A stretch of 64,000 bases of DNA. It comes from Streptomyces sp. f51. GTDB lineage: Bacteria > Actinomycetota > Actinomycetes > Streptomycetales > Streptomycetaceae. The position numbers and the translations under genes were made by a program. Location of the stretch: positions 1,116,001 to 1,180,000 of the forward strand of contig NZ_CP149798.1 of assembly GCF_037940415.1 (NCBI RefSeq), in the 5' to 3' direction. This document shows, piece by piece, positions 1 through 64,000 of this stretch. Positions within the stretch are counted from its first letter, which is position 1. Each line of letters opens with the position of its first letter. Under the pieces are notes generated by a model, which made no database searches, had not been told where the DNA came from, and saw only the letters and a program-made list of their open reading frames with translations.

Positions 1-198
1 CTTGAGTCCGGCCTTCTTCGCCAGGTGGTCCTTGATGTAGTTCAGGATCTCGGCGTGCGGGACGGGGGTGGCCGCGACGACGAGGGTGTCGGTCGCCTTG
101 GCCTTGTCGTCGGACGAGCCGGAGCCGCAGGCCGTCAGGCCCAGGGTGAGGGCGCCGGTGGCGAGGACAGCTGCGGTGATCTTGGTGGTGTTACGCAC
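1..198 (-). CDS. metQ: MetQ-type methionine-binding lipoprotein (partial, 3' end outside window)
   Basis: Only the first 66 codons are in the window; the gene runs off the left edge. From a GTG at 198 the protein begins with a lipoprotein signal: a short basic start, a hydrophobic stretch and a lipobox LTAC with Cys24 as the lipidated residue. A Ser/Asp linker and then VVAATPVPHAEIL follow, the usual first strand of NlpA/MetQ proteins. It would capture D/L-methionine outside the membrane and hand it to MetI. It lies 51 bases downstream of metI on the same strand and completes a metN-metI-metQ operon. The start has an AAAGG-like ribosome site about 8 bases upstream. The family call rests on the signal peptide, the first strand and the operon context. 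Confidence 0.88.
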   Translation of the reverse strand, partial: MRNTTKITAAVLATGALTLGLTACGSGSSDDKAKATDTLVVAATPVPHAEILNYIKDHLAKKAGLK

Positions 199-249
199 GA
201 AAAGTGCCTTTCTCCATGGGTGGTGCAACCCGCCGGGTGAGGCGGGGAG

Positions 250-1002
250 TCAGGAATCGGCGGGCTTGGCGGGGGCGGCGCCGGCCGGGCCGCCGGGCAG
301 GAATCCGGCCAGGACGCGGAAGCGGAGCGGCTCGCCGCCCTTGCCGGTGCGGCGGTGCAGGACCCGGGCGCCCGAGTCGCCCGCGAACTGGACGACGGCG
401 ATGGCGACGGCGAGGACCGCCACGATGAGCCACATCATCTGGGACTCGAACCGCTGGTAGCCGTAGCGGATCGCGAGGTCGCCGAGGCCGCCCGCGCCGA
501 CGGTGCCGGCCATCGCGGAGTAGCCGATGATGGCGACGACGGTCGTCGTGGTGGCCGAGATCAGCGACGGCAGGGACTCGGGCACGAGCACCTTGCGCAC
601 GACGGTCCAGGTGTTGCCGCCCATCGCCTGCACGGCCTCGACCAGGCCGCCGTCGACCTCGCGCACGGAGGTCTCCACGAGCCGCGCGAAGAACGGGATG
701 GCTCCCACCGCGAGGGGCACGATGGCGGCCTCCCGGCCGATGGTCGTACCGACGATCCAGCGGGTGAAGGTCATCAGGGCGACCATCAGGATGATGAAGG
801 GCATCGAGCGGACGATGTTCACGACCTGGCCGATGACCTTGTTCACCACGGTGTTCTGGAGCAGGCCGCCGCGGTCCGTGAGGACCAGCAGGACGCCCAG
901 CGGAAGTCCGCCGAGCACGGCTATCAGCGTGGACCAGCCGACCATGTAGAGCGTGTCCCAACACGCCTGGGACAGCAGTGGCTGCATCTCGGACCAGGTC
1001 AC
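250..1002 (-). CDS. metI: Methionine ABC transporter permease
   Basis: 250 residues, the normal MetI length, with five to six membrane segments. The EAA-type cytoplasmic loop for contact with the ATPase is visible around VEAVQAMGGNTWTVVRKVL. It forms the membrane channel of the MetNIQ importer. The GTG start overlaps the metN stop in a GTGA, which indicates translational coupling. Length, family signature and order ATPase-permease-lipoprotein all agree. Confidence 0.94.
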   Translation of the reverse strand: MTWSEMQPLLSQACWDTLYMVGWSTLIAVLGGLPLGVLLVLTDRGGLLQNTVVNKVIGQVVNIVRSMPFIILMVALMTFTRWIVGTTIGREAAIVPLAVGAIPFFARLVETSVREVDGGLVEAVQAMGGNTWTVVRKVLVPESLPSLISATTTTVVAIIGYSAMAGTVGAGGLGDLAIRYGYQRFESQMMWLIVAVLAVAIAVVQFAGDSGARVLHRRTGKGGEPLRFRVLAGFLPGGPAGAAPAKPADS

Positions 1003-2033
1003 TTGGCACCTTCCTTCACCAGGACGGGCTGCTGCCCCTGGATGTCGATCTGGAGGCCCTGCTCGCGCAGGAATCCGATCGGCACGACGTTCTCCTCGTA
1101 GCGGCCGGGAAGTTCGATGCGCATCCGGCCGACCTGCCGGCCCGCGACGGTGTCCATCGCGGCGCCGAGGATCGAGATGTCGATGTTGTAGGTGCGCGAG
1201 AGCTGCGAGATGACCGGCTGGGTGGCCGACTCGCCGTGGAAGGTGACGTCGATGACGGTGCGGTCGTCGCCCGAGGCGGTGCCGCTGACCGGGAAGAGCG
1301 CCGAGGCCAGTTCGGAGCCGGGGGTCGCGAGGAGTTCGCTGACGGTCCCGGACTCGACGATGCGGCCGTTCTCCATCAGCGCCGCCGAGTCGCAGACGGT
1401 CTTGACGACGTCCATCTCGTGGGTGATGAGCAGGACGGTCAGCCCCAGCTGGCGGTTCAGGTCGCGCAGCAGCTGGAGGATGGAGCGGGTGGTCTCCGGG
1501 TCGAGGGCGCTGGTCGCCTCGTCGGAGAGCAGCACCTTCGGGTCGCCGGCCAGCGCGCGGGCGATGCCGACGCGCTGCTTCTGGCCGCCGGACAGCTGGG
1601 CCGGGTAGGACTTGGCCTTGTCGGACAGGCCGACCAGGTCCAGGAGTTGGAGGGCCTTGTGGCCGCGCTCCCTGCGGGAGAGTCCGAGGATGTCGAGCGG
1701 CAGCTCGACGTTCTCCTGGACGGTGCGCGAGGACAGCAGGTTGAAGTGCTGGAAGACCATGCCGATCCGGGTCCGCGCCTGGCGGAGTTCCCGGCCGGCG
1801 CGCGGGCCGCGTCCGGCGAGGGCGGTGAGGTCCCGCCCGTCGACGGTGACCGTGCCCGAGGTGGGACGCTCCAGGAGGTTGACGCAGCGGATGAGCGAGG
1901 ACTTGCCGGCGCCTGACTGGCCGATGACGCCGTACACCTCGCCTTCGCGGACATGCAGATCGACGCCGTCGAGGGCGGTCACTTCACGGCCGCGCGAGCG
2001 GTAGACCTTGGTCAGGCCCGTTGTCGTGATCAC
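999..2033 (-). CDS. metN: Methionine ABC transporter ATP-binding protein
   Basis: 344 residues. The nucleotide-binding domain shows Walker A GQSGAGKSS (38-46), the ABC signature LSGGQ (147-151) and Walker B VLLSDE (167-172). After about residue 260 there is a C-terminal NIL domain, which in MetN proteins binds methionine and inhibits transport when internal methionine is high. It is the first gene of the metNIQ operon and powers uptake. ATG start. The 630-base region upstream has no S-box riboswitch that I can recognise but contains two inverted repeats that could be operators. Confidence 0.95.
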   Translation of the reverse strand: MITTTGLTKVYRSRGREVTALDGVDLHVREGEVYGVIGQSGAGKSSLIRCVNLLERPTSGTVTVDGRDLTALAGRGPRAGRELRQARTRIGMVFQHFNLLSSRTVQENVELPLDILGLSRRERGHKALQLLDLVGLSDKAKSYPAQLSGGQKQRVGIARALAGDPKVLLSDEATSALDPETTRSILQLLRDLNRQLGLTVLLITHEMDVVKTVCDSAALMENGRIVESGTVSELLATPGSELASALFPVSGTASGDDRTVIDVTFHGESATQPVISQLSRTYNIDISILGAAMDTVAGRQVGRMRIELPGRYEENVVPIGFLREQGLQIDIQGQQPVLVKEGAK

Positions 2034-2368
2034 TGGGGGATTCCGTCACTGTCGAGTGCGGGGCGTGGGTGTGCGCCGGGCACGGGTGCATTCGGTCGGA
2101 ACGCGGCACGGTTCTCGCGTTGGCGATGGAACCGGAAGGAGAACGTGTGCGCGGGGCAGCCCGGTCACGTACGCGGTACGGACACAGGGCGCGGCGGTCC
2201 CGCTTCGGGGCGCGGGATCAAGCGGTGGTGCGAGGGCCCTCTAGCAGGCACACATTCGACACATACAACGAGCACCGGGCGTCGTGGTCGCCTCGGTCGC
2301 AAGGATGCGGCAGCTCGTCGTGGTCATGGAAGGAAGTAAAGCAGACCAAGGGCCGGGGACCGCCATCG

Positions 2369-2387
2369 CTGTCCGAATAGCGGACAG
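2369..2387. promoter_or_regulatory. Inverted repeat CTGTCCG-N5-CGGACAG
   Basis: Perfect 7-bp arms around a 5-base centre. It shares its TGTCCG/CGGACA core with a second inverted repeat 70 bases away. Two related dyads in one divergent promoter region suggest an operator pair; the bound regulator is unknown. Confidence 0.5.
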
Positions 2388-2437
2388 TGGTGGACGGTGG
2401 AGGAGGTCCTGGCGGCCCCGGACGGAGATCTCCCGTT

Positions 2438-2464
2438 CCTTGTCCGTCACCAGTACGGACAAGG
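2438..2464. promoter_or_regulatory. Inverted repeat CCTTGTCCGT-N7-ACGGACAAGG
   Basis: Perfect 10-bp arms around 7 bases. It contains the same TGTCCG/CGGACA core as the dyad at 2369-2387. No T-tract follows, so a terminator is less likely than a protein-binding site. Confidence 0.5.
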
Positions 2465-2663
2465 CGGAGGGCCCTCGACGACGAGGTCCGCGTCGAGTTC
2501 GTCCGCGCGGTGCGTTGTGGCCAACGCCACGGCGGTCGTGCCCGCGGCCCGGACCGCCCGGAACCCCTCGGGGCGTCTCGCCCGCCGGCTGTTCGATACG
2601 CCGGCCCCGGAGGAGCCCGGGGGCGAGCGCATCAGGTCTTTTGGCCCGTAATAGGGTCACGGC

Positions 2664-3023
2664 ATGTTTGATGCCCTGACGGTCGCGACGGCCGTCGCCG
2701 CGCTCGCGCTCGCCGCCTGGTGCGGCTGGGCCGCCCACCGCGATCAGCCCACGAAGGACTGGCATTTCATCGGCATGGCCGTGGTGAGCGTGCTCGCCCT
2801 GGTCCAGCTGGTGATCGGTGTCGTCCAGCTGGCGCGCGGCGAGAAGCCGGAACAGGGCACGACGATCTTCGTGGCGTATCTGATCGGCGCCTTCGCCTGC
2901 ATTCCCGCCGCGGGATTCATGTCGCTGGTGGAGCGCACCCGCTGGGGTTCGGTCACGGTGGCGGCCGGCGGGGTCGTCCTCGCCGTGCTCGAGGTCCGGC
3001 TCTACGACATCTGGGGAGGCTGA
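2664..3023 (+). CDS. Small integral membrane protein, function unknown
   Basis: 119 residues with about four hydrophobic segments (roughly 3-22, 35-57, 70-88 and 97-115). No enzymatic motif is visible. It is probably cotranscribed with the next membrane protein: only one base separates the TGA from the following ATG. A TAATAG hexamer ends 9 bases before the ATG and there is no clear ribosome site, so the message may be nearly leaderless. I do not recognise a named family; the pair looks like a conserved actinobacterial membrane couple. Confidence 0.75.
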   Translation: MFDALTVATAVAALALAAWCGWAAHRDQPTKDWHFIGMAVVSVLALVQLVIGVVQLARGEKPEQGTTIFVAYLIGAFACIPAAGFMSLVERTRWGSVTVAAGGVVLAVLEVRLYDIWGG

Positions 3024-3024
3024 G

Positions 3025-3504
3025 ATGACGGCCACGGAGGAGAACACGACCGTGCCCGGTGACGAACGGGACGGGCGGGACACAGCCGGGCCGGCCGCCG
3101 GCGCGAAGCGCGCGCGGCTGATCGGCGGGCCCGGCATCCTGCTGGTGTGGCTGTACGGGGTGATGGTGGTCGGCGCGGTCTCGCGGTCGACCGTACAGAT
3201 CTCTACGCAGTTCGACAAGGCGCCGCTCGCCTACTCGCTGTCCGCGGTGGCCGGTCTCGTCTACGGGTTCATCACGTACTCGCTCGTGCGCGGCGGCGAG
3301 AAGGCGCGCAGGGCGGCGCTGGTGTGCTGCGCCGCCGAGCTCGCGGGCGTGCTGGTCGTCGGGACCTGGACGCTGGTCGAGCCGTCCGCGTTCCCCGACG
3401 CCACGGTGTGGTCGGACTACGGCATGGGCTATCTCTTCATCCCGGTCCTGCTGCCGCTGTCGGCGATGTACTGGCTGCGCAAGGCGCGTACGGCCGCCGT
3501 CTGA
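3025..3504 (+). CDS. Integral membrane protein, function unknown
   Basis: 159 residues. A charged, probably cytoplasmic N-terminus of about 35 residues precedes four hydrophobic segments. It starts one base after the previous gene, behind a GGGGAGG ribosome site inside that gene's end, so the two are translationally linked and may form one complex. No catalytic motif is recognised. It converges on the GNAT gene with a 24-base gap. Confidence 0.75.
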   Translation: MTATEENTTVPGDERDGRDTAGPAAGAKRARLIGGPGILLVWLYGVMVVGAVSRSTVQISTQFDKAPLAYSLSAVAGLVYGFITYSLVRGGEKARRAALVCCAAELAGVLVVGTWTLVEPSAFPDATVWSDYGMGYLFIPVLLPLSAMYWLRKARTAAV

Positions 3505-3528
3505 CGACCGGGCCGGAACGCGCCCGGC

Positions 3529-4032
3529 TCAGGCGCTGGTGGCGTACGCCCCGGTGTCGGCGCCCTTGGCCAGGGTCACCAGCGTCATGCGCTCGCCCAC
3601 CCGCTCCTGGGAGACGGGCGCGTAGCCGTGCTTGCGGTAAAGGCGCAGGTTGCGCTCGCTGCGGTGGCCGGTGAACAGCTGGAAGGACTTGGCCGCGCCC
3701 TCGGTGCCGAGGCGGGCCTCGATGGCGTCGAGCAGGCGTCCGCCCAGGCCGTGCCGCTGCATGCGCGGGTGCACGATGAGCTTGTTGATACGGGCCGTGC
3801 CGTCGGCGTCGACGGCGCCGCGTACGGAGGCCACCACCTCGTCGCCGAGCCGGGCCACCAGGACGGTGCCGCCCGCCAGTTCTTCCCTGAGGGAGTCGAG
3901 CGGCTGGGTGAGCGGCTCGATGCCGTAGTCGCCGTACAGCTCGGCCTCGCTCTGATAGCAGAGGTACTGCAACTTCAGGATCGATTCCGCATCCTGCTCG
4001 GTCGCCGCCGAGATGGTCACGCTCATGCCCAT
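3529..4032 (-). CDS. GNAT-family N-acetyltransferase
   Basis: 167 residues from the chosen start. The GNAT acetyl-CoA site is visible as the strand INKLIVHPRMQRHGLGGRLLDAIE, whose turn resembles the Q/RxxGxG/A motif A; a later strand with RSERNLRLYRKHGYAP gives motif B. The acceptor substrate cannot be inferred. Three in-frame starts exist, at 4053 (GTG), 4032 (ATG) and 4026 (ATG). The GGGAGG at 4042-4047 sits 9 bases before 4032, so that start is preferred. Confidence 0.85.
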   Translation of the reverse strand: MGMSVTISAATEQDAESILKLQYLCYQSEAELYGDYGIEPLTQPLDSLREELAGGTVLVARLGDEVVASVRGAVDADGTARINKLIVHPRMQRHGLGGRLLDAIEARLGTEGAAKSFQLFTGHRSERNLRLYRKHGYAPVSQERVGERMTLVTLAKGADTGAYATSA

Positions 4033-4089
4033 GTGTGCATGCCTCCCGCTCACCTGTCCACCGGTCGTCCCCCACTCCTATCCCCGTCG

Positions 4090-4584
4090 TCAGCGGGCCG
4101 CAACCTCCGCGGCCAGCAATCGCCGAAGACATCCGAGACATCGGGAACGTTCCGGACCAAGACTGCCCTGTGAGATACCCAACTCACCCGCGATCTCCCG
4201 GTAGGTGAGGTCCTGCGGGGCGAGCAGGGCGGCCATCAGGCCCGGGCAGCGGCCGGGCAGGCGGCGCACCGCCGCGTGCAGTTCGTGACGCCCTGCGGCG
4301 TCCATGGCCCGCTGCTCCGGGTCCGCGCCGGCGTCGTCCGCGGGCTCGGTGGCGTAGGGCCGCTCGACGCGGGTCCTGCGGCGGCTGCGGCGGGCCTCCG
4401 AGCGGACGGCGCGGCGCACCCAGCGCTGCGGGTCGGCGGGCGGCCCCGCCGTGTCGAGGCGTTCCAGCAGCCGCAGCCAGACGGCCTGTTCCAGGTCGCC
4501 GGGCTCGTCGCCGCAGGCGTGGGCCTCCGCGGACGCCTCGGCGGCGAGCAGCGGACTGAGGGTGGTCACCAGCTCATCGGTCAT
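4090..4584 (-). CDS. ECF-like RNA polymerase sigma factor
   Basis: 164 residues. The N-terminal half resembles sigma region 2 (EQAVWLRLLERLD and WVRRAVRSEARRS). The C-terminal half has a region-4 helix-turn-helix (LTYREIAGELGISQGSLGPERSRCLGCLRRLL). This is the size of a minimal ECF sigma factor. No anti-sigma gene is adjacent; the neighbours are GNAT and GlpQ genes. Regulation is not visible. There is no good ribosome site before the ATG, so it may be translated from a leaderless message. Confidence 0.8.
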   Translation of the reverse strand: MTDELVTTLSPLLAAEASAEAHACGDEPGDLEQAVWLRLLERLDTAGPPADPQRWVRRAVRSEARRSRRRTRVERPYATEPADDAGADPEQRAMDAAGRHELHAAVRRLPGRCPGLMAALLAPQDLTYREIAGELGISQGSLGPERSRCLGCLRRLLAAEVAAR

Positions 4585-4731
4585 GACCGCAACGACACGG
4601 CCGCCACGGCGACAGGTTGCCGGGGCGGCCGTATCTCACCCCATCCGGGGTGCGGGCGTGACGCGTTGACGAGGGGCGGGCGCCGGTCCCGTTCCGTGGC
4701 GCCGGTGCGGCGGCCTGGCGGGACCGCGGTC

Positions 4732-5895
4732 TCATCGCCCGAGGAAGTCCGCGCGGGCCAGGACCGCGGTGTCCGCGTTGTCGGAGAAGACGCCGTCGAT
4801 GCCCGTCTCGAAGTAGACCTTGAACGCGCCGAAGGGGTCCCCGTAGGCGTCCACGGCGGTGCCCTTGCGGAAGGCCGTGGGCAGGAAGGGGTTCTCGTTG
4901 CGCATGGTGTACGGGTGCAGGATCAGGCCCGCCCGGTGGGCGTCGGCGACGAGCGTGGTCGCGGTGGTGAGGTTGCCGTCCGCGTCCTTGGGGATGACCA
5001 GGTCGAGCGTGGGGCCGATGCCCTGCGCGTAGGAGGCGATCCACTTCAGGCCCTCGGGCGTGACGAGGTCGGCGACGGTGCGCGGGTCGCCCGCCGTGAC
5101 GAAGTCCCAGGGGCGGGTGTTCGCCGCCGACAGCAGGACGACGAGCGGGTTGCCGACCAGCTTGTCCAGCCGCTGGATGCTGCTCGGTTCGAAGGACTGG
5201 AGGATGACCGGCGAGTCCTTCCTGTCCTTGCCGTACTTGCGCAGCAGCCTGGCGACCCGCTCCTCCAGGCCGAGGCCGAGCGCACGGAAGTAGGTGGGGT
5301 GCTTGGTCTCGGGGTAGATCCAGACCTGCTTGCCGCGCTTGCGGGTCTGCTCGTCCTGCCAGTGCAGCACCTCCTCGAAGGTGGGGATCTCCCACCGTCC
5401 GTCGTAGAGGGTGTTGTGCGGGCGGTTGGCGGGGATGCGCTCCACGGCGCGCAGGGTCTTCAGTTCGGCGAGCGTGAAGTCCTCGGTGAACCAGCCGGTG
5501 GTGGGGACTCCGTCGAGCGTCTTGGTGGTCCTGCGGCCGGCGAACTCGGGATGCGCGGCCACGTCCGTGGTCCCGCCGATCTCCGGTTCGTGACGGCACA
5601 CGAGATGGCCGTCCTTGGTGGGCACCAGGTCACCGGCCTCGACGACGTCGGCGCCGAGGTCCAGGGCGAGCTCGTAGGAGCCGAAGGTGTGCTCGGGGCG
5701 GTAGCCGCTGGCCCCCCGGTGACCGATGACGGCCGGTCTGGGCAGGCTCCGGTAGCCGCCTCCCCGGTGGCGCTCGTCCGCGCTCGCGGTGCCGGGCAGT
5801 CCGAGCGCCGCCCCGCCCGCCCCGAGCACCGCGGCTCCCAGCAGCGTCCGCCGCGCCGTGCCCGGCTCCTGACCGTTCGACTTCCGTGCCCCCAT
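4732..5895 (-). CDS. glpQ: Secreted glycerophosphodiester phosphodiesterase
   Basis: 387 residues. A twin-arginine signal (Arg15-Arg16 before a long hydrophobic run ending near ASA) is followed by the GDPD catalytic core. The core shows HRGASGYRPEHT (His59, Arg60, Glu68) and then the metal-binding strand with EAGDLVPTKDG and CRHEPE. It would hydrolyse glycerophosphodiesters outside the cell to glycerol-3-phosphate and an alcohol, supplying phosphate and carbon. The start at 5895 has GGAGGAG 6 bases upstream; a longer frame to 6090 is unlikely. In S. coelicolor glpQ genes are PhoP-regulated, and a weak PHO-box-like pair lies upstream at 5978-5995. Confidence 0.92.
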   Translation of the reverse strand: MGARKSNGQEPGTARRTLLGAAVLGAGGAALGLPGTASADERHRGGGYRSLPRPAVIGHRGASGYRPEHTFGSYELALDLGADVVEAGDLVPTKDGHLVCRHEPEIGGTTDVAAHPEFAGRRTTKTLDGVPTTGWFTEDFTLAELKTLRAVERIPANRPHNTLYDGRWEIPTFEEVLHWQDEQTRKRGKQVWIYPETKHPTYFRALGLGLEERVARLLRKYGKDRKDSPVILQSFEPSSIQRLDKLVGNPLVVLLSAANTRPWDFVTAGDPRTVADLVTPEGLKWIASYAQGIGPTLDLVIPKDADGNLTTATTLVADAHRAGLILHPYTMRNENPFLPTAFRKGTAVDAYGDPFGAFKVYFETGIDGVFSDNADTAVLARADFLGR

Positions 5896-6303
5896 GAGGG
5901 CTCCTCCCGCCGTAGGTGCCTGCCTGTCGAAGCGGGTCGATCGTAGGTGTCCCCGTGTGACGGGAGGGAGGCCCGCGGCGGAACAGTGGGTGACCTCGCC
6001 GGCCCGGCGCGTCACGGAACATGACGGTCCGTCGGCTTCGGCCGGGCTGCCGGGGGTAGGCGTCCGGGGAAGGCGGGCGGAGGGCTCCACACCGGGCGCT
6101 CACCCGTTCGCCGGTACGCGCGCGCGATGTCCGTCACACCGGACCGCCCCGGTTCTCACCGCTCACGGGCACGCAACCGCAGGTAAACGTAGGTCAACAG
6201 TGCGTATCCGGTCGATGAACCCGATGTGCAATCGACCGGGAACCGCGAGTATCGTCCTCACCTGCACAGACTCCATACCGATCCCTTGACACCGGAGGGC
6301 CCG
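5896..6303. other. Divergent intergenic region between glpQ and plsC
   Basis: About 400 bases without a supported gene. It must hold the promoters of both flanking genes. The only pattern I can point to is a weak PHO-box-like direct repeat on the glpQ side. I see no strong hairpin. Confidence 0.5.
5978..5995 (-). promoter_or_regulatory. Possible PHO box upstream of glpQ
   Basis: On the minus strand GGTCACC is followed 11 bases later by GTTCCGC. Streptomyces PhoP boxes are 11-base direct repeats of a GTTCACC-like heptamer. The first unit matches 6 of 7 and the second only 4 of 7, so this is a weak match supported mainly by the gene it precedes. Confidence 0.35.
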
Positions 6304-6975
6304 TTGTCCCGCTTCGCGCTCATCAAGGCAGTGCTCGGAACGATCATGCGCCTGATGTTCCGCCTACGGGTGGAAGGCGTGGAGAACATTCCGGGCGACG
6401 GACCGGTGATCCTCGCCGGCAACCACCTCACGTTCATCGACTCGATGATCCTTCCGCTGGTCTGCGACCGGCAGGTGTACTTCATCGGCAAGGACGAGTA
6501 CGTCACGGGCAAGGGACTCAAGGGCCGGCTCATGGCGTGGTTCTTCACCGGCGTCGGCATGATCCCGGTGGACCGGGACGGCGCCAACGGTGGCGTGGCC
6601 GCGCTGATGACCGGCCGCCGTGTCCTGGAGGAGGGCAAGGTCTTCGGGATCTACCCCGAGGGCACCCGCTCCCCCGACGGCCGCCTGTACCGCGGCCGCA
6701 CCGGTATCGCCCGGCTCACCCTGATGACCGGCTCCCCTGTCGTCCCGTTCGCCATGATCGGCACGGACAAGCTCCAGCCGGGCGGTGCAGGCATGCCCCG
6801 TCCGGGCAAGGTCACGGTCCGCTTCGGACCGGCCATGGAGTTCTCCCGCTACGAGGGCATGGACCGCGACCGGTACGTGCTCCGGGCCGTGACCGACTCC
6901 GTGATGACCGAGGTCATGCGGCTCTCCGGCCAGGAGTACGTCGACATGTACGCCACCAAGGCGAAGGCCGCCTAG
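6304..6975 (+). CDS. plsC: 1-acyl-sn-glycerol-3-phosphate acyltransferase (PlsC family)
   Basis: 223 residues. The acyltransferase signatures are NHLTFID (HX4D with His41 and Asp46) and EGTRS (119-123), with further conserved blocks VGMIPVDRD and VVPFAMIG. It would acylate lysophosphatidic acid to phosphatidic acid at the membrane. The TTG start at 6304 is preferred over an in-frame ATG at 6226 because GGAGGG lies just upstream of it and family homology begins there. It is followed by a strong bidirectional terminator. Confidence 0.92.
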   Translation: MSRFALIKAVLGTIMRLMFRLRVEGVENIPGDGPVILAGNHLTFIDSMILPLVCDRQVYFIGKDEYVTGKGLKGRLMAWFFTGVGMIPVDRDGANGGVAALMTGRRVLEEGKVFGIYPEGTRSPDGRLYRGRTGIARLTLMTGSPVVPFAMIGTDKLQPGGAGMPRPGKVTVRFGPAMEFSRYEGMDRDRYVLRAVTDSVMTEVMRLSGQEYVDMYATKAKAA

Positions 6976-6996
6976 CGGCGCCGCACACCAGCCAAG

Positions 6997-7038
6997 AGGG
7001 TGGGCTCCGACCGGAAGTTCCCGGTCGGAGCCCACCCT
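6997..7038. terminator. Bidirectional terminator after plsC and the MFS gene
   Basis: An 18-bp perfect stem (6997-7014 with 7021-7038) around AAGTTC, followed by TTTTG on the plus strand. It sits between the convergent plsC and MFS genes. Confidence 0.88.
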
Positions 7039-7222
7039 TTTGCGCCCGCGTCTCCCACCGGGGCACCCGCTCCGGCACGGCCACGCGCCTCCCGCCGGGC
7101 CTCGTTCCGGCGGCCCCGACGCATCGGCCGGGGCGGCCCCGTTCGGGCACGGCCGCAGGTCCGGCGCCGGAGTCCCGCTCCGGCGGGCCCGGCGCGTCGC
7201 GCCGGTCGCCGGTCCCGTGCGG

Positions 7223-8740
7223 CTACGACTCCAGCCTCTGGCCGCGGAGCAGGAACCAGGCCGCCGCCGCGGTGGCGAGCAGGACCGCCGCACCCGCGCC
7301 CGAGGCGAGGGCCAGTCCGCCCACGAAGGACTCCCTGGCCGCGGTCAGCAGCTCGTCGGCGGTGTGCCCGGGCAGATGTCCGGCGGCCTCCACCGCTCCG
7401 CCCAGGGACTCGTGCGCAGCGGCCGGTGTGCCCGCGGGGCCGGTGAAGCCGGCGTAGACACCGGTCACCACGGAGCCGAGCAGGGCGATGCCCAGGGCCG
7501 CGCCGAGCTCGTACGCCGTCTCGGAGACCGCGGACGCGGCTCCCGCCTGCTCCTTGGGCACGGCGGAGAGGATGACGTCGGCGGTGACGGTGAACGAGAA
7601 GCCCGCGCCGACTCCGACGACGAGCAGGGCGGCGCCGAGCAGCGGATAGCCCGTGGAGCGGTCCAGCACGGTGAGGGCGCCGAGCGCGAGTCCCACCGCG
7701 GCCAGTCCGCCGGACACGACGGTCCGCACGGAGAAGCGCCGCGCGACCCGTCCCGCGACCAGACCCGCCGCCACCGCGCCCACGGCGGCCGGCACTTCGG
7801 CGAGCCCCGCCTCGAACGGCCCGCGCCCCTGGACGAGTTGCAGATACTGCGAGAGGAAGAACACGAGCCCGGACATGCCGAGCACGGTGAACAGGTCGGC
7901 GAGCACCGCGCCGGAGAACCCCCGGTTGCGGAACAGCCGGACGTCCAGCAGCGGTGCGGGAAGCGTCAGTTGGCGGCGGACGAACCAGAGCAGGGCGCCC
8001 GCGCCCAGCAGGCCCGCGGCGAACGCCTGCCCGCTCGGACCGTGCGCGGCGAGCTCCTTCACCGCGTACACCACGCCGATGACGCCGACGAGCGACAGCG
8101 TGACGCTGATCAGGTCCCAGGGGCCGGGGTCGGGGCTCTTCGACTCGGGGAGCAGCCTGCGCCCGACGAGGACGAGGACCACCATCACCGGCAGGTTGAT
8201 GAGGAAGACCGAGCCCCACCAGAAGTGTTCGAGGAGGAAGCCGCCGACGACGGGACCCACCGCCGTGCCCGCGGAGGCGGTGGCGCCCCAGATGCCGATG
8301 GCGAGGCTGCGTTCGCGCGGATCGTGGAAGATGTTGCGGATGAGGGCGAGGGTGGCGGGCATCAGGGTCGCGCCGGCGACCCCGAGCAGCGCCCGCGCCA
8401 GGATCATCAACTCGGGTGTCGTGGCATACGCGTTGAGCACGGATATGAGGCCGAAGGCGGTGGCGCCGGTGAGCAGCAGCCGCTTGCGGCCGATGCGGTC
8501 GCCGAGGCTGCCCATGGAGACGAGCAGTCCCGCGATGACGAACGAGTAGACGTCACCGATCCACAGCAGCTGGGTGCCGGTGGGCTCCAGGTCCTCACTG
8601 ATGTACGGGGTCGCGAGGCCGAGGACGGTCGCGTCCACGGCCACCAGCAGCACGGCGAGGACGAGGACGCAGAGCGCGAGCCACCGGCCCGGGCGCTTGG
8701 GCGTCTCCGTCGCGACCGCCGGCCGCAGGGTGCTGGTCAT
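7223..8740 (-). CDS. MFS drug-efflux transporter, DHA2 (EmrB/QacA) type
   Basis: 505 residues with 14 predicted membrane segments. Motif A is GSLGDRIGRKRLLL, motif D1 VDATVLGLATPYI, and motif C GATASAGTAVGPVVGG, which marks antiporters. It probably exports toxic hydrophobic compounds using the proton gradient. The ATG overlaps the stop of the upstream tetR gene (ATGA), so the two are one transcription unit. GAGAGGA lies 3-4 bases before the ATG. Expression is likely controlled by the TetR operator at 9304-9346. Confidence 0.92.
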   Translation of the reverse strand: MTSTLRPAVATETPKRPGRWLALCVLVLAVLLVAVDATVLGLATPYISEDLEPTGTQLLWIGDVYSFVIAGLLVSMGSLGDRIGRKRLLLTGATAFGLISVLNAYATTPELMILARALLGVAGATLMPATLALIRNIFHDPRERSLAIGIWGATASAGTAVGPVVGGFLLEHFWWGSVFLINLPVMVVLVLVGRRLLPESKSPDPGPWDLISVTLSLVGVIGVVYAVKELAAHGPSGQAFAAGLLGAGALLWFVRRQLTLPAPLLDVRLFRNRGFSGAVLADLFTVLGMSGLVFFLSQYLQLVQGRGPFEAGLAEVPAAVGAVAAGLVAGRVARRFSVRTVVSGGLAAVGLALGALTVLDRSTGYPLLGAALLVVGVGAGFSFTVTADVILSAVPKEQAGAASAVSETAYELGAALGIALLGSVVTGVYAGFTGPAGTPAAAHESLGGAVEAAGHLPGHTADELLTAARESFVGGLALASGAGAAVLLATAAAAWFLLRGQRLES

Positions 8741-9288
8741 GGTTCCTCTCTCCTGAGCGCGCCGCCGAGCAGCAGCTCGACGATCATGTGGTGGTAGTCC
8801 TTGGCCGCGACCCGGCCCTCGGTGACGGCCCAGGCCGCCGAGGCCATCAGTCCGTAGAGGGCCTCCGTGAGCCAGGCGGGGCTGAGGTCGATGCGGAACT
8901 CGCCGTCCTCCTGGCCGCGCCGGAACAGTGCCGCCATCCGGGCGTCGAGCCGGGACCAGCCCTCGTGCTGTCCTTCGCCCTCGAAGAGCTGGTTCTCCGT
9001 GTAGAGGAAGGCGAGCAGTCCTGCCGCCCGCTCCAGCTCCGCGACCAGCCGGCGCACGGCCTCCTGGGCGGTGCCCTCGTCGAGCCGGGCCGCGTCCAGC
9101 GCGGCCTCGCACTCCTCGATGCCGAGCGCCTCCAGCGCGCGGACGAGCGCGTCGCGACCTGCGAACTGACGGTGCAGCGTGGCCCGGCTGATCCCGGCGG
9201 CCTTGGCCACCTCGTCCATCGTCGCGGTGGACTTGCGGGTGAGCAGGGCGGCTGCGCTGCGCAGCACGTGATCACGGTCGACAGCCAT
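8737..9288 (-). CDS. TetR-family repressor of the adjacent MFS gene
   Basis: 183 residues. The N-terminal helix-turn-helix spans about residues 24-43 (ATMDEVAKAAGISRATLHRQF), followed by an all-alpha ligand-binding domain. The start at 9288 gives the usual short lead into the HTH; the frame extends to 9339 but would overlap the operator. It lies directly upstream of, and overlaps, the MFS efflux gene. A perfect 12-bp-arm palindrome 16 bases before the start is the obvious autoregulatory operator. Confidence 0.9.
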   Translation of the reverse strand: MAVDRDHVLRSAAALLTRKSTATMDEVAKAAGISRATLHRQFAGRDALVRALEALGIEECEAALDAARLDEGTAQEAVRRLVAELERAAGLLAFLYTENQLFEGEGQHEGWSRLDARMAALFRRGQEDGEFRIDLSPAWLTEALYGLMASAAWAVTEGRVAAKDYHHMIVELLLGGALRREEP

Positions 9289-9303
9289 GAGACAAGCGTA
9301 CCG

Positions 9304-9346
9304 CATGTGAGACATGGATGTCTCACATGGAGCGCGCATGTCTCAC
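9304..9346. promoter_or_regulatory. TetR operator: palindrome plus extra half-site
   Basis: CATGTGAGACAT and ATGTCTCACATG form perfect 12-bp arms around GG (9304-9329). A further half-site ATGTCTCAC lies at 9338-9346, and an inverted partial copy, ATGAGAC, overlaps the tetR start codon. Size, symmetry and position fit autorepression by the downstream TetR protein. Confidence 0.8.
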
Positions 9347-9356
9347 TGCTTACCCT

Positions 9357-9404
9357 TCACGGCCGTGTCATCTCATGGCTGTTTCCTCTCACGGCCGTGT
9401 CATC
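9357..9404. repeat. Two 16-bp direct repeats TCACGGCCGTGTCATC, 32 bp apart
   Basis: Copies at 9357-9372 and 9389-9404 are identical and start 32 bases apart, about three helical turns. They lie between the TetR operator and the 3' end of the aldo/keto reductase gene. A third partial copy, GGCCGTG, follows at 9409-9415. Function unknown. Confidence 0.65.
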
Positions 9405-9430
9405 CCAAGGCCGTGCCACTCGGGAGACGC

Positions 9431-10402
9431 TCAGTGCCAGGGCAGCTGCCCGCGCCGCTCCCAGTACGCGCCCGGTTCCTCCACCAGCGCGGCGAGCCGG
9501 GACAGCTGGTCGTCGTCGAGGTCGACGACCGCCGCGTGCAGGTTCGAGGCGAGCTGGTTGGCGGTGGCCGCCCCCGACAGGACGACACCGGCCCAGGGCT
9601 GCCGCAGGATCAGCGCGAGCGCGACCGCGTCGCAGCCGAGCGAGGTCTCCGTAGCCACGGCGCGCAGCGCCTCGGGCGCGTGCGGCCCGGCGAGCCGGCC
9701 GTTGGCCATGCCCTCCTTGACGATCACCGTCAGCCCGGCGTCGTGCGCCTCGGCCAGCGCGGGGGCGGCGGCGGTCTCCAGGACGTTGTACGTGGACTGG
9801 ACGGTACGGAAGAGCGGCTCGCCGTCGACCGTGACGGCGAGTGCCGCACGGATCGTCTCCGCCTGGGCGGGCCCGCTCGTGGAGAAGCCGACCGACAGAC
9901 CGCCGGCGGCCGCTTCCGCGAGGGCCGCGTGCAGCTCCTTGTCGGTCAGGGCCGGGCTGTCCGGGGTCACCGAGTGGATCTGGTAGAGGTCGAGCCGGTC
10001 GCCGAGCAGTTCCGCCGTCTCGGCGCGCTGCCGCTCGTACAGCGCGAGGCTGTGGTCCTTGACCTCGTGCGCCTCGGCGTCGGTGCGCCAGTCGGCGGTG
10101 TAGACGTAGCCCCACTTGCTGCCGACGACGACGTCGTCGACGTCCGGGCGGCTCCTCAGCCAGTCCGCGAGGAACTCCTCGGACCGGCCGTAGGAGCGGG
10201 CCACGTCGAAGTAGCGCACGCCCTGGGCGCAGGCGGCTTCGAGGAGTTCATGGGTGCGCTCGCGCAGGGCGTCGACACTGCGGTCGGCCGGGAGGTCCTC
10301 CTCGCGCCCCAGGTTGATGTAGCCGGGGCGGCCCACCGCGGCGAGTCCCAGGCCGAGGTGGGCGGTGGGAGTCGTGGCTGAGGCGAGACGTGCGAAGGGC
10401 AT
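9431..10402 (-). CDS. Aldo/keto reductase
   Basis: 323 residues with the AKR (alpha/beta)8 fold signatures: VRYFDVARSYGRSEEFLADWL (catalytic Asp/Tyr region), GSKWGY (Lys) and LYQIHS (His). The NADPH-binding end shows the VILSGA-like segment AGVVLSGAATANQLASNL. The substrate is probably an aldehyde or sugar-type ketone and cannot be fixed. CGGAG lies 6 bases before the ATG. It lies upstream of tetR on the same strand with 142 bases between, so it is likely a separate unit. Confidence 0.9.
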   Translation of the reverse strand: MPFARLASATTPTAHLGLGLAAVGRPGYINLGREEDLPADRSVDALRERTHELLEAACAQGVRYFDVARSYGRSEEFLADWLRSRPDVDDVVVGSKWGYVYTADWRTDAEAHEVKDHSLALYERQRAETAELLGDRLDLYQIHSVTPDSPALTDKELHAALAEAAAGGLSVGFSTSGPAQAETIRAALAVTVDGEPLFRTVQSTYNVLETAAAPALAEAHDAGLTVIVKEGMANGRLAGPHAPEALRAVATETSLGCDAVALALILRQPWAGVVLSGAATANQLASNLHAAVVDLDDDQLSRLAALVEEPGAYWERRGQLPWH

Positions 10403-10489
10403 CGCGGCTCCGTTCGGTCGGCTCCTTTACGGCTCCCGGCCAACGTAACCCGCGACACCCTCCAGCGTGCGGCACCCGCCGCGGCCCGC

Positions 10490-10571
10490 GCACCCGTGTC
10501 CGCCCGGCACCCGTGTCCGCCCCGCGGACGGACCACGGCGCGGACGGACCGGAGTGCGGACGGACCGGAGT
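10490..10571. repeat. Short tandem repeats upstream of the aldo/keto reductase
   Basis: GCACCCGTGTCCGCCC occurs at 10490-10505 and again at 10507-10522. GCGGACGGACCGGAGT occurs twice head to tail at 10540-10555 and 10556-10571. These fill the 195-base gap between argH and the reductase gene. They look like replication-slippage repeats with no obvious function. Confidence 0.6.
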
Positions 10572-10597
10572 GCGGGAGACCGGGGGACGCCGTCGTC

Positions 10598-13355
<2,758 letters not shown>

Positions 13356-13372
13356 GGGATTCTCCTCAACAG

Positions 13373-13412
13373 TGCATTCGCTGACATGCATGAGTATGCA
13401 GCACTCTGCATG
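13373..13412 (-). promoter_or_regulatory. ARG box (ArgR operator) upstream of argG
   Basis: TGCA tetramers start at 13387, 13397 and 13407, exactly one helical turn apart, with another at 13373, in an AT-richer patch 20-55 bases upstream of the argG start. ArgR binds tandem imperfect palindromes of this kind, and the same spacing occurs before argC. Confidence 0.72.
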
Positions 13413-13604
13413 GTTCGTCAATCGCGACCCGCCCCCGGCACGCCCGGCCGGGGAATCCTCACCGAGGACTGAACGCTCGTAATCGTTTCCGCGTATCTCC
13501 CGCTGAACGCAGGCGCCGCGTTCACGCACGGCAGACACACGGACATTGGCCGACCGGCCGAACGCCGGGTGGTCGTCCACCCCCGACCCGAGTGAGGATT
13601 CCGC

Positions 13605-14447
13605 ATGTCCAGGGCTCTTGCGAAGTACAACAAGCGGCGCGTCGTGATGATCGGCGGAGCCTCCGCCGTGGTGCTGTCCGCGGCGGTGATCACCGGCAGC
13701 GCCCTGGCGGGCGAGACGCACAACACCGCGCAGAACGCCACGACGAAGGCCGCCGCGAACACGGTGAACTGCCCGGCCGTCGCCCCGAGCCTGCCCGCGA
13801 TCCCGGCCTCCGCGAAGGCCGAGGTCGACCGGAACCTCGCCCTGCTGAACACCCAGATCGCCGAGGCGAACAAGCGACTGGTCGACACCGTCGGACAGGG
13901 CGGGCCCAACTTCGTCCAGAACGCGATCCTCGGCCCCCTGAAGGACAAGCGGGTCGCCACCGTCAACCGGATCGCGACGGCCATCGGGCGCACCGCCGCC
14001 AAGCCGCAGGGGCTGGACGCGCTCGCCCCCTGCACGCTCAACGGCGCGGGCGGCGCGGCCGCCGGCGGCACGGGTGCCGCCTCCGCCGCGCCGAGCGCGC
14101 CGGCCACCGCGCAGGCGGGCGGAGCCGCCTCCGGATCGGGTGCGGCCACCGCAGCGGGCACCATCACCTGCCCGGACGTCGCCTCGCAGCTGCCCGCCGT
14201 CCCGGCCTCCGCGAAGGCCGAGGTCGACCGGAACCTCGCCCTGCTGAACACCCAGATCGCCGAGGCGAACAAGCGACTGGTCGACACCGTCGGACAGGGC
14301 GGCCCCAACTTCGTCCAGAACGCGATCCTCGGCCCCCTCAAGGACAAGCGGGTCTCCACCATCGACCGCATCGCCATCTCCATCGGCCGCACCGCCGCCA
14401 AGCCCACCGGCCTGGACACCCTGGCCGCCTGCACGCTCACCAAGTGA
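13605..14447 (+). CDS. Secreted protein of two near-identical repeat units, function unknown
   Basis: 280 residues. A basic start and hydrophobic segment (about 11-35) give a signal peptide. The mature protein has two copies of a roughly 90-residue unit joined by a 45-residue Ala/Gly linker. Each unit begins with a Cys (NCPAV or TCPDV) and ends with one (PCTL or ACTL), suggesting one disulfide per unit. The central helix-rich segment ([18 protein letters not shown] onward) is identical over about 50 residues, and the DNA copies differ at only two silent positions. I recognise no family. Both Cys pairs and the exported N-terminus suggest a structural or binding role outside the cell. Confidence 0.85.
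13801..14354 (+). repeat. 155-bp direct duplication within a secreted-protein gene (399-bp period)
   Basis: Copies at 13801-13955 and 14200-14354 differ only at G/C third positions of one Gly-Pro stretch and one Leu codon, both silent. The 399-base offset keeps the frame (133 codons). The flanking parts of the two units are clearly diverged. Confidence 0.9.
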
Positions 14448-14461
14448 CCTGACGGCGAAGC

Positions 14462-14535
14462 GCCCGCCCCGTCAACGCCGGCCGGGGCGGGCCACGGGTT
14501 CCGGCGGTGTCCCTGAACGGCGCCGCCGGAACCCG
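14462..14535 (+). terminator. Two consecutive hairpins after the secreted-repeat gene
   Basis: A 10-bp stem (14462-14471 with 14483-14492) and a 13-bp stem (14495-14507 with 14523-14535) follow the stop codon by 15 bases. GC-rich stems without a T-tract are normal for Streptomyces terminators. Confidence 0.7.
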
Positions 14536-14543
14536 CAATCCCT

Positions 14544-14572
14544 TAGACAGACGAAGGACTTTCCCCGATAAT
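14544..14572 (+). promoter_or_regulatory. Leaderless promoter of the PNPOx-like gene
   Basis: TAGACA (14544-14549) and GATAAT (14567-14572) are each one base from the sigma-70-type consensus and are 17 bases apart. The ATG begins 8 bases after the -10, where transcription should start, and there is no ribosome site. This is the classic arrangement for a leaderless message. Confidence 0.72.
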
Positions 14573-14580
14573 CGTTAGAC

Positions 14581-15168
14581 ATGGGAAAGACCTATGAGCG
14601 CATCGACGGCCGCCTCCGCACCTTCATCGAGGCGCAGCCCCTGTTCTTCACCGCGACCGCACCGCTGTCCGGGGACGGCACGGTCAACCTCTCACCCAAA
14701 GGGCTCACGGGTTCGTTCGCCGTTCTCGACGAACTGACCGTGGCCTATCTGGACTTCGCCGGGAGCACCGCGGAGACGATCGCCCATCTCCGCGAGAACG
14801 GCCGGATCACCCTGATGTGGTGCGCCTTCCAGGGCCCGCCCAACATCGTCCGGGTGCACGGCCGCGGCGAGCCCGTCTTCCGCGACGACCCGCGCTTCAA
14901 GGAGCTCCTCACCCACTTCGGCGACATCGACCCGGCCCTGCACGGGCTGCGCGCGATCATCGTCGTGACCGCCGAACTCGTCCGCGACAGCTGCGGCTAC
15001 GCGGTGCCCTTCATGTCCTACGAGGAGGATCGCGACCTGCACGGCAAGCGGTTCGCGCGCGAGGACGACGCCTCACTGAGCGCGTACTTCACCAAGAAGG
15101 AGCACATCGCGACCAGCCTGGACGGACTTCCCGGGCTGCCGCTGCCATTGCCCCCCAGTACGGTCTGA
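14581..15168 (+). CDS. Pyridoxamine 5'-phosphate oxidase-like FMN-binding protein
   Basis: 195 residues with the split-barrel flavoprotein pattern: LFFTATAPLSGDGTVNLSPKG, then TVAYLDFAGS and IVRVHGRGEPV. Proteins of this type bind FMN or F420 and act as oxidoreductases on unknown small molecules; they are not true PdxH. It is three bases upstream of the next gene's ATG, so the two are likely cotranscribed. The promoter predicts a leaderless start at 14581. Confidence 0.82.
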   Translation: MGKTYERIDGRLRTFIEAQPLFFTATAPLSGDGTVNLSPKGLTGSFAVLDELTVAYLDFAGSTAETIAHLRENGRITLMWCAFQGPPNIVRVHGRGEPVFRDDPRFKELLTHFGDIDPALHGLRAIIVVTAELVRDSCGYAVPFMSYEEDRDLHGKRFAREDDASLSAYFTKKEHIATSLDGLPGLPLPLPPSTV

Positions 15169-15171
15169 GCC

Positions 15172-15870
15172 ATGCGCCTCGGAGCCGCCGTCCTCGCGTC
15201 CGCGTCCCTGTTCGCCCTGGCCCCGAGCGGGCCGCCGCCGGTCGCCGTCCTGCCCGCGCGGCTGGCCGACACCGGCGGCGGGTCCCAGCTCGTCACCGCC
15301 GAGGCGCCGCGCGCGGACGCGACCTCGGGGACCCTGTCCTGGTGGGACCTGCGGGGCGGACGCTGGGTGCGGGCCGGCTCCGCGCCCGCGCGGTTCGGGG
15401 CGCGCGGACTCGTCGAGGGCGGGGCCCGGCGCCAGGGCACGAACACGACACCCACCGGGCTGTACGAACTGCCGTACGCGTTCGGGATCCGGGCGGCACC
15501 GGAGAGGACCGCGATGCCCTACCGCCGGGTGCACCAGGACTCCTGGTGGTGCCAGGACAACGCCTCCCGGTCGTACAACCGGTGGACCGAGCCGCGCCCG
15601 GCGGACTGCCGGGCCGCGGAGTCCGAGCACCTGATCGGCTACGCCGGGCAGTACGCGTACGCCCTCGTCGTCGGCTTCAACTACGAGCGGCCGGTGCGGG
15701 GGCGCGGCGCGGGGATCTTCCTTCACGTCGACGGGAGCGGGCCCACGGCCGGGTGCGTGTCCGTGCCCGAGGACGCGATGCGGAGGATCCTCGCGTGGGC
15801 CGATCCGGCGCGCGGACCGCACATCGTCATCGGCACGACGGGCGGGGAGACGGCCCTCACCCGGTACTGA
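15172..15870 (+). CDS. Secreted L,D-transpeptidase-like (YkuD-fold) protein
   Basis: 232 residues with an N-terminal signal peptide (about 1-25). Near the C-terminus HVDGSGPTAGCVSV provides the His and Cys of the YkuD catalytic motif, preceded by the strand GAGIFL. Such enzymes cross-link or trim peptidoglycan peptides. Its body is typical of an actinobacterial subgroup of about 230 residues without LysM or Ig-like domains. It overlaps no neighbour but ends only 13 bases before the convergent histidine kinase gene. Confidence 0.8.
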   Translation: MRLGAAVLASASLFALAPSGPPPVAVLPARLADTGGGSQLVTAEAPRADATSGTLSWWDLRGGRWVRAGSAPARFGARGLVEGGARRQGTNTTPTGLYELPYAFGIRAAPERTAMPYRRVHQDSWWCQDNASRSYNRWTEPRPADCRAAESEHLIGYAGQYAYALVVGFNYERPVRGRGAGIFLHVDGSGPTAGCVSVPEDAMRRILAWADPARGPHIVIGTTGGETALTRY

Positions 15871-15883
15871 CGGGTGATCCCGG

Positions 15884-17401
15884 TCAGGCCGCGGGGAGCC
15901 TGACCGTGAAGACCGTCGCTCCCGGACGGCTCTCCAGGGTGACCGTGCCGTCGTGGGCCTCGACCACGGCCGCCACGATCGACAGGCCGAGCCCCGCCCC
16001 GCTGCCGGAGCCGTCGGCGCGGCGCCGGTCGGCCCGGGTGAAGCGCTCGAAGACACCGGGCCTGACGTCCTCGGGGATCCCTGGTCCGTCGTCGCGGACC
16101 GTCAGCACGGCCTCCTTCCCCGACTGCTCCAGGGACACCGTCACCCGGGTGCCCACCGGCGTGTGGACCCGGGCGTTGGCCAGCAGGTTGGCCGACACCT
16201 GCTGGAGCCGGTGGGCGTCGCCCGTCACCGTCACCGGCTCCTCCGCCAGTTCCAGGACCCAGCGGTGGCCGGGGCCCGCCGCACGGGCGTCGGTGACGGC
16301 GTCGAGGACGAGGAGGGTGAGGTCGACGGGAAGGCGCTCCAGCGGACGGCCGGCGTCGAGGCGGGCGAGCAGGAGCAGGTCGTCGACCATCTCGCCCATG
16401 CGCGCCGACTCGGCGGCGATCCGTTCCAGGGCGCGCGTCACCTTCGGGGGCACCGGGCCGGGGTGCAGCAGCGCGAGCTCGGCGTGGCCGCGGACGGAGG
16501 CGACCGGGGTGCGCAGCTCGTGGCTGGCGTCGGCGGCGAAGGTGCGCAGCCGCTCCTCGCTCGCGTGCCGCTTGGTGAGCGCGTCCTCGACATGGCCGAG
16601 CATGCGGTTGAAGGCGGCGGCGACCCGGCCCACCTCGCTGCGCGGGTCCGACTCGGGCGCCCGTGGAGGCAGTGCCACCTCGCCGCTGGCGAGTGGGAGT
16701 TCGCTGACCCGGGTGGCGGTCGCGGCGACCCGGTTCAGCGGCCGGAGCGAGAAGCGGACCCACAGGGCGCCGGCGACCCCTGCGACCACGAGGGCCACGC
16801 CGAAGACCAGGGAGGCGACGAGTTCCAGCCGGTGGACGGCCGCGTCGACCGGTTCGGTCGGCAGTCCGGTGATCAGGACGTCGCCGTCCTTGCCGGGCGC
16901 CGCCAGGACGCGGTAGTCGCCCAGACCCGACAGACAGACGGTGTGGGCGTGGCCGTCCGCCGGGACCGCGGCCAGGACGCTCTCGTCGCGGGCGGTCGGC
17001 TCCACGTTCCGGACTGCGGTGCCGGAGCCCGGCGGCACGACGGCGGCGTTGGTGACCTCGCCGCCGACCAGCCGTGCCCCGAAGGTGCCGGTGCTCTGGC
17101 GCCGGGTGTCGCCGTGCTCGTCGCCGTCGTGGTCGGACGGTTTGGTCGTGCTGTGCTCCAGGCTCGCGGGGAACCGGGGTCCGGCCTCCTGGAGCTGCTG
17201 GTCGAGGCGGCCGGTCAGGAAGCCGTCCAGTTCGTAGACAGCGGCCAGGCCGACGGCCGCGCAGCTGACGGTGAGGAGGACCAGGAGTCCGGCGGTGAGG
17301 CGGGCCCGCATCGTGCGGGGGCGCGGCAGCGCGCGCAGGACCGCCGACGGCCGCTTCCACCGGCGTCCGGATCCGGCCGTCCTCGGCGTGCCCGGCTTCA
17401 C
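15884..17401 (-). CDS. Two-component sensor histidine kinase with His/Asp-rich sensor loop
   Basis: 505 residues. The first membrane segment (about 31-55) is followed by an extracytoplasmic sensor of roughly 140 residues, a second segment, HAMP and HisKA with DASHELRTPVAS (phospho-His). HATPase boxes follow: NLLANARVH (N), DDGPGIPE (G1) and GSGAGLGLS (G2). The sensor carries DHDGDEHGD at about residues 90-98, a plausible metal-binding loop, and a later HAH. The GTG start overlaps the regulator's stop (GTGA). The pair faces the ferric-reductase-like/FMN cluster, so it probably senses metal or redox stress and controls that cluster. Confidence 0.9.
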   Translation of the reverse strand: MKPGTPRTAGSGRRWKRPSAVLRALPRPRTMRARLTAGLLVLLTVSCAAVGLAAVYELDGFLTGRLDQQLQEAGPRFPASLEHSTTKPSDHDGDEHGDTRRQSTGTFGARLVGGEVTNAAVVPPGSGTAVRNVEPTARDESVLAAVPADGHAHTVCLSGLGDYRVLAAPGKDGDVLITGLPTEPVDAAVHRLELVASLVFGVALVVAGVAGALWVRFSLRPLNRVAATATRVSELPLASGEVALPPRAPESDPRSEVGRVAAAFNRMLGHVEDALTKRHASEERLRTFAADASHELRTPVASVRGHAELALLHPGPVPPKVTRALERIAAESARMGEMVDDLLLLARLDAGRPLERLPVDLTLLVLDAVTDARAAGPGHRWVLELAEEPVTVTGDAHRLQQVSANLLANARVHTPVGTRVTVSLEQSGKEAVLTVRDDGPGIPEDVRPGVFERFTRADRRRADGSGSGAGLGLSIVAAVVEAHDGTVTLESRPGATVFTVRLPAA

Positions 17402-18261
17402 CGGCCCGCCGCCGGCTTGATGACGTACCCGGCGCCCCGGACCGTGTGGATCATCGGATCCCGGCCCGCGTCGACCTTCTTGCGCAGATACGAGATGTAG
17501 AGCTCCACGACATGGGCCTGGCCTCCGAAGTCGTAGGACCAGACGCGGTCGAGGATCTGTGCCTTGCTGAGCACCCGGCGCGGATTGCGCATCAGGAAGC
17601 GCAGCAGCTCGAACTCGGTCGGCGACAGCTCGATCAGGTCGCCGCCCCGGGTCACCTCCCGGGCCTCCTCGTCCATCGCCAGGTCCCCGACGACGAGCCG
17701 CGGGCCCTCGTCCACGCGGCGGGCCATGCCGGCGCGGCGGAGCAGTCCGCGCAGCCGGGCGACGACCTCCTCCAGGCTGAACGGCTTGGTGACGTAGTCG
17801 TCGCCGCCCGCGGTGATGCCGGCGATACGGTCCTCCACCGCGTCCCGGGCGGTGAGGAACAGGACGCAGACGCCCGGCAGCACGGTGTGCAGGTCGCGCA
17901 GCACGGCGAAGCCGTCGGTGTCGGGGAGCATCACGTCCAGGACGACGGCGTCGGGCAGCAGCTCGCGCGCCCCCGCGGCGGCCGAGACGCCGTCGCAGGC
18001 GGTACGGACCTCCCAGCCCTCGTAGCGCAGCGCGCCGGAGAGGACCTCGGCCAGATCCGGGTCGTCGTCGACGACGAGGACCCGCACGGGCGTGCCGTCG
18101 GGCCGGGTGAGCGTCGGCGCCCTGCCTGCCCCGCGCGAGCGGACGGCGCCGTTCCCGGGGGCGTCGGTGGCGGGGGGCTCCGGGGCGGCGGGGTCCGGGG
18201 TGCCGTCCGCGCCCGCGGGTCGGGCCGGCGTGACCTCGGGGTCTGGGGTGGGAGTGTTCAT
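17398..18261 (-). CDS. OmpR-family response regulator
   Basis: 287 residues. A 60-residue Pro/Ala-rich leader precedes the receiver domain with VLVVDDD, the phospho-acceptor in VVLDVMLPDTDGF, and the KPF switch. The C-terminal winged helix ends in VELYISYLRKKVD and VRGAGYVI, typical of OmpR/PhoB. The ATG at 18261 has GGAAG 5 bases upstream; a start at 18276 is possible. It is cotranscribed with the kinase and divergent from the redox cluster. The intergenic region holds three direct repeats with 11-base period, the kind of site OmpR dimers bind. Confidence 0.93.
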   Translation of the reverse strand: MNTPTPDPEVTPARPAGADGTPDPAAPEPPATDAPGNGAVRSRGAGRAPTLTRPDGTPVRVLVVDDDPDLAEVLSGALRYEGWEVRTACDGVSAAAGARELLPDAVVLDVMLPDTDGFAVLRDLHTVLPGVCVLFLTARDAVEDRIAGITAGGDDYVTKPFSLEEVVARLRGLLRRAGMARRVDEGPRLVVGDLAMDEEAREVTRGGDLIELSPTEFELLRFLMRNPRRVLSKAQILDRVWSYDFGGQAHVVELYISYLRKKVDAGRDPMIHTVRGAGYVIKPAAGR

Positions 18262-18310
18262 GTCGTCTTCCAGCATCGCTCCTGACGGGGGCCGCTCCCC
18301 GCCTCACGGC

Positions 18311-18329
18311 CTCTGAGTTTCCTCTGAGT
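18311..18329. promoter_or_regulatory. OmpR-type direct repeat, site 1
   Basis: CTCTGAGT at 18311-18318 and again at 18322-18329, an exact 11-base period, 50 bases upstream of the regulator start. Confidence 0.68.
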
Positions 18330-18382
18330 CCCCTCTCCCCCGAGAATCCCGCTCCCCGCGTCTCCCCCGGTCTCCCGCGACG

Positions 18383-18401
18383 CTCTCAGTTCGCTGTGAG
18401 T
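18383..18401. promoter_or_regulatory. OmpR-type direct repeat, site 2
   Basis: CTCTCAGT at 18383-18390 and CTGTGAGT at 18394-18401, again an 11-base period, in the middle of the divergent region. Confidence 0.66.
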
Positions 18402-18417
18402 CCGCCCGGAACGGGCT

Positions 18418-18441
18418 CGTTCAGAGCGTCCTCAGAGGTTC
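18418..18441. promoter_or_regulatory. OmpR-type direct repeat, site 3 (inverted orientation)
   Basis: TCAGAG at 18421-18426 and 18432-18437. Read on the minus strand this is CTCTGAGG-N3-CTCTGAAC, the same motif as site 1 in the opposite orientation. It ends about 45 bases before the first reductase gene. Confidence 0.66.
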
Positions 18442-18485
18442 ACGACGCAGAGTTTCCCTCCGGACGCAGGAAGAAGGACGGACAG

Positions 18486-19844
18486 ATGACCACGGTGTAC
18501 GAGCGGGCCGACCCGCGCACGGCACGAGGACGCGGGCGGCCCCGGCCCTCCCCCGCGGGACCGCTGCTCGCCCTGCTGTGGGCCGGAGCGGCCGGTGTCC
18601 TCGCCCTGTGGTGGACGGACACCCCTTCGGTGGTGGGCACGGCCGGCTGGCTGACGGACGCCGGACGGATCGCCGGGCTGCTGTGCGGCTACAGCTGCGC
18701 CGTCCTGGTGGCGCTCATGGCCCGGGTGCCGCTCCTGGAGCGGCGGGTCGGAAGCGACCGGGTGGCCCGCTGGCACGCGATGGCCGGCCGCTACACGGTC
18801 TGCCTGCTGGTCGCGCACGTCACGCTGATCCTCTTCGGCTACGCCGCCCAGGACGGCACGGGCGTCGTGCACGAGACGCTGAGCGTGGTGCTCGACTACC
18901 CGGACATGCTCAAGGCGACGACCGGCACGGTCATCCTGTTCGCCGTCGGGATCACCTCGGCCCGCCTGGCCCGCCGCCGGATCAGCCACGAGTTCTGGTA
19001 CCACGTGCATCTGCTGACGTACGTGGCGGTCTTCCTGGCCTTCTTCCACCAGCTCGCCCTCGGCTCCGACTTCGTCGGCGACCCGGCGGCGCGCGCGGCC
19101 TGGTACACCCTGTACCTCGGCACGGCCGCGCTCGTGGTGTGGTTCCGGCTGCTCGCCCCGGTGCGGCTCAACCGGCGCCACCGGCTGCGCGTGGACTCCG
19201 TGCACCGGGAGTCCCCCGGGGTCTTCTCCGTGGTGATCCGCGGGGAGCGCCTGGACGAACTGAACGCGCGGGCGGGCCAGTTCTTCCGCTGGCGGTTCCT
19301 CGCGGACGGCATGCGGTGGACGTCGACGCCGTACTCCCTGTCGGCGCCGCCCCGGCCGGACCTGATGCGGATCACGGTGAAGGCGCTCGGCGACCACAGC
19401 GCGGCCGTGGGGATGCTGCGGCCCGGCACCCGGGTGTGGGCGGAGGGCCCCTACGGCTCGCTGACCGCGGACCGCAGCAGTACGTCGAAGGCCCTGCTCG
19501 TCGCGGGCGGTGTCGGGATCACACCGCTGCGCGCCCTGTTCGAGACACTGCCCGGCCAGGTCACGCTGCTCTACCGGGCGCGCACGGCCGAGGACCTGGT
19601 GCTCGGCGGCGAACTGGAGGACATCGCGCGGTGGCGCGGGGCCCGCGTCCTGTACGCGCTCAACGGCGCCGACGGCAGCCGTCCGCGGTTCACCGCCGAC
19701 TCGCTGCGCGGGGCCGTCCCGGACCTCGCCGAGCACGACGTCTACCTCTGCGGGCCCCCCGCGATGGCGCGGGACCTGTACGGGGCGCTGCGCGCGGCGG
19801 GTGTCCCCGACCGCCGCATCCACCACGAGTCGTTCGAACTGTGA
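18486..19844 (+). CDS. Ferric-reductase-like transmembrane heme/FAD/NAD(P)H oxidoreductase (copy 1)
   Basis: 452 residues. Five to six membrane segments carry the heme ligand pairs His97/His111 (HX13H) and His175/His188 (HX12H), as in NOX/FRE proteins. The cytoplasmic half has the FAD motif TPYSLSAPP (about 281-289), the NAD(P) motif VAGGVGITPLRAL (339-351) and the terminal LCGPPAM. It would move electrons from NAD(P)H through FAD and two hemes across the membrane. The start at 18486 has AAGGA 7 bases upstream. The next gene, encoding an FMN-binding partner, begins 7 bases after its stop. It is clearly paralogous to the gene at 20457. Confidence 0.9.
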   Translation: MTTVYERADPRTARGRGRPRPSPAGPLLALLWAGAAGVLALWWTDTPSVVGTAGWLTDAGRIAGLLCGYSCAVLVALMARVPLLERRVGSDRVARWHAMAGRYTVCLLVAHVTLILFGYAAQDGTGVVHETLSVVLDYPDMLKATTGTVILFAVGITSARLARRRISHEFWYHVHLLTYVAVFLAFFHQLALGSDFVGDPAARAAWYTLYLGTAALVVWFRLLAPVRLNRRHRLRVDSVHRESPGVFSVVIRGERLDELNARAGQFFRWRFLADGMRWTSTPYSLSAPPRPDLMRITVKALGDHSAAVGMLRPGTRVWAEGPYGSLTADRSSTSKALLVAGGVGITPLRALFETLPGQVTLLYRARTAEDLVLGGELEDIARWRGARVLYALNGADGSRPRFTADSLRGAVPDLAEHDVYLCGPPAMARDLYGALRAAGVPDRRIHHESFEL

Positions 19845-19851
19845 GGCCGCC

Positions 19852-20373
19852 GTGCACGCCCTGAAGAAGAACCGTCCGCTGCGCCGGGTGACGCTGGCCG
19901 CCGCCGCCACGGTCACCGGATTCGTCCTGCTGCTGTCGCTGAAGCCGCACACGGCGCCCACCGCGGCGGGCGCCCCGTCGTCCGTGGGGCGCTCCCCCTC
20001 CTCGTCCTCCTCCGCCCCCTCGTCCTCGTCCTCGTCACCCGGCGGCTCGTCCGGGAACTCCTCGGGAACGTCCGGCGGTTCGAAGAGCACGGGGGCCGCC
20101 CGGACCGTCACCGGCGATGCGGTGCAGACCCGTTGGGGTCCGGTCCAGGTGCGGATCACGCTGAAGGACGGCCGGATCACCGAGTCCGCGGCGGTCGCCC
20201 GTCCTTCGGGAAATCCCCGGGACCAGGAGATCAACAGTTACGCGATTCCCCAGCTCAGGCGCGAGACACTGGCCGCGCAGAGTGCGCAGATCGACTCGGT
20301 GTCCGGAGCCACCTACACGAGCGACGGATACAAGCAGTCACTCCAGTCCGCACTCGACTCGGCCGGCCTCTGA
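19852..20373 (+). CDS. Membrane-anchored FMN-binding domain protein, one flavinylation site
   Basis: 173 residues from a GTG 7 bases after the preceding stop. Twin arginines (11-12) come before a hydrophobic segment (13-31) that anchors or exports it. A long Ser/Gly linker (41-80) leads to a single FMN-binding domain ending in DSVSGATYTS, where Thr154 is the predicted site of covalent FMN attachment by ApbE. It would accept electrons on the outside from the heme protein encoded just upstream. The start was chosen from the KKNRPLRR lead shared with the second FMN-binding protein. Confidence 0.88.
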   Translation: MHALKKNRPLRRVTLAAAATVTGFVLLLSLKPHTAPTAAGAPSSVGRSPSSSSSAPSSSSSSPGGSSGNSSGTSGGSKSTGAARTVTGDAVQTRWGPVQVRITLKDGRITESAAVARPSGNPRDQEINSYAIPQLRRETLAAQSAQIDSVSGATYTSDGYKQSLQSALDSAGL

Positions 20374-20456
20374 ACGCACGCGCGTCGCGGACCGTATCTC
20401 TGGGCCAGGGGGCCACTCCCCTCACCCCGTCTCTCCAGGACGAACACGGAGGAACC

Positions 20457-21836
20457 GTGTCCACGATCGCCGGTGGTCGCGCCGCGCGGCGCCAGACCAT
20501 GCGCCGAATCCGCCCTCGCCGCTCGCCCGCCGTCCCGCTGCTGATCGCCGTCTGGGCCGGTGCCGCCGCCGTCCTGTGGCTGTGGTGGAACAACACCCCG
20601 TCCATCGCGGACAACAACGGCAGGATCCTCAACGCCGGCCGCATCACCGGGCTGCTCGCCGGGTATCTGATGGCGCTCGTGGTGCTCCAGATGGCCCGCG
20701 TCCCCGCCCTCGAACGCCGTGTGGGATCCGACCGGGTGGCGCGCTGGCACGCGATGACCGGCCGCTACACCATCTGCATGGTCCTCGCCCATCTCTTCCT
20801 GACGATGTGGGGCTACGCCCTCCAGTCCGGCAAGGGGCTCGGCGGGATCGTGCAGCAGACCGTCGACTCGGTCAACCAGCTGCCCGACATGGGCAAGGCC
20901 GCGATCGGCACGGGCCTGCTCGTGCTCATCGGCTTCATCTCCGTCGGCTGGCTGCGCCGGCTGATCCCGTACGACACCTGGTACCACGTCCACCTGCTGA
21001 CGTACGCCGCGGTGTTCCTGACGTTCTGGCACCAGCTGTCCACCGGCAACGACTTCGCGGTGGAGCCCGTCGCCAAGACCGTCTGGTACGGGCTCTACGG
21101 TTCGGTGACCGCGCTGGTCATCTGGTACCGAATCCTTTCTCCGGTCCGGCTGAACCTGAAGCACCGGATGCGGGTCCAGGCCGTCATCGAGGAGACGCCC
21201 GGCATCGTGTCGGTGCTGATCAGCGGACGCAAGCTGCACCGGATGGGTGCCGAGGCCGGACAGTTCTTCCGGTGGCGCTTCCTGGCGCCGGGCATGCGCT
21301 TCAGCTCCCACCCGTACTCGCTGTCGGCGGCCCCGCGCCCCAACATGCTGCGCATCACGGTGAAGGCGATCGGCGACCACAGCGCCGCCCTGCGCGACCT
21401 GGAGCCGGGCACCCGGGTCTGGGCCGAGGGCCCGTACGGCGCCCTGACCGCCGGCAAGCGCAGCCGCGGCAAGGTGCTCCTGGTGGCGGGCGGTGTCGGC
21501 ATCACCCCGATGCGGGCGCTGTTCGAGACCCTCCCCGGCGCCTCCGGCGACCTCACCCTGCTCTACCGGGCCAACACCACCCAGGACCTGGCCCTGTGGG
21601 ACGAACTGGCCGCCATCTCCAAGGAGCGCGGGGCGCGTCTGATGTACGCGGTCAACAGCCCCGAGGGCGAACGGCCGGACATCTCCGCGGACTCCCTGCG
21701 CCGCAAGCTGCCCGACATAGACCGCCACGACGTCTTCATGTGCGGGCCGCCGGGCTTCGCCCAGGAGGTGTACGCGGCACTGCGCGGCGCGGGGGTCCCC
21801 GCCCGCCGCATCCATCACGAGTCGTTCGAGATGTGA
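20457..21836 (+). CDS. Ferric-reductase-like transmembrane heme/FAD/NAD(P)H oxidoreductase (copy 2)
   Basis: 459 residues, closely similar along its whole length to the gene at 18486. Heme ligand candidates are His98/His112 and His179/His192. FAD motif HPYSLSAAPR, NAD(P) motif VAGGVGITPMRAL and MCGPPGF are all intact, so both copies should be active. GTG start at 20457 with GGAGGA 4 bases upstream. It is followed 19 bases later by the two-domain FMN-binding protein gene. The repeated reductase/FMN-protein order points to duplication of a two-gene unit. Confidence 0.9.
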   Translation: MSTIAGGRAARRQTMRRIRPRRSPAVPLLIAVWAGAAAVLWLWWNNTPSIADNNGRILNAGRITGLLAGYLMALVVLQMARVPALERRVGSDRVARWHAMTGRYTICMVLAHLFLTMWGYALQSGKGLGGIVQQTVDSVNQLPDMGKAAIGTGLLVLIGFISVGWLRRLIPYDTWYHVHLLTYAAVFLTFWHQLSTGNDFAVEPVAKTVWYGLYGSVTALVIWYRILSPVRLNLKHRMRVQAVIEETPGIVSVLISGRKLHRMGAEAGQFFRWRFLAPGMRFSSHPYSLSAAPRPNMLRITVKAIGDHSAALRDLEPGTRVWAEGPYGALTAGKRSRGKVLLVAGGVGITPMRALFETLPGASGDLTLLYRANTTQDLALWDELAAISKERGARLMYAVNSPEGERPDISADSLRRKLPDIDRHDVFMCGPPGFAQEVYAALRGAGVPARRIHHESFEM

Positions 21837-21855
21837 GCGACGGGAGTCAGGAACG

Positions 21856-22686
21856 ATGAAGAAGAATCACCCCATACGGCGCTTCGTGCTGGCCAGCGCC
21901 GCCACCGTGTCCGGGATCGTGCTGCTGCTGGCGCTCAAGCCGGCCTCCGACCCGGCCGCCGCGTCGGCGCAGGCCGGCGCGGTGCCCCAGCAGAGCGGTG
22001 CCGCTCAGGGCGCGCCCCAGCGCGGCACCGCCGAGCAGGCGGGTGCCGCCACCGTCCTCGGTGACGTGGTGCAGACCGAGTACGGGCCGGTCCAGGTGCG
22101 GCTGACGATGAGCGGCGGCAAGATCACCAAGGCGGACGCGGTCCAGGCGCCCAAGGGCGGGACCAGCGACCAGAAGACCGCGCTCTCGGTGCCCAAGCTC
22201 AACCAGGAGGCCGTCACGGCGCAGAGCGCCGACATCGACTCCGTCTCGGGAGCGACCTACACCAGCGGCGGTTACAAGAAGTCCCTCCAGTCCGCTCTGG
22301 ACAAGGCGAAGAAGGCGGGCGGGGCGCCGGCCTCCTCCGGGTCGGCCGGCTCTTCCGGGTCCGCCGGGTCCGCCGGGTCCTCGGGCAAGGCCCCCGCGGC
22401 CCCGGCCGCTCAGGCCCGCGTCGTCACCGGGACCGTGTCCGACACCCAGTACGGACCCGTACAGGTCCGGCTCACCCTCTCCGGCAAGAAGATCACCAAG
22501 GCCGAGGCGGTCCAGGCCCCCAAGGGCGGGCTCAGCGACCAGAAGACCGCTCTCGCCGTGCCCAAGCTCAACGGGGAGGCCGTCGCGGCCGGCAGCGCCC
22601 ACATCGACAGCGTCTCCGGCGCCACCTACACCAGCGAGGGCTACAAGGAGTCCCTCCAGTCGGCCCTGGACAAGGCCGGTGTCTGA
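21856..22686 (+). CDS. Membrane-anchored protein with two FMN-binding domains
   Basis: 276 residues. A KKNHPIRRF start with twin arginines 8-9 and a hydrophobic segment (10-28) resembles a Tat-type anchor. Two similar FMN-binding domains follow, each ending in DSVSGATYTS; Thr134 and Thr257 are the predicted flavinylation sites. A Ser/Gly/Ala linker (about 154-185) joins them. Two covalent FMNs in series would extend the electron path away from the membrane. The ApbE gene overlaps its end by 8 bases, so flavin transferase and substrate are made together. Confidence 0.92.
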   Translation: MKKNHPIRRFVLASAATVSGIVLLLALKPASDPAAASAQAGAVPQQSGAAQGAPQRGTAEQAGAATVLGDVVQTEYGPVQVRLTMSGGKITKADAVQAPKGGTSDQKTALSVPKLNQEAVTAQSADIDSVSGATYTSGGYKKSLQSALDKAKKAGGAPASSGSAGSSGSAGSAGSSGKAPAAPAAQARVVTGTVSDTQYGPVQVRLTLSGKKITKAEAVQAPKGGLSDQKTALAVPKLNGEAVAAGSAHIDSVSGATYTSEGYKESLQSALDKAGV

Positions 22687-23470
22687 GCCCGCGCAGGACG
22701 CGCCCCAGGAACTGCGCCACGCCGAGGAGGTGATGGGCACCGTCTTCTCCTTCGACGTGCGCGGCGGCGAACCCGAGGCCGTGCGCACGGCGTTGGGCGA
22801 GGCGATCGCCGGACTCCACCGCGTGGACGCGGTGTTCAGCACCTACCGCGAGGACAGCCAGATCTCCCGGCTGGCCCGCGGGGAACTCACCGTCGAGGAG
22901 TGCGATCCGGAGGTCGCCGAGGTCCTGGGCCTCGGCGCCGAGGCCGAGCGTGTCAGCGACGGCTGGTTCAGCACCCGTTACGAGGGGCGGATCGATCCCA
23001 CCGGGATCGTCAAGGGCTGGGCGGCGGAGCGCGCGGCCCGGCACCTCGCCGCGGCCGGCGTGAGCGGAGTGAGTGTCAACGGCGGCGGTGACGTCCAGCT
23101 GCGCGGTGTCCCCGGACCGCACCGCCCCTGGCGGGTGGGCGTGTCCGACCCGCTGCGTCCGGGCTCGCTGGCCGCCGTGATCTCCGCGGCCGGCGTCGAC
23201 GAGCTGGCCGTCGCCACCTCGGGCACCGCCGAACGCGGCGCCCATATCGTCGACCCGCGCACGGGGAAGTCGGCGGTCACCGACCTGCTGGCCGTGACCG
23301 TGGTGGGCCCCCGTCTGACCTGGGTGGACGCCTGGGCGACCGCGGCCTTCGCGATGGGCTCGCGGACGGGCCTCGACTGGCTGGAGTCGCTCCCGGACGT
23401 GGAGGCGCTGCTCATCACGGCCGGCAACGAGGTCCGGTGCACGGGAGGACTCGCCCGGCGTCTGGGCTGA
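22679..23470 (+). CDS. apbE: ApbE-type FMN transferase, without a recognisable export signal
   Basis: 263 residues. ApbE motifs are VMGTVFSFDV, FSTYREDSQISRLA, DPTGIVKGWA, SGTAERGAHIVDPRTG and the metal-binding DAWATA. It transfers FMN from FAD to Thr in the SGAT motifs of the two FMN-binding proteins upstream. The GTG start overlaps the previous gene by 8 bases. The N-terminus (SEPAQDAPQELRHAEE) is hydrophilic, with neither lipobox nor Tat or Sec signal, which differs from many periplasmic ApbE proteins and suggests a cytoplasmic enzyme. Confidence 0.93.
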   Translation: MSEPAQDAPQELRHAEEVMGTVFSFDVRGGEPEAVRTALGEAIAGLHRVDAVFSTYREDSQISRLARGELTVEECDPEVAEVLGLGAEAERVSDGWFSTRYEGRIDPTGIVKGWAAERAARHLAAAGVSGVSVNGGGDVQLRGVPGPHRPWRVGVSDPLRPGSLAAVISAAGVDELAVATSGTAERGAHIVDPRTGKSAVTDLLAVTVVGPRLTWVDAWATAAFAMGSRTGLDWLESLPDVEALLITAGNEVRCTGGLARRLG

Positions 23471-23503
23471 CCGCCGGCCCCCGCACCGAGCCGGGGCCCA
23501 CGG

Positions 23504-23540
23504 CAGGGAGGCGCGCCCCGGAGCGGGGCGCGCCTCCCTG
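23504..23540. terminator. Bidirectional terminator between apbE and argR
   Basis: A perfect 17-bp stem (23504-23520 with 23524-23540) and a GAG loop lie between the convergent genes. Confidence 0.88.
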
Positions 23541-23549
23541 TCGTACGGG

Positions 23550-24086
23550 TCAGTGGTCGTTCTGGGCGAGTCGCAGCAGATGATCGGCCAGTGCCTGACC
23601 GCCCGTCGGATCGCGGCTGATCAGCATGAGGGTGTCGTCCCCCGCGATCGTGCCGAGGACGTCGTGCAGCTCCGCCTGGTCGATCGCCGAGGCGAGGAAC
23701 TGCGCCGCGCCCGGCGGGGTGCGCAGGACCACGAGGTTCGCCGAGGCCTCCGCGGAGATCAGCAGCTCCGAGGAGAGCCGGCGCATCCGCTCCTCCTTCG
23801 CCGACTCCCCCAGGGGCGCGCGCGGGGTGCGGAATCCGCCCTCGCTGGGCACCGCGTAGATGAGGTCGCCGTCGTTGTTGCGGATCTTCACCGCGTTGAG
23901 CTCGTCGAGGTCCCGGGAGAGCGTCGCCTGGGTGACGTTCAGCCCGTCGTCGGCGAGGAGCTTCGCCAACTGGCTCTGCGAGCGCACTGGTTGCCGGTTG
24001 AGGATGTCCACGATCCGGCGGTGGCGTGCGGTGCGGGTCTGCGGCACGGCAGGCCCTGCGTGCTCGTGGTCCTGCGCCTGACTCAT
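23550..24086 (-). CDS. argR: Arginine repressor
   Basis: 178 residues. The N-terminal winged helix reads [29 protein letters not shown]; the C-terminal hexamerisation and arginine-binding domain shows [13 protein letters not shown]. With arginine bound it represses the arginine genes by binding ARG boxes, here seen before argC and argG. It is the last gene of argCJBDR, 23 bases after argD. ATG at 24086 matches the known Streptomyces N-terminus MSQAQ; a GTG overlapping the argD stop would add nine residues. Confidence 0.96.
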
Positions 24087-24109
24087 CGTCGTCGTCCCAT
24101 TTCCCTGGA

Positions 24110-25306
24110 TCACCCGTCCCCGTTGGCTGCGTCGAGGACGCCGGGAAGGGCCCGGAGGAACGCGTCCACCTCGTCGTCGCCGAGGTTCAGCGGCGGCATC
24201 AGCCGTACGACATCGGGTGCGGGCGCGTTCACCAGGAGACCGGCGTCCTGAGCCGCCTTCTGCACCTGGGGCGCGAGCGGCTCGGTGAGCACGATACCCA
24301 GGAGCAGTCCCGCACCCCGGACATGGCCGATCAGTGGATGGCCGGATCCCTCGATCCCGTCCCGCAGTTTCCCGCCGGCGCGCTTGACGTTCTCCAGGAG
24401 GCCCTCGGAGTCGATCGTGTCGAGCACGGCGAGTCCGGCGGCGCAGACGACCGGGTTGCCGCCGAAGGTGGTTCCGTGGTGCCCCGGCTCCAGCAGTGCG
24501 GCGGCGCGGCCGAAGGCGACGGTGGCGCCGAGCGGCAGTCCTCCGCCGAGGCCCTTGGCGAGCGTGACGACGTCGGGCAGGACGCCTTCGTGGGCCTGGT
24601 ACTCGAACCAGTGGCCGGTGCGGCCGATTCCGGTCTGCACCTCGTCCAGGACGAGCAGGGCACCGTGGGCCGCGGTGATGGCGCGGGCCGCCTTCAGATA
24701 ACCCGGGGGCGGGACGACGACGCCGTTCTCGCCCTGGATCGGCTCGATGATCACCAGTGCGGTGTCCTCGGTGACCGCCTCGGCGAGGGCCTGCGCGTCG
24801 CCGTACGGGACGTGCGTGACGTCGCCGGGCAGTGGCAGGAAGGGCTCGCGCTTGCCGGACTGACCGGTGAGCGCGAGGGCGCCCATGGTCCGTCCGTGGA
24901 AGCCGCCGGTGGTGGCGACCATGTGGGTCCGCCCGGTCAGCCGGCCGATCTTGAACGCGCCCTCGTTTGCCTCGGCGCCCGAGTTGCAGAAGTACACCCG
25001 GCCCTCGCGGCCGAAGAGCTGGAGCAGCCGTTCGGCGAGGGCGACGGGCGGTTCGGCGATGAAGAGGTTGGAGACATGGCCGAGGGAGCCGATCTGCCGG
25101 CTCACGGCCTCGACGATCGCCGGGTGCCCGTGTCCGAGGGCGTTGACCGCGATGCCGCCGACGAAGTCGAGGTACTCGTTGCCGTCGGCGTCCCACAGCC
25201 TGCTCCCGGCTCCGCGGACGAGCGGCAGCCGCGGGGTGCCGTAGTTGTCCATGAGCGAGCCCTGCCACCGCCGGGTGAGCTCCGCGTTCGTCAGGCTGCC
25301 GGTCAT
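24110..25306 (-). CDS. argD: Acetylornithine aminotransferase
   Basis: 398 residues, class III PLP aminotransferase. The phosphate-binding [14 protein letters not shown], the [14 protein letters not shown] segment with the cofactor Asp, and the PLP lysine in [14 protein letters not shown] are all visible. It converts N-acetylglutamate semialdehyde to N-acetylornithine. The ATG overlaps the argB stop (ATGA). Confidence 0.96.
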
Positions 25307-26213
25307 TCCGCGTGCCCCGCTTCCTCGTCGTCCGGCACGACCATCGTGCCGATGCCCTCGTCGGTGAAGATCTCCAGCAGGATCGAGTGCTGGACCCGGC
25401 CGTCGATGACACGGGCGGTGGTGACGCCGTTGCGTACGGCGTGCAGGCACCCCTCCATCTTCGGCACCATGCCGCTGGCGAGCTCGGGAAGCAGCTTCTC
25501 CAGCTCGGACGCGGTGAGGCGGCTGATCACCTCGTCGCTGTCGGGCCAGTCCTCGTACAGTCCCTCGACGTCCGTGAGGACCATGAGGGTCTCGGCACCC
25601 AGTGCGGCAGCGAGTGCCGCAGCCGCCGTATCAGCATTGACGTTGTAGACATGTCCGTCGTCCTGGCTCCGGGCGATCGAGGAGACGACCGGGATGCGGC
25701 CGTCGGCGAGCAGTGCCTCGATCGCGCCCGTGTCGATCGCGGTGATCTCGCCCACCCGCCCGATGTCGACCAACTCGCCGTCGATCCGTGGCTGGTGCTT
25801 GGTGGCGGTGATGGTGTGCGCGTCCTCGCCGGTGATGCCGACGGCGAGCGGGCCGTGCTCGTTGAGCAGTCCGACGAGCTCGCGCTGGACCTGTCCGGCC
25901 AGCACCATGCGGACCACGTCCATCGCGTCCTCGGTGGTGACGCGCAGACCGGCCTTGAACTCGCTGACGATGCCGTGCCGGTCGAGGGCCGCGCTGATCT
26001 GCGGTCCGCCGCCGTGCACGACGACCGGCCTGAGGCCCGCGTGGTGCAGGAAGACGATGTCCTGGGCGAAGGCGGCCTTGAGCTCGGTGTCGATCATGGC
26101 GTTGCCGCCGAACTTGACGACGACGGTCTTGCCGCGGTGCCGGGTGAGCCAGGGCAGCGCCTCGATGAGGATCTGTGCCTTGGGCAGGGCGGTGTGCTTG
26201 CGGGTCGGATTGC

Positions 26214-26217
<4 letters not shown>
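25303..26217 (-). CDS. argB: Acetylglutamate kinase
   Basis: 304 residues of the amino-acid kinase family: [10 protein letters not shown] at the ATP site, VVHGGGPQI, and [19 protein letters not shown] near the C-terminal half. It phosphorylates N-acetylglutamate, usually the arginine-inhibited step. It overlaps argJ upstream and argD downstream by 4 bases each (ATGA), giving a tightly coupled operon. Confidence 0.96.
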
Positions 26218-28446
<2,229 letters not shown>

Positions 28447-28600
28447 TCCTGTTCCCCCGCCGCCCCGCCACCGTGACGCCCTCTCCGTTCGGGCACCACA
28501 CGATCGGGCCCGAAAGAATTGCGCGGGCCATCGCGATGAATTCCGGTCAAAGGCCGGCATCCGCCTCGCCGGCGGTCACCGCCTTGGAAGCATCCCCGGC

Positions 28601-29623
28601 ATGCGTCTCCCCCGGGCCCCGCACAGGGCTCTCCTCCTCTGTGCCGCCGCCGCGGCGCTCGCCGCCTGTTCCGGGCCGGGCTCCGTCTCCGCGGACCGGC
28701 CTGCGGGCACCTCGGCAGCCCGCGGCGCCTCGCCCTCCGTCACGGCGGACGCACGGCGGTCCGTGGTGACCTTCGCCGGGGCGAGCCCCCTGGGGGCCGA
28801 GGACGTACGCCGGACCGTGGACCGCATGCGGGCGCGGGCCAAGGCGCTGGGGCTCTACGAGGTGCGCGTCGAGGGGCGCGCGGGCGGGGTCACCGTCACG
28901 GGGCGCACCGCCGACGAGAAGAGCCTGACGGACCTCGGCGCGTCCGGCCGGCTCGGTTTCCGGCCCGTCCTGGCCGAGGAGACGGTCGGCGCGACGCCGG
29001 CGCCGCAGCCCTCGCCCAGCGCCGCCGCCACGCACGGGCGGGCCGTCACCGAGGGGCTGCGCCCCCGTGCCGCCGGTTCGGCGAGCGCGAGTGCGGGGCC
29101 CGGCACACCCGGGGGCGACGCGTCGGACGCGGCGCTCCAGGCACGCTTCACCGCGATGGACTGCTCGGCGCGGGAGAGGCCCGCGGCCGAGACGGAGGCC
29201 ACCGCGCGGGAGTCCGTCGTCGCCTGCGGGACCGACGGCGGCGGCACCGGCTCGCGCGCCAAGTTCGCCCTGGGGCCGACCGCCGTGGACGGAGCCCATG
29301 TGACCTCGGCCGAATCGGTGCGCGACGCGCAGAGCGGAGGCCGGCTCGTACGGCTGCGCTTCGACTCCGCCGGCGCCCGGCAGTTCTCCGCCCTCACGGC
29401 GAGCCAGGCAATGAACACCCCGCCGCAGAACGAGCTGGCCATCGTCCTGGACGGCGTCGTGATCTCCGCCCCGTCCGTCAGCCGGCGGCTCGACGGCGGC
29501 ACCGTCGACATCTCGGGAGGCTTCACGCCCGCGTCCGCCGACCGGCTCGCGGCCACCATCGGCTCGGGCGCGCTGCCGGCACCGGTGTCCGTGACCGACG
29601 TGACCCGGCTCCCGGGCACATGA
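28601..29623 (+). CDS. Lipoprotein with a SecD-like extracytoplasmic domain, no membrane segments
   Basis: 340 residues. A lipoprotein signal with lipobox LAAC is followed by a disordered Ser/Ala-rich stretch. The C-terminal part (about 230-335) matches the P1 head of SecD: RLVRLRFDSAGARQFSALT, NELAIVLDGVVISAPSV, DISGGFT and GSGALPAPV. The six membrane helices of SecD are absent. It may assist folding or release of secreted proteins at the outer face; this is inference from the fold. It is divergent from argC and ends at a strong terminator. Confidence 0.82.
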   Translation: MRLPRAPHRALLLCAAAAALAACSGPGSVSADRPAGTSAARGASPSVTADARRSVVTFAGASPLGAEDVRRTVDRMRARAKALGLYEVRVEGRAGGVTVTGRTADEKSLTDLGASGRLGFRPVLAEETVGATPAPQPSPSAAATHGRAVTEGLRPRAAGSASASAGPGTPGGDASDAALQARFTAMDCSARERPAAETEATARESVVACGTDGGGTGSRAKFALGPTAVDGAHVTSAESVRDAQSGGRLVRLRFDSAGARQFSALTASQAMNTPPQNELAIVLDGVVISAPSVSRRLDGGTVDISGGFTPASADRLAATIGSGALPAPVSVTDVTRLPGT

Positions 29624-29625
29624 AA

Positions 29626-29654
29626 AGGGTGCCGTACGAGTCGTACGGCACCCT
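29626..29654. terminator. Bidirectional terminator
   Basis: A perfect 14-bp inverted repeat (AGGGTGCCGTACGA with its complement) around one base, starting 3 bases after the lipoprotein stop and preceded by AAA, which gives a T-run on the minus strand. Confidence 0.88.
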
Positions 29655-29686
29655 GTCGGCGGCCGAGCCCGCCGGTCGCTCCGGGG

Positions 29687-30079
29687 TCAGGAGTGCTTGG
29701 CGTCGCGCTCCGCGTTCTTCTCCTTGATGCGCACGCTCTCCTTGCGGACCTCCGCCTGGGTGGCGCGCTCACGCCGCAGCCACTCGGGGTCCTCCGTCTT
29801 CAGCGCCTCGATCTGCTCGGTGGTGAGCGCCTCGCTGACGCCGCCGCGGGCGAGTCCCGCGATGGAGACGCCCAGCTTGGCGGCGACGACCGGCCGCGGG
29901 TGCGGGCCGGTGCGGCGCAGTTCCTGGAGCCAGGCGGGCGGGTCGGTCTGCAACGCGTTCAGTTCGGCGCGCGAGACGACACCCTCCTGGAACTCGGCGG
30001 GGGTGGCCTCGAGGTACACACCCAGCTTCTTCGCCGCGGTGGCGGGCTTCATCGTCTGGGCGGTCTGGTGCGAACTCAT
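29687..30079 (-). CDS. DUF5997-type small protein
   Basis: 130 residues, hydrophilic, rich in Lys/Glu/Ala and probably helical. Two similar blocks are visible: AKKLGVYLEATPAEFQEGVVSRAELNAL with PPAWLQELRRTG, and AAKLGVSIAGLARGGVSEALTTEQIEAL with DPEWLRRERA, i.e. an internal duplication. I recall this as DUF5997, commonly next to the LysR-like gene that diverges from it here. Function unknown. TACCCT lies 7 bases before the ATG and no ribosome site is visible, so the message may be leaderless. Confidence 0.75.
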   Translation of the reverse strand: MSSHQTAQTMKPATAAKKLGVYLEATPAEFQEGVVSRAELNALQTDPPAWLQELRRTGPHPRPVVAAKLGVSIAGLARGGVSEALTTEQIEALKTEDPEWLRRERATQAEVRKESVRIKEKNAERDAKHS

Positions 30080-30149
30080 GGAGTCAAGGGTATCGAGCGT
30101 GCGGGCCCCCGCCGACCATCGCCGGTACGGGGGCGGTGGCCACGCCGGG

Positions 30150-30155
30150 TAATCT
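30150..30155 (+). promoter_or_regulatory. -10 hexamer TAATCT for a leaderless LysR-like message
   Basis: TAATCT ends 6 bases before the GTG at 30162. No Shine-Dalgarno sequence is present. The matching -35 is not clear. Confidence 0.45.
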
Positions 30156-30161
30156 GACGTG

Positions 30162-30992
30162 GTGACCGGCTCCGAAGCATCCCCCTCGTTCAGGCTCGCC
30201 TACGTTCCGGGGGTGACGCCCTCGAAGTGGGTGCGGATCTGGAACGAACGGCTCCCGGACGTGCCGCTGACGCTCGTCCCGGTGTCCGCCGACGAGGTGT
30301 ACGACGTCCTGCGGCGCGGCGACGCCGACGCGGGGTTCGTGCGGCTGCCGGTCGACGGCACCGACCTGAGCGCGATCCCCCTCTACACCGAGACGACCGT
30401 CGTCGTGGTTCCCAAGGACCACATCGTGGCGGCGGTCGAGCAGGTCTCGGGCGAGGACCTCGCCGACGACATCGTGCTGCACCCCCTCGACGACCCGCTG
30501 GACTGGGAGAGGCTGCCGGGCCTGCCCGCGCTGGAGCGGCCCGCCACCACCGAGGACGCCGTCGAACTCGTCGCGGCGGGCATCGGGGTCGTGGTCGTCC
30601 CGCAGTCCCTCGCCCGGCTCCACCACCGCAAGGACCTCACCTACCGGACGGTCACGGACGCCCCCGAGTCGCGGGTCGCGCTGGCCTGGCCCGAGGAGCG
30701 GACCACCGACCTGGTGGAGGACTTCATCGGCATCGTGCGCGGCCGTACGGTCAACAGCACGCGCGGGCGTTCCCAGACGCCGCCCCCGACGCAGCAGAAG
30801 GGCGCGGCGAAGCCCGCGAAGGGCGCCGCGCGGAAGTCGGACACGGGCGGTGCCCGGCGCAAGCCCGCTCCCGGCAGGACCGGCGGCAAGGGCGGCGGCA
30901 GGACCACGGCCCGGGGCGGCGGCGCGAAGGGCGGGGGCAACGGCGGCCCCAAGGGCGGCGCGAAGCGCGGGAAGCCCCGCCGCAACCCGTAG
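30162..30992 (+). CDS. LysR-type substrate-binding domain protein lacking the HTH, with a basic C-terminal tail
   Basis: 276 residues. Residues 1-195 match the effector-binding domain of LysR regulators (FRLAYVPGVTPSKWVRIWNERLPD, VPLTLVPVSADEVYDVLRRGDADAGFVRLP, GIGVVVVPQSLARLHH). There is no N-terminal winged helix: the frame begins directly at the first strand. The last 75 residues are a low-complexity Lys/Arg/Gly tail (blocks such as GGARRKPAPGRTGGKGGGR) like those of nucleic-acid-binding tails. It may be a ligand-sensing nucleoid or RNA-associated protein. GTG at 30159 is an equal start. Confidence 0.8.
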   Translation: MTGSEASPSFRLAYVPGVTPSKWVRIWNERLPDVPLTLVPVSADEVYDVLRRGDADAGFVRLPVDGTDLSAIPLYTETTVVVVPKDHIVAAVEQVSGEDLADDIVLHPLDDPLDWERLPGLPALERPATTEDAVELVAAGIGVVVVPQSLARLHHRKDLTYRTVTDAPESRVALAWPEERTTDLVEDFIGIVRGRTVNSTRGRSQTPPPTQQKGAAKPAKGAARKSDTGGARRKPAPGRTGGKGGGRTTARGGGAKGGGNGGPKGGAKRGKPRRNP

Positions 30993-31037
30993 GCCCGACG
31001 CCGCCCTCCGCGGGGCGGTGCGGGCCCCCGGCCGCGC

Positions 31038-31068
31038 TTGACCTGGAGCGCGCTCCAGGTCCTACGGT
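31038..31068 (+). promoter_or_regulatory. MerR-type promoter with 19-bp spacer and 20-bp palindrome
   Basis: TTGACC (31038-31043) and TACGGT (31063-31068) are separated by 19 bases, the stretched spacer typical of MerR-activated promoters. The spacer contains the perfect palindrome ACCTGGAGCG-CGCTCCAGGT (31041-31060). The downstream gene encodes a CMD-family protein. No merR gene is in the window. Confidence 0.78.
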
Positions 31069-31218
31069 CGTTCCCTGGGCGGCGAACAGCACGTCCCGCG
31101 TCCCGGCCGGAGTTCCTGATCCGGCCGGGGGCACGGGCGTACCGTACGCGTCCGCCCCCGACGACGAGATCGATCACCACCAACGGCTGCCGGCGCGGCC
31201 GGGATCGGACGACCGGAC

Positions 31219-31671
31219 ATGAGCGACACCGCGAACGGCACCGGGGCCACCACGCGCGAGGAGCGTTTCGAGCACGGCATGGAGGTCCTCGGCCGGGTGG
31301 ACGGCGAGTCCGGCCGGCGGGTGGTCGCCGCGCTCGGCGACATCAGCCCCGAACTGGGCCACCAGATCGTCGCCTGGGGGTTCGGCGACATCTACGACCG
31401 GCCCGGACTCGCGCCGCGCGACCGCCAGTTGGTCACCCTCGGCATGCTGACCGCGCTCGGCGGCTGCGAGCCCCAGCTGGAGGTGCACGTCAACGCGTCG
31501 CTGAACGTGGGCCTCTCCCCGGAGGAGATCGTCGAGGCGCTGCTGCACTCCGCCGTCTACTGCGGCATGCCGAAGGCGATCAACGCGACGCTGGTCGCCA
31601 AGAAGGTGTTCGGCGAGCGCGGGCTGCTGCCCGCCGGCGACGACGCCAAGACCGGCCACGCCACGGTCTGA
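31219..31671 (+). CDS. Carboxymuconolactone decarboxylase (CMD)-family protein
   Basis: 150 residues, all-alpha. The CMD core is visible as GLAPRDRQLVTLGMLTALGGCEPQLEVHVNASLNVGLSPEEIVEAL, with the conserved Glu/His after a single Cys; the CxxC of AhpD peroxidases is absent. It may be a decarboxylase or a redox-linked isomerase with an unknown substrate. The promoter about 150 bases upstream is of MerR type, so an inducer such as an oxidant or electrophile probably controls it. A start closer to the promoter is not visible in this frame. Confidence 0.86.
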   Translation: MSDTANGTGATTREERFEHGMEVLGRVDGESGRRVVAALGDISPELGHQIVAWGFGDIYDRPGLAPRDRQLVTLGMLTALGGCEPQLEVHVNASLNVGLSPEEIVEALLHSAVYCGMPKAINATLVAKKVFGERGLLPAGDDAKTGHATV

Positions 31672-31796
31672 GCACGGAGTCCCGGCGGTGCCCCGTTCGA
31701 GGGGCGGCCGTCGGCCCGGCGGCCCGGACGGCGAGAATGGGGGCCGGGCGCGCCGGCAGGCGCTGTCCGGTGGACGGGACGGAGGAGCGGGGCGGC

Positions 31797-32240
31797 ATGG
31801 GCGAGTTCTGGCCGGTCGGGGACGTGCTGGCGTACCTGGCCGGAAGCTGGCGGGTCGAGCGGGCCGTCCGTGACCTCGCGAGCGGCGCGGAGGGGCGCTT
31901 CACCGGCACGACGGTCTTCGGCCCCTCGGACGACGGCGGGCTGCTGCACCGGGAATCGGGCACGTTCGTGTGGCAGGGCGTGGGGCGGCCCGCCGAGCGG
32001 ACCCTGCGGTTCCTGCCGGGCCCCGGCGCCGGGACCGCTCTCGTACGGTTCTCCGACGGCCGTCCGTTCCACGACCTGGATCTGACGAGCGGGCACTGGG
32101 TCGCCGACCACCCGTGCTCGGCGGATCTCTACCGGGGCGAGTTCACCGTCCGCGACGAGGACCGCTGGGAGTCCGTCTGGCGGGTGCGCGGGCCCGCGAA
32201 GGACCTGGTGCTCAGCACCGCCTACGCGCGTCCGACCTGA
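31797..32240 (+). CDS. DUF6314-type beta-barrel-like protein
   Basis: 147 residues, mostly beta strands: YLAGSWRVERAVRDLASGAEGRFTGTTVF, LLHRESGTFVW, TLRFLPGPGAGTALVRFSDGRPFHDLDL and the ending RVRGPAKDLVLSTAYAR. I recall this as DUF6314, a lipocalin-like fold without a known ligand. GGAGGAG lies 9 bases before the ATG. Its last 19 bases overlap the end of the convergent gene. Confidence 0.75.
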   Translation: MGEFWPVGDVLAYLAGSWRVERAVRDLASGAEGRFTGTTVFGPSDDGGLLHRESGTFVWQGVGRPAERTLRFLPGPGAGTALVRFSDGRPFHDLDLTSGHWVADHPCSADLYRGEFTVRDEDRWESVWRVRGPAKDLVLSTAYARPT

Positions 32241-32815
32241 GCGGGCGCTCCGTCGACGCGCAGATTCCAGCGGCCCGCCCGGCCCGTCACGGTGATCGCC
32301 GACAGGGGACGGACGTCGATGTTCCAGTACGTCGACGGCGGCGCCTTCAGCGCGTAGACCAGAGCGGCCCGTACGACCGACGGCTCGGCGACCGCGACGA
32401 TGCTGCCGCCGTCCTCCCCCGGGCGGGTGTCGAGCCAGGCGCCGACCCGTGCGATGAAGGACAGCAGGCTCTCACCGCCGTGGGGTGTGGAGCGCGGATC
32501 GGACAGCCAGGAGTCCACGGCCTCGGGCTCGCGGGCCATGGCCTCACCCAGGGTGAAGCCCCGCCAGCGGCCCATGTCGCAGTCACGCAGCGCGAGCTGG
32601 ACGAGCGGGGCGTAGCCGAGGACGTCGCCGGTGGCCCGGCTGCGGGGTGTCGGCGCGCAGTAGCGCAGCTCGGCCGCGGCCAGCGGCAGCAGCCCCGCGG
32701 CGGCGCGCTGCGCCTCTTCCCATCCCGCCTGGTCCAGCGGCCGGTCGTCCTCGAAGCGCTCCGCCAGCAGCGCGGAGCTGCGTGCGGCGGCGACGAACGT
32801 GACCCGAAGATGCAT
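32222..32815 (-). CDS. Histidine-phosphatase-fold protein without catalytic histidines (predicted pseudoenzyme)
   Basis: 197 residues from an ATG at 32815. The fold landmarks remain: the lead strand LRVTFVAAARSS, PLDQAGWEEAQRAA, YCAPTPRSRATGDVLGYAPL, DMGRWRGFTLGEAM and PHGGESLLSF. However, the RHG or SHA catalytic motif reads AAR, and the second catalytic His (usually SHG or THP) is Glu in VAVAEPSVVRAA. Both phosphorylated/acid histidines are therefore missing while the shell is intact, so it is probably a binding or regulatory protein rather than a phosphatase. It overlaps the convergent DUF6314-type gene by 19 bases. Confidence 0.75.
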   Translation of the reverse strand: MHLRVTFVAAARSSALLAERFEDDRPLDQAGWEEAQRAAAGLLPLAAAELRYCAPTPRSRATGDVLGYAPLVQLALRDCDMGRWRGFTLGEAMAREPEAVDSWLSDPRSTPHGGESLLSFIARVGAWLDTRPGEDGGSIVAVAEPSVVRAALVYALKAPPSTYWNIDVRPLSAITVTGRAGRWNLRVDGAPAQVGRA

Positions 32816-33008
32816 GCGCAGATCGTGGAGCGCCCGCCTCCGCAGGTCAAGGGTGTTACGCAGAGTGTCCGAATATGCACGGGACACCAGCAGCCGGTCT
32901 GTGCGCCGGATGTGCGGACGCCGTGGAGTTCGCCGCGCCGCCGACGCGCCCCCGTACCCCCGGCGGCGCCCCCGCACCCCCGGCGGCGCGGAGTCCGGGA
33001 GCGTCCGC

Positions 33009-34445
33009 TCAGGCCCGCACCTCGTCGTGGGCCGCCGCGAGTCGTCGTACGCCTTCGGTGATCTCCTGCGTCCCCGCGACCGCGGCGAAGCTCAACCGGA
33101 TCTGCGCGGCCGGGGGTTCGGCGCTGTAGTAGGGGCGGCCGGGAGTGACGGCCACTCCGGCGCGCAGCGCGGCGGCGGTGAACGCGGACTCGTCGGTGCC
33201 GTCGGGCAGCCGCGCCCACAGGTGATAGCCGCCGAACGGGATGTGGGGCAGGGCGAGTTCGGGCAGGCGCAGCCGCAGCGCGGCGGTCATGGTGTCGCGC
33301 CGGGCCTTCAACTCGGCCGAAACGGTGCGCAGATGGCGCGGCCACGCGGGCGAGCCGACGAGTTCCAGCGCGGCCTCCTGGAGCGGGCGCGGCACGAAGA
33401 AGGTGTCGACGACCTGGATGGCGCGCAGCCGTTCCAGCACCGGACCGCGCGCCGCCAGGGCGCTCACCCGGAAGCTCGGCGAGGTCGCCTTGGTCAGGGA
33501 ACCGACGTGCACGACGACTCCGTCGGGGTCCTCGGCGGCCAGCGGACGCGGCAGCGGGCCCGCGTCCTCGTGCACCAGGCGGCGCACGAAGTCGTCCTCG
33601 ACGACGAAGGCCCCGGCGTCCCGCGCGATCCGCAGCACCTCGCCCCGCCGCTCGGGCGCGAGCACGGCGCCGGTCGGATTCTGGAACAGCGGCTGGCAGA
33701 CGAAGACGCGGGCGCCGGTCGCCCTGAAGGCGTCGGCCAGCAGCTCGGGTTTGACCCCGTCGGGGTCGACGGGGACCGGGACGGGGCGCAGTCCGGCGGC
33801 GCGGGCGATGGCCAGCATGCCGGGATACGTGGGCGACTCGACCAGGACCGGGGCCCCGGGCGGGGCGAGCGCGCGCAGGGCCGTCGTCAGGGCGGCCTGG
33901 CCGCCCGCCGCGACCAGCACGTCGGCCGCGCCGATGGCCCCGCCGATCCCGCGCGCGAACCATTCGCGCAGTTCGGGCAGGCCCTCCATGGGGGGCCGGG
34001 ACCAGGCGCCGGGGCGGCGGCCGGCCCGGGAGAGTGCGGCGCCCATGGCCCGCTCGGGCTGGAGCGAGGGGTGCAGATAGCCGCCGTTGAACTCGACCAC
34101 GCCCGGGGGCGGCGCGGCGAGCGAGACCAGGACTCCGGAGGCGTCCACGGTCCGGGGGACTGCCTCGGTCGCGGCGTCCGCGCTGAGCGCGATCTCCTGC
34201 CAGGACGTGTCGCCGGTGGAGGCGGCGGCGGGCCGGGGCCGTGCCCGGAAGGCGCCCGCGCCGGGCCGGGTGACGACGAGCCCCTCGGCGGCGAGCTGCG
34301 CGAGCGCCCTCGACACGGTCACCGGGCTCACGCGGAACCGCTCGACGAGCGCCCGGCTGGACGGCAGCTTTCCACCGGGTGAGTAGCGGTTCAGCTCCTT
34401 CCGCAGCCGTTCCGCCAGTTCGTCCCCACTGCTACGCTCATGCAT
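33009..34445 (-). CDS. MocR-type regulator (GntR HTH fused to class I aminotransferase fold)
   Basis: 478 residues. The winged helix (about 8-75: DELAERLRKELNRYSPGGKLPSSRALVERFRVSPVTVSRALAQLAAEGLV) is joined to an aminotransferase domain. The domain has NPTG (FQNPTGAVL), FVVEDDFVRRL and the PLP lysine in VGSLTKATSPSFRVS. MocR proteins use PLP as a sensor and often control pyridoxal or amine genes. Its ATG overlaps that of the divergent EamA transporter inside a 12-bp palindrome, so it very probably controls that transporter. No ribosome site is visible; TACTCT 8 bases upstream fits a leaderless start. Confidence 0.88.
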   Translation of the reverse strand: MHERSSGDELAERLRKELNRYSPGGKLPSSRALVERFRVSPVTVSRALAQLAAEGLVVTRPGAGAFRARPRPAAASTGDTSWQEIALSADAATEAVPRTVDASGVLVSLAAPPPGVVEFNGGYLHPSLQPERAMGAALSRAGRRPGAWSRPPMEGLPELREWFARGIGGAIGAADVLVAAGGQAALTTALRALAPPGAPVLVESPTYPGMLAIARAAGLRPVPVPVDPDGVKPELLADAFRATGARVFVCQPLFQNPTGAVLAPERRGEVLRIARDAGAFVVEDDFVRRLVHEDAGPLPRPLAAEDPDGVVVHVGSLTKATSPSFRVSALAARGPVLERLRAIQVVDTFFVPRPLQEAALELVGSPAWPRHLRTVSAELKARRDTMTAALRLRLPELALPHIPFGGYHLWARLPDGTDESAFTAAALRAGVAVTPGRPYYSAEPPAAQIRLSFAAVAGTQEITEGVRRLAAAHDEVRA

Positions 34446-34448
34446 GAG
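34437..34448. promoter_or_regulatory. 12-bp palindrome CTCATGCATGAG containing both divergent start codons
   Basis: The perfect palindrome holds the MocR ATG (34445-34443 on the minus strand) and the transporter ATG (34444-34446). -10-like TACGCT (34433-34438, plus) and TACTCT (minus) lie just outside. A protein bound here would block both starts. Confidence 0.6.
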
Positions 34449-35400
34449 AGCACAGAGTAGCGCTATCGACCGGACCGGGATAGCGGTCAGCACCACCGCC
34501 GAGCCCCCGGCCGCCGCCTCCTCCCCGAGCCCGGCGCCCGGGGACCGCCGTGCGGGCACCCTTCAGGCGGCTCTGGGCGTCACCGCCTTCTCGCTCACCT
34601 TCCCCGCGACCGCCTGGGGCCTTGAGGGCTTCGGTCCCTGGTCGCTGGTGACCGTGCGCTGCGTCCTCGCGGCGGTCGTCGCGGGAGGCTGTCTGCTGGC
34701 GCTGCGGATCCCCCGGCCCGCCCGGCGGCATCTGGCGGGCCTCGCCGTGGTCGCCGCCGGGGTCGTCCTCGGCTTCCCGCTCCTGACGACGCTGGCCCTG
34801 CGGACCTCGACCACCGCCCACGCCGCCGTCGTCGTGGGGCTGCTGCCGCTGACGACGGCGCTGTTCTCGGCCCTGCGCACCGGCGCTCGGCCTTCACGGA
34901 CGTTCTGGCTGGCGGCCTGCGGCGGCGCGGCGGCGGTGATCGCGTTCACCGTGTGGCAGAGCGGCGGTGCCCTGACCGGGGCGGACGCCTATCTCTTCGG
35001 GGCCCTGCTGATCTGCGCGGCGGGCTACACCGAGGGCGGCCGGCTGGCCCGGGTGATGCCGGGCTGGCAGGTCATCGGCTGGGCCCTGGTCCTGTGTCTG
35101 CCGCTCAGCGTTCCGGGCGCGCTGCTCGCGCTGTCGTACGAGCCGGTGCGTCTGACGGCGCACAGCGTGACCGGGCTGCTGTGGGTCGCGGTCGGTTCGC
35201 AGTTCGCCGGCCTGGTCGTCTGGTACCGGGGCATGGCGTCGATCGGGATTCCCAAGGCCAGCCAGTTGCAGCTGGCCCAGCCGCTGCTCACACTGGTGTG
35301 GTCGGTACTGCTCCTGGGCGAGCGGCTCACCCCGGCGGCGCCCCTGACGGCGGCCGCCGTCCTCGTCTGCATCGCTCTGACCCAGCGGGCACGGGGCTGA
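34444..35400 (+). CDS. EamA/DMT-family transporter
   Basis: 318 residues with ten membrane segments and the two-fold EamA repeat; the second half shows YRGMASIGIPKASQLQLAQPLLTLVWSVLLLGERLT, a classic EamA ending. Probably an exporter of amino acids or related metabolites. It is divergent from the MocR-type regulator with overlapping start codons, the usual gene pair for this family. The N-terminal 35 residues are polar; no internal start with a ribosome site was found. Confidence 0.88.
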   Translation: MRAQSSAIDRTGIAVSTTAEPPAAASSPSPAPGDRRAGTLQAALGVTAFSLTFPATAWGLEGFGPWSLVTVRCVLAAVVAGGCLLALRIPRPARRHLAGLAVVAAGVVLGFPLLTTLALRTSTTAHAAVVVGLLPLTTALFSALRTGARPSRTFWLAACGGAAAVIAFTVWQSGGALTGADAYLFGALLICAAGYTEGGRLARVMPGWQVIGWALVLCLPLSVPGALLALSYEPVRLTAHSVTGLLWVAVGSQFAGLVVWYRGMASIGIPKASQLQLAQPLLTLVWSVLLLGERLTPAAPLTAAAVLVCIALTQRARG

Positions 35401-35424
35401 GCCACAGGCGAGGAGACCGTTCAG

Positions 35425-35622
35425 ATGCACGCAACCAAAGGCGACAAGCTCGTGCAGCACGGCCGGACCGTCGGACAGCACGACAAGGTCGCGGAGATCA
35501 CCGAGGTCATGGGAGCGGAAGGCTCTCCCCCCTACCGCGTGCGGTTCGAGGACGGTCACGAGGCGGTGTGCTCGCCCGGACCGGACTCCGAGATCCGTCA
35601 CCGGGAGATGCCGCCGCGATAG
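35425..35622 (+). CDS. DUF1918 small protein
   Basis: 65 residues. The DUF1918 pattern is clear: MHATKGDKLVQHGRTVGQHDKVAEITEV followed by PPYRVRFEDGHEAVCSPGPDSEI. It is a small SH3-like barrel of unknown role, common in actinomycetes. GAGGAG lies 10 bases before the ATG. It follows the EamA gene by 24 bases and may share its transcript. Confidence 0.88.
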   Translation: MHATKGDKLVQHGRTVGQHDKVAEITEVMGAEGSPPYRVRFEDGHEAVCSPGPDSEIRHREMPPR

Positions 35623-35650
35623 GCAAGGGCACCGGGAGGCCGGCAGGTCC

Positions 35651-36898
35651 TCAGAGCGGGGGCTTCGCCGGCTGCCGGTAGTGGTCGGCGACGACGCGCG
35701 CCATCGCGCCGACGCGGTCGGCTCCGGCCTCCGAGGCCGCGAAGAAGACGTGTCCGCCCACTTCCGGGTACCTGCGGGCCAGGGTGAGATGGCGGGAGAG
35801 TTCGGCCGGGTCCTGCCAGGCCGCGGGCTGCGCGGGGTCGCCCGCCTTGTACAGCGCCTCGCCCGCGTACAGCCCCACTCCGGTGCCCCGCGCCACCGCC
35901 GCCCACCAGGGCAGCAGTCGCGCGTAGTCGGCGGCGGCGAAGCCGATGTTCCAGTAGAGCTGGGGGCAGATGTAGTCCACCCAGCGCTGCCGGACCCATT
36001 TCCTGGTGTCGGCGTACAGGTCGTCGTACGTCTCGACGCCCGCCCGGGTGGGTGAACCGAGCGGGTCGGTCGAGGCGTTGCGCCAGACCCCGAAGGGGCT
36101 GATCCCGAACCGGACCCCGGGGCGCGCCTTCTTGATGCCGGCCGCCATCTCCTGCACCAACAGGTCGATGTTGTGGCGCCGCCAGGCCGCCCTGCTCGAA
36201 AAGCCGCCGCCGTGCTCGGCGTAGGCCGCGTCGTCGTCGAAGCGCTCACCGCGCACGGGGTACGGATAGAAGTAGTCGTCCCAGTGCACACCGTCGAGCG
36301 GGTACCGGCGCACCGCGTCGAGCATGGCGGCGCGGACGAACGTACGGACCGGGGGCAGCCCCGGGTTGTAGTAGAGCTTCCCGCCGTGGCGCACGGTCCA
36401 GTCCGGGTGGAGCCGCGCGGGGTGCGAGGGGGCGAGCCGGGCGGGGTCTGGCTGCCCGGAGACGCGGTACGGGTTGAACCAGGCGTGCAGTTCCAGGCCC
36501 CGCGCGTGGGCCTCCCGTACCGCGGTGCCCAGCGGGTCCCAGCCGGGGTCCTTGCCCTGGACGCCCGTCAGACAGCGGGACCACGGCTCGTACGGCGAGG
36601 GCCAGAGCGCGTCGGCGGCGGGGCGGACCTGGAAGAACACGGTGTTCAGACGCAGGCGTACGGCCGTGTCGAGCAGGCCGAGCAGTTCGGCGCGCTGGCG
36701 TGCGGCGCTCAGGCCCGTACGGGAGGGCCAGTCGCGGTTCGAGGCGGTCGCGAGCCACAGGCCCCGCATGGCGCGCGGTACGGCCGCCCGGGGCGGTGCG
36801 GCCGTGTCCTGGGCGGCCTCGGCGTCCCCCGCCGTACCGAGACCCGACAGCGTCGCGAGCGTGGCCGCCGCGAACGCCCGGCGTGGCAGTCTCCCCAT
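35651..36898 (-). CDS. Exported GHL10-type (family 10-like) glycoside hydrolase
   Basis: 415 residues. The N-terminus MGRLPRRAFAA with twin arginines and a hydrophobic run ending in AEA suggests Tat export. The body matches the hypothetical glycosyl hydrolase 10 family: MRGLWLATASNRDWPS, LNTVFFQVRPAADALW, LELHAWFNPYRV, GVHWDDYFYPYP, RFGISPFGVW and VDYICPQLYWN. Homologues have been linked to cell-wall glycan cleavage; the exact substrate is unknown. The ATG at 36898 has GAGGAG 6 bases upstream, better than 36922 or 36934. Confidence 0.88.
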   Translation of the reverse strand: MGRLPRRAFAAATLATLSGLGTAGDAEAAQDTAAPPRAAVPRAMRGLWLATASNRDWPSRTGLSAARQRAELLGLLDTAVRLRLNTVFFQVRPAADALWPSPYEPWSRCLTGVQGKDPGWDPLGTAVREAHARGLELHAWFNPYRVSGQPDPARLAPSHPARLHPDWTVRHGGKLYYNPGLPPVRTFVRAAMLDAVRRYPLDGVHWDDYFYPYPVRGERFDDDAAYAEHGGGFSSRAAWRRHNIDLLVQEMAAGIKKARPGVRFGISPFGVWRNASTDPLGSPTRAGVETYDDLYADTRKWVRQRWVDYICPQLYWNIGFAAADYARLLPWWAAVARGTGVGLYAGEALYKAGDPAQPAAWQDPAELSRHLTLARRYPEVGGHVFFAASEAGADRVGAMARVVADHYRQPAKPPL

Positions 36899-36993
36899 AC
36901 CCGCACTCCTCACGTCGCGCATTCTTCCCATCACGGAACGTATCGGGACTCAGCATGCACCACCCCGACGATCGATCATCGATACTTGGGAGT

Positions 36994-37005
36994 AACGTGC
37001 ACGTT
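36994..37005. promoter_or_regulatory. 12-bp palindrome AACGTGCACGTT before the 3-hydroxybutyryl-CoA dehydrogenase gene
   Basis: Perfect palindrome 8 bases after a GATACT -10-like hexamer (36981-36986) and 62 bases before the GTG. It would overlap the transcription start and is a candidate repressor site. Confidence 0.5.
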
Positions 37006-37066
37006 CGGAGCAGGGACCGAACAACGGACGACCTGCCGGGCCGTGCGGATCAGTGAAGGGGACGAT

Positions 37067-37927
37067 GTGACCGACATCGAACGCGTCGGAGTGGTGGGCT
37101 GCGGCCAGATGGGAGCGGGCATCGCCGAGGTGTGCGCCCGCTCCGGACTCGACGTCAAGGTCGCCGAGACCACCGGAGAAGCCCTGGAGATCGGCCGGAC
37201 CCGGCTCTTCTCCTCCCTGTCCAAGGCGGCCGAGCGCGGAAAGATCTCCGCGGACGAGCTCAAGGCCACCCAGGACCGGCTGAGCTTCACCACGGACCTC
37301 GGCGAGTTCGCCGACCGTGACCTGGTGATCGAGGCCGTCGTCGAGAACGAGCAGGTGAAGACCGAGATCTTCCAGGTGCTCGACCAGGTGGTGACCCGGC
37401 CGGACGCGATCCTGGCCTCCAACACCTCCTCGATCCCGCTGGTGAAGCTGGCCGTCGCGACCTCGCGTCCCGACCAGGTCATCGGCATCCACTTCTTCAA
37501 CCCGGCCCCGGTGCAGCAGCTCGTCGAGCTGATCCCGGCGCTGACCACGTCCGAGGGCACCATCGGGCGCGCGCAGCTGTTCGCCGAGAAGGCGCTCGGC
37601 AAGCACGCGATCCGCGCCCAGGACCGCTCGGGCTTCGTCGTCAACGCGCTGCTGATCCCGTATCTGCTGTCCGCGATCCGGATGTTCGAGTCGGGCATCG
37701 CGAGCCGCGAGGACATCGACAACGGCATGGAGATGGGCTGCGCCCATCCGATGGGTCCGCTGAAGCTGTCGGACCTGATCGGCCTGGACACGGTGGCCTC
37801 GGTCGCGTACTCGATGTACGAGGAGTACAAGGAGCCGCTGTACGCCGCTCCCCCGCTGCTCCAGCGCATGGTCGACGCCGGCCGTCTGGGCCGCAAGTCC
37901 GGCTCGGGGTTCTACACCTACGGCTGA
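37067..37927 (+). CDS. hbd: 3-hydroxybutyryl-CoA dehydrogenase
   Basis: 286 residues. The NAD-binding GVVGCGQMGAGIAEVCA begins the protein. The catalytic region shows SNTSSIPL, GIHFFNPAPVQQLVE, the HCDH signature QDRSGFVVNALLIPYLLSAIRM, and AHPMGPLKLSDLIGLD. It oxidises 3-hydroxybutyryl-CoA to acetoacetyl-CoA in fatty-acid or butyrate metabolism (also called fadB2). GTG start with AAGGGGA 4 bases upstream. A strong terminator follows. Confidence 0.94.
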   Translation: MTDIERVGVVGCGQMGAGIAEVCARSGLDVKVAETTGEALEIGRTRLFSSLSKAAERGKISADELKATQDRLSFTTDLGEFADRDLVIEAVVENEQVKTEIFQVLDQVVTRPDAILASNTSSIPLVKLAVATSRPDQVIGIHFFNPAPVQQLVELIPALTTSEGTIGRAQLFAEKALGKHAIRAQDRSGFVVNALLIPYLLSAIRMFESGIASREDIDNGMEMGCAHPMGPLKLSDLIGLDTVASVAYSMYEEYKEPLYAAPPLLQRMVDAGRLGRKSGSGFYTYG

Positions 37928-37962
37928 TCCGGCCGGACAGCCGCTCCGTCGCTCGGAGTTCT

Positions 37963-37998
37963 CGCGGGCCCGGCACCTTTCACGGTGCCGGGCCCGCG
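37963..37998 (+). terminator. Terminator after the 3-hydroxybutyryl-CoA dehydrogenase gene
   Basis: A 15-bp perfect stem (37963-37977 with 37984-37998) and the loop TTTCAC, 35 bases after the stop. Confidence 0.85.
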
Positions 37999-38127
37999 GT
38001 GTTCACACGCCGTGTGCGCGCCGGGCCCGCATATGCCCGGCGCACACGCTCCCCACGTGTCCACCAGGCGAGTTGACTTTCCGTACGCAGACACAGGGAT
38101 GTGCCGACCACGGAAAGGAGCGGACTC

Positions 38128-38385
38128 GTGACCGCCGACCCCGAGCATCCCGCGGCACCGAAGGAGATCGCGGAGTTACGCCGGTCGCTCGAAGTGGGGT
38201 TCACCCGCATCGAGGGCGGACTGGCGCTGCTCACCCAGCGCGACGACCAGACGGCCAAGGACCTGGACGACCTCAGCACACGGATCGTCGCCCTCGAACA
38301 CACCCGCTGGCCCCTGCCCACCGTCGCCGTCGTCGCGGCCGTGGGCGCACTGGCCGTGGCGGTCTGGCAGGCCCTCGGCCACTAG
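38128..38385 (+). CDS. Small coiled-coil protein with a C-terminal membrane anchor
   Basis: 85 residues. Residues 12-58 are a likely coiled coil (EIAELRRSLEVGFTRIEGGL and DDQTAKDLDDLSTRIVALEH). Residues 61-82 form one membrane segment (PLPTVAVVAAVGALAVAVWQAL). The layout resembles holin-like or XhlA-like phage accessory proteins, but no other phage gene is near. The GTG at 38128 has AAAGGAG 9 bases upstream; an in-frame GTG at 38101 is possible. Confidence 0.7.
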   Translation: MTADPEHPAAPKEIAELRRSLEVGFTRIEGGLALLTQRDDQTAKDLDDLSTRIVALEHTRWPLPTVAVVAAVGALAVAVWQALGH

Positions 38386-38408
38386 GGCCGGGGACGCGGG
38401 GGGGCCGG

Positions 38409-38954
38409 TCAGGGCAACACGTCCTGCCCGAGCCTGAGATGGTGCAGCAGAAGCAGTGCGGCCGCCATGTTGGCGGCCGGGACCTCGCCACGGGCGACCA
38501 TGTCGGGAACGAGCTTCAGGGGTACCCATTCCCGGCGGTCGGACTCGAAGTCGTCCACGGGGTGTCCGATGTACGCGCCCTCGTCCGCCCAGTAGATGTG
38601 ATGGCGGGCGTCGGTGAGCCCGTTGGAGGGCTCGACACTCATCAGATGCCTGAGGGGTCCCGGCCGCCACCCGGTCTCCTCCTCCAGTTCGCGGGCCGCC
38701 GCCACGGCGATGTCCTCGCCGTCCTCCACGACGCCCGCCGGGAGCTCCCATCCCCAGCTGTCGGTGATGAATCGGTGCCGCCACAGGAGCAGCACCTCGT
38801 TGGCCTCGTTCACCACCGTGGCCACGGCGACGGGCCGCAGCCGTATCAGGAAGTGATCGAGATGCCGCCCGTCCGGCAGCTCCACGTCCGCGAGATTGAC
38901 GCTGAACCAGCGGTTTTCATACACAGTTTGTTCATTCTGTTTCGTCCACTGCAC
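38409..38954 (-). CDS. NUDIX hydrolase, ADP-ribose pyrophosphatase-like
   Basis: 181 residues. The NUDIX box is GVVEDGEDIAVAAARELEEETGW, complete with the REXXEE core. The strand WGWELPAG precedes it and GLTDARHHIYWADE follows, as in ADP-sugar pyrophosphatases. It probably cleaves a nucleoside diphosphate linked to a sugar or similar group. GTG start at 38954; GGAAGG lies about 10 bases upstream. It lies 187 bases downstream of the HTH/TPR regulator on the same strand. Confidence 0.88.
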   Translation of the reverse strand: MQWTKQNEQTVYENRWFSVNLADVELPDGRHLDHFLIRLRPVAVATVVNEANEVLLLWRHRFITDSWGWELPAGVVEDGEDIAVAAARELEEETGWRPGPLRHLMSVEPSNGLTDARHHIYWADEGAYIGHPVDDFESDRREWVPLKLVPDMVARGEVPAANMAAALLLLHHLRLGQDVLP

Positions 38955-39141
38955 GGTTCTGCCACCTTCCGCCGAGTGATGGCAATATCGCAGCAGCGGC
39001 CTTCCGGCAGCAGGGCTCACTGGGGTCGGGGCGCAGCACGGCGGCGGAGGACACGGCCGGGCGGAACGGCGCCCCGCGTCCGGGCACCGCTCGCGCCCGG
39101 CGCCCCGGCCGGGCGGGTGGGACGGATCGTCCGCGCGCTTC

Positions 39142-40482
39142 CTACAGCGGTACGCGCAGAGCGCCGTCGATGAGTTCGGCAGCCTCGGTCGTGCCCGCGC
39201 AGCCGCTGCGCACCAGGTGTTCGCGTACCGCGCGGAGTCTGTCGCGCAGCCGCTGGGACTCCATCCCCCGGGCCTGCTCCGCCATGCGCACGGCGGTCGC
39301 CACCGCCTTGTCGGCGTTGCCCTGGCGCAGTTCGATCTGGCTGAGCATGGCCAGCCGGTGCACGCGCCCCCGGTCGTGCGCCGGAGTGTCGACCGCGGCC
39401 GTGGCGTGCTCGGCCGCGGCCACCAGGTCACCGAGGCTGAGGAGCGCCTCCGCCACCTGCACGTTGACCAGTCCCGGCTGGACATAGCCGGTCTCGTCGG
39501 GTTCGTGACCGCGCCGGATGCGCTCGGCGGCCTGCTCGGCACGCCGTATGCAGGACAGCGCGCTGCTGCCGTCGCCGAGGTGCGCGTACGCCTTGGCCTG
39601 CATGGCGTACAGGTCCGAGGCGAGCGCGGGGGTGATCTGGCGTCCCGCCGCCCGGAGCGCGGCCTCGGCGAAGGCGACCGCCTGCCGGTACTCGCGCATG
39701 AACAGCGACTGGTTGACCAGCAGAGCTATGACGTACGCCCCAAGTCCCCTGTCGTTGCTGGCCTTCGCCAGGCGCAGTGCCTGGTGGAAGTAGCGCTGGG
39801 CAAGTCCGTGCGCGTCGGAGTCGTACGCGCAGATGCCCGCGACGGCCACCAGTCCGCCCGTCGCGCGGTGGAGTTGGCGCCCGGTGGCGTCGGTGTAGCT
39901 GCCGCGCAGCAGGGGCGCGGTCTCGGAGTTGAGGAAGCCGACGATCCGGGTGCGGGTCGCGATGCCCCCTGCCTTGCGGTACATCTGCTCGTAGTGGGCC
40001 CGGGCCGCGCGCAGCATCTCGATGTCGGCCATGCTGACCTGGTGCCGGCCTCCGCGGGAGACGTCCACGTCCTCGGGCGGGTTCTCCCACTCCCACACCG
40101 GCATCACGGCGGGGGTTCCGGTGACGGCCTGGGCGCCGAGGATGTGGGGGCGCTGCTGTTCGTCGGAACGCCACAGGGCGGTGGCTCGTTCGACGAAGCC
40201 GGACAGGGAGCCGGCGTGCGGGGTGGAGGGCTCGCCGGGGACGCCGAGGCCGATGTCGTCGAGGGTGACCGGCCGGTGCAGGCGTACCGCGAGCACCTCG
40301 CAGATCAGGTCGGGCACCTGGCCGCGCGGCCGCTGGCCCTTCAACCAGCGTGCCACGGCCGTGTGTTCGTAGCGCAGGGCGAGGCCGCGGGCCCGGCCCG
40401 CCTGGTTGACGTGGGCGGCGAGTCCCGCGTGCGAGATGCCCGCCTCGTCGAGGATCGCGTCGAGCAGGGTGTTGGGCTGCAT
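39142..40482 (-). CDS. HTH/TPR regulator of the NsdA type
   Basis: 446 residues. The N-terminal 85 residues form a helix-turn-helix (LDEAGISHAGLAAHVNQAGRARG, then TAVARWLKGQRPRG), as in the Streptomyces NsdA/NsdB-like proteins. The rest is helical TPR-like repeats (for example AYAHLGDGSSALSCIRRAEQAAERI and LSLGDLVAAAEHATAAVD). Proteins of this build repress antibiotic synthesis and sporulation; which process this one controls is not visible. ATG at 40482, with a G-rich stretch as ribosome site. The frame extends to 40833 but that part looks non-coding. Confidence 0.82.
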   Translation of the reverse strand: MQPNTLLDAILDEAGISHAGLAAHVNQAGRARGLALRYEHTAVARWLKGQRPRGQVPDLICEVLAVRLHRPVTLDDIGLGVPGEPSTPHAGSLSGFVERATALWRSDEQQRPHILGAQAVTGTPAVMPVWEWENPPEDVDVSRGGRHQVSMADIEMLRAARAHYEQMYRKAGGIATRTRIVGFLNSETAPLLRGSYTDATGRQLHRATGGLVAVAGICAYDSDAHGLAQRYFHQALRLAKASNDRGLGAYVIALLVNQSLFMREYRQAVAFAEAALRAAGRQITPALASDLYAMQAKAYAHLGDGSSALSCIRRAEQAAERIRRGHEPDETGYVQPGLVNVQVAEALLSLGDLVAAAEHATAAVDTPAHDRGRVHRLAMLSQIELRQGNADKAVATAVRMAEQARGMESQRLRDRLRAVREHLVRSGCAGTTEAAELIDGALRVPL

Positions 40483-40854
40483 GGGAGGCCCCCCGGGTGG
40501 CTCGTTGCCGACGGCGCCGGTCGTGCGGGCCACGCCCGACCGCACCAGAGAGAGTAGTGCGTCCCCTTTCACACGGGGTGTGATGGGAATGCCCGTATCC
40601 GCGCTGTACGCGCGCTGTCGCGGAGAGTTCCGTACCGGTTGACTGAAATGCCTCGCAAGAGGCCGGCCGGGCCGCCGGCTCCCCCTCGTACAGTGCGGCG
40701 GCCCGCTCCGCGCCGTCCGCCCGGCCGCCTGTCCGACACTCCGTGGCCGGGCGGACGGCAGAGCCGGTCCGGCCGGGGGCGACCGCGGGACTCCGGTCGT
40801 CCGGGCGCGGGTCCCGTGGCCGGTCGCCCCCACCGGAACGGGACCGCGTACCGC
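40483..40854. other. Intergenic region upstream of the HTH/TPR regulator
   Basis: About 370 bases without a supported gene between the regulator start and the 3' end of the phosphatase gene. The only clear pattern is the dyad TCACAC-GGG-GTGTGA at 40569-40583, some 90 bases before the regulator, a possible operator. Confidence 0.45.
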
Positions 40855-42096
40855 TCACCGGGGCACGTGCTGGGTCAACCGGTCCTGCCTCAGCGCGAGG
40901 GGCCGGCGGTCGTTGTGCAGCACCAGGAGGGCCACGTCGTCGTCGGGCCGCCCGCCGGTGTGGCGCAGCAGACCGGCGAACACCGCGCGCAGGACGGCCT
41001 GCGGTACGACGGGTCCGTCCCGGACGGCCGCGGCGAGCGCCGGGAGCAGGGGGAAGAACCGCCCGCGCGCGTCCCGCGCGTCCTCGGCGCCGTCGGTGTG
41101 CAGGAACAGCCCTTCGCCCGGCCCGAGCCGCCCGCAGGGCTCGGCCGTCAGGCAGGCCGGCAGCGGGAAGGGACCGAGCGGCGGCAGCGGTTCGGAGCGC
41201 ACGAGGGGCCTGACGCGGCCTCCGGCGAGCAGATACGGCCACGGGTGGCCGCAGTTGAGGGCGTGCACCTCTCCGTCCCTGCGGATCTCCAGCAGCAGGA
41301 CGGTGACGAACTCCTCGGCCGTGTGGCTGTCGGGGTCGGGTCCGGCGGAGGAATGCCCGGCCCGGTCGCGCAGATGCCGGGCCAGCGCCCTTTCGAGCCG
41401 TCTGAGGACGCCGCCGAGTTCGGGTTCGTCGTGCGCGGCCTCGCGGAAGCTGCCGAGGACGGCGGCGACGGTCCCGATGGCACCCAGGCCGTGCCCCCGG
41501 ACGTCCCCCATCACGACCCGCACGCCGTGTTCGGTGGCGATCGCCTCGTACAGATCGCCGCCGATGCTCGCGCCGTGGTCCGCGGAGAGCTGGGCCGCGG
41601 CGATGTCCAGCCCGTCGATGCGCGGGGGCAGCGGGCGCAGCAGGACGCTCTGCGCGGCGCCCGCGACCCTGCGGATCTGCCGCAGTTCGCGCAGCAGGGC
41701 TCTTCTGACGTGGAGTATCAGACCGGCGCCGACCGCGAAGAACACGGCGCTGGTGACGATGCCGGCGCCGAGCCCGTGCTGCTGCGCGAGCGGGCAGGCC
41801 ATCTTGTACGAGATCGCCAGCGCGCCCCAGACTGCGGGCAGCCCGAGGTTCAGCGCCCGGCGCAGCGGTGGCCGGCCGGTGGTGCGCGGGACCCGGTGAC
41901 CGAGGCCCCGGCGGGTGCGGCGGCCGCGGTCCTCACGGGTGCCCCCGGTGCGGGGTCGGCGGCCGCGCAGGGCCCGGTCGAATCCGGCCCTCAGCCGGTC
42001 GCTCCGGCGGCGCGGCCCGAGGACCGCTCTGGCCGGGTTCCGCGAATGCGTCTGGAGCGTCGCCCTGCGGGGAGCCCCAGCCTTGATTCGGATCAT
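40855..42096 (-). CDS. Membrane PP2C-type (SpoIIE) serine phosphatase
   Basis: 413 residues. A basic N-terminal region of about 85 residues precedes two hydrophobic segments (about 88-105 and 115-135). The SpoIIE/RsbU domain follows: GLDIAAAQLSADHGASIGGDLYEAI, VVMGDVRGHGLGAIG, LNCGHPWPYLL, LFLHTDGAEDARD and the final GRPDDDVALLVL; the metal-binding Asp residues are present. It probably dephosphorylates an anti-sigma-factor antagonist in a partner-switching pathway whose partners are not nearby. The ATG at 42096 follows a G-rich ribosome site; the longer frame to 42237 is less likely. Confidence 0.87.
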   Translation of the reverse strand: MIRIKAGAPRRATLQTHSRNPARAVLGPRRRSDRLRAGFDRALRGRRPRTGGTREDRGRRTRRGLGHRVPRTTGRPPLRRALNLGLPAVWGALAISYKMACPLAQQHGLGAGIVTSAVFFAVGAGLILHVRRALLRELRQIRRVAGAAQSVLLRPLPPRIDGLDIAAAQLSADHGASIGGDLYEAIATEHGVRVVMGDVRGHGLGAIGTVAAVLGSFREAAHDEPELGGVLRRLERALARHLRDRAGHSSAGPDPDSHTAEEFVTVLLLEIRRDGEVHALNCGHPWPYLLAGGRVRPLVRSEPLPPLGPFPLPACLTAEPCGRLGPGEGLFLHTDGAEDARDARGRFFPLLPALAAAVRDGPVVPQAVLRAVFAGLLRHTGGRPDDDVALLVLHNDRRPLALRQDRLTQHVPR

Positions 42097-42330
42097 GCCG
42101 ATTGGCCCCCCAATAGGCACTGACGGCGCAGACGGCCTCGGAGAGACCGTTCCGAATTCTGTCGACCCCCGGCCCGGGTCCGCGGGGTCACCCGGACATG
42201 TCACCCGAATGAGTGAGGTGTCTTCGAACGACCGCATTTATGCAGGCCGGAGCCGGAAAACGCCCGAACCGGGCAGCCCGGGACCGACGGAGACCGTCGG
42301 CGAGGGGGCGTTCGGGGGTGGAACGGAAAC

Positions 42331-42364
42331 GGGGAACCGTACGCCCGGCGGCGTACGGTTCCCC
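42331..42364 (-). terminator. Terminator of the pheST operon
   Basis: A perfect 14-bp stem (42331-42344 with 42351-42364) and a 6-base loop, 17 bases after the pheT stop. Confidence 0.88.
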
Positions 42365-42381
42365 GGGGAAGCCGGTGGAGC

Positions 42382-44886
42382 CTAGGCTCCGCGCAGCACC
42401 GCTCCCGTGCGCTCGGCGGCGAGCGCCACCGCCGCGTCACGGGCCGCGGAGGCCTCGTCGACGGTCAGCGTGCGGTCGGCGGCACGGAACCGCAGCGCGT
42501 AGGCGAGGGACTTCTTGTCCGCGCCGAGCTGCTCGCTCTCGTACTCGTCGAACAGCCGGATGGACTCCAGGAGTTCACCCGCGCCCTCGTGCAGAGCCGC
42601 CTCGACGTCCGTGTGCGGGACGCCCTTGTCGACGACCAGCGCGACGTCCTGGGTGGCGACCGGGAAGGTCGAGATCCTCGGGCCCTTGGGGTGGCCCGAG
42701 CTCGCCAGCTCCAGCGCGTCCAGGTCCAGCTCCATCGCGCAGGTGCGCGCGGGCAGGCCCAGCGTCTTCAGGACACCGGGGTGCAGCTCACCCGCGTACC
42801 CGATGACCTGCTCGGTGCCGTCCACGACGACCGCGAGCTCGGCGCAGCGGCCCGGGTGCCACGGACCGTACTGGCCGGAGCGGACGAGGAGTTCGGTCCC
42901 CGCCTCGCGGGCCAGGATCCGCGCGGCCTCGATCGCGTCGGCCCAGTCGGCCGGGCGGCCCTTGCCCCACCAGCCGGCCTGCTCGCGGGCGCCCGCGAGG
43001 ACGACGGCGGCGTGCCGGGGCTGGACGGGAAGCGCGGCGGCCAGGGTCGCGATCTCCTCGTCGGTGGGACGGCGGTCCACGGGCAGCCGCCCGGCGACAC
43101 GCAGTTCCTCCTGCGGGTGGAAGACCAGACCGGTCTCGAAGAGCGCCAGGTCGTGGCTGCCGCGGCCGTCGTTGCGCCGCAGGGCCTGGAGCAGGCCCGG
43201 CAGCAGCGTCGTACGGAGCGCGGGCTCCTCGTCGGAGAGCGGGTTGACCAGCTTGACGACCCTGCGCTTCGGGTCGTCGTCGGCGAGGCCGAACTGGTCG
43301 AAGACGTGCTCCCCGATGAACGGGTAGTTGGGCGCCTCGACGTAACCGGCGCCGGCCAGCGCGCGGCCGACCCGGCGGTGCAGCCGCTGCCGGTCGGTCA
43401 GGCCGAGGCCCGCCGGCGGCTTGGGCAGCGTGGAGGGCAGGTTCTCGTAGCCCTCAAGGCGGATGACCTCCTCCGCCAAGTCGTTCGGGTCGGTCAGGTC
43501 GGGCCGCCAGGACGGCACGGTGACGATCAGTTCGTCCTGGCCGTAGACGTCGCAGCCGACCTGCTGGAGGCGCCGGACGACGGTCTCGCGGCCGTAGTCG
43601 ACACCGGCCACCTTGTCCGGGTGGTTCGCCGGGATGGTGATGGTGTGCGGCGCGGACGGCGCGATGACCTCGGTGACCCCGGCGTCGGCGGTGCCGCCCG
43701 CGAGGAGCACGAGGAGGTCGACGGTCCGCTGGGCCGCGGCCGAGGTGGCCGCCGGGTCGGCGCCGCGCTCGAAGCGCTTGGACGCCTCGGAGGACAGCTT
43801 GTGCCGGCGGGCGGTGCGCGCGATGGAGATCGGGTCGAAGTGCGCGGCCTCGATGACGACCTCGGTGGTGGTGCCCTCGGTGTCGTCGATCTCGGTGTGG
43901 GCGCCGCCCATGACGCCCGCGAGGCCGATGGGGCCGCGGTCGTCCGTGATCACCAGGTCGCCGGCGTCGAGCGTGCGCTTGACGCCGTCGAGGGTGGTGA
44001 GCTTCTCGCCCTGCTCGGCCCGGCGCACGCCGATGGTGCCCTCGACCCGGCTGCGGTCGTAGGCGTGCAGCGGCTGGCCGAGCTCCAGCATCACGTAGTT
44101 CGTGATGTCGACGGCGAGCGAGACCGGACGCATGCCGGCCTTCTGGAGCCGGCGGCGCAGCCAGATCGGGGACTGGGCGTCGGGGTCGAGGCCGGTCACC
44201 GTGCGCGCGGTGAAGCGGTCGCAGCCCATCGGGTCGCTGATCCGCACCGGGTGCCCGAACGCGTTCGGGGCCGGTACGTCGAGCAGCGCGGGGTCGCGCA
44301 GCGGCAGGCCGTAGGCGATGGCGGCCTCGCGGGCCACACCGCGCATCGACAGCGCGTACCCGCGGTCGGGCGTGACGGCGATGTCGAGGACCTCGTCGAC
44401 GAGCTGGAGCAGCTCGATCGCGTCGGTGCCCGGCTCCATCTCCGGCGGCAGCACGATGATGCCGCCGCTGCCGTCGTCGCCCATGCCCAGCTCGTCGCCG
44501 GAGCAGATCATGCCGTGCGAGGTCTTGCCGTACGTCTTGCGCGCGGCGATCGCGAAGTCGCCGGGCAGGACGGCGCCGGGCAGGACCACGACGACCTTGT
44601 CGCCGACGGCGAAGTTGCGGGCGCCGCAGACGATCTCCTGGGGCTCACCGGTGCCGTTGGCGGTGCCGACGTCGACGGTGCAGAAGCGGATGGGCTTCTT
44701 GAACTCCGTCAGTTCCTCGATGGTGAGCACCTGGCCGACGACCAGGGGGCCCTTGAGGTCGGCGCCGAGCTGCTCGACGGTCTCGACCTCGAGGCCTGCC
44801 GAAATGAGCTTGGCCTGGACGTCGCGGCCGGTCTCCGTCGCCGGCAGGTCGACGTACTCCCGCAGCCAAGAAAGCGGGACCCGCAT
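42382..44886 (-). CDS. pheT: Phenylalanyl-tRNA synthetase beta subunit
   Basis: 834 residues, normal bacterial length. The N-terminal [15 protein letters not shown], the EMAP-like tRNA-binding domain ([28 protein letters not shown]), the B3/B4 editing domain, B5, and the C-terminal anticodon-binding fold ending with [23 protein letters not shown] are all present. It pairs with PheS to charge tRNA-Phe. Its ATG shares one base with the pheS stop (TGATG), so the subunits are coupled in translation. Confidence 0.97.
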
Positions 44887-46013
44887 CAGATCTCCATCCC
44901 GAACGGCCGGGTGAACCGGACGTCACCCTCGACCATGTCTCGCATGTCTTCAACGCTGTGACGGAACATCAGCATCCGCTCGATGCCGAACCCGAAGGCG
45001 AATCCGCTGTACTTCTCCGGGTCGACGCCACAGGCGACGAGCACCCGCGGGTTGACCATGCCGCAGCCGCCGAGCTCGATCCAGCCCTCGGAGGAGCAGG
45101 TACGGCAGGGGCGGTCGGGGTTGCCGACGGATTCGCCCTTGCAGACGTAGCAGAGCATGTCCATCTCGGCGGACGGCTCGGTGAAGGGGAAGTAGTTCGG
45201 GCGCAGCCGGGTCTTCATGTCCGAGCCGAAGAGCGACTGGACCATGTGGTCGAGGGTGCCCTTGAGGTCGGCCATGGTCAGGCCCTCGTCGACGGCCAGC
45301 AGCTCGATCTGGTGGAAGACCGGGGTGTGCGTGGCGTCGAGCTCGTCCGTGCGGTAGACGCGGCCGGGGCACACGACGTAGACGGGCGGCTCCCGGTCGA
45401 GCAGGGCGCGGGCCTGCACCGGCGAGGTGTGGGTGCGCAGCACGACACCGGACTCGTCGCCGTGGGTGCCCTCGGGCCCCTGGACGAAGAAGGTGTCCTG
45501 CATCTGCCGGGCCGGGTGGTCGGGCGTGAAGTTGAGGGCGTCGAAGTTGAACCACTCCGCCTCGACCTCGGGGCCCTCGGCGACCTCGTATCCCATGGAC
45601 ACGAAGACGTCCGCGACCCGCTCCATCATGGTGGTCAGCGGGTGCCGTGCGCCTGCCGGTACGCGGTCGTACGGCAGGGTGACGTCGACCGCCTCCTCGA
45701 CCAGTACGCGGGCGTCCCGCTCGGCCTCCAGCTCGCCCTGGCGGGCGGCGAGGGCCTTGTTCACGGCGCCCCGGGCCTGGCCGACGAGCTTGCCGGCCGC
45801 CGCCTTGGCCTGCGGGGGCAGTGCGCCGATCTCGCGGTTGGCGAGGGCCAGCGGGGAGGTGCCGCCGGTGTGGGCGACCTTGGCCTCCTGGAGCGCGTCG
45901 AGGTCGCCGGCGGCGGCGAAGGCGGCGAGCGCCTCGTCCCGCATGCGCTCGATCTCTTCCGGTTTCAAGGCCTCGACCTCTACAGGGTCGTACGACTTAT
46001 TAGGTGCCGACAT
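44886..46013 (-). CDS. pheS: Phenylalanyl-tRNA synthetase alpha subunit
   Basis: 375 residues. An N-terminal coiled-coil region binds tRNA. The class II catalytic core shows motif 2 ([44 protein letters not shown]), [17 protein letters not shown] and motif 3 [13 protein letters not shown]. It forms the alpha2beta2 enzyme with PheT. I searched the 180-base upstream region for a T-box or a Phe-rich leader peptide and found neither. Confidence 0.97.
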
Positions 46014-46195
46014 CTCTTCCCGTGCTTCCGGTTGGCTGGCTGAGGGTCCCCGTCATCGACTCGGAGACGAATCGTCCGCAGATGCGTGGACGCAAAGGTG
46101 CCAAAGGCCGAGTCTATCGGGGGTGGGGGCCCGACCAGGACGGGGCGTCCCGGCGGTGGTCCCGTGCGCGTGAGCCCGTGGGGGCCGCGGAGGCG

Positions 46196-47371
46196 TCAGA
46201 GGAGGTACGCCGGGGTGCCCACGGGCAGCGTAAATCGGAACTCCGCTCCCCCGCCGGGGGCGCGGCCGACCGTGATGGTGCCGCCGTGGGCTTCGACGAT
46301 GCCCTTGACGATGTAGAGCCCGAGGCCGGTGCCGCCGCGCTTGCTGCCCCGCCAGAAGCGGGTGAAGACGCGGTTCATGGACTCCTCCGGGATTCCGGTG
46401 CCCTCGTCGCTCACGGTGACCGACGTGACGGCGTTCGCCGTGCCCTCCTCGTCCTGCCGCTCGCGCGGGGACGTGGAGGGTGCCACGTCGATGGTGACGG
46501 TTCCCTCGCCGTGGCGCACCGCATTTTCGATCAGGTTGCTGAGCACCTGGTCGACCTTGTCGGGGTCGGCCCAGAGGGCGGGCAGGGGCTGCTCGATGCG
46601 CAGCAGGAAGCGGTCGGCGGGCTGGCCGGAGGCGACGTAGGCCTGGATGTGCCGGCCGACGGCCGCTCCCATGTCGACGGGCTGGCGGCGCACCTCGAGA
46701 CGCCCGGAGTCGATGCGGGAGATGTCGAGGAGTTCGGCGATGAGCCGGGTGACGCGGTTCGCGTCGGCGTCGACGGTCTCCAGCATCAGTTTCTTCTGGT
46801 CGTCGGTGAAGCGTTCCCACTTGGCGAGCAGGGTCGCGGTGAAGCCCTTGACCGAGGTGAGCGGGGAGCGCAGTTCGTGGGCGACCGTGGCGATCAGCTC
46901 GGCGTGGCTGCGCTCGGTGCGGCGGCGGGCCTCGGTGTCGCGCAGACAGACGACGACCCGGCGGACCGGTCCGGTGGGGTGGGTGCGCACGTACCGCGCG
47001 GAGACGAGGATCTCCCGGCCGCCGGGGAGGAGCAGGTTCCGTTCGGGCTGGCCGTTGCGGATGGCGAGACCGCCGTACGGATCGGTCAGCTGCCACCAGC
47101 GGCGGCCTTCGAGGTCCTCCAGCGGGAGCGCGGCTTCGAGGCGGCGCCCGAGTGCCTCGGCTGCGGGGACCGCGGTGATCCGGGCGGCGGCCGCGTTGAA
47201 GCAGACCACCCGGCCGTGTTCGTCGGCGACGACGATCCCGTCGGGCAGGTCGTCGGGGTCTATCCCGAGTCCGGAGCCGGCCGCGGCGGTGTCATCGTGC
47301 CGGGACGCGGCCGTGCCGCGCGCGTCCCGCGCTCGTAGCGCGCTGTGGGCACCGCCCGTGCCGACACTCAT
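46196..47371 (-). CDS. Soluble PAS-domain sensor histidine kinase
   Basis: 391 residues without membrane segments. A PAS domain (about 37-150: LPDGIVVADEHGRVVCFNAAAARITAV) is followed by HisKA with TVAHELRSPLTSVKGF (phospho-His) and HATPase with NLIENAVRHG, DEGTGIPEE and GGTGLGLYIVKGIVEAHGG. It would sense an internal signal. No response regulator gene is adjacent, so it is an orphan here. It lies between the rRNA methyltransferase and pheS genes; in other Streptomyces the same order is found. Confidence 0.9.
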   Translation of the reverse strand: MSVGTGGAHSALRARDARGTAASRHDDTAAAGSGLGIDPDDLPDGIVVADEHGRVVCFNAAAARITAVPAAEALGRRLEAALPLEDLEGRRWWQLTDPYGGLAIRNGQPERNLLLPGGREILVSARYVRTHPTGPVRRVVVCLRDTEARRRTERSHAELIATVAHELRSPLTSVKGFTATLLAKWERFTDDQKKLMLETVDADANRVTRLIAELLDISRIDSGRLEVRRQPVDMGAAVGRHIQAYVASGQPADRFLLRIEQPLPALWADPDKVDQVLSNLIENAVRHGEGTVTIDVAPSTSPRERQDEEGTANAVTSVTVSDEGTGIPEESMNRVFTRFWRGSKRGGTGLGLYIVKGIVEAHGGTITVGRAPGGGAEFRFTLPVGTPAYLL

Positions 47372-47424
47372 CCCCGTACCCCACCTCTCGTCTGGCGCAG
47401 AGGGCCCCCGGGCCCGTCACCCTA

Positions 47425-48285
47425 CTAGCTGCCGGTGACGGAGCGGCACCCTGTGGAGGCGCGCTGTGCACGGGCCGACGCGTAGAGACATACGGCCGCG
47501 GCCGTGGCCAGGTTCAGGCTCTCGGCCTTTCCGTGGATCGGAACGCGCACGACGGCGTCGGCCAGCGCGCGGGTCTCCTCCGGGAGCCCCCATGCCTCGT
47601 TGCCGAAGACCCAGGCGGTGGGGCCGCCCATGGTGCCCTTGTCGAGCTCGTCGTCGAGATCGTCCTCGCCCGCTCCGTCGGCGGCGAGGATGCGCACGCC
47701 GGCGGCCTTGAGTCCGGCCACGGCCTGTTCGACGGGGACGCCGACGGCGACGGGCAGGTGGAACAGGGATCCGACGGAGGCGCGTACGGCCTTGGGGTTG
47801 TACAGGTCCACGGAGGCGTCGGTGAGGACGACGGCGTCGGCGCCGGCGGCGTCCGCGCAGCGCAGCACGGTCCCGGCGTTCCCGGGGTCGCGGACGTGCG
47901 CGAGGACGGCGACGAGCCGGGGCGCGGCCTTGAGGACGTCCTCGAAGGGGGTGTCGAGGAAGCGGCAGACACCGACGAGTCCCTGCGGGGTGACGGTGGT
48001 CGAGATGTCGGCGATCACCTCTTCGTCGGCGAGGTGCACCCGGGCGCCGGCGCGGCGGGCGCCGTCGATGATGTCGGCGTAGCGCTCGGCGGCCTCGACG
48101 GTGGCGAACAGCTCGACGAGGGTGGCGGTGCCGTCGGCGCGGTGGGCGGCGGCCTCCCGTACGGCCTGCGGCCCCTCGGCGAGGAACAGCCGCTCCTTGC
48201 CCCGGAAGTTCCGCCGGGCCAGCCGCCGCGCGGCCAGGACACGGGGGGAACGGGGCGAGATCAGCTCGGGGCTGGCGGAGGCCAT
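47425..48285 (-). CDS. SpoU/TrmH-family RNA methyltransferase (RlmB-like)
   Basis: 286 residues. An N-terminal substrate-binding domain (ARRLARRNFRGKERLFLAEGPQAVREA) precedes the SPOUT methyltransferase core with motif 1 AHVRDPGNAGTVLRCADAAG, motif 2 AWVFGNEAWGL and motif 3 VRVPIHGKAESLNLATAAAVCLY. It probably 2'-O-methylates a ribosomal RNA base; the exact target is not fixed. The ATG at 48285 or the GTG at 48297 could be the start. It follows rplT, consistent with a ribosome-biogenesis cluster. Confidence 0.92.
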   Translation of the reverse strand: MASASPELISPRSPRVLAARRLARRNFRGKERLFLAEGPQAVREAAAHRADGTATLVELFATVEAAERYADIIDGARRAGARVHLADEEVIADISTTVTPQGLVGVCRFLDTPFEDVLKAAPRLVAVLAHVRDPGNAGTVLRCADAAGADAVVLTDASVDLYNPKAVRASVGSLFHLPVAVGVPVEQAVAGLKAAGVRILAADGAGEDDLDDELDKGTMGGPTAWVFGNEAWGLPEETRALADAVVRVPIHGKAESLNLATAAAVCLYASARAQRASTGCRSVTGS

Positions 48286-48384
48286 GTTCTGGTTCACCTT
48301 CGATATCTGCGCGGATCACATGATGACGGGGCGACTCCGACCCCCCGGGGGCGCGGGGCTCTGTCGATCTGCGGCTCCGCCGCG

Positions 48385-48428
48385 ATGGGGGTCCCCCCTG
48401 TTCGAGCGGAGCCGAGAACTCGGGGGAG
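48385..48428. repeat. Streptomyces-type intergenic inverted repeat
   Basis: An imperfect hairpin from GGGGTCCCCCC to GGGGGA with the central GAGCGGAGCCGAGAAC. I recall closely related sequences as a very common intergenic element of Streptomyces chromosomes. It lies between the methyltransferase start and the rplT terminator. Confidence 0.55.
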
Positions 48429-48491
48429 CGATCAGCCCCCACTGGCCGGCACCGGCACCCGGGCACACAGCCGCGGCGGGCGTCAGCAGCA

Positions 48492-48522
48492 AAGGACCCG
48501 CAGGCATGACCTGCGGGTCCTT
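48492..48522 (-). terminator. Terminator after rplT
   Basis: A perfect 13-bp stem (48492-48504 with 48510-48522) around CATGA, 30 bases after the rplT stop. Confidence 0.88.
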
Positions 48523-48551
48523 CAGTCACGTCGGCTGATGCCGGCGCAGCG

Positions 48552-48935
48552 TCACGCAGCCTTCGGCGCGTTGACGTCCGACGGCAGGGCCTTCTGCGCG
48601 ACCTCGACGAGCGCGGCGAACGCGTTGGCGTCGTTGACGGCCAGCTCCGCGAGGATCTTGCGGTCCACCTCGATGTTGGCGGCCTTCAGACCCTGGATGA
48701 GGCGGTTGTACGTCATGCCGTTCTGGCGGGCCGCAGCGTTGATGCGCTGGATCCACAGCTGACGGAAGTCGCCCTTGCGCTTCTTGCGGTCGTTGTAGTT
48801 GTAGACCAGCGAGTGGGTGACCTGCTCCTTGGCCTTGCGGTACAGGCGCGAACGCTGACCGCGGTAGCCGGAGGCCGCCTCGAGGATTGCCCGGCGCTTC
48901 TTGTGGGCGTTGACTGCCCGCTTGACGCGTGCCAC
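48552..48935 (-). CDS. rplT: 50S ribosomal protein L20
   Basis: 127 residues with the L20 signature [46 protein letters not shown]. It assembles the 50S subunit and in other bacteria also represses its own operon. It is the last gene of infC-rpmI-rplT. Confidence 0.97.
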
Positions 48936-49029
48936 TTTTTAACTCCTTGTAGCGGGGCCGTGGTTGGACTCACACGACCCGAAATCGATTGGGTCCCGGA
49001 TCAGACGTGCGGCGCTGGGCGCCGGTACG

Positions 49030-49224
49030 TCACTTGCCGAGAAGCTTCTTGATCTTCGCGGCGTCGCCCGGGGCCATCTCGGCGGTGCCGGTGAGACGGC
49101 GCGTCACGCGGGACGACTTGTGCTCGAGCAGGTGGCGCTTGCCGGCGCGCTCACGGAGCACCTTGCCGGAGCCGGTGATCTTGAAGCGCTTGCTGGCACC
49201 GCTGTGCGACTTGTTCTTCGGCAT
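49030..49224 (-). CDS. rpmI: 50S ribosomal protein L35
   Basis: 64 residues, normal for L35: [22 protein letters not shown] and [19 protein letters not shown]. It lies 107 bases after infC and 94 before rplT in the standard order. GAGGAGA lies a few bases before the ATG. Confidence 0.97.
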
Positions 49225-49331
49225 AGCGCCGTTCTCTCCTCGTCAGTGGCGTTCCGGTGCCCGGTCGCGGGACCGGGCACGGGTGGAACGTCATATGTAT
49301 CGGTTGACATCCCTGGGCGGGGGCCCTGGGA

Positions 49332-50045
49332 TCAGGCCTCGGCTGATGCCTCGGCCGGGCTCTCGGCCGACTCGGCCTCGACGGGCGCGCTCTCGGTCTC
49401 GACGGGCGCGCTCTCGATGTCGTCACCGTCGGCGGCGACCTCTTCCGCGGCGTTCTGCGAGCGACCCGGGTTGGCCTTCGCTTCCGCCTTGCGAGCAGCC
49501 TGAGCCTCACGGGCCTCGGCCATCGCCTCGGTCTTCTTCTTGTGCGGACCGAGAACCATGATCATGTTTCGGCCGTCCTGCTTCGGGTTCGACTCGATGA
49601 ACCCGAGGTCCTCGACGTCCGTCGCGAGCCGCTGGAGCAGTCGGTAGCCGAGCTCCGGCCGGGACTGCTCGCGACCACGGAACATGATCGTGATCTTGAC
49701 CTTGTCGCCCTGCTTGAGGAACCGGACGACGTGACCCTTTTTGGTGTCGTAGTCGTGCGGGTCGATCTTCGGCCGGAGCTTCATTTCCTTGATGACCGTG
49801 TGCGCCTGGTTCTTGCGCGCCTCACGGGCCTTCATGGCCGACTCGTACTTGAACTTGCCGTAGTCCATGAGCTTGCAGACGGGCGGGCGAGCACTCGCCG
49901 CCACCTCGACCAGGTCGAGGTCGTACTCCTGAGCAAGCTCAAGGGCCTTGGCAAGCGGAACAATCCCGACCTGCTCGCCGCTGGGACCGACAAGTCGCAC
50001 TTCGGGAACGCGAATCCGGTCGTTGATGCGGGGCTCGGTGCTGAT
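49332..50045 (-). CDS. infC: Translation initiation factor IF-3, probable AUC start
   Basis: 237 residues from an ATC at 50045, reading [20 protein letters not shown]. The N-domain, linker and C-domain ([21 protein letters not shown] and [13 protein letters not shown]) are complete. A Streptomyces-type acidic Ala/Glu tail of about 60 residues follows. GAGGAGG lies 4 bases before the ATC, and no ATG, GTG or TTG is as well placed; a GTG at 50069 would put that ribosome site inside the gene. Rare AUU/AUC starts in infC allow IF-3 to repress its own translation, as in E. coli. Confidence 0.93.
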
Positions 50046-50120
50046 GGATCCTCCTCGGTAGCACCACACGGCGGTCTGGCGGACAGCCGCGTATGTCTCT
50101 GATGACATGGTGACCAACCG

Positions 50121-50149
50121 CCGTGGGGCATGAAAAATGCCCCGGACGG
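50121..50149 (-). promoter_or_regulatory. Stable hairpin in the infC leader
   Basis: GGGGCAT-TTTTC-ATGCCCC read on the minus strand (50125-50143), extended by CCGT/ACGG pairs. It lies about 80 bases before the infC start. No T-tract follows, so it may act in leader folding or operon control rather than as a terminator. Confidence 0.55.
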
Positions 50150-50469
50150 GACACAGGCGGGGCTCCATAGCAACCGGAGCACCGCCGCGGTCTGCCGCGG
50201 GGCGCGCATTCGGGCGACTCCATCGTCCGTACGGAACGATGGCGGCCGCCTGACCGGATGACCTGCCGTCCCGGAGGACAGTCAGGTGGGAGATCGGAGC
50301 CTCCACTTGTGGGCCGGGCACATCGTGTCCGGCCGGTCGTTACACAAGGTTAGCAGTTCCGCCGGGCAGGCGCTAACCGGAGGCCTTCTCACCGCCGCAC
50401 ACCGGGGCGGAGCCGCCCTCGTCCACGGCCCGGACGACTCCCGTGGACGGGGGCACGCGCGCCGGGGCC

Positions 50470-50475
50470 TATCGT
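50470..50475 (+). promoter_or_regulatory. -10 hexamer TATCGT, leaderless start of the DUF1844 gene
   Basis: TATCGT ends 7 bases before the ATG at 50483, where transcription should begin. The GAGG before the ATG is too close to serve as a ribosome site. Confidence 0.5.
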
Positions 50476-50482
50476 GTGAGGC

Positions 50483-50839
50483 ATGAGTGACACCCCTCCC
50501 CAGAACCCCGACTTCGACACCATGACCCGCGACATCGCCGAGGTCCCCGCGGTCGAGGTCATCGTGACGGTCGCCGTGAACCTGATGAGCGCCGCCGCCG
50601 TGAAGCTCGGTCTCACCGAGGAGGGCGACGAGCACAAGGACCTGGACGAGGCGCGCAAGCTGGTCACCGCGCTCGCCGGTCTGCTCGACGCGAGCACGAC
50701 CGAGATCAGCTCCTTCCACGCGGCACCGCTGCGCGACGGCCTGAAGTCCCTCCAGCTGGCCTTCCGCGAGGCGTCCCTCGTCCCGGACGAGCCGGGCCAG
50801 GGCCCCGGCGAGAAGTACACGGGCCCCGTCTACGGCTGA
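50483..50839 (+). CDS. DUF1844 family protein
   Basis: 118 residues with the DUF1844 core EVPAVEVIVTVAVNLMSAAAVKLGLTEE and DLDEARKLVTALAGLLDASTTEISSFHAAPLRDGLKSLQLAFREA. Small, soluble, helical, with no known activity. The family is usually found beside infC in actinomycetes, as here (divergent). Ends at a bidirectional terminator. Confidence 0.9.
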   Translation: MSDTPPQNPDFDTMTRDIAEVPAVEVIVTVAVNLMSAAAVKLGLTEEGDEHKDLDEARKLVTALAGLLDASTTEISSFHAAPLRDGLKSLQLAFREASLVPDEPGQGPGEKYTGPVYG

Positions 50840-50845
50840 TCCGAG

Positions 50846-50881
50846 GCCCGTGTCCGTACGGAACGTCCTACGGACACGGGC
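50846..50881. terminator. Bidirectional terminator between DUF1844 and SseB-type genes
   Basis: A 13-bp perfect stem (50846-50858 with 50869-50881) and a 10-base loop between convergent genes. Confidence 0.85.
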
Positions 50882-50893
50882 CCGCCCGCGTAC

Positions 50894-51625
50894 CTATCCG
50901 CGTACGTACAGGGGCTCGCCCGGAGGTGTCGCCCCGGCCGGCAGCAGTGCCAGGTCGAGGCCGCGCACCAGGCGGGCCCTCAGTGTTTCGTCGGCCGCGA
51001 GCCGCTCGGCCACCGCGCGGGCGGTCTCGGCGGGGGCGGCCGACGCGTCGAGCACCAGCGCGAGGGTGCCGTCCGCCGGACCCGGGCCGAGATGCGCCCG
51101 GACGACCAGGGGCTCGGCGGCCACCGCGGCCCGTACCGCCTCGACCACGGCCGGGTCGGCCAGCGGGTCGGCGGTCGTACGCCCCTCGGCGAGCGCCAGC
51201 AGGGCCGATCCGGTCAGCTCGTAGGACACCGGCCCGGCCAGGTCCACCACGATCGTGTCGGCCTTCTCGTGCGCCGCCGCCTCCAGCACCTGATTCAGGC
51301 GTACGGCCACGGGGCGGGCCTCGGGATCCCAGCGGGCCAGCGAGTCCGTGGAGGTGAAGGCGGGCAGGGCCGTGCGGTTCCCGGCCTTGAGCGTGGGGAC
51401 CGCCATGTCGCTGGTCTTCTCCCGGCGCAGCCCGTTCTCGTCCTCCTCGACCTCGCCGAGGATCGCCACGACGGGGACGAGCAGCCGGGCACCCGTGAGC
51501 GCCTCCAGGACCGGCGGTACGGCGGCGCGGTCGGCGGACCAGGCCGCGAGCGCGGCGCTCAGCCGGGGGTCGGCCGAGCCGTCGTCGTCGGAGAAGCCGG
51601 AGTCGGGAATGTTCTTGTTCGCCAC
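50894..51625 (-). CDS. SseB-type protein
   Basis: 243 residues from a GTG at 51625. The pattern of LSAALAAWSADRAAVPPVLEALTGARLLVPVVAI, then DMAVPTLKAGNRTALPAFTSTDSLARWDPEARPVAV, matches the SseB N-terminal domain family. The C-terminal half has RAAVAAEPLVVRAHLGPGPADGTLALVLDASA. The name comes from a Salmonella secretion protein, but actinobacterial members are cytoplasmic proteins of unknown role. The longer frame to 51721 has no ribosome site. Confidence 0.82.
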   Translation of the reverse strand: MANKNIPDSGFSDDDGSADPRLSAALAAWSADRAAVPPVLEALTGARLLVPVVAILGEVEEDENGLRREKTSDMAVPTLKAGNRTALPAFTSTDSLARWDPEARPVAVRLNQVLEAAAHEKADTIVVDLAGPVSYELTGSALLALAEGRTTADPLADPAVVEAVRAAVAAEPLVVRAHLGPGPADGTLALVLDASAAPAETARAVAERLAADETLRARLVRGLDLALLPAGATPPGEPLYVRG

Positions 51626-51774
51626 GGTCCCCGACCCTATCGGGGGGATGCTGCTGCGCCTGTGCGGCCCCTGAAACACGGAGCCGACGGGATTCACGCG
51701 TTTCTCAGACTTCGCTGACACACCTCTAACAAGCGTCTAACCGCGGGCACAGCCGGGCCGTCCAGCATCGCCGG

Positions 51775-52737
51775 ATGGACCGTCACAGAGCACGCGGGCG
51801 TCGCGCCCGGCCCTCCCGGCGCACGCCGCTCCTCTCCGTCGCGGTGGCCTCCGTCGTCCTCGTCGGCGCCACGGCGGCCGGGACCGTGTACGTGAAGGCG
51901 CAGGCGCACGACGGCACCGCCGCCGTATCGTCGGCCGCGCCGGCATCGCCCTCTGCGTCGCCGGCCGGGAGCGAGGAGGCATCGGTGGAACCTGTGGCGG
52001 AGCCCTCCGTGGACCGCGACGCACTGCTCGCGAAGGCCCTGAAGTCGGTGACGGTGGCGGCCGGGGCGAAGACGTCGGTCGCCGTCCTCGACGTCGACTC
52101 CGGTGAGAGCGCCGCCCACGGGGACGCGGCCTTCGACACCGCGAGCATCGTCAAGGTGAACATCCTGGCCGCGCTGCTGCTCCAGGCGCAGGACGCGGAC
52201 CGGCATCTCACCGCGCGGGAGAAGACGTACGCCACCGCGATGATCGAGAACAGCGACAACGCGTCGGCGTCCGCGCTGTGGGCGGCGATCGGCCGCGCCG
52301 ACGGGCTGGACGCGGCGAACAGACGCTTCGGGCTGACGTCCACGCAGGGCGGCGACGGCGAGCTGTGGGGGCTGACCCAGACCACCGCGGGCGATCAACT
52401 GAAGCTGCTCCGGCAGGTGTTCGGGAAGGGCTCCCGGCTCAGCGCGAGTTCGCGGTCCTATGTCCAGGGGCTGATGGGCGAGATCGAGGCCGACCAGCAG
52501 TGGGGGGTGTCGGCCGCGGCCGACGGTTCTCAATGGGCGCTGAAGAACGGGTGGTTGGCGCGCAGCACGACCGGGCTGTGGGACGTCAACAGCATCGGGC
52601 GGATCTCGGCGGACGGCCACGAGTATCTGGTGGCGACCCTCTCGAACGGCAACTCCACGCAGGCGAAGGGCATTTCGCTGGTGGAGGCGGTGTCGAAGGC
52701 CGCGGTGTCCGCGTTCCGGGACACGGCGGAGGACTGA
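51775..52737 (+). CDS. Secreted class A beta-lactamase-fold serine hydrolase
   Basis: 320 residues. A basic N-terminus with one hydrophobic segment (18-40) exports or anchors it; an Ala/Ser/Pro linker follows. The penicillin-binding motifs are SIVK (Ser124, Lys127), SDN (160-162) and KNG (257-259) in place of the usual KTG. The fold suggests a peptidase or esterase acting on cell-wall-like substrates; resistance activity is uncertain because the omega-loop Glu is not obvious. It converges on the mycosin gene 34 bases away. Confidence 0.85.
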   Translation: MDRHRARGRRARPSRRTPLLSVAVASVVLVGATAAGTVYVKAQAHDGTAAVSSAAPASPSASPAGSEEASVEPVAEPSVDRDALLAKALKSVTVAAGAKTSVAVLDVDSGESAAHGDAAFDTASIVKVNILAALLLQAQDADRHLTAREKTYATAMIENSDNASASALWAAIGRADGLDAANRRFGLTSTQGGDGELWGLTQTTAGDQLKLLRQVFGKGSRLSASSRSYVQGLMGEIEADQQWGVSAAADGSQWALKNGWLARSTTGLWDVNSIGRISADGHEYLVATLSNGNSTQAKGISLVEAVSKAAVSAFRDTAED

Positions 52738-52771
52738 GACCGCTCCGGGTCGCGGGCGGTTCGGGTTGTGC

Positions 52772-54073
52772 CTAGGAGCGTTCGAAGGGGTTCGGGAATC
52801 TGCGGCCGCGCCAGAGGAAAACCGCCCCCGTCAGCAGGGCCAGGCCCAGGGCGCCCGCGAGGGGAGCGGCCCAGTCGGTCGAACTGCCGCCGCCGTCGGG
52901 GGCGTCGGGGCCGGTGCCGAAGTACTTGTGGCCGTACTCGGCCGACCTGAGCCCCTCCGGCTTGAGCCGGCCCGCCGCCTTGATGGCCGCCGCGGGGTCG
53001 ACGAAGCCGAAGCCGCGGGAGTCGTCACGGCCCCCGGAGGGCACGTTGCGCGCGGTGTCCTCCAGCAGCTTCTTGATCTGCGCCGGGGACAGTCCCGGGT
53101 GGGCCGCCTTGACGAGCGCGACCGCTCCGGAGACGAACGCGGACGCCGCGCTGGTCCCCCAGCCCTCGTAGTAGCGGTCGTCCGGGTCGGCGATGACCAC
53201 GTCGACGCCGGGGGCGCTGACGGTGGCGTACCAGCGGCGGGTGGAGAAGGACGCGTGGGTTCCGTACCGGTCGACGGCGGTCGCGGCGATCACGCCCGGG
53301 TAGGCGGCGGGGTACGAGATGTGGTCGCCCTTCTCCCCGCCGTTGCCGGCCGAGGCGACGACCGCGACGCCCTTCTTCAGCGCGTACTGGACGGCCTCGT
53401 CCTCGGCGGGTTCGGGGTGGGCGGAGCTGGAGTCGTCGCCGAGGGAGAGGTTGATGACGTCGGCGCCGTGGTCGGTGGCCCAGCGGATGCCCTCGGCGAG
53501 CGCGTTGCCGCGGGTGTTGCGGGCCTTGGAGCGGGCCGGGTCCTTGTCCTCCAGGATGACGCGGACCGGCAGGATCCTCGCCTCCGGAGCGATGCCCATG
53601 ACGCCGTTGGCGTCGCCCGGCCCGTGCCCGTGTCCGGCGATGATGCCCGCCATGGCGGTGCCGTGCCGGGCCCAGGAGCGGTCGCCCCGGCTCGCGCCGA
53701 AGCCGACCATGTCCTTCTCGGCGAGCACATTTCCCTTGAGGTCCGGGTGCAGGGCGTCGACGCCGGTGTCGAGGACGGCGACGGTGATGCCCTTGCCCTT
53801 CGTCGTGCGCCAGGCCTGCTGCGTGTGCATGGCGTCGAGGCCCCACTGCTGGGCGCGGATGCCGTCGGCGTGCGCGGCGGTGGAGGGCACCAGCGCGAGG
53901 GAGGCGGCGAGCGCGGCGGCGAGGGCACCGGACCTGCGCGAGAGCGGAGGGCGGCGGGTCTCCCCGGCCGGGCGCGGGCGGCGGCGGACGCCGTCGGCGG
54001 GGGTCGGCGCGCCTTCGGCCGCGGTTCCGTGGGGCTGCCGGTCGCGGCCGTCGGGGCCGTCGTCGCGGGTCAT
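52772..54073 (-). CDS. Mycosin-like (MycP/S8) membrane-anchored subtilase
   Basis: 433 residues. A signal peptide (about 48-69), then the subtilase domain with catalytic Asp102 (LDTGVD), His137 (RHGTAMAG) and Ser308 (GTSAASAFVSG), and a C-terminal membrane segment (about 405-425) with a short basic tail. This is the build of type VII secretion mycosins. No ESX core gene (EccB-E, WXG100) is near, so it is an orphan. Its ATG overlaps the stop of the 838-residue membrane protein gene (ATGA), which makes that protein the most likely partner or substrate. Confidence 0.88.
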   Translation of the reverse strand: MTRDDGPDGRDRQPHGTAAEGAPTPADGVRRRPRPAGETRRPPLSRRSGALAAALAASLALVPSTAAHADGIRAQQWGLDAMHTQQAWRTTKGKGITVAVLDTGVDALHPDLKGNVLAEKDMVGFGASRGDRSWARHGTAMAGIIAGHGHGPGDANGVMGIAPEARILPVRVILEDKDPARSKARNTRGNALAEGIRWATDHGADVINLSLGDDSSSAHPEPAEDEAVQYALKKGVAVVASAGNGGEKGDHISYPAAYPGVIAATAVDRYGTHASFSTRRWYATVSAPGVDVVIADPDDRYYEGWGTSAASAFVSGAVALVKAAHPGLSPAQIKKLLEDTARNVPSGGRDDSRGFGFVDPAAAIKAAGRLKPEGLRSAEYGHKYFGTGPDAPDGGGSSTDWAAPLAGALGLALLTGAVFLWRGRRFPNPFERS

Positions 54074-56586
54074 GACGGCTCCTCCGTGGACGACTTGACG
54101 GTCTTGCGGAGTCCTCGCTCGACCCGGTCGGCGAGGCCCTTCGCCTCGTGGCCGAGGCCCGCCTGGGCCGCGGGCGTGGTCGCGTCCGGTTTCATCGCGT
54201 CGGCGGCGGGCTGCGGGGCGGCGACCGTGCGGCCGTCGGCGAACCCGGAGACGGCGAACACGACGACGGGGGCGTCCGTGAGGACGGACTCGGTCCAGGA
54301 GGCGCGCTGGGCCCTGCCGAACCCGGCGGCGTCGGTGCCCTTGGCCGCGTACGGAAGGGGCAGCAGGTCGGTACGCCGGTCCAGGCCGTCCTTGGCGAAG
54401 CGGGCCTTGAGGGAGGTCATGCCCGCCGCGTCCGTCTTGGTGAACAGCAGGCCGACGGTGGTGACATGACTGCGGGTCGCGTCCACGTAGGTGGCCCGCA
54501 GCAGACGCAGACAGCCGACGGGGGCGAGGGCCCGGCGCAGCAGCGGGTCGAAGGCGTCCTTGCAGCCGGTGTCGGGGGCGACCGCGATCCGTGTCCAGGT
54601 GCGGTCGGAACCCCCGGGACCGGCTCCTTCGCCGTCCACGGTCGGCGGGAAGAGCCGGTCCACGGGCACGCTGTGCCACAGCTCCCCTGCCGTGGCGAAG
54701 GCGCCGGGCGAACCGGGTCCGTCCGTGCCGTCGCCGGTGAGCCAACTCCCGGTCACCGCACCGCCGATGAGCCCGATCCCGAGAACGACACAGGCCGCCG
54801 CGGTCACGAGACGGGAGCGGCTTCCCCCGCGCGTCCGCCCGGTGTCGCCGCCGTACGTGTCGGGCTCCGCGAACGATACGAAGGGACGCTCGGGGCCGGG
54901 GGCCGCGGGGCCGGGAGTCACGAACGGAGAAGGCGCCGGGGGCGGCGACGAGGGGAGGGACGGGGGCGGGACGAACGGGGGTGCGGCGGCCTGCCGGTCG
55001 TCCCGTGCGGGTCGGGGCACTCCCGCGGTGCGCGGGGCTTCGTCGGGACGCGCCGGCCCGGCGGACGCGGGCGGGGTGTCCGGAAAACGCGCGGAGGCCG
55101 CGGGGGGCGGCGGGCTCACGGGCGCCGTGCGGCCCTCGGGACGCAGGTGCGGATACCGCAGGCCCTCCGGCCGCGCCCCGGTGCCGGACCGCTGCACGGC
55201 GGCCTCCCCCACCGGCCGCTGCGGAGCCGCCGAGTCCTCCGCCGGAGAGCTCAGCGGGGCGGCTTCCGACGCGGCCTGGCGCGGTGCGCGGGACGCAGAC
55301 GAACCGGTCTGCGCGGCCTGACCGGGAGCGCCGGACGCAGGCGAACCCGTCTGCGCGAATGACGGCGCGGCCTGGCCGGACGCAGGCGACCCGGTGTACC
55401 CGGGGCGCGGCGCGGCCTGACGCGGGGCGCCGGACGCAGGCGGACCCGTCTGCTCGGACCGGGATGTGTCAGGGCCCCTCGTGTCGTACGAGCCGGGCAG
55501 CGGTTCGTCGGACACCGGTGTGCCGGTCGGAGTGGACCGTCGCGCGTCGCGCCCCGGCGTACCGGACGGACCCGAACGCGGTGCGGCGGACACCGGTGTG
55601 CCGGCCGGAGTGGACCGTCGCGCGTCGCGCCCCGGCGTACCGGACGGACCCGAACGCGGTGCGGCGGACGCCGGTGTGCCGTCCGGGGCGGACGGTCCCG
55701 CGTCGGAGTCCGGCGTACCGGACGGCGCGGACCACGGCCGGCCGGGCGAGACGGACTCCGGTGCGGCAGGGGAGGCCGCTCCCGGGACACCGGCCCCGGT
55801 GGGCCTCGACGTGCGGGGCGCGGCCTGCCCCGGCGAGCCCGTGCCACCGGTCGACACCGATGTCTGCCCGGCGGACGAAGCGGCTCCGGGGGTACCGGGC
55901 GCGGCGGCCCGCGGGCGGACGAGCGAGGTGGGCCTCTTCGCAGCTGGCACGGCCGATTCCGCCCTGCCGGACGGGGCGGCGCCCGGCACGCCGGAGGCGG
56001 GCGGACCGGACCGGTCCGGCGTGGACGGCGGCGCGGTGGGCTGCGGCGGCACGGACGGGACCGAGCCGCGCGGCGGACCCGCGGGGCGCGGCGGACCCGC
56101 CGGAACGCGGCCGGACGCAGCCTGCCCGTATCCGGAGGCGGTTGCGGGCGGACCGAACACGGACGCCGACGCCGACGCCGACTGTCCAGCCTCCGTGGAG
56201 GACCTGGGTCGTCCGAACCCGGAAGAGGACTCACCCTGTCCGGATCCGGAAGAGGGCGCGACCTGACCGAACCCCGACGAGGTCAAGGACTGTCCGGACC
56301 CGGACGGTGACGCGGGCTGTCCGGATCCCGACGTGGCTGCGGTCCGGTCGGAGCCCCGGGCGGGTGCGGGTCGTTCCGGTCCCGGGAGCCGGCCCGACGG
56401 GGTCGAGGGCGGGTTCTCTGCGGACCAGTCCTCGCCGGCCGACAGGTCCGGCCCGGGCGGGCGGTCCGGCTTCGGCGGGACCTCGGCCGGGGGGTGGCCC
56501 GGAGCCGGGGGGGTCGCGGGCCCCTGGGAGCCCGGCGGAACGGAAGGGCGCCGGGGATTCGAGGCGCGCCGCGCTTCCGTACTCAT
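54070..56586 (-). CDS. Large Pro/Ser/Gly-rich membrane protein with an extracytoplasmic domain
   Basis: 838 residues. The first about 600 are disordered and rich in Pro, Ser, Gly, Ala and Thr, with short periodic motifs (SGSGQ-like, then SGPSGTPGRDARRSTP). One membrane segment (about 600-625, VTAAACVVLGIGLIGGAV) follows. The last about 210 residues form a globular domain with FDPLLRRALAPVGCLRLLRATY, VGLLFTKTDAAGMTSL and VVVFAVSGFADGR; two Cys may pair. The long cytoplasmic tail with an outer sensor-like domain and the coupled mycosin suggest a scaffold or sensor cleaved outside. The ATG at 56586 follows GGGGGG; no family name is known to me. Confidence 0.8.
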   Translation of the reverse strand: MSTEARRASNPRRPSVPPGSQGPATPPAPGHPPAEVPPKPDRPPGPDLSAGEDWSAENPPSTPSGRLPGPERPAPARGSDRTAATSGSGQPASPSGSGQSLTSSGFGQVAPSSGSGQGESSSGFGRPRSSTEAGQSASASASVFGPPATASGYGQAASGRVPAGPPRPAGPPRGSVPSVPPQPTAPPSTPDRSGPPASGVPGAAPSGRAESAVPAAKRPTSLVRPRAAAPGTPGAASSAGQTSVSTGGTGSPGQAAPRTSRPTGAGVPGAASPAAPESVSPGRPWSAPSGTPDSDAGPSAPDGTPASAAPRSGPSGTPGRDARRSTPAGTPVSAAPRSGPSGTPGRDARRSTPTGTPVSDEPLPGSYDTRGPDTSRSEQTGPPASGAPRQAAPRPGYTGSPASGQAAPSFAQTGSPASGAPGQAAQTGSSASRAPRQAASEAAPLSSPAEDSAAPQRPVGEAAVQRSGTGARPEGLRYPHLRPEGRTAPVSPPPPAASARFPDTPPASAGPARPDEAPRTAGVPRPARDDRQAAAPPFVPPPSLPSSPPPAPSPFVTPGPAAPGPERPFVSFAEPDTYGGDTGRTRGGSRSRLVTAAACVVLGIGLIGGAVTGSWLTGDGTDGPGSPGAFATAGELWHSVPVDRLFPPTVDGEGAGPGGSDRTWTRIAVAPDTGCKDAFDPLLRRALAPVGCLRLLRATYVDATRSHVTTVGLLFTKTDAAGMTSLKARFAKDGLDRRTDLLPLPYAAKGTDAAGFGRAQRASWTESVLTDAPVVVFAVSGFADGRTVAAPQPAADAMKPDATTPAAQAGLGHEAKGLADRVERGLRKTVKSSTEEPS
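55511..55690 (-). repeat. 78-bp in-frame tandem repeat in the Pro-rich protein gene
   Basis: Copies at 55511-55588 and 55589-55666 differ at one base (T/C in GGTCGG/GGCCGG). A third, diverged copy starts at 55667. Each unit encodes 26 residues in the disordered region (about residues 307-358 of the protein). Confidence 0.88.
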
Positions 56587-56853
56587 GCACCCCCCGTTTC
56601 CTCGTACCGGGCTGTCGGACGCCCCGTAACTCGGCGAGCCGTTCGTGTGCGCGAGAGGTTCACCACGGGCACGCATACCCGCACCGGTGGACCGTCACCC
56701 CGGGCAGGGTCCGCCGGGGCAAGGACGTACCTCCCTGCGTCCGCGTCACTCTACGGGTTGACGAGCGCCGGACGGGAACCAGTCCGAGGCCCCGGGGCAT
56801 CTGCCCGGAACGTCCCCCTACCCTGCGGTAATGGAGTCTGGCAGTCTTCGCTC

Positions 56854-58056
56854 ATGACTGCCCGTGCCGCCGACAGGGCCCGCTACGACCGGGCCACCGC
56901 TCACCTCGACGCCCCCGTCGCCATCGTGGATCTGGAGGCCTTCGACGCGAACGCGGACGACCTGGTCCGCCGGGCCGGCGGGAAGCCGATCCGCGTCGCC
57001 AGCAAGTCCGTCCGCTGCCGCACCCTGCTGGAACGCGTCCTGGGCCGGGAGGGCTTCGCGGGGCTCATGTCGTTCACCCTCGCCGAGTCCCTGTGGCTGG
57101 CCAGGTCCGGTTTCGACGACGTCCTGCTCGCCTATCCGTCGGCCGACCGCAAGGGCTACGCCGAGCTGACCGCCGACCCCAAGCTCGCCGCCGCGGTGAC
57201 CGTCATGATCGACGACCCGGCACAGCTGCGCCTCATCGACGAGGCCCGCGACGGCGGCACCGAGGTCGTACGGGTCTGTCTTGAACTGGACACGTCGCTG
57301 AAGCTGTTCGGCGGCCGGGTCCGGGTCGGCGCGCTGCGCTCACCGCTGCACTCCGCCGCCCAGGTCGCGGACCTCGCCCGCGCCGTCAAGCGCGCCCCGG
57401 GGTTCAAGCTGGTGGGGATCATGGCGTACGAGGGTCACATCGCCGGCGTCGGTGACTCTGTCTCGGGGCGGCCGCTGCGCTCGCGTGCCGTGCGGCTGAT
57501 GCAGGCGACGGCCCGCAAGGAGCTCGCCCAGCGGCGCGCGGACGTCGTCCGGGCGGTCCGCGCGGTGGAACCGGACCTCGAATTCGTCAACGGCGGCGGC
57601 ACCGGAAGCGTCCAGCACACGGCGGCGGAGGAAGCGGTCACCGAGATCGCGGCCGGCTCGGGGCTCTATGTGCCGAGGCTCTTCGACAACTACACGTCCT
57701 TCAGCGGACGCCCGGCGGCACTGTTCGCCCAGCCCGTGGTGCGCCGCCCCGGTGTGGGTGTGGTGACCGTGCTCGGCGGCGGATATCCCGCCTCCGGGGC
57801 CGCGGGCCCCGACCGGCTGCCGGTCCCGTATCTGCCGGAGGGCCTGTCGTACGACCCCCAGGAGGGTCCCGGCGAGGTGCAGACCCCGCTGCTCGGCTCC
57901 CCCGCCGACGATCTGCTCATCGGCGACAAGGTGTGGTTCCGGCACGCGAAGGCCGGTGAGCTGTGCGAGCGGTTCGACACGCTGCACCTCGTGGAGGGCG
58001 ACACCGTCACCGCCTCCGTCCCGACCTACCGGGGAGAGGGCCACACCTTCCTCTGA
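56854..58056 (+). CDS. PLP-dependent D-threonine-aldolase/alanine-racemase-fold enzyme
   Basis: 400 residues. The PLP barrel begins with DAPVAIVDLEAFDANADDL and the lysine in RVASKSVRC; LGGGYPASG and the metal-site-like RHAKAGELCERF near the C-terminus match the D-threonine aldolase/D-serine dehydratase family. It may deaminate or cleave a D-hydroxy amino acid. No ribosome site is visible before the ATG at 56854; the frame extends upstream to 56494 without support. Confidence 0.86.
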   Translation: MTARAADRARYDRATAHLDAPVAIVDLEAFDANADDLVRRAGGKPIRVASKSVRCRTLLERVLGREGFAGLMSFTLAESLWLARSGFDDVLLAYPSADRKGYAELTADPKLAAAVTVMIDDPAQLRLIDEARDGGTEVVRVCLELDTSLKLFGGRVRVGALRSPLHSAAQVADLARAVKRAPGFKLVGIMAYEGHIAGVGDSVSGRPLRSRAVRLMQATARKELAQRRADVVRAVRAVEPDLEFVNGGGTGSVQHTAAEEAVTEIAAGSGLYVPRLFDNYTSFSGRPAALFAQPVVRRPGVGVVTVLGGGYPASGAAGPDRLPVPYLPEGLSYDPQEGPGEVQTPLLGSPADDLLIGDKVWFRHAKAGELCERFDTLHLVEGDTVTASVPTYRGEGHTFL

Positions 58057-58075
58057 CCCGGGGGATCACCGGGTC
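58055..58075. terminator. Short hairpin between convergent genes
   Basis: GACCCGG and CCGGGTC form a 7-bp stem with a 7-base loop spanning both stop codons. Weak, but well placed to end both transcripts. Confidence 0.45.
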
Positions 58076-58983
58076 GGGCCGATGCTGCTCCCCACACCGC
58101 CGCCGGCGTCCTTGCCGCCCACCGGGCGGATGCCGGCGGTGATGCGGTCGATGTCGGACAGCGGCGGCCCGTCGGCCCCGGCGTCGAGGGCGAACCGGAC
58201 GATGACCGGGGACTGCGAGCCCACGCTGGAAGGAAAGACGAGGGACTCCACGTAACCGCCGGGCCCCACACCGGTCCTGACCTTCCAGCGCACGAGGTAT
58301 CCGGCGCGCCCGGCCACGGCGACGGAGCCGGACTTCACCAGTTCGTGCGAGCTGATGCCACGGAAGGGGCGGCTGCCCAGGAGGTCGTGTCCGTACGCGC
58401 TGTCGGCGGCGTCCGCGATGTCCTCCTCGGCGAGGGCCTTCGGCGACGTCTCGTCGGTGGCGGTCGCGGTGCGCGAGTCGACCCGGCCGTGCCGGCACAG
58501 ACCGGGGTCGCCCGGGCAGTCGTAGGTCCTCGGGGTCGACAGCACCATGTCGTGGTCGGCGGCGTACTGCGGTTTCACCCAGCCGTCGAGGACCGGGAAG
58601 GTGATGCCGTTCAGTTCGTCCACGACGACGGACGGGTCACCGGCCGAGGGCGAGGGACCCGACGGTGAGGGCGAGGGCGCCTCGGTCCCGGTGGGGGACG
58701 AGGACGTGGGCGTGGTCTGTGCCGCGGCGTCGCCGCCGTCGTCGTGGCGCAGCAGCACCGCGCCGGTGACGATCGCGGCCACGAGGACGACCGCGGCCGT
58801 CACGAGGGCGACGGTCCTGGCCCGTCCCGGGCCGGAGCCCTCGGCCGGCGGGGTCTGTATCAGGGGCTGCTGGGGGACTTCGGGCTGACGCCGGTGGTCG
58901 GTCCACGCGGTCCCGTCCCACCAGCGCTCGACGAGCGGGTACGACGGGTCGCTGTACCAGCCGGGAGGAGGTGTCACGCTCAT
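58066..58983 (-). CDS. DUF2510 membrane protein
   Basis: 305 residues. The N-terminal DUF2510 motif PPGWYSDPSYPLVERWWDGTAWTDHRR is followed by a membrane segment (about 56-78), a Ser/Thr/Pro linker and an outer domain of about 190 residues with ITFPVLDGWVKPQ and a CPGDPGLCRHG loop holding two Cys. The role is unknown; the family is common in actinomycete envelopes. Confidence 0.85.
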   Translation of the reverse strand: MSVTPPPGWYSDPSYPLVERWWDGTAWTDHRRQPEVPQQPLIQTPPAEGSGPGRARTVALVTAAVVLVAAIVTGAVLLRHDDGGDAAAQTTPTSSSPTGTEAPSPSPSGPSPSAGDPSVVVDELNGITFPVLDGWVKPQYAADHDMVLSTPRTYDCPGDPGLCRHGRVDSRTATATDETSPKALAEEDIADAADSAYGHDLLGSRPFRGISSHELVKSGSVAVAGRAGYLVRWKVRTGVGPGGYVESLVFPSSVGSQSPVIVRFALDAGADGPPLSDIDRITAGIRPVGGKDAGGGVGSSIGPTR

Positions 58984-59102
58984 CCCGGCACTCTAATGCC
59001 GCGGTGGGCAGGGGGACTTGCCGGGACGGGTGGTGGACGGTCCGCCGGGCGGGGTGGTGCGGGCCCTCCCGCGCCCCGCGGACCGTGCGCCGCGCGGCCG
59101 GG

Positions 59103-59894
59103 CTACAGCGGGGTGACGTAGGCGCCCGAGATGCCCCCGTCCACCAGGAAGTCGGTGGCGTTCACGAAGGAGGAGTCGTCGCTGGCGAGGAACGCGACGG
59201 CCGAGGCGATCTCGTCCGCCTCGGCGAACCGCCCGACCGGGATGTGCACGAGCCGGCGCGCGGCCCGCTCCGGGTCCTTGGCGAACAGCTCCTGGAGCAG
59301 CGGGGTGTTGACCGGGCCGGGGCACAGGGCGTTGACCCGGATGCCCTCCCGGGCGAACTGGACGCCCAGTTCACGGGACATGGCGAGGACACCGCCCTTG
59401 GAGGCCGTGTACGAGATCTGGGAGGTCGCCGCGCCCATCCGGGCCACGAACGAGGCGGTGTTGATGATGGAGCCCCGGCCCTGGCGGCGCATGTAGGGGA
59501 TGGCCGCCTTGCAGCACAGGTAGACCGAGGTGAGGTTGACCTCCTGGACGCGCTTCCACGCCTCCAGGCCGGTGTCCAGGATGGAGTCGTCGTCGGGCGG
59601 CGAGATGCCCGCGTTGTTGAAGGCGATGTCGACCGAGCCGTAGGTGTCGTACGCCGTCCTGAACAGGGTCTCCACCTGCTCCGGGTCGGTCACGTCGACC
59701 TTGACGAAGGTGCCGCCGACCTCTTCGGCGACGGCCTTCCCGTGCTGCTCGTCGATGTCGCCGCAGACGACGTGGGCGCCCTCGGAGGCGAGCCGGCGCG
59801 CGGTGGCGAGGCCGATGCCGCTGGCGGCGCCGGTGATGACGGCGGTGCGGCCCACCAGGCGGCGGCAGATGGTCTCGGGGGTGTCTGAAGTCAC
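59103..59894 (-). CDS. Short-chain dehydrogenase/reductase
   Basis: 263 residues. The cofactor motif TGAASGIG, NNAG, catalytic Ser (INTASF), YxxxK (YTASK) and the Asp in GDIDEQ, which favours NAD, are all present. As the third gene of the glnA4 operon (GTGA overlap with the aldehyde dehydrogenase gene), it likely oxidises the alcohol of a gamma-glutamylated amine such as gamma-glutamylethanolamide to the aldehyde. That substrate is inferred from context. Confidence 0.9.
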   Translation of the reverse strand: MTSDTPETICRRLVGRTAVITGAASGIGLATARRLASEGAHVVCGDIDEQHGKAVAEEVGGTFVKVDVTDPEQVETLFRTAYDTYGSVDIAFNNAGISPPDDDSILDTGLEAWKRVQEVNLTSVYLCCKAAIPYMRRQGRGSIINTASFVARMGAATSQISYTASKGGVLAMSRELGVQFAREGIRVNALCPGPVNTPLLQELFAKDPERAARRLVHIPVGRFAEADEIASAVAFLASDDSSFVNATDFLVDGGISGAYVTPL

Positions 59895-61318
59895 TGTGCG
59901 GGACCCTCCGTGCTGATGAAGACGTTCTTGGTCTCGGTGAAGGCGGTGAGGGCGTCCGGGCCGAGTTCGCGGCCGATCCCCGACTGCTTGAAGCCGCCGA
60001 AGGGGGTCCAGTAGCGGACGCTGGAGTGGGAGTTGACGGACAGGTTGCCCGCGCGGACGGCTTGGGAGACGCGCAGGGCGCGGCCGACGTCGCGGGTCCA
60101 GATGGATCCGGACAGGCCGTAGTCGGTGGCGTTGGCGAGCCGGACGGCGTCGGCCTCGTCCTCGAAGGGCAGCACGACGGCGACGGGACCGAAGACCTCC
60201 TCGACGGCCACGCGGGCGCCGGGGTCGACGCCGGTGAGGACGGTGGGCGCGAACCAGAAGCCGGGGCCCTCGGGGGCCTTGCCCCGGATGCCGGGCGCGC
60301 CGTCGTCGACGTAGGACCGTACGCGGTCCAGCTGGGCCCGGGAGATCAGCGGGCCCATCTGGGTGCGTTCGTCGGAGGGGTCGCCGACGACGACCGACTC
60401 GACGGCCGGGGCCAGGAGTTCGAGGAAGCGGTCATGGACGGAGCGCTGGACGAGGATGCGGGTGCGGGCGCAGCAGTCCTGGCCGGAGTTGTCGAGGAAG
60501 GACATGGGGGCCGCCGCCGCGGCGGCCTCGATGTCGGCGTCGGCGAAGACGATGTTGGGGCTCTTGCCGCCGAGTTCGAGGGTGACGCGTTTGAGGAGGG
60601 CGGAGCCCTTGGCCAGGACCTGTCTGCCGACGGCCGTGGACCCGGTGAAGACGATCTTCGCGACGCCTGGGTGCCGGACGAGGGCGTCCCCCGCGACGGG
60701 GCCCGCGCCGGGCAGCACCTGGAAGAGATGCTCGGGCAGGCCCGCGTCCAGGGCGAGTTCGGCCAGCCGGAGCGCGGTGAGCGGGGTCGTCTCGGCGGGT
60801 TTGAGGATGACGGCGTTGCCCGCGGCGAGTGCGGGTGCGGTGCCCCAGGCGGCGATGGGCATCGGGAAGTTCCAGGGCGCGATGACGCCGACGACGCCGA
60901 GCGGTTCGAGGAGGGTGATGTCGAGGCCGCCCGGGACCGGGATTTGACGACCCGTCAGTCGCTCCACTCCTCCGGCCGCGTAGTCGAGGAGATCGCGGAC
61001 GTTGCCCGCCTCCCAGCGGGCGTTGCCGAGGGTGTGGCCGGCCTCGCGGACCTCCAGACGGGCCAGTTCCTCGATGTGGGCGTCGACTTCGGCCGCGAAA
61101 CGGCGCAGCAGCCTGGCCCGGTCGGCGGGTGCGAGCGCGGCCCAGCGGGTCTGCGCCCGGCCGGCCCGTACGACGGCGTCGTCCACGTCCTGGGCCGTCG
61201 CGGCCGGGGCGGTGGCGACGACCTCCTCGGTGGCCGGGTCGAGCACGCGGAGTTCGTGGTCGTGCGGGGGTGGGGTGGACGGCTGCGAAGTGTGCGGGTG
61301 CGGCAAGGGGGTCCTCAC
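59891..61318 (-). CDS. Aldehyde dehydrogenase (gamma-glutamyl-aminoaldehyde type by context)
   Basis: 475 residues. WNFPMP, TGSTAVGR (NAD loop), LELGGKSPNIV with the general-base Glu, and the catalytic Cys in SGQDCCARTRIL are visible. GTG start overlaps the glnA4 stop, and the stop overlaps the SDR start, so three genes form one tightly coupled operon. In gamma-glutamylation pathways this step oxidises the gamma-glutamylated aldehyde to an acid. The start at 61318 was chosen from the overlap; the frame upstream lies inside glnA4 in another frame. Confidence 0.93.
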   Translation of the reverse strand: MRTPLPHPHTSQPSTPPPHDHELRVLDPATEEVVATAPAATAQDVDDAVVRAGRAQTRWAALAPADRARLLRRFAAEVDAHIEELARLEVREAGHTLGNARWEAGNVRDLLDYAAGGVERLTGRQIPVPGGLDITLLEPLGVVGVIAPWNFPMPIAAWGTAPALAAGNAVILKPAETTPLTALRLAELALDAGLPEHLFQVLPGAGPVAGDALVRHPGVAKIVFTGSTAVGRQVLAKGSALLKRVTLELGGKSPNIVFADADIEAAAAAAPMSFLDNSGQDCCARTRILVQRSVHDRFLELLAPAVESVVVGDPSDERTQMGPLISRAQLDRVRSYVDDGAPGIRGKAPEGPGFWFAPTVLTGVDPGARVAVEEVFGPVAVVLPFEDEADAVRLANATDYGLSGSIWTRDVGRALRVSQAVRAGNLSVNSHSSVRYWTPFGGFKQSGIGRELGPDALTAFTETKNVFISTEGPAQ

Positions 61319-62685
61319 ATGCGTTCGAAGGAGCGGCGCAGCTCCCAGTCGGTCACCGCGGCGTCGAACGCCTCCAGTTCGACGCGCGCCATGTTGCGGT
61401 AGTGCTCGACCACCTCGCCACCGAAGGCGGCCCGGGCGATCGGGCTGTTCTCCCAGAGTTCGGCGGCCTCGCGCAGGGTGGTGGGGACGTGCGCGTACTG
61501 GGCGGTGTAGGCGTTGCCCGAGCAGGCCTCGGGCAGCTCCAGCTTGCGCTCGATGCCGTACAGTCCGGCCGCCACGAGTCCGGCGACGGCCAGATGCGGA
61601 TTGACGTCGCCTCCGGGCAGCCGGTTCTCGAAGCGCGTGGAGCGGCCGTGGCCGACGACGCGGAGCGCGCAGGTGCGGTTGTCGTGGCCCCAGGCGACGG
61701 CGGTCGGGGCGAAGGAGCCGGGCTGGAACCGCTTGTAGGAGTTGATGTTGGGCGCGTACAGGAGGGAGAAGTCGCGCAGCGCGGCCAGCTGTCCGGCGAG
61801 GAAGTGGCGCATCACCTCCGACATCCCGCCCGGGTCCCCGGCGGAACCCGCCATCACATTGGTGCCGTCGGCGTCGGCGAGCGAGAGGTGGATGTGGCAG
61901 GAGTTGCCCTCGCGCTCGTTGTACTTGGCCATGAAGGTGAGCGAGACGCCCTCCTGGGAGGCGATCTCCTTGGCGCCGGTCTTGTAGATCGCGTGCTGGT
62001 CGCAGGTGACGAGGGCCTCGTCGTACTTGAAGGCGATCTCGTGCTGGCCCGGGTTGCACTCGCCCTTGGCGGACTCGACGGTGAGGCCGGCCGCCTGCAT
62101 CTCGTTGCGGATGCGGCGCAGCAGGGGTTCGACGCGTCCGGTCCCGAGGACCGAGTAGTCGATATTGTACTGGTTGGCCGGGGTGAGCCCTCGGTAGCCG
62201 GTGTCCCATGCCTGCTCGTAGGTGTCCTTGAAGACGATGAACTCCAGCTCGGTGCCCACCTGGGCGGTGTAGCCGAGGTCGGCGAGGCGGTCCAGCTGGC
62301 GGCGCAGGATCTGGCGGGGTGCGGCCACCACCGGGGAGCCGTCGTTCCAGGCGAGGTCGGCGATGAGCAGGGCGGTGCCCTCGCTCCAGGGGACGCGCCG
62401 CAGGGTGCCGAGGTCGGGGTGCAGCGCGAAGTCGCCGTAGCCGCGGTCCCAGGAGGACATGGCGTAGCCGTCGACGGTGTTCATGTCGGTGTCGACGGCG
62501 AGGAGGTAGTTGCAGCCCTCCGTGCCGTGCTCCAGGACCTCGTCGAGGAAGAAGGCCGCGGCGAACCGCTTGCCCTGGAGCCGCCCCTGCATGTCGGGGA
62601 AGGCCAGGACGACCGTGTCGATGTCTCCGGCCCCGACGAGGGCGCGCAGTTCCTCGACGGTGAGCGGGGGTGTGCGGTCTGCCAC
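61315..62685 (-). CDS. glnA4: GlnA4-type gamma-glutamyl-amide synthetase (glutamine synthetase fold)
   Basis: 456 residues. Glutamine synthetase landmarks are TELEFIVF (metal Glu), AKGECNPGQHEIAF, NSCHIHLS and NRTCALR with the late ENRLPGGDVNPHLA. The tyrosine adenylylation site of GlnA is absent. By position and similarity it corresponds to S. coelicolor GlnA4 (SCO1613), reported to join glutamate to ethanolamine. Here it starts an operon with an aldehyde dehydrogenase and an SDR, and faces a FadR-like regulator with 77 bases between. Ethanolamine or a polyamine is therefore the likely substrate, not ammonia. Confidence 0.9.
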   Translation of the reverse strand: MADRTPPLTVEELRALVGAGDIDTVVLAFPDMQGRLQGKRFAAAFFLDEVLEHGTEGCNYLLAVDTDMNTVDGYAMSSWDRGYGDFALHPDLGTLRRVPWSEGTALLIADLAWNDGSPVVAAPRQILRRQLDRLADLGYTAQVGTELEFIVFKDTYEQAWDTGYRGLTPANQYNIDYSVLGTGRVEPLLRRIRNEMQAAGLTVESAKGECNPGQHEIAFKYDEALVTCDQHAIYKTGAKEIASQEGVSLTFMAKYNEREGNSCHIHLSLADADGTNVMAGSAGDPGGMSEVMRHFLAGQLAALRDFSLLYAPNINSYKRFQPGSFAPTAVAWGHDNRTCALRVVGHGRSTRFENRLPGGDVNPHLAVAGLVAAGLYGIERKLELPEACSGNAYTAQYAHVPTTLREAAELWENSPIARAAFGGEVVEHYRNMARVELEAFDAAVTDWELRRSFERM

Positions 62686-62718
62686 CGGAAAAGCCTCCTT
62701 GGGTCAGCCGAGGGCCAT

Positions 62719-62740
62719 AAGGTATTGCGGAGAACCATTG
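62719..62740. promoter_or_regulatory. Shared element AAGGTAT-N9-CCATTG, copy 1
   Basis: Lies between the divergent glnA4 and FadR-like regulator genes. The 13 fixed bases and the 9-base gap are repeated exactly at 63599-63620 before the hydrolase gene. Candidate binding site of the regulator encoded at 62763. Confidence 0.62.
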
Positions 62741-62762
62741 CTTGGGAAGGGGGCGCGACCTG

Positions 62763-63500
62763 ATGACGCGGGCGGAATCCGGCCGGGGGACGGGCGACCG
62801 GCTGACGCCGGTCCTGCGGCCGGTGCGGGCGGGCAACGGCTTCGAGGAGGCGCTGGAGCAGATCCTCCAGATCGTTCGGCTCGGCCTGGTGCCGGGAGGT
62901 GAACGGCTGCCCGCGGAGCGGGAGTTGGCGGAGCGGCTCGGCATCAGCCGGGTGACGCTGCGCGAGGTCCTGAAGGTGCTCCAGGACCAGGGTCTGGTCG
63001 AGTCGCGGCGCGGGCGCTACGGCGGCACGTTCGTGCTGGCGCGCACCGACGCGCCGGGCGAGCACGAGCTGCGCCGCCGGGTCGCCGCGGTCGACATCGA
63101 GGACGTACTGCGCTTCCGCGAGGTCCTGGAGGTCGGCGCGGCCGGGCTGTGCGCGACGCACGGCCTCGACGCCGCGCAGGGCGCCCGGCTGCGCGAGGCG
63201 CTGGAGCGGACGAACGACGCCCCGCTGGCCGACTACCGGCGCCTGGACACCATGCTCCACCTCACCCTCGCGGAGCTGTGCGGCTCCCCGTCCCTGACCG
63301 CGCGGTACGCGGCCGTCCGCGCCGGCGTGAACGACCTGCTCGACTGCATCCCGCTCCTCGTCCGCAACCTGGAGCATTCGCAGCGTCAGCACACCGCCCT
63401 GGTCGAGGCGGTGCTCGACGGGGACGCGGACGGGGCGCGCGAGATCATGCGGGAGCACTGCGCGGGCACGGCGGCGCTGCTGCGGGGGTTCCTGGCGTGA
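62763..63500 (+). CDS. FadR-subfamily GntR regulator
   Basis: 245 residues. The GntR winged helix is seen in PGGERLPAERELAERLGISRVTLREVLKVLQDQGLVESRRGRYGGTFV; the all-helical FCD effector domain follows with the metal-type residues in LDTMLHLTLAELCGS, and RQHTALVEAVLDGDADGAREIMREH. It lies divergent from glnA4 and 142 bases before the hydrolase gene, so it probably controls the pathway and senses one of its intermediates. ATG at 62763 with GGAAGGGGG upstream; a TTG at 62742 is less likely. Confidence 0.9.
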   Translation: MTRAESGRGTGDRLTPVLRPVRAGNGFEEALEQILQIVRLGLVPGGERLPAERELAERLGISRVTLREVLKVLQDQGLVESRRGRYGGTFVLARTDAPGEHELRRRVAAVDIEDVLRFREVLEVGAAGLCATHGLDAAQGARLREALERTNDAPLADYRRLDTMLHLTLAELCGSPSLTARYAAVRAGVNDLLDCIPLLVRNLEHSQRQHTALVEAVLDGDADGAREIMREHCAGTAALLRGFLA

Positions 63501-63598
63501 GCGGGGCTCCTGGCGCGAAGGGGCCCCGCGTGAGCGGGTTCCCGGCGTGAGCCGGACGTGACGTGTGGAGCCCCTGTGTTCCGCTCCCCCGCCCCGCA

Positions 63599-63620
63599 AA
63601 GGTATGAGACCTTTCCATTG
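63599..63620. promoter_or_regulatory. Shared element AAGGTAT-N9-CCATTG, copy 2
   Basis: Matches 62719-62740 at all 13 fixed positions with the same 9-base gap, 23 bases before the hydrolase GTG. Here the gap also contains an inverted repeat AAAGGT-N5-ACCTTT (63598-63614). Confidence 0.62.
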
Positions 63621-63642
63621 AAGCCGTGGAAGGGAGTGACGC

Positions 63643-64000
63643 GTGGGCAGGCCGCTGATCGGTGTGAGTACGTATCTGGAGACCGGGGCGCGCTGGGGCG
63701 TGTGGGAGCTGGAGGCCGCGCTGCTGCCGGCCGGCTATCCGCGGCTCGTGCAGCGGGCCGGCGGGCTCGCCGTGATGCTGCCGCCCGACGATCCGGCCCT
63801 GGCCCGCGAGACCGTCGCCCGGCTCGACGCGGTCGTGGTCGCGGGCGGTCCCGATGTCGACCCCGGCCGGTACGGTGCCGAGCGCTCCCCGCGTACGGGC
63901 CCGCCCGCGCACGAGCGTGACGCCTGGGAACTCGCCCTGATCCGGGCCGCGTTGGACTCCGGCACCCCGCTGCTCGGCATCTGCCGGGGCCACCAGCTCC
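63643..64000 (+). CDS. Gamma-glutamyl-gamma-aminobutyrate hydrolase-like peptidase C26 (partial, 3' end outside window)
   Basis: The first 119 codons are present. The protein begins GRPLIGVSTYLETGARWGVWELEAALLPAGY, then has VVAGGPDVDPGRYG and reaches the nucleophile elbow LLGICRGHQL with the catalytic Cys just before the window ends. This is the class I glutamine-amidotransferase fold of PuuD. It would release glutamate from the final gamma-glutamyl product of the glnA4 pathway. GTG at 63643 with AAGGGAG 8 bases upstream. Confidence 0.9.
   Translation, partial: MGRPLIGVSTYLETGARWGVWELEAALLPAGYPRLVQRAGGLAVMLPPDDPALARETVARLDAVVVAGGPDVDPGRYGAERSPRTGPPAHERDAWELALIRAALDSGTPLLGICRGHQL

Follow-up and report, generated by a model that had tools for sequence, protein, structure and literature searches.

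Introduction

The locus described here, in a 64,000-nucleotide stretch of Streptomyces sp. f51 DNA (the window), raises the question of what it means for two related membrane reductases (FRE1 and FRE2), each followed by an FMN-binding protein (FMN1 and FMN2), to be kept at one site with a single ApbE. The kind of system is already known, both from the 'MsrQ-like' flavinylated systems of Actinobacteria and from the multi-flavin SaFMN3 of S. azureus. As defined in the accessible part of Meheust et al. (2021, eLife, PMC8238504), an MsrQ-like system is a PF01794 gene within five genes of FMN_bind or ApbE, provided that the set includes a predicted signal peptide; such clusters are mostly actinobacterial, and 1437 of 1797 contain an NAD-binding domain. 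The same PF01794 membrane protein, FMN_bind protein and ApbE are neighbours here, the C-terminal NAD-binding domain (PF00175) typical of the class is present in both FRE1 and FRE2, and the place of the signal is taken by N-terminal hydrophobic anchors of FMN1 and FMN2, judged from the sequence. What sets the present locus apart from the published description is that a two-component system adjoins it and that its two FRE paralogs have a single ApbE between them; in the main text of that paper, so far as accessible, the terms 'histidine kinase', 'response regulator' and 'Tat' do not occur.

We favour, as a reasonably probable account, two parallel, paralogous transmembrane electron-export units served by one shared ApbE, with an inducible half made up of a sensor kinase (HK), response regulator (RR), FRE1 and FMN1, and with flavinylation in the cytosol followed by Tat-like export. 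Multi-flavinylated proteins are common and, according to the accessible text of PMC10339131, their roles are largely unknown; a locus with its own sensor, a single operator region and two halves that can be separated offers a handle on this question, since, once the signal is found, the acceptor may follow.

Organisation of the cluster

Table 1. Genes and candidate regulatory sites of the locus (window coordinates)
Feature	Position	Strand	Remarks
Sensor histidine kinase (HK)	15884..17401	-	HAMP, HisKA, HATPase_c
Response regulator (RR), OmpR/PhoB-type	17398..18276	-	Response_reg and Trans_reg_C (Pfam)
Operator candidate CTCTGAG-N4-CTCTGAG, 11-bp direct repeat	18311..18328	+	sole exact genome match; conserved
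Operator candidate, second copy, 1 mismatch, adjoining FRE1	18420..18437	-	opposite strand
FRE1, membrane protein of the diheme ferric-reductase/NOX type, with NAD(P)H domain	18486..19844	+	predicted from sequence
FMN1, N-terminally anchored, one FMN_bind domain, predicted flavinylation at Thr154	19852 (GTG)..20373	+	
FRE2, FRE1 paralog (60% identity)	20457..21836	+	GTG start behind GGAGG, or ATG at 20499
FMN2, anchored, two FMN_bind domains, predicted flavinylation at Thr134 and Thr257	21856..22686	+	
Short ApbE (FAD:protein FMN transferase), no visible signal peptide	22679..23470	+	

Pfam reports Ferric_reduct and NAD_binding_1 in both reductases, FAD_binding_8 in FRE2 only, the FMN_bind domains as tabulated, and the ApbE domain at E 2e-45. 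FMN1 and FMN2, which hold the sole FMN_bind domains of the 8.15-Mb genome, combine them with the Dxx[ST]GA[TS] motif expected of ApbE-flavinylated FMN_bind proteins, and the cluster's ApbE gene is likewise the only one in the genome (E <= 0.001 in both cases). Written as a degenerate DNA pattern, the flavinylation motif matches three times in the window, always within the cluster, and never in 100 shuffles; the cluster's ORF list contains no additional gene between its members.

The original prediction of a five-gene set (two SpNOX/ferric-reductase-type proteins, two FMN_bind proteins and one ApbE) was borne out in that all the reading frames are present, as were its HX13H and HX12H pairs in both FRE1 and FRE2, its three DSVSGATYTS motifs (one in FMN1, two in FMN2) and its numbering of the motif threonines (Table 1). 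Its boundary proved too narrow, leaving out the divergent HK/RR genes and the repeats.

Electron path and acceptor

The four heme-ligand histidines are invariant in all 197 distinct aligned relatives, and both FRE1 and FRE2 have the two predicted heme-ligand pairs of the NOX/ferric reductase superfamily. A model of FRE2 has the same whole-length fold as SpNOX, a bacterial NADPH oxidase (PDB 8qt6, 8qq7), with Z 34.1 and rmsd 2.9 over 393 residues at 18% identity; SpNOX is not known to have an FMN_bind partner. By family and fold, each FRE would accept hydride from NAD(P)H of the cytosol on its FAD and send electrons outward one at a time through the two hemes, to be taken up on the outer face by the anchored FMN_bind protein. 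Such a path to covalent FMN, proposed earlier, is consistent with the domains, with the SpNOX-like model and with the behaviour of SaFMN3, for which the accessible text of Tong et al. (2023, PMC10339131) gives covalent FMN on Thr, a solved structure, -184 mV and reaction with O2; the words 'operon' and 'ferric' are absent from that text. The SaFMN3 domains, as far as described there, are of the FMN2 type, three in one protein as against two in FMN2; an FMN2 domain matches PDB 8p2a (E 7e-37), identified as SaFMN3-D2 by residue numbering, and the FMN2 residues fit the published SaFMN3-D2 numbering.

The chain might instead end on O2, as in a NOX-like oxidase whose superoxide or H2O2 would serve signalling, wall chemistry or competition, a reading to which we give a rather low probability and which draws on SpNOX as the nearest solved whole-length fold and on the use of O2 by reduced SaFMN3 (PMC10339131, accessible text). 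The covalent FMN domains would, however, be superfluous if O2 took its electrons straight from the outer heme. Moreover, reduced flavoproteins commonly react with O2.

A two-component system tied to one half

In the favoured account of two electron-export units, FRE2-FMN2-ApbE would be the persistent core and HK-RR-FRE1-FMN1 a separable, inducible half, whose kinase would sense an envelope signal. The original prediction had proposed a search for the same gene order elsewhere, which found the FRE1-FMN1 form to recur, but not at every site. Among 77 FRE2 loci (L033, L070 and L071 of 80, in which the contig ends at ApbE, having been dropped before counting), the HK/RR pair is present in all 30 FRE1-FMN1 loci with a long enough contig, L008 and L058 ending before it, and in none of the 45 loci without FRE1; L022 and L059 are scored as lacking the pair, their matches being downstream and 33-36% identical. 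The divergent HK/RR pair belongs to the same unit as the FRE1-FMN1 half. When 121 Streptomyces were surveyed for HK-like genes (E <= 5.6e-58), a FRE1-type gene was adjacent in 33 of 37 loci, the window included; L146, with kinase and regulator and no adjacent FRE1, counts against such a unit. In other actinobacterial families (L096-L098, L108) an RR 74-82% identical stands beside a FRE gene.

The pair is of the OmpR/PhoB type, a sensor kinase with a regulator carrying Trans_reg_C. In the extracytoplasmic sensor of the kinase (roughly 120-130 residues, with bounds set by eye), a His lies close to a conserved acidic stretch, and there is no conserved Cys among 66 aligned kinases. Acidic stretch and His would suit an assimilatory or protective metal reductase, in which the FMN proteins reduce surface Fe(III) (or Cu) and the kinase senses metal, and the family name and the linkage of 153 MsrQ-like clusters to VIT1 (Meheust 2021, PMC8238504, accessible part) point the same way. 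We nevertheless regard this as unlikely: of 18 kinase-linked loci, three at most share any one neighbour family, and the window holds no match to an iron-box consensus within three mismatches, a weak test. The metal reduction envisaged in the original prediction found no locus-specific support.

Repeats between the regulator and FRE1

In the favoured account, the regulator would bind the CTCTGAG direct repeats of the RR-FRE1 gap and drive the divergent promoters. These repeats are phased at 11 bp, and the exact pair is unique in the 8.15-Mb genome. With genome second copies removed, 43 of 61 gaps of at least 100 bp contain the exact pair and 56 contain it with at most one mismatch (45 and 59 of 64 with second copies included), compared with 0.0000 and 0.0008 per base-shuffled gap; the five gaps with no pair within one mismatch are those of L137, L141, L148, L096 and L097. 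The spacing is 11 bp in 55 of 63 same-strand spacings of up to 40 bp, and 22 of 33 exact matches across the genus fall in this gap. Before FRE2, no pair occurs in any of 33 long or 45 short loci, a single half-site being seen, in a short locus. This conservation points to the repeats as a candidate operator, through which the regulator may induce the FRE1 half. Three other one-mismatch matches in the same genome, around two of which the ORF lists were inspected, were taken as chance.

Where flavinylation takes place

The ApbE fold matches T. pallidum Ftp (Z 29.5, rmsd 2.1, 253 residues), and the conserved ApbE motifs are invariant columns in the alignment. The N-terminal signal or lipobox of a classical secreted lipoprotein ApbE is absent: in 142 of 145 loci the ApbE core starts 15-74 nt past the stop codon of the FMN gene, and there is no hydrophobic stretch in up to 30 upstream residues among the 25 proteins listed. 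FMN1 and FMN2, in turn, have the arginine pair RR directly before the h-region and Lys directly after it in 157 of 157 scored proteins, a candidate Tat signal (twin-arginine before a moderate h-region) as judged from the sequence. Because ApbE shows no signal peptide and its targets carry this Tat-like anchor, the sequences suggest that FMN1 and FMN2 are probably flavinylated before export: ApbE would work in the cytosol, the site of FAD synthesis, and the flavinylated domains would leave the cell folded. If true, this would explain flavin supply without a flavin exporter and would run counter to the usual picture of a secreted enzyme.

Klebsiella, according to the accessible part of a review (PMC12052999), has a cytosolic ApbE, without signal peptide like the one here, with cytosolic fumarate reductase as target, whereas the sole FMN_bind targets in the present genome bear N-terminal hydrophobic anchors. 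The accessible text of Tong et al. (PMC10339131) cites extracellular flavin transferases, and most ApbEs are secreted according to the JBC 2025 review (PMC12052999, accessible part). It is thus conceivable, if on balance doubtful, that ApbE reaches the outside by a non-classical route, or that flavinylated FMN proteins pass through Sec, the RR being merely a positive-inside anchor. RR is replaced by KR in six of six third-type FMN proteins and found in only 10 of 17 from other families, and the listed ApbEs of those families also have no signal peptide; RR is therefore not always paired with a cytosolic ApbE. Yet RR and Lys flanking the h-region are invariant in the scored FMN1 and FMN2, and the cluster holds no further gene. 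The extension of cytosolic flavinylation to a general actinobacterial scheme, with Tat exporting the folded product, no flavin exporter and one of two wires switched by a two-component system through a single operator region, is tentative, at somewhat less than even probability.

Ancestry and loss of the FRE1 half

FRE1 and FRE2 are old paralogs, and the 'duplicated modules' of the original prediction hold insofar as the two are related. Each forms one starred clade across Streptomyces in a quick tree with flagged long branches, and recent in-place tandem duplication in this strain was rejected on this ground. Eight loci duplicate others and were removed for the 61-gap, pocket and 157/157 counts; the HK survey, RR identities, trees, domain trend, ApbE spacing, histidine, distance and decayed-tail counts may include them, identical FRE proteins having been removed there.

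Repeated loss of the HK-RR-FRE1-FMN1 half, with 12 changes on the tree of FRE2, shows that this half can be dispensed with, which counts against the favoured account. In 19 of 57 short loci tested (56 genomes, L167 repeating L054), the 3' end of FMN1 survives in decayed form, with a score higher than that of any of its 60 base shuffles; the other 38 failed the shuffle test. FRE1 and FRE2 distances correlate over 27 long loci (r 0.67, reached in 0 of 2000 permutations; 0.45 for FRE2-argC). This agreement and the decayed tails disfavour independent insertion of the half in each long-form strain.

Repeated loss and decayed tails would also fit FRE1/FMN1 being a redundant copy with no separate role, a reading we consider improbable: the half is equipped with a regulator pair and repeats of its own, none of the four heme histidines is missing from FRE1, and the flavin pockets carry different conserved residues, Trp14 (45/49) and Asp42 (48/49) in distinct FMN1 domains as against Tyr14 (249/250) and Ser42 (247/250) in those of FMN2. 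Two differently tuned flavins may result. Of the earlier suggestion that the lines are specialised or act in series, these pocket differences favour the former, and action in series is without support.

FMN2 has at least three domains in 39 of 53 FRE1-absent and 4 of 33 FRE1-present tree rows (11 short and 2 long loci, whose domains could not be counted cleanly, left out), a trend not significant on the tree (six supported independent pairs, median p 0.5); compensation of FMN1 loss by a third FMN2 domain is accordingly not claimed. Strains with the long form and strains with the short form of the same chromosomal site constitute a natural comparison set. The half relocates too, since in three loci (L123-L125) it is carried elsewhere.

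Organisation of the locus

As originally predicted, the core consists of two ferric-reductase-type membrane proteins (FRE1 and FRE2, 60% identical), each followed by an FMN-binding protein (FMN1 with one domain, FMN2 with two), and a closing flavin transferase gene (ApbE); the claimed HX13H and HX12H pairs are present in both reductases. FRE2 probably starts at GTG 20457, which has GGAGG in front, rather than at ATG 20499, and a search of the organism's whole genome found no FMN_bind domain or ApbE gene outside the cluster (E <= 0.001). The unit nevertheless exceeds these five genes, as it includes a divergent kinase and regulator.

Features flanking the five-gene core
Feature	Position	Strand	Remark
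YkuD L,D-transpeptidase gene	15172-15870		outer cluster edge
Histidine kinase	15884-17401	-	divergent to FRE1
Response regulator	17398-18276	-	divergent to FRE1
CTCTGAG repeat pair	18311-18328		sole exact match in own genome
CTCTGAG repeat pair, one mismatch	18420-18437		strand opposite to 18311-18328 pair

Eighty named loci surrounding ApbE (the best 80 among 473) were compared, of which 78 bear the title Streptomyces and two 'Actinobacteria bacterium'. FRE2 is present in 77. FRE1-FMN1 occurs in 32 of these 77, accompanied by kinase and regulator in 30, while the remaining two (L008 and L058) end before the pair could appear; the pair is absent from all 45 loci without FRE1, two of which have 33-36% matches downstream. 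Since the pair is thus present with FRE1 and absent without it, this is one chromosomal site with two forms, long (kinase-regulator / FRE1-FMN1-FRE2-FMN2-ApbE) and short (FRE2-FMN2-ApbE). The cluster is followed by argD in 76/80 loci, and the L,D-transpeptidase gene is found in 57/80, in long and short forms alike.

Distribution and history

A kinase search of 121 Streptomyces genomes, 61 of which have an FMN_bind match, gave 37 strong loci including the window, all of which were examined. A FRE1-type gene lies beside the kinase/regulator pair in 33; two loci (L117 and L144) are cut by contig ends, L151 has its FRE gene farther away and ApbE in a different order, and L146 has the pair without an adjacent FRE1-type gene. 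The 33 comprise 15 long forms, 14 units that have an ApbE of their own and lack argD within the fetched stretch, three (L123-L125) without a neighbouring ApbE, and L140, which adjoins argD without FRE2-FMN2. Actinobacteria of other families (L096-L098 and L108) likewise carry the pair next to the FRE gene, with regulators 74-82% identical.

FRE1 and FRE2 each occupy a starred clade of their own in a quick-method tree covering 100 FRE proteins, in which long branches were flagged. Both clades belong to a starred clade of 62 that includes L134, and the remaining 13 complete kinase-linked units lie outside that clade. On the FRE2 tree the presence of FRE1 changes 12 times. Loss explains at least part of these changes, because a decayed FMN1 3' end is kept before FRE2 in 19 of the 57 short loci tested, and FRE1 and FRE2 distances agree across 27 long loci. 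The clearest remnants (L053, L042) are near-intact and show that the kinase-FRE1 half was lost recently there.

Candidate operator repeats

The regulator-FRE1 gap carries direct repeats in 11-bp phase, CTCTGAG-N4-CTCTGAG. Of 64 distinct gaps, sampled without second copies of a genome, 61 reach 100 bp or more; an exact pair occurs in 43 of these 61 and, when one mismatch is allowed, a pair occurs in 56, against 0.0000 and 0.0008 per gap in a base-shuffled control. Three further one-mismatch pairs lie elsewhere in the own genome. The 121 Streptomyces genomes hold 33 exact pairs in 30 genomes. Of these pairs, 22 (20 genomes) are assigned to the gap, including one on the far side of the regulator where the contig stops, and the other 11 lie elsewhere; the pattern reversed as a control matched once. 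Nine exact sites occur in 296 phylum-wide genomes, three at the gap in genomes already counted. Because the repeats concentrate here and differ from the published CutR site TAWATAAA (PMC12802291), the pair is a candidate for a dedicated switch acting locally. No description of the kinase/regulator or the repeats was found among the papers listed for the Streptomyces system, regulators, Tat and ApbE in a mostly non-subscription literature, or by word search in an S. coelicolor two-component review (PMC9739842).

Elsewhere, an exact pair (G116:C279:7584-7601) lies ~0.7 kb away from a gene that resembles a kinase and whose reading frame contains two TGA stops, possibly a relic of a related system.

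Electron path and flavin pockets

The kind of system is already known, namely the MsrQ-like flavinylated system of Meheust (1797 clusters). The FRE2 model (mean pLDDT 87.5) matches the bacterial NADPH oxidase SpNOX over its length (Z 34.1), and electrons would pass from NAD(P)H through FAD and two hemes to FMN, and from there to an acceptor that may be iron, O2 or something else.

In the second domain of SaFMN3, a multi-flavin protein of Streptomyces azureus, Tyr14 stacks on the flavin and Ser42 contacts N5 (PMC10339131). FMN2 retains both (Tyr14 in 249/250 distinct domains, Ser42 in 247/250), whereas FMN1 has Trp14 (45/49) and Asp42 (48/49), plus a one-residue insertion. Since Tyr14 and Asp42 are common both in kinase-linked units with their own ApbE (14/14 and 9/14) and in other families (11/17 and 14/17), each paralog seems to have altered one of the two residues. 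From the pocket differences we infer that the redox potential of FMN1 would differ; the sole known potential here is that of SaFMN3, -184 mV (PMC10339131).

A third, deeper Streptomyces type of kinase-regulator-linked FRE-FMN cluster (L157-L159, L161, L165, L166) has Lys at position 14 in 9/9 domains, position 42 deleted, and KR where FMN1 and FMN2 have RR.

Site of flavin attachment

Most ApbEs are described as secreted, and cytosolic ones have intracellular targets (PMC12052999). Here the ApbE core starts 15-74 nt past the FMN stop codon in 142/145 loci, with no hydrophobic stretch upstream in the 25 rows inspected. RR directly precedes and Lys directly follows the hydrophobic part of the anchor in all 157 FMN1 and FMN2 reading frames with a scored h-region (none was found in six FMN2 frames). 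The favoured reading of these sequences is that flavinylation would occur in the cytosol and that the Tat system would then export the folded domain. Points against this reading are KR in 6/6 third-type proteins, RR in just 10/17 proteins from other families, and the fact that the 157/157 stands without a background rate.

ApbE is short here (263 aa), and its Pfam match falls into two pieces (positions 1-73 and 125-266), so that ~50 residues (positions 74-124) are missing, many listed Streptomyces matches being split likewise. Although these positions are unmatched, the model (mean pLDDT 91) keeps the ApbE fold (Z 29.5 over 253 residues). At L131 (genome G020), FMN2 is seemingly split across two reading frames beside ApbE, be it real or an assembly error.
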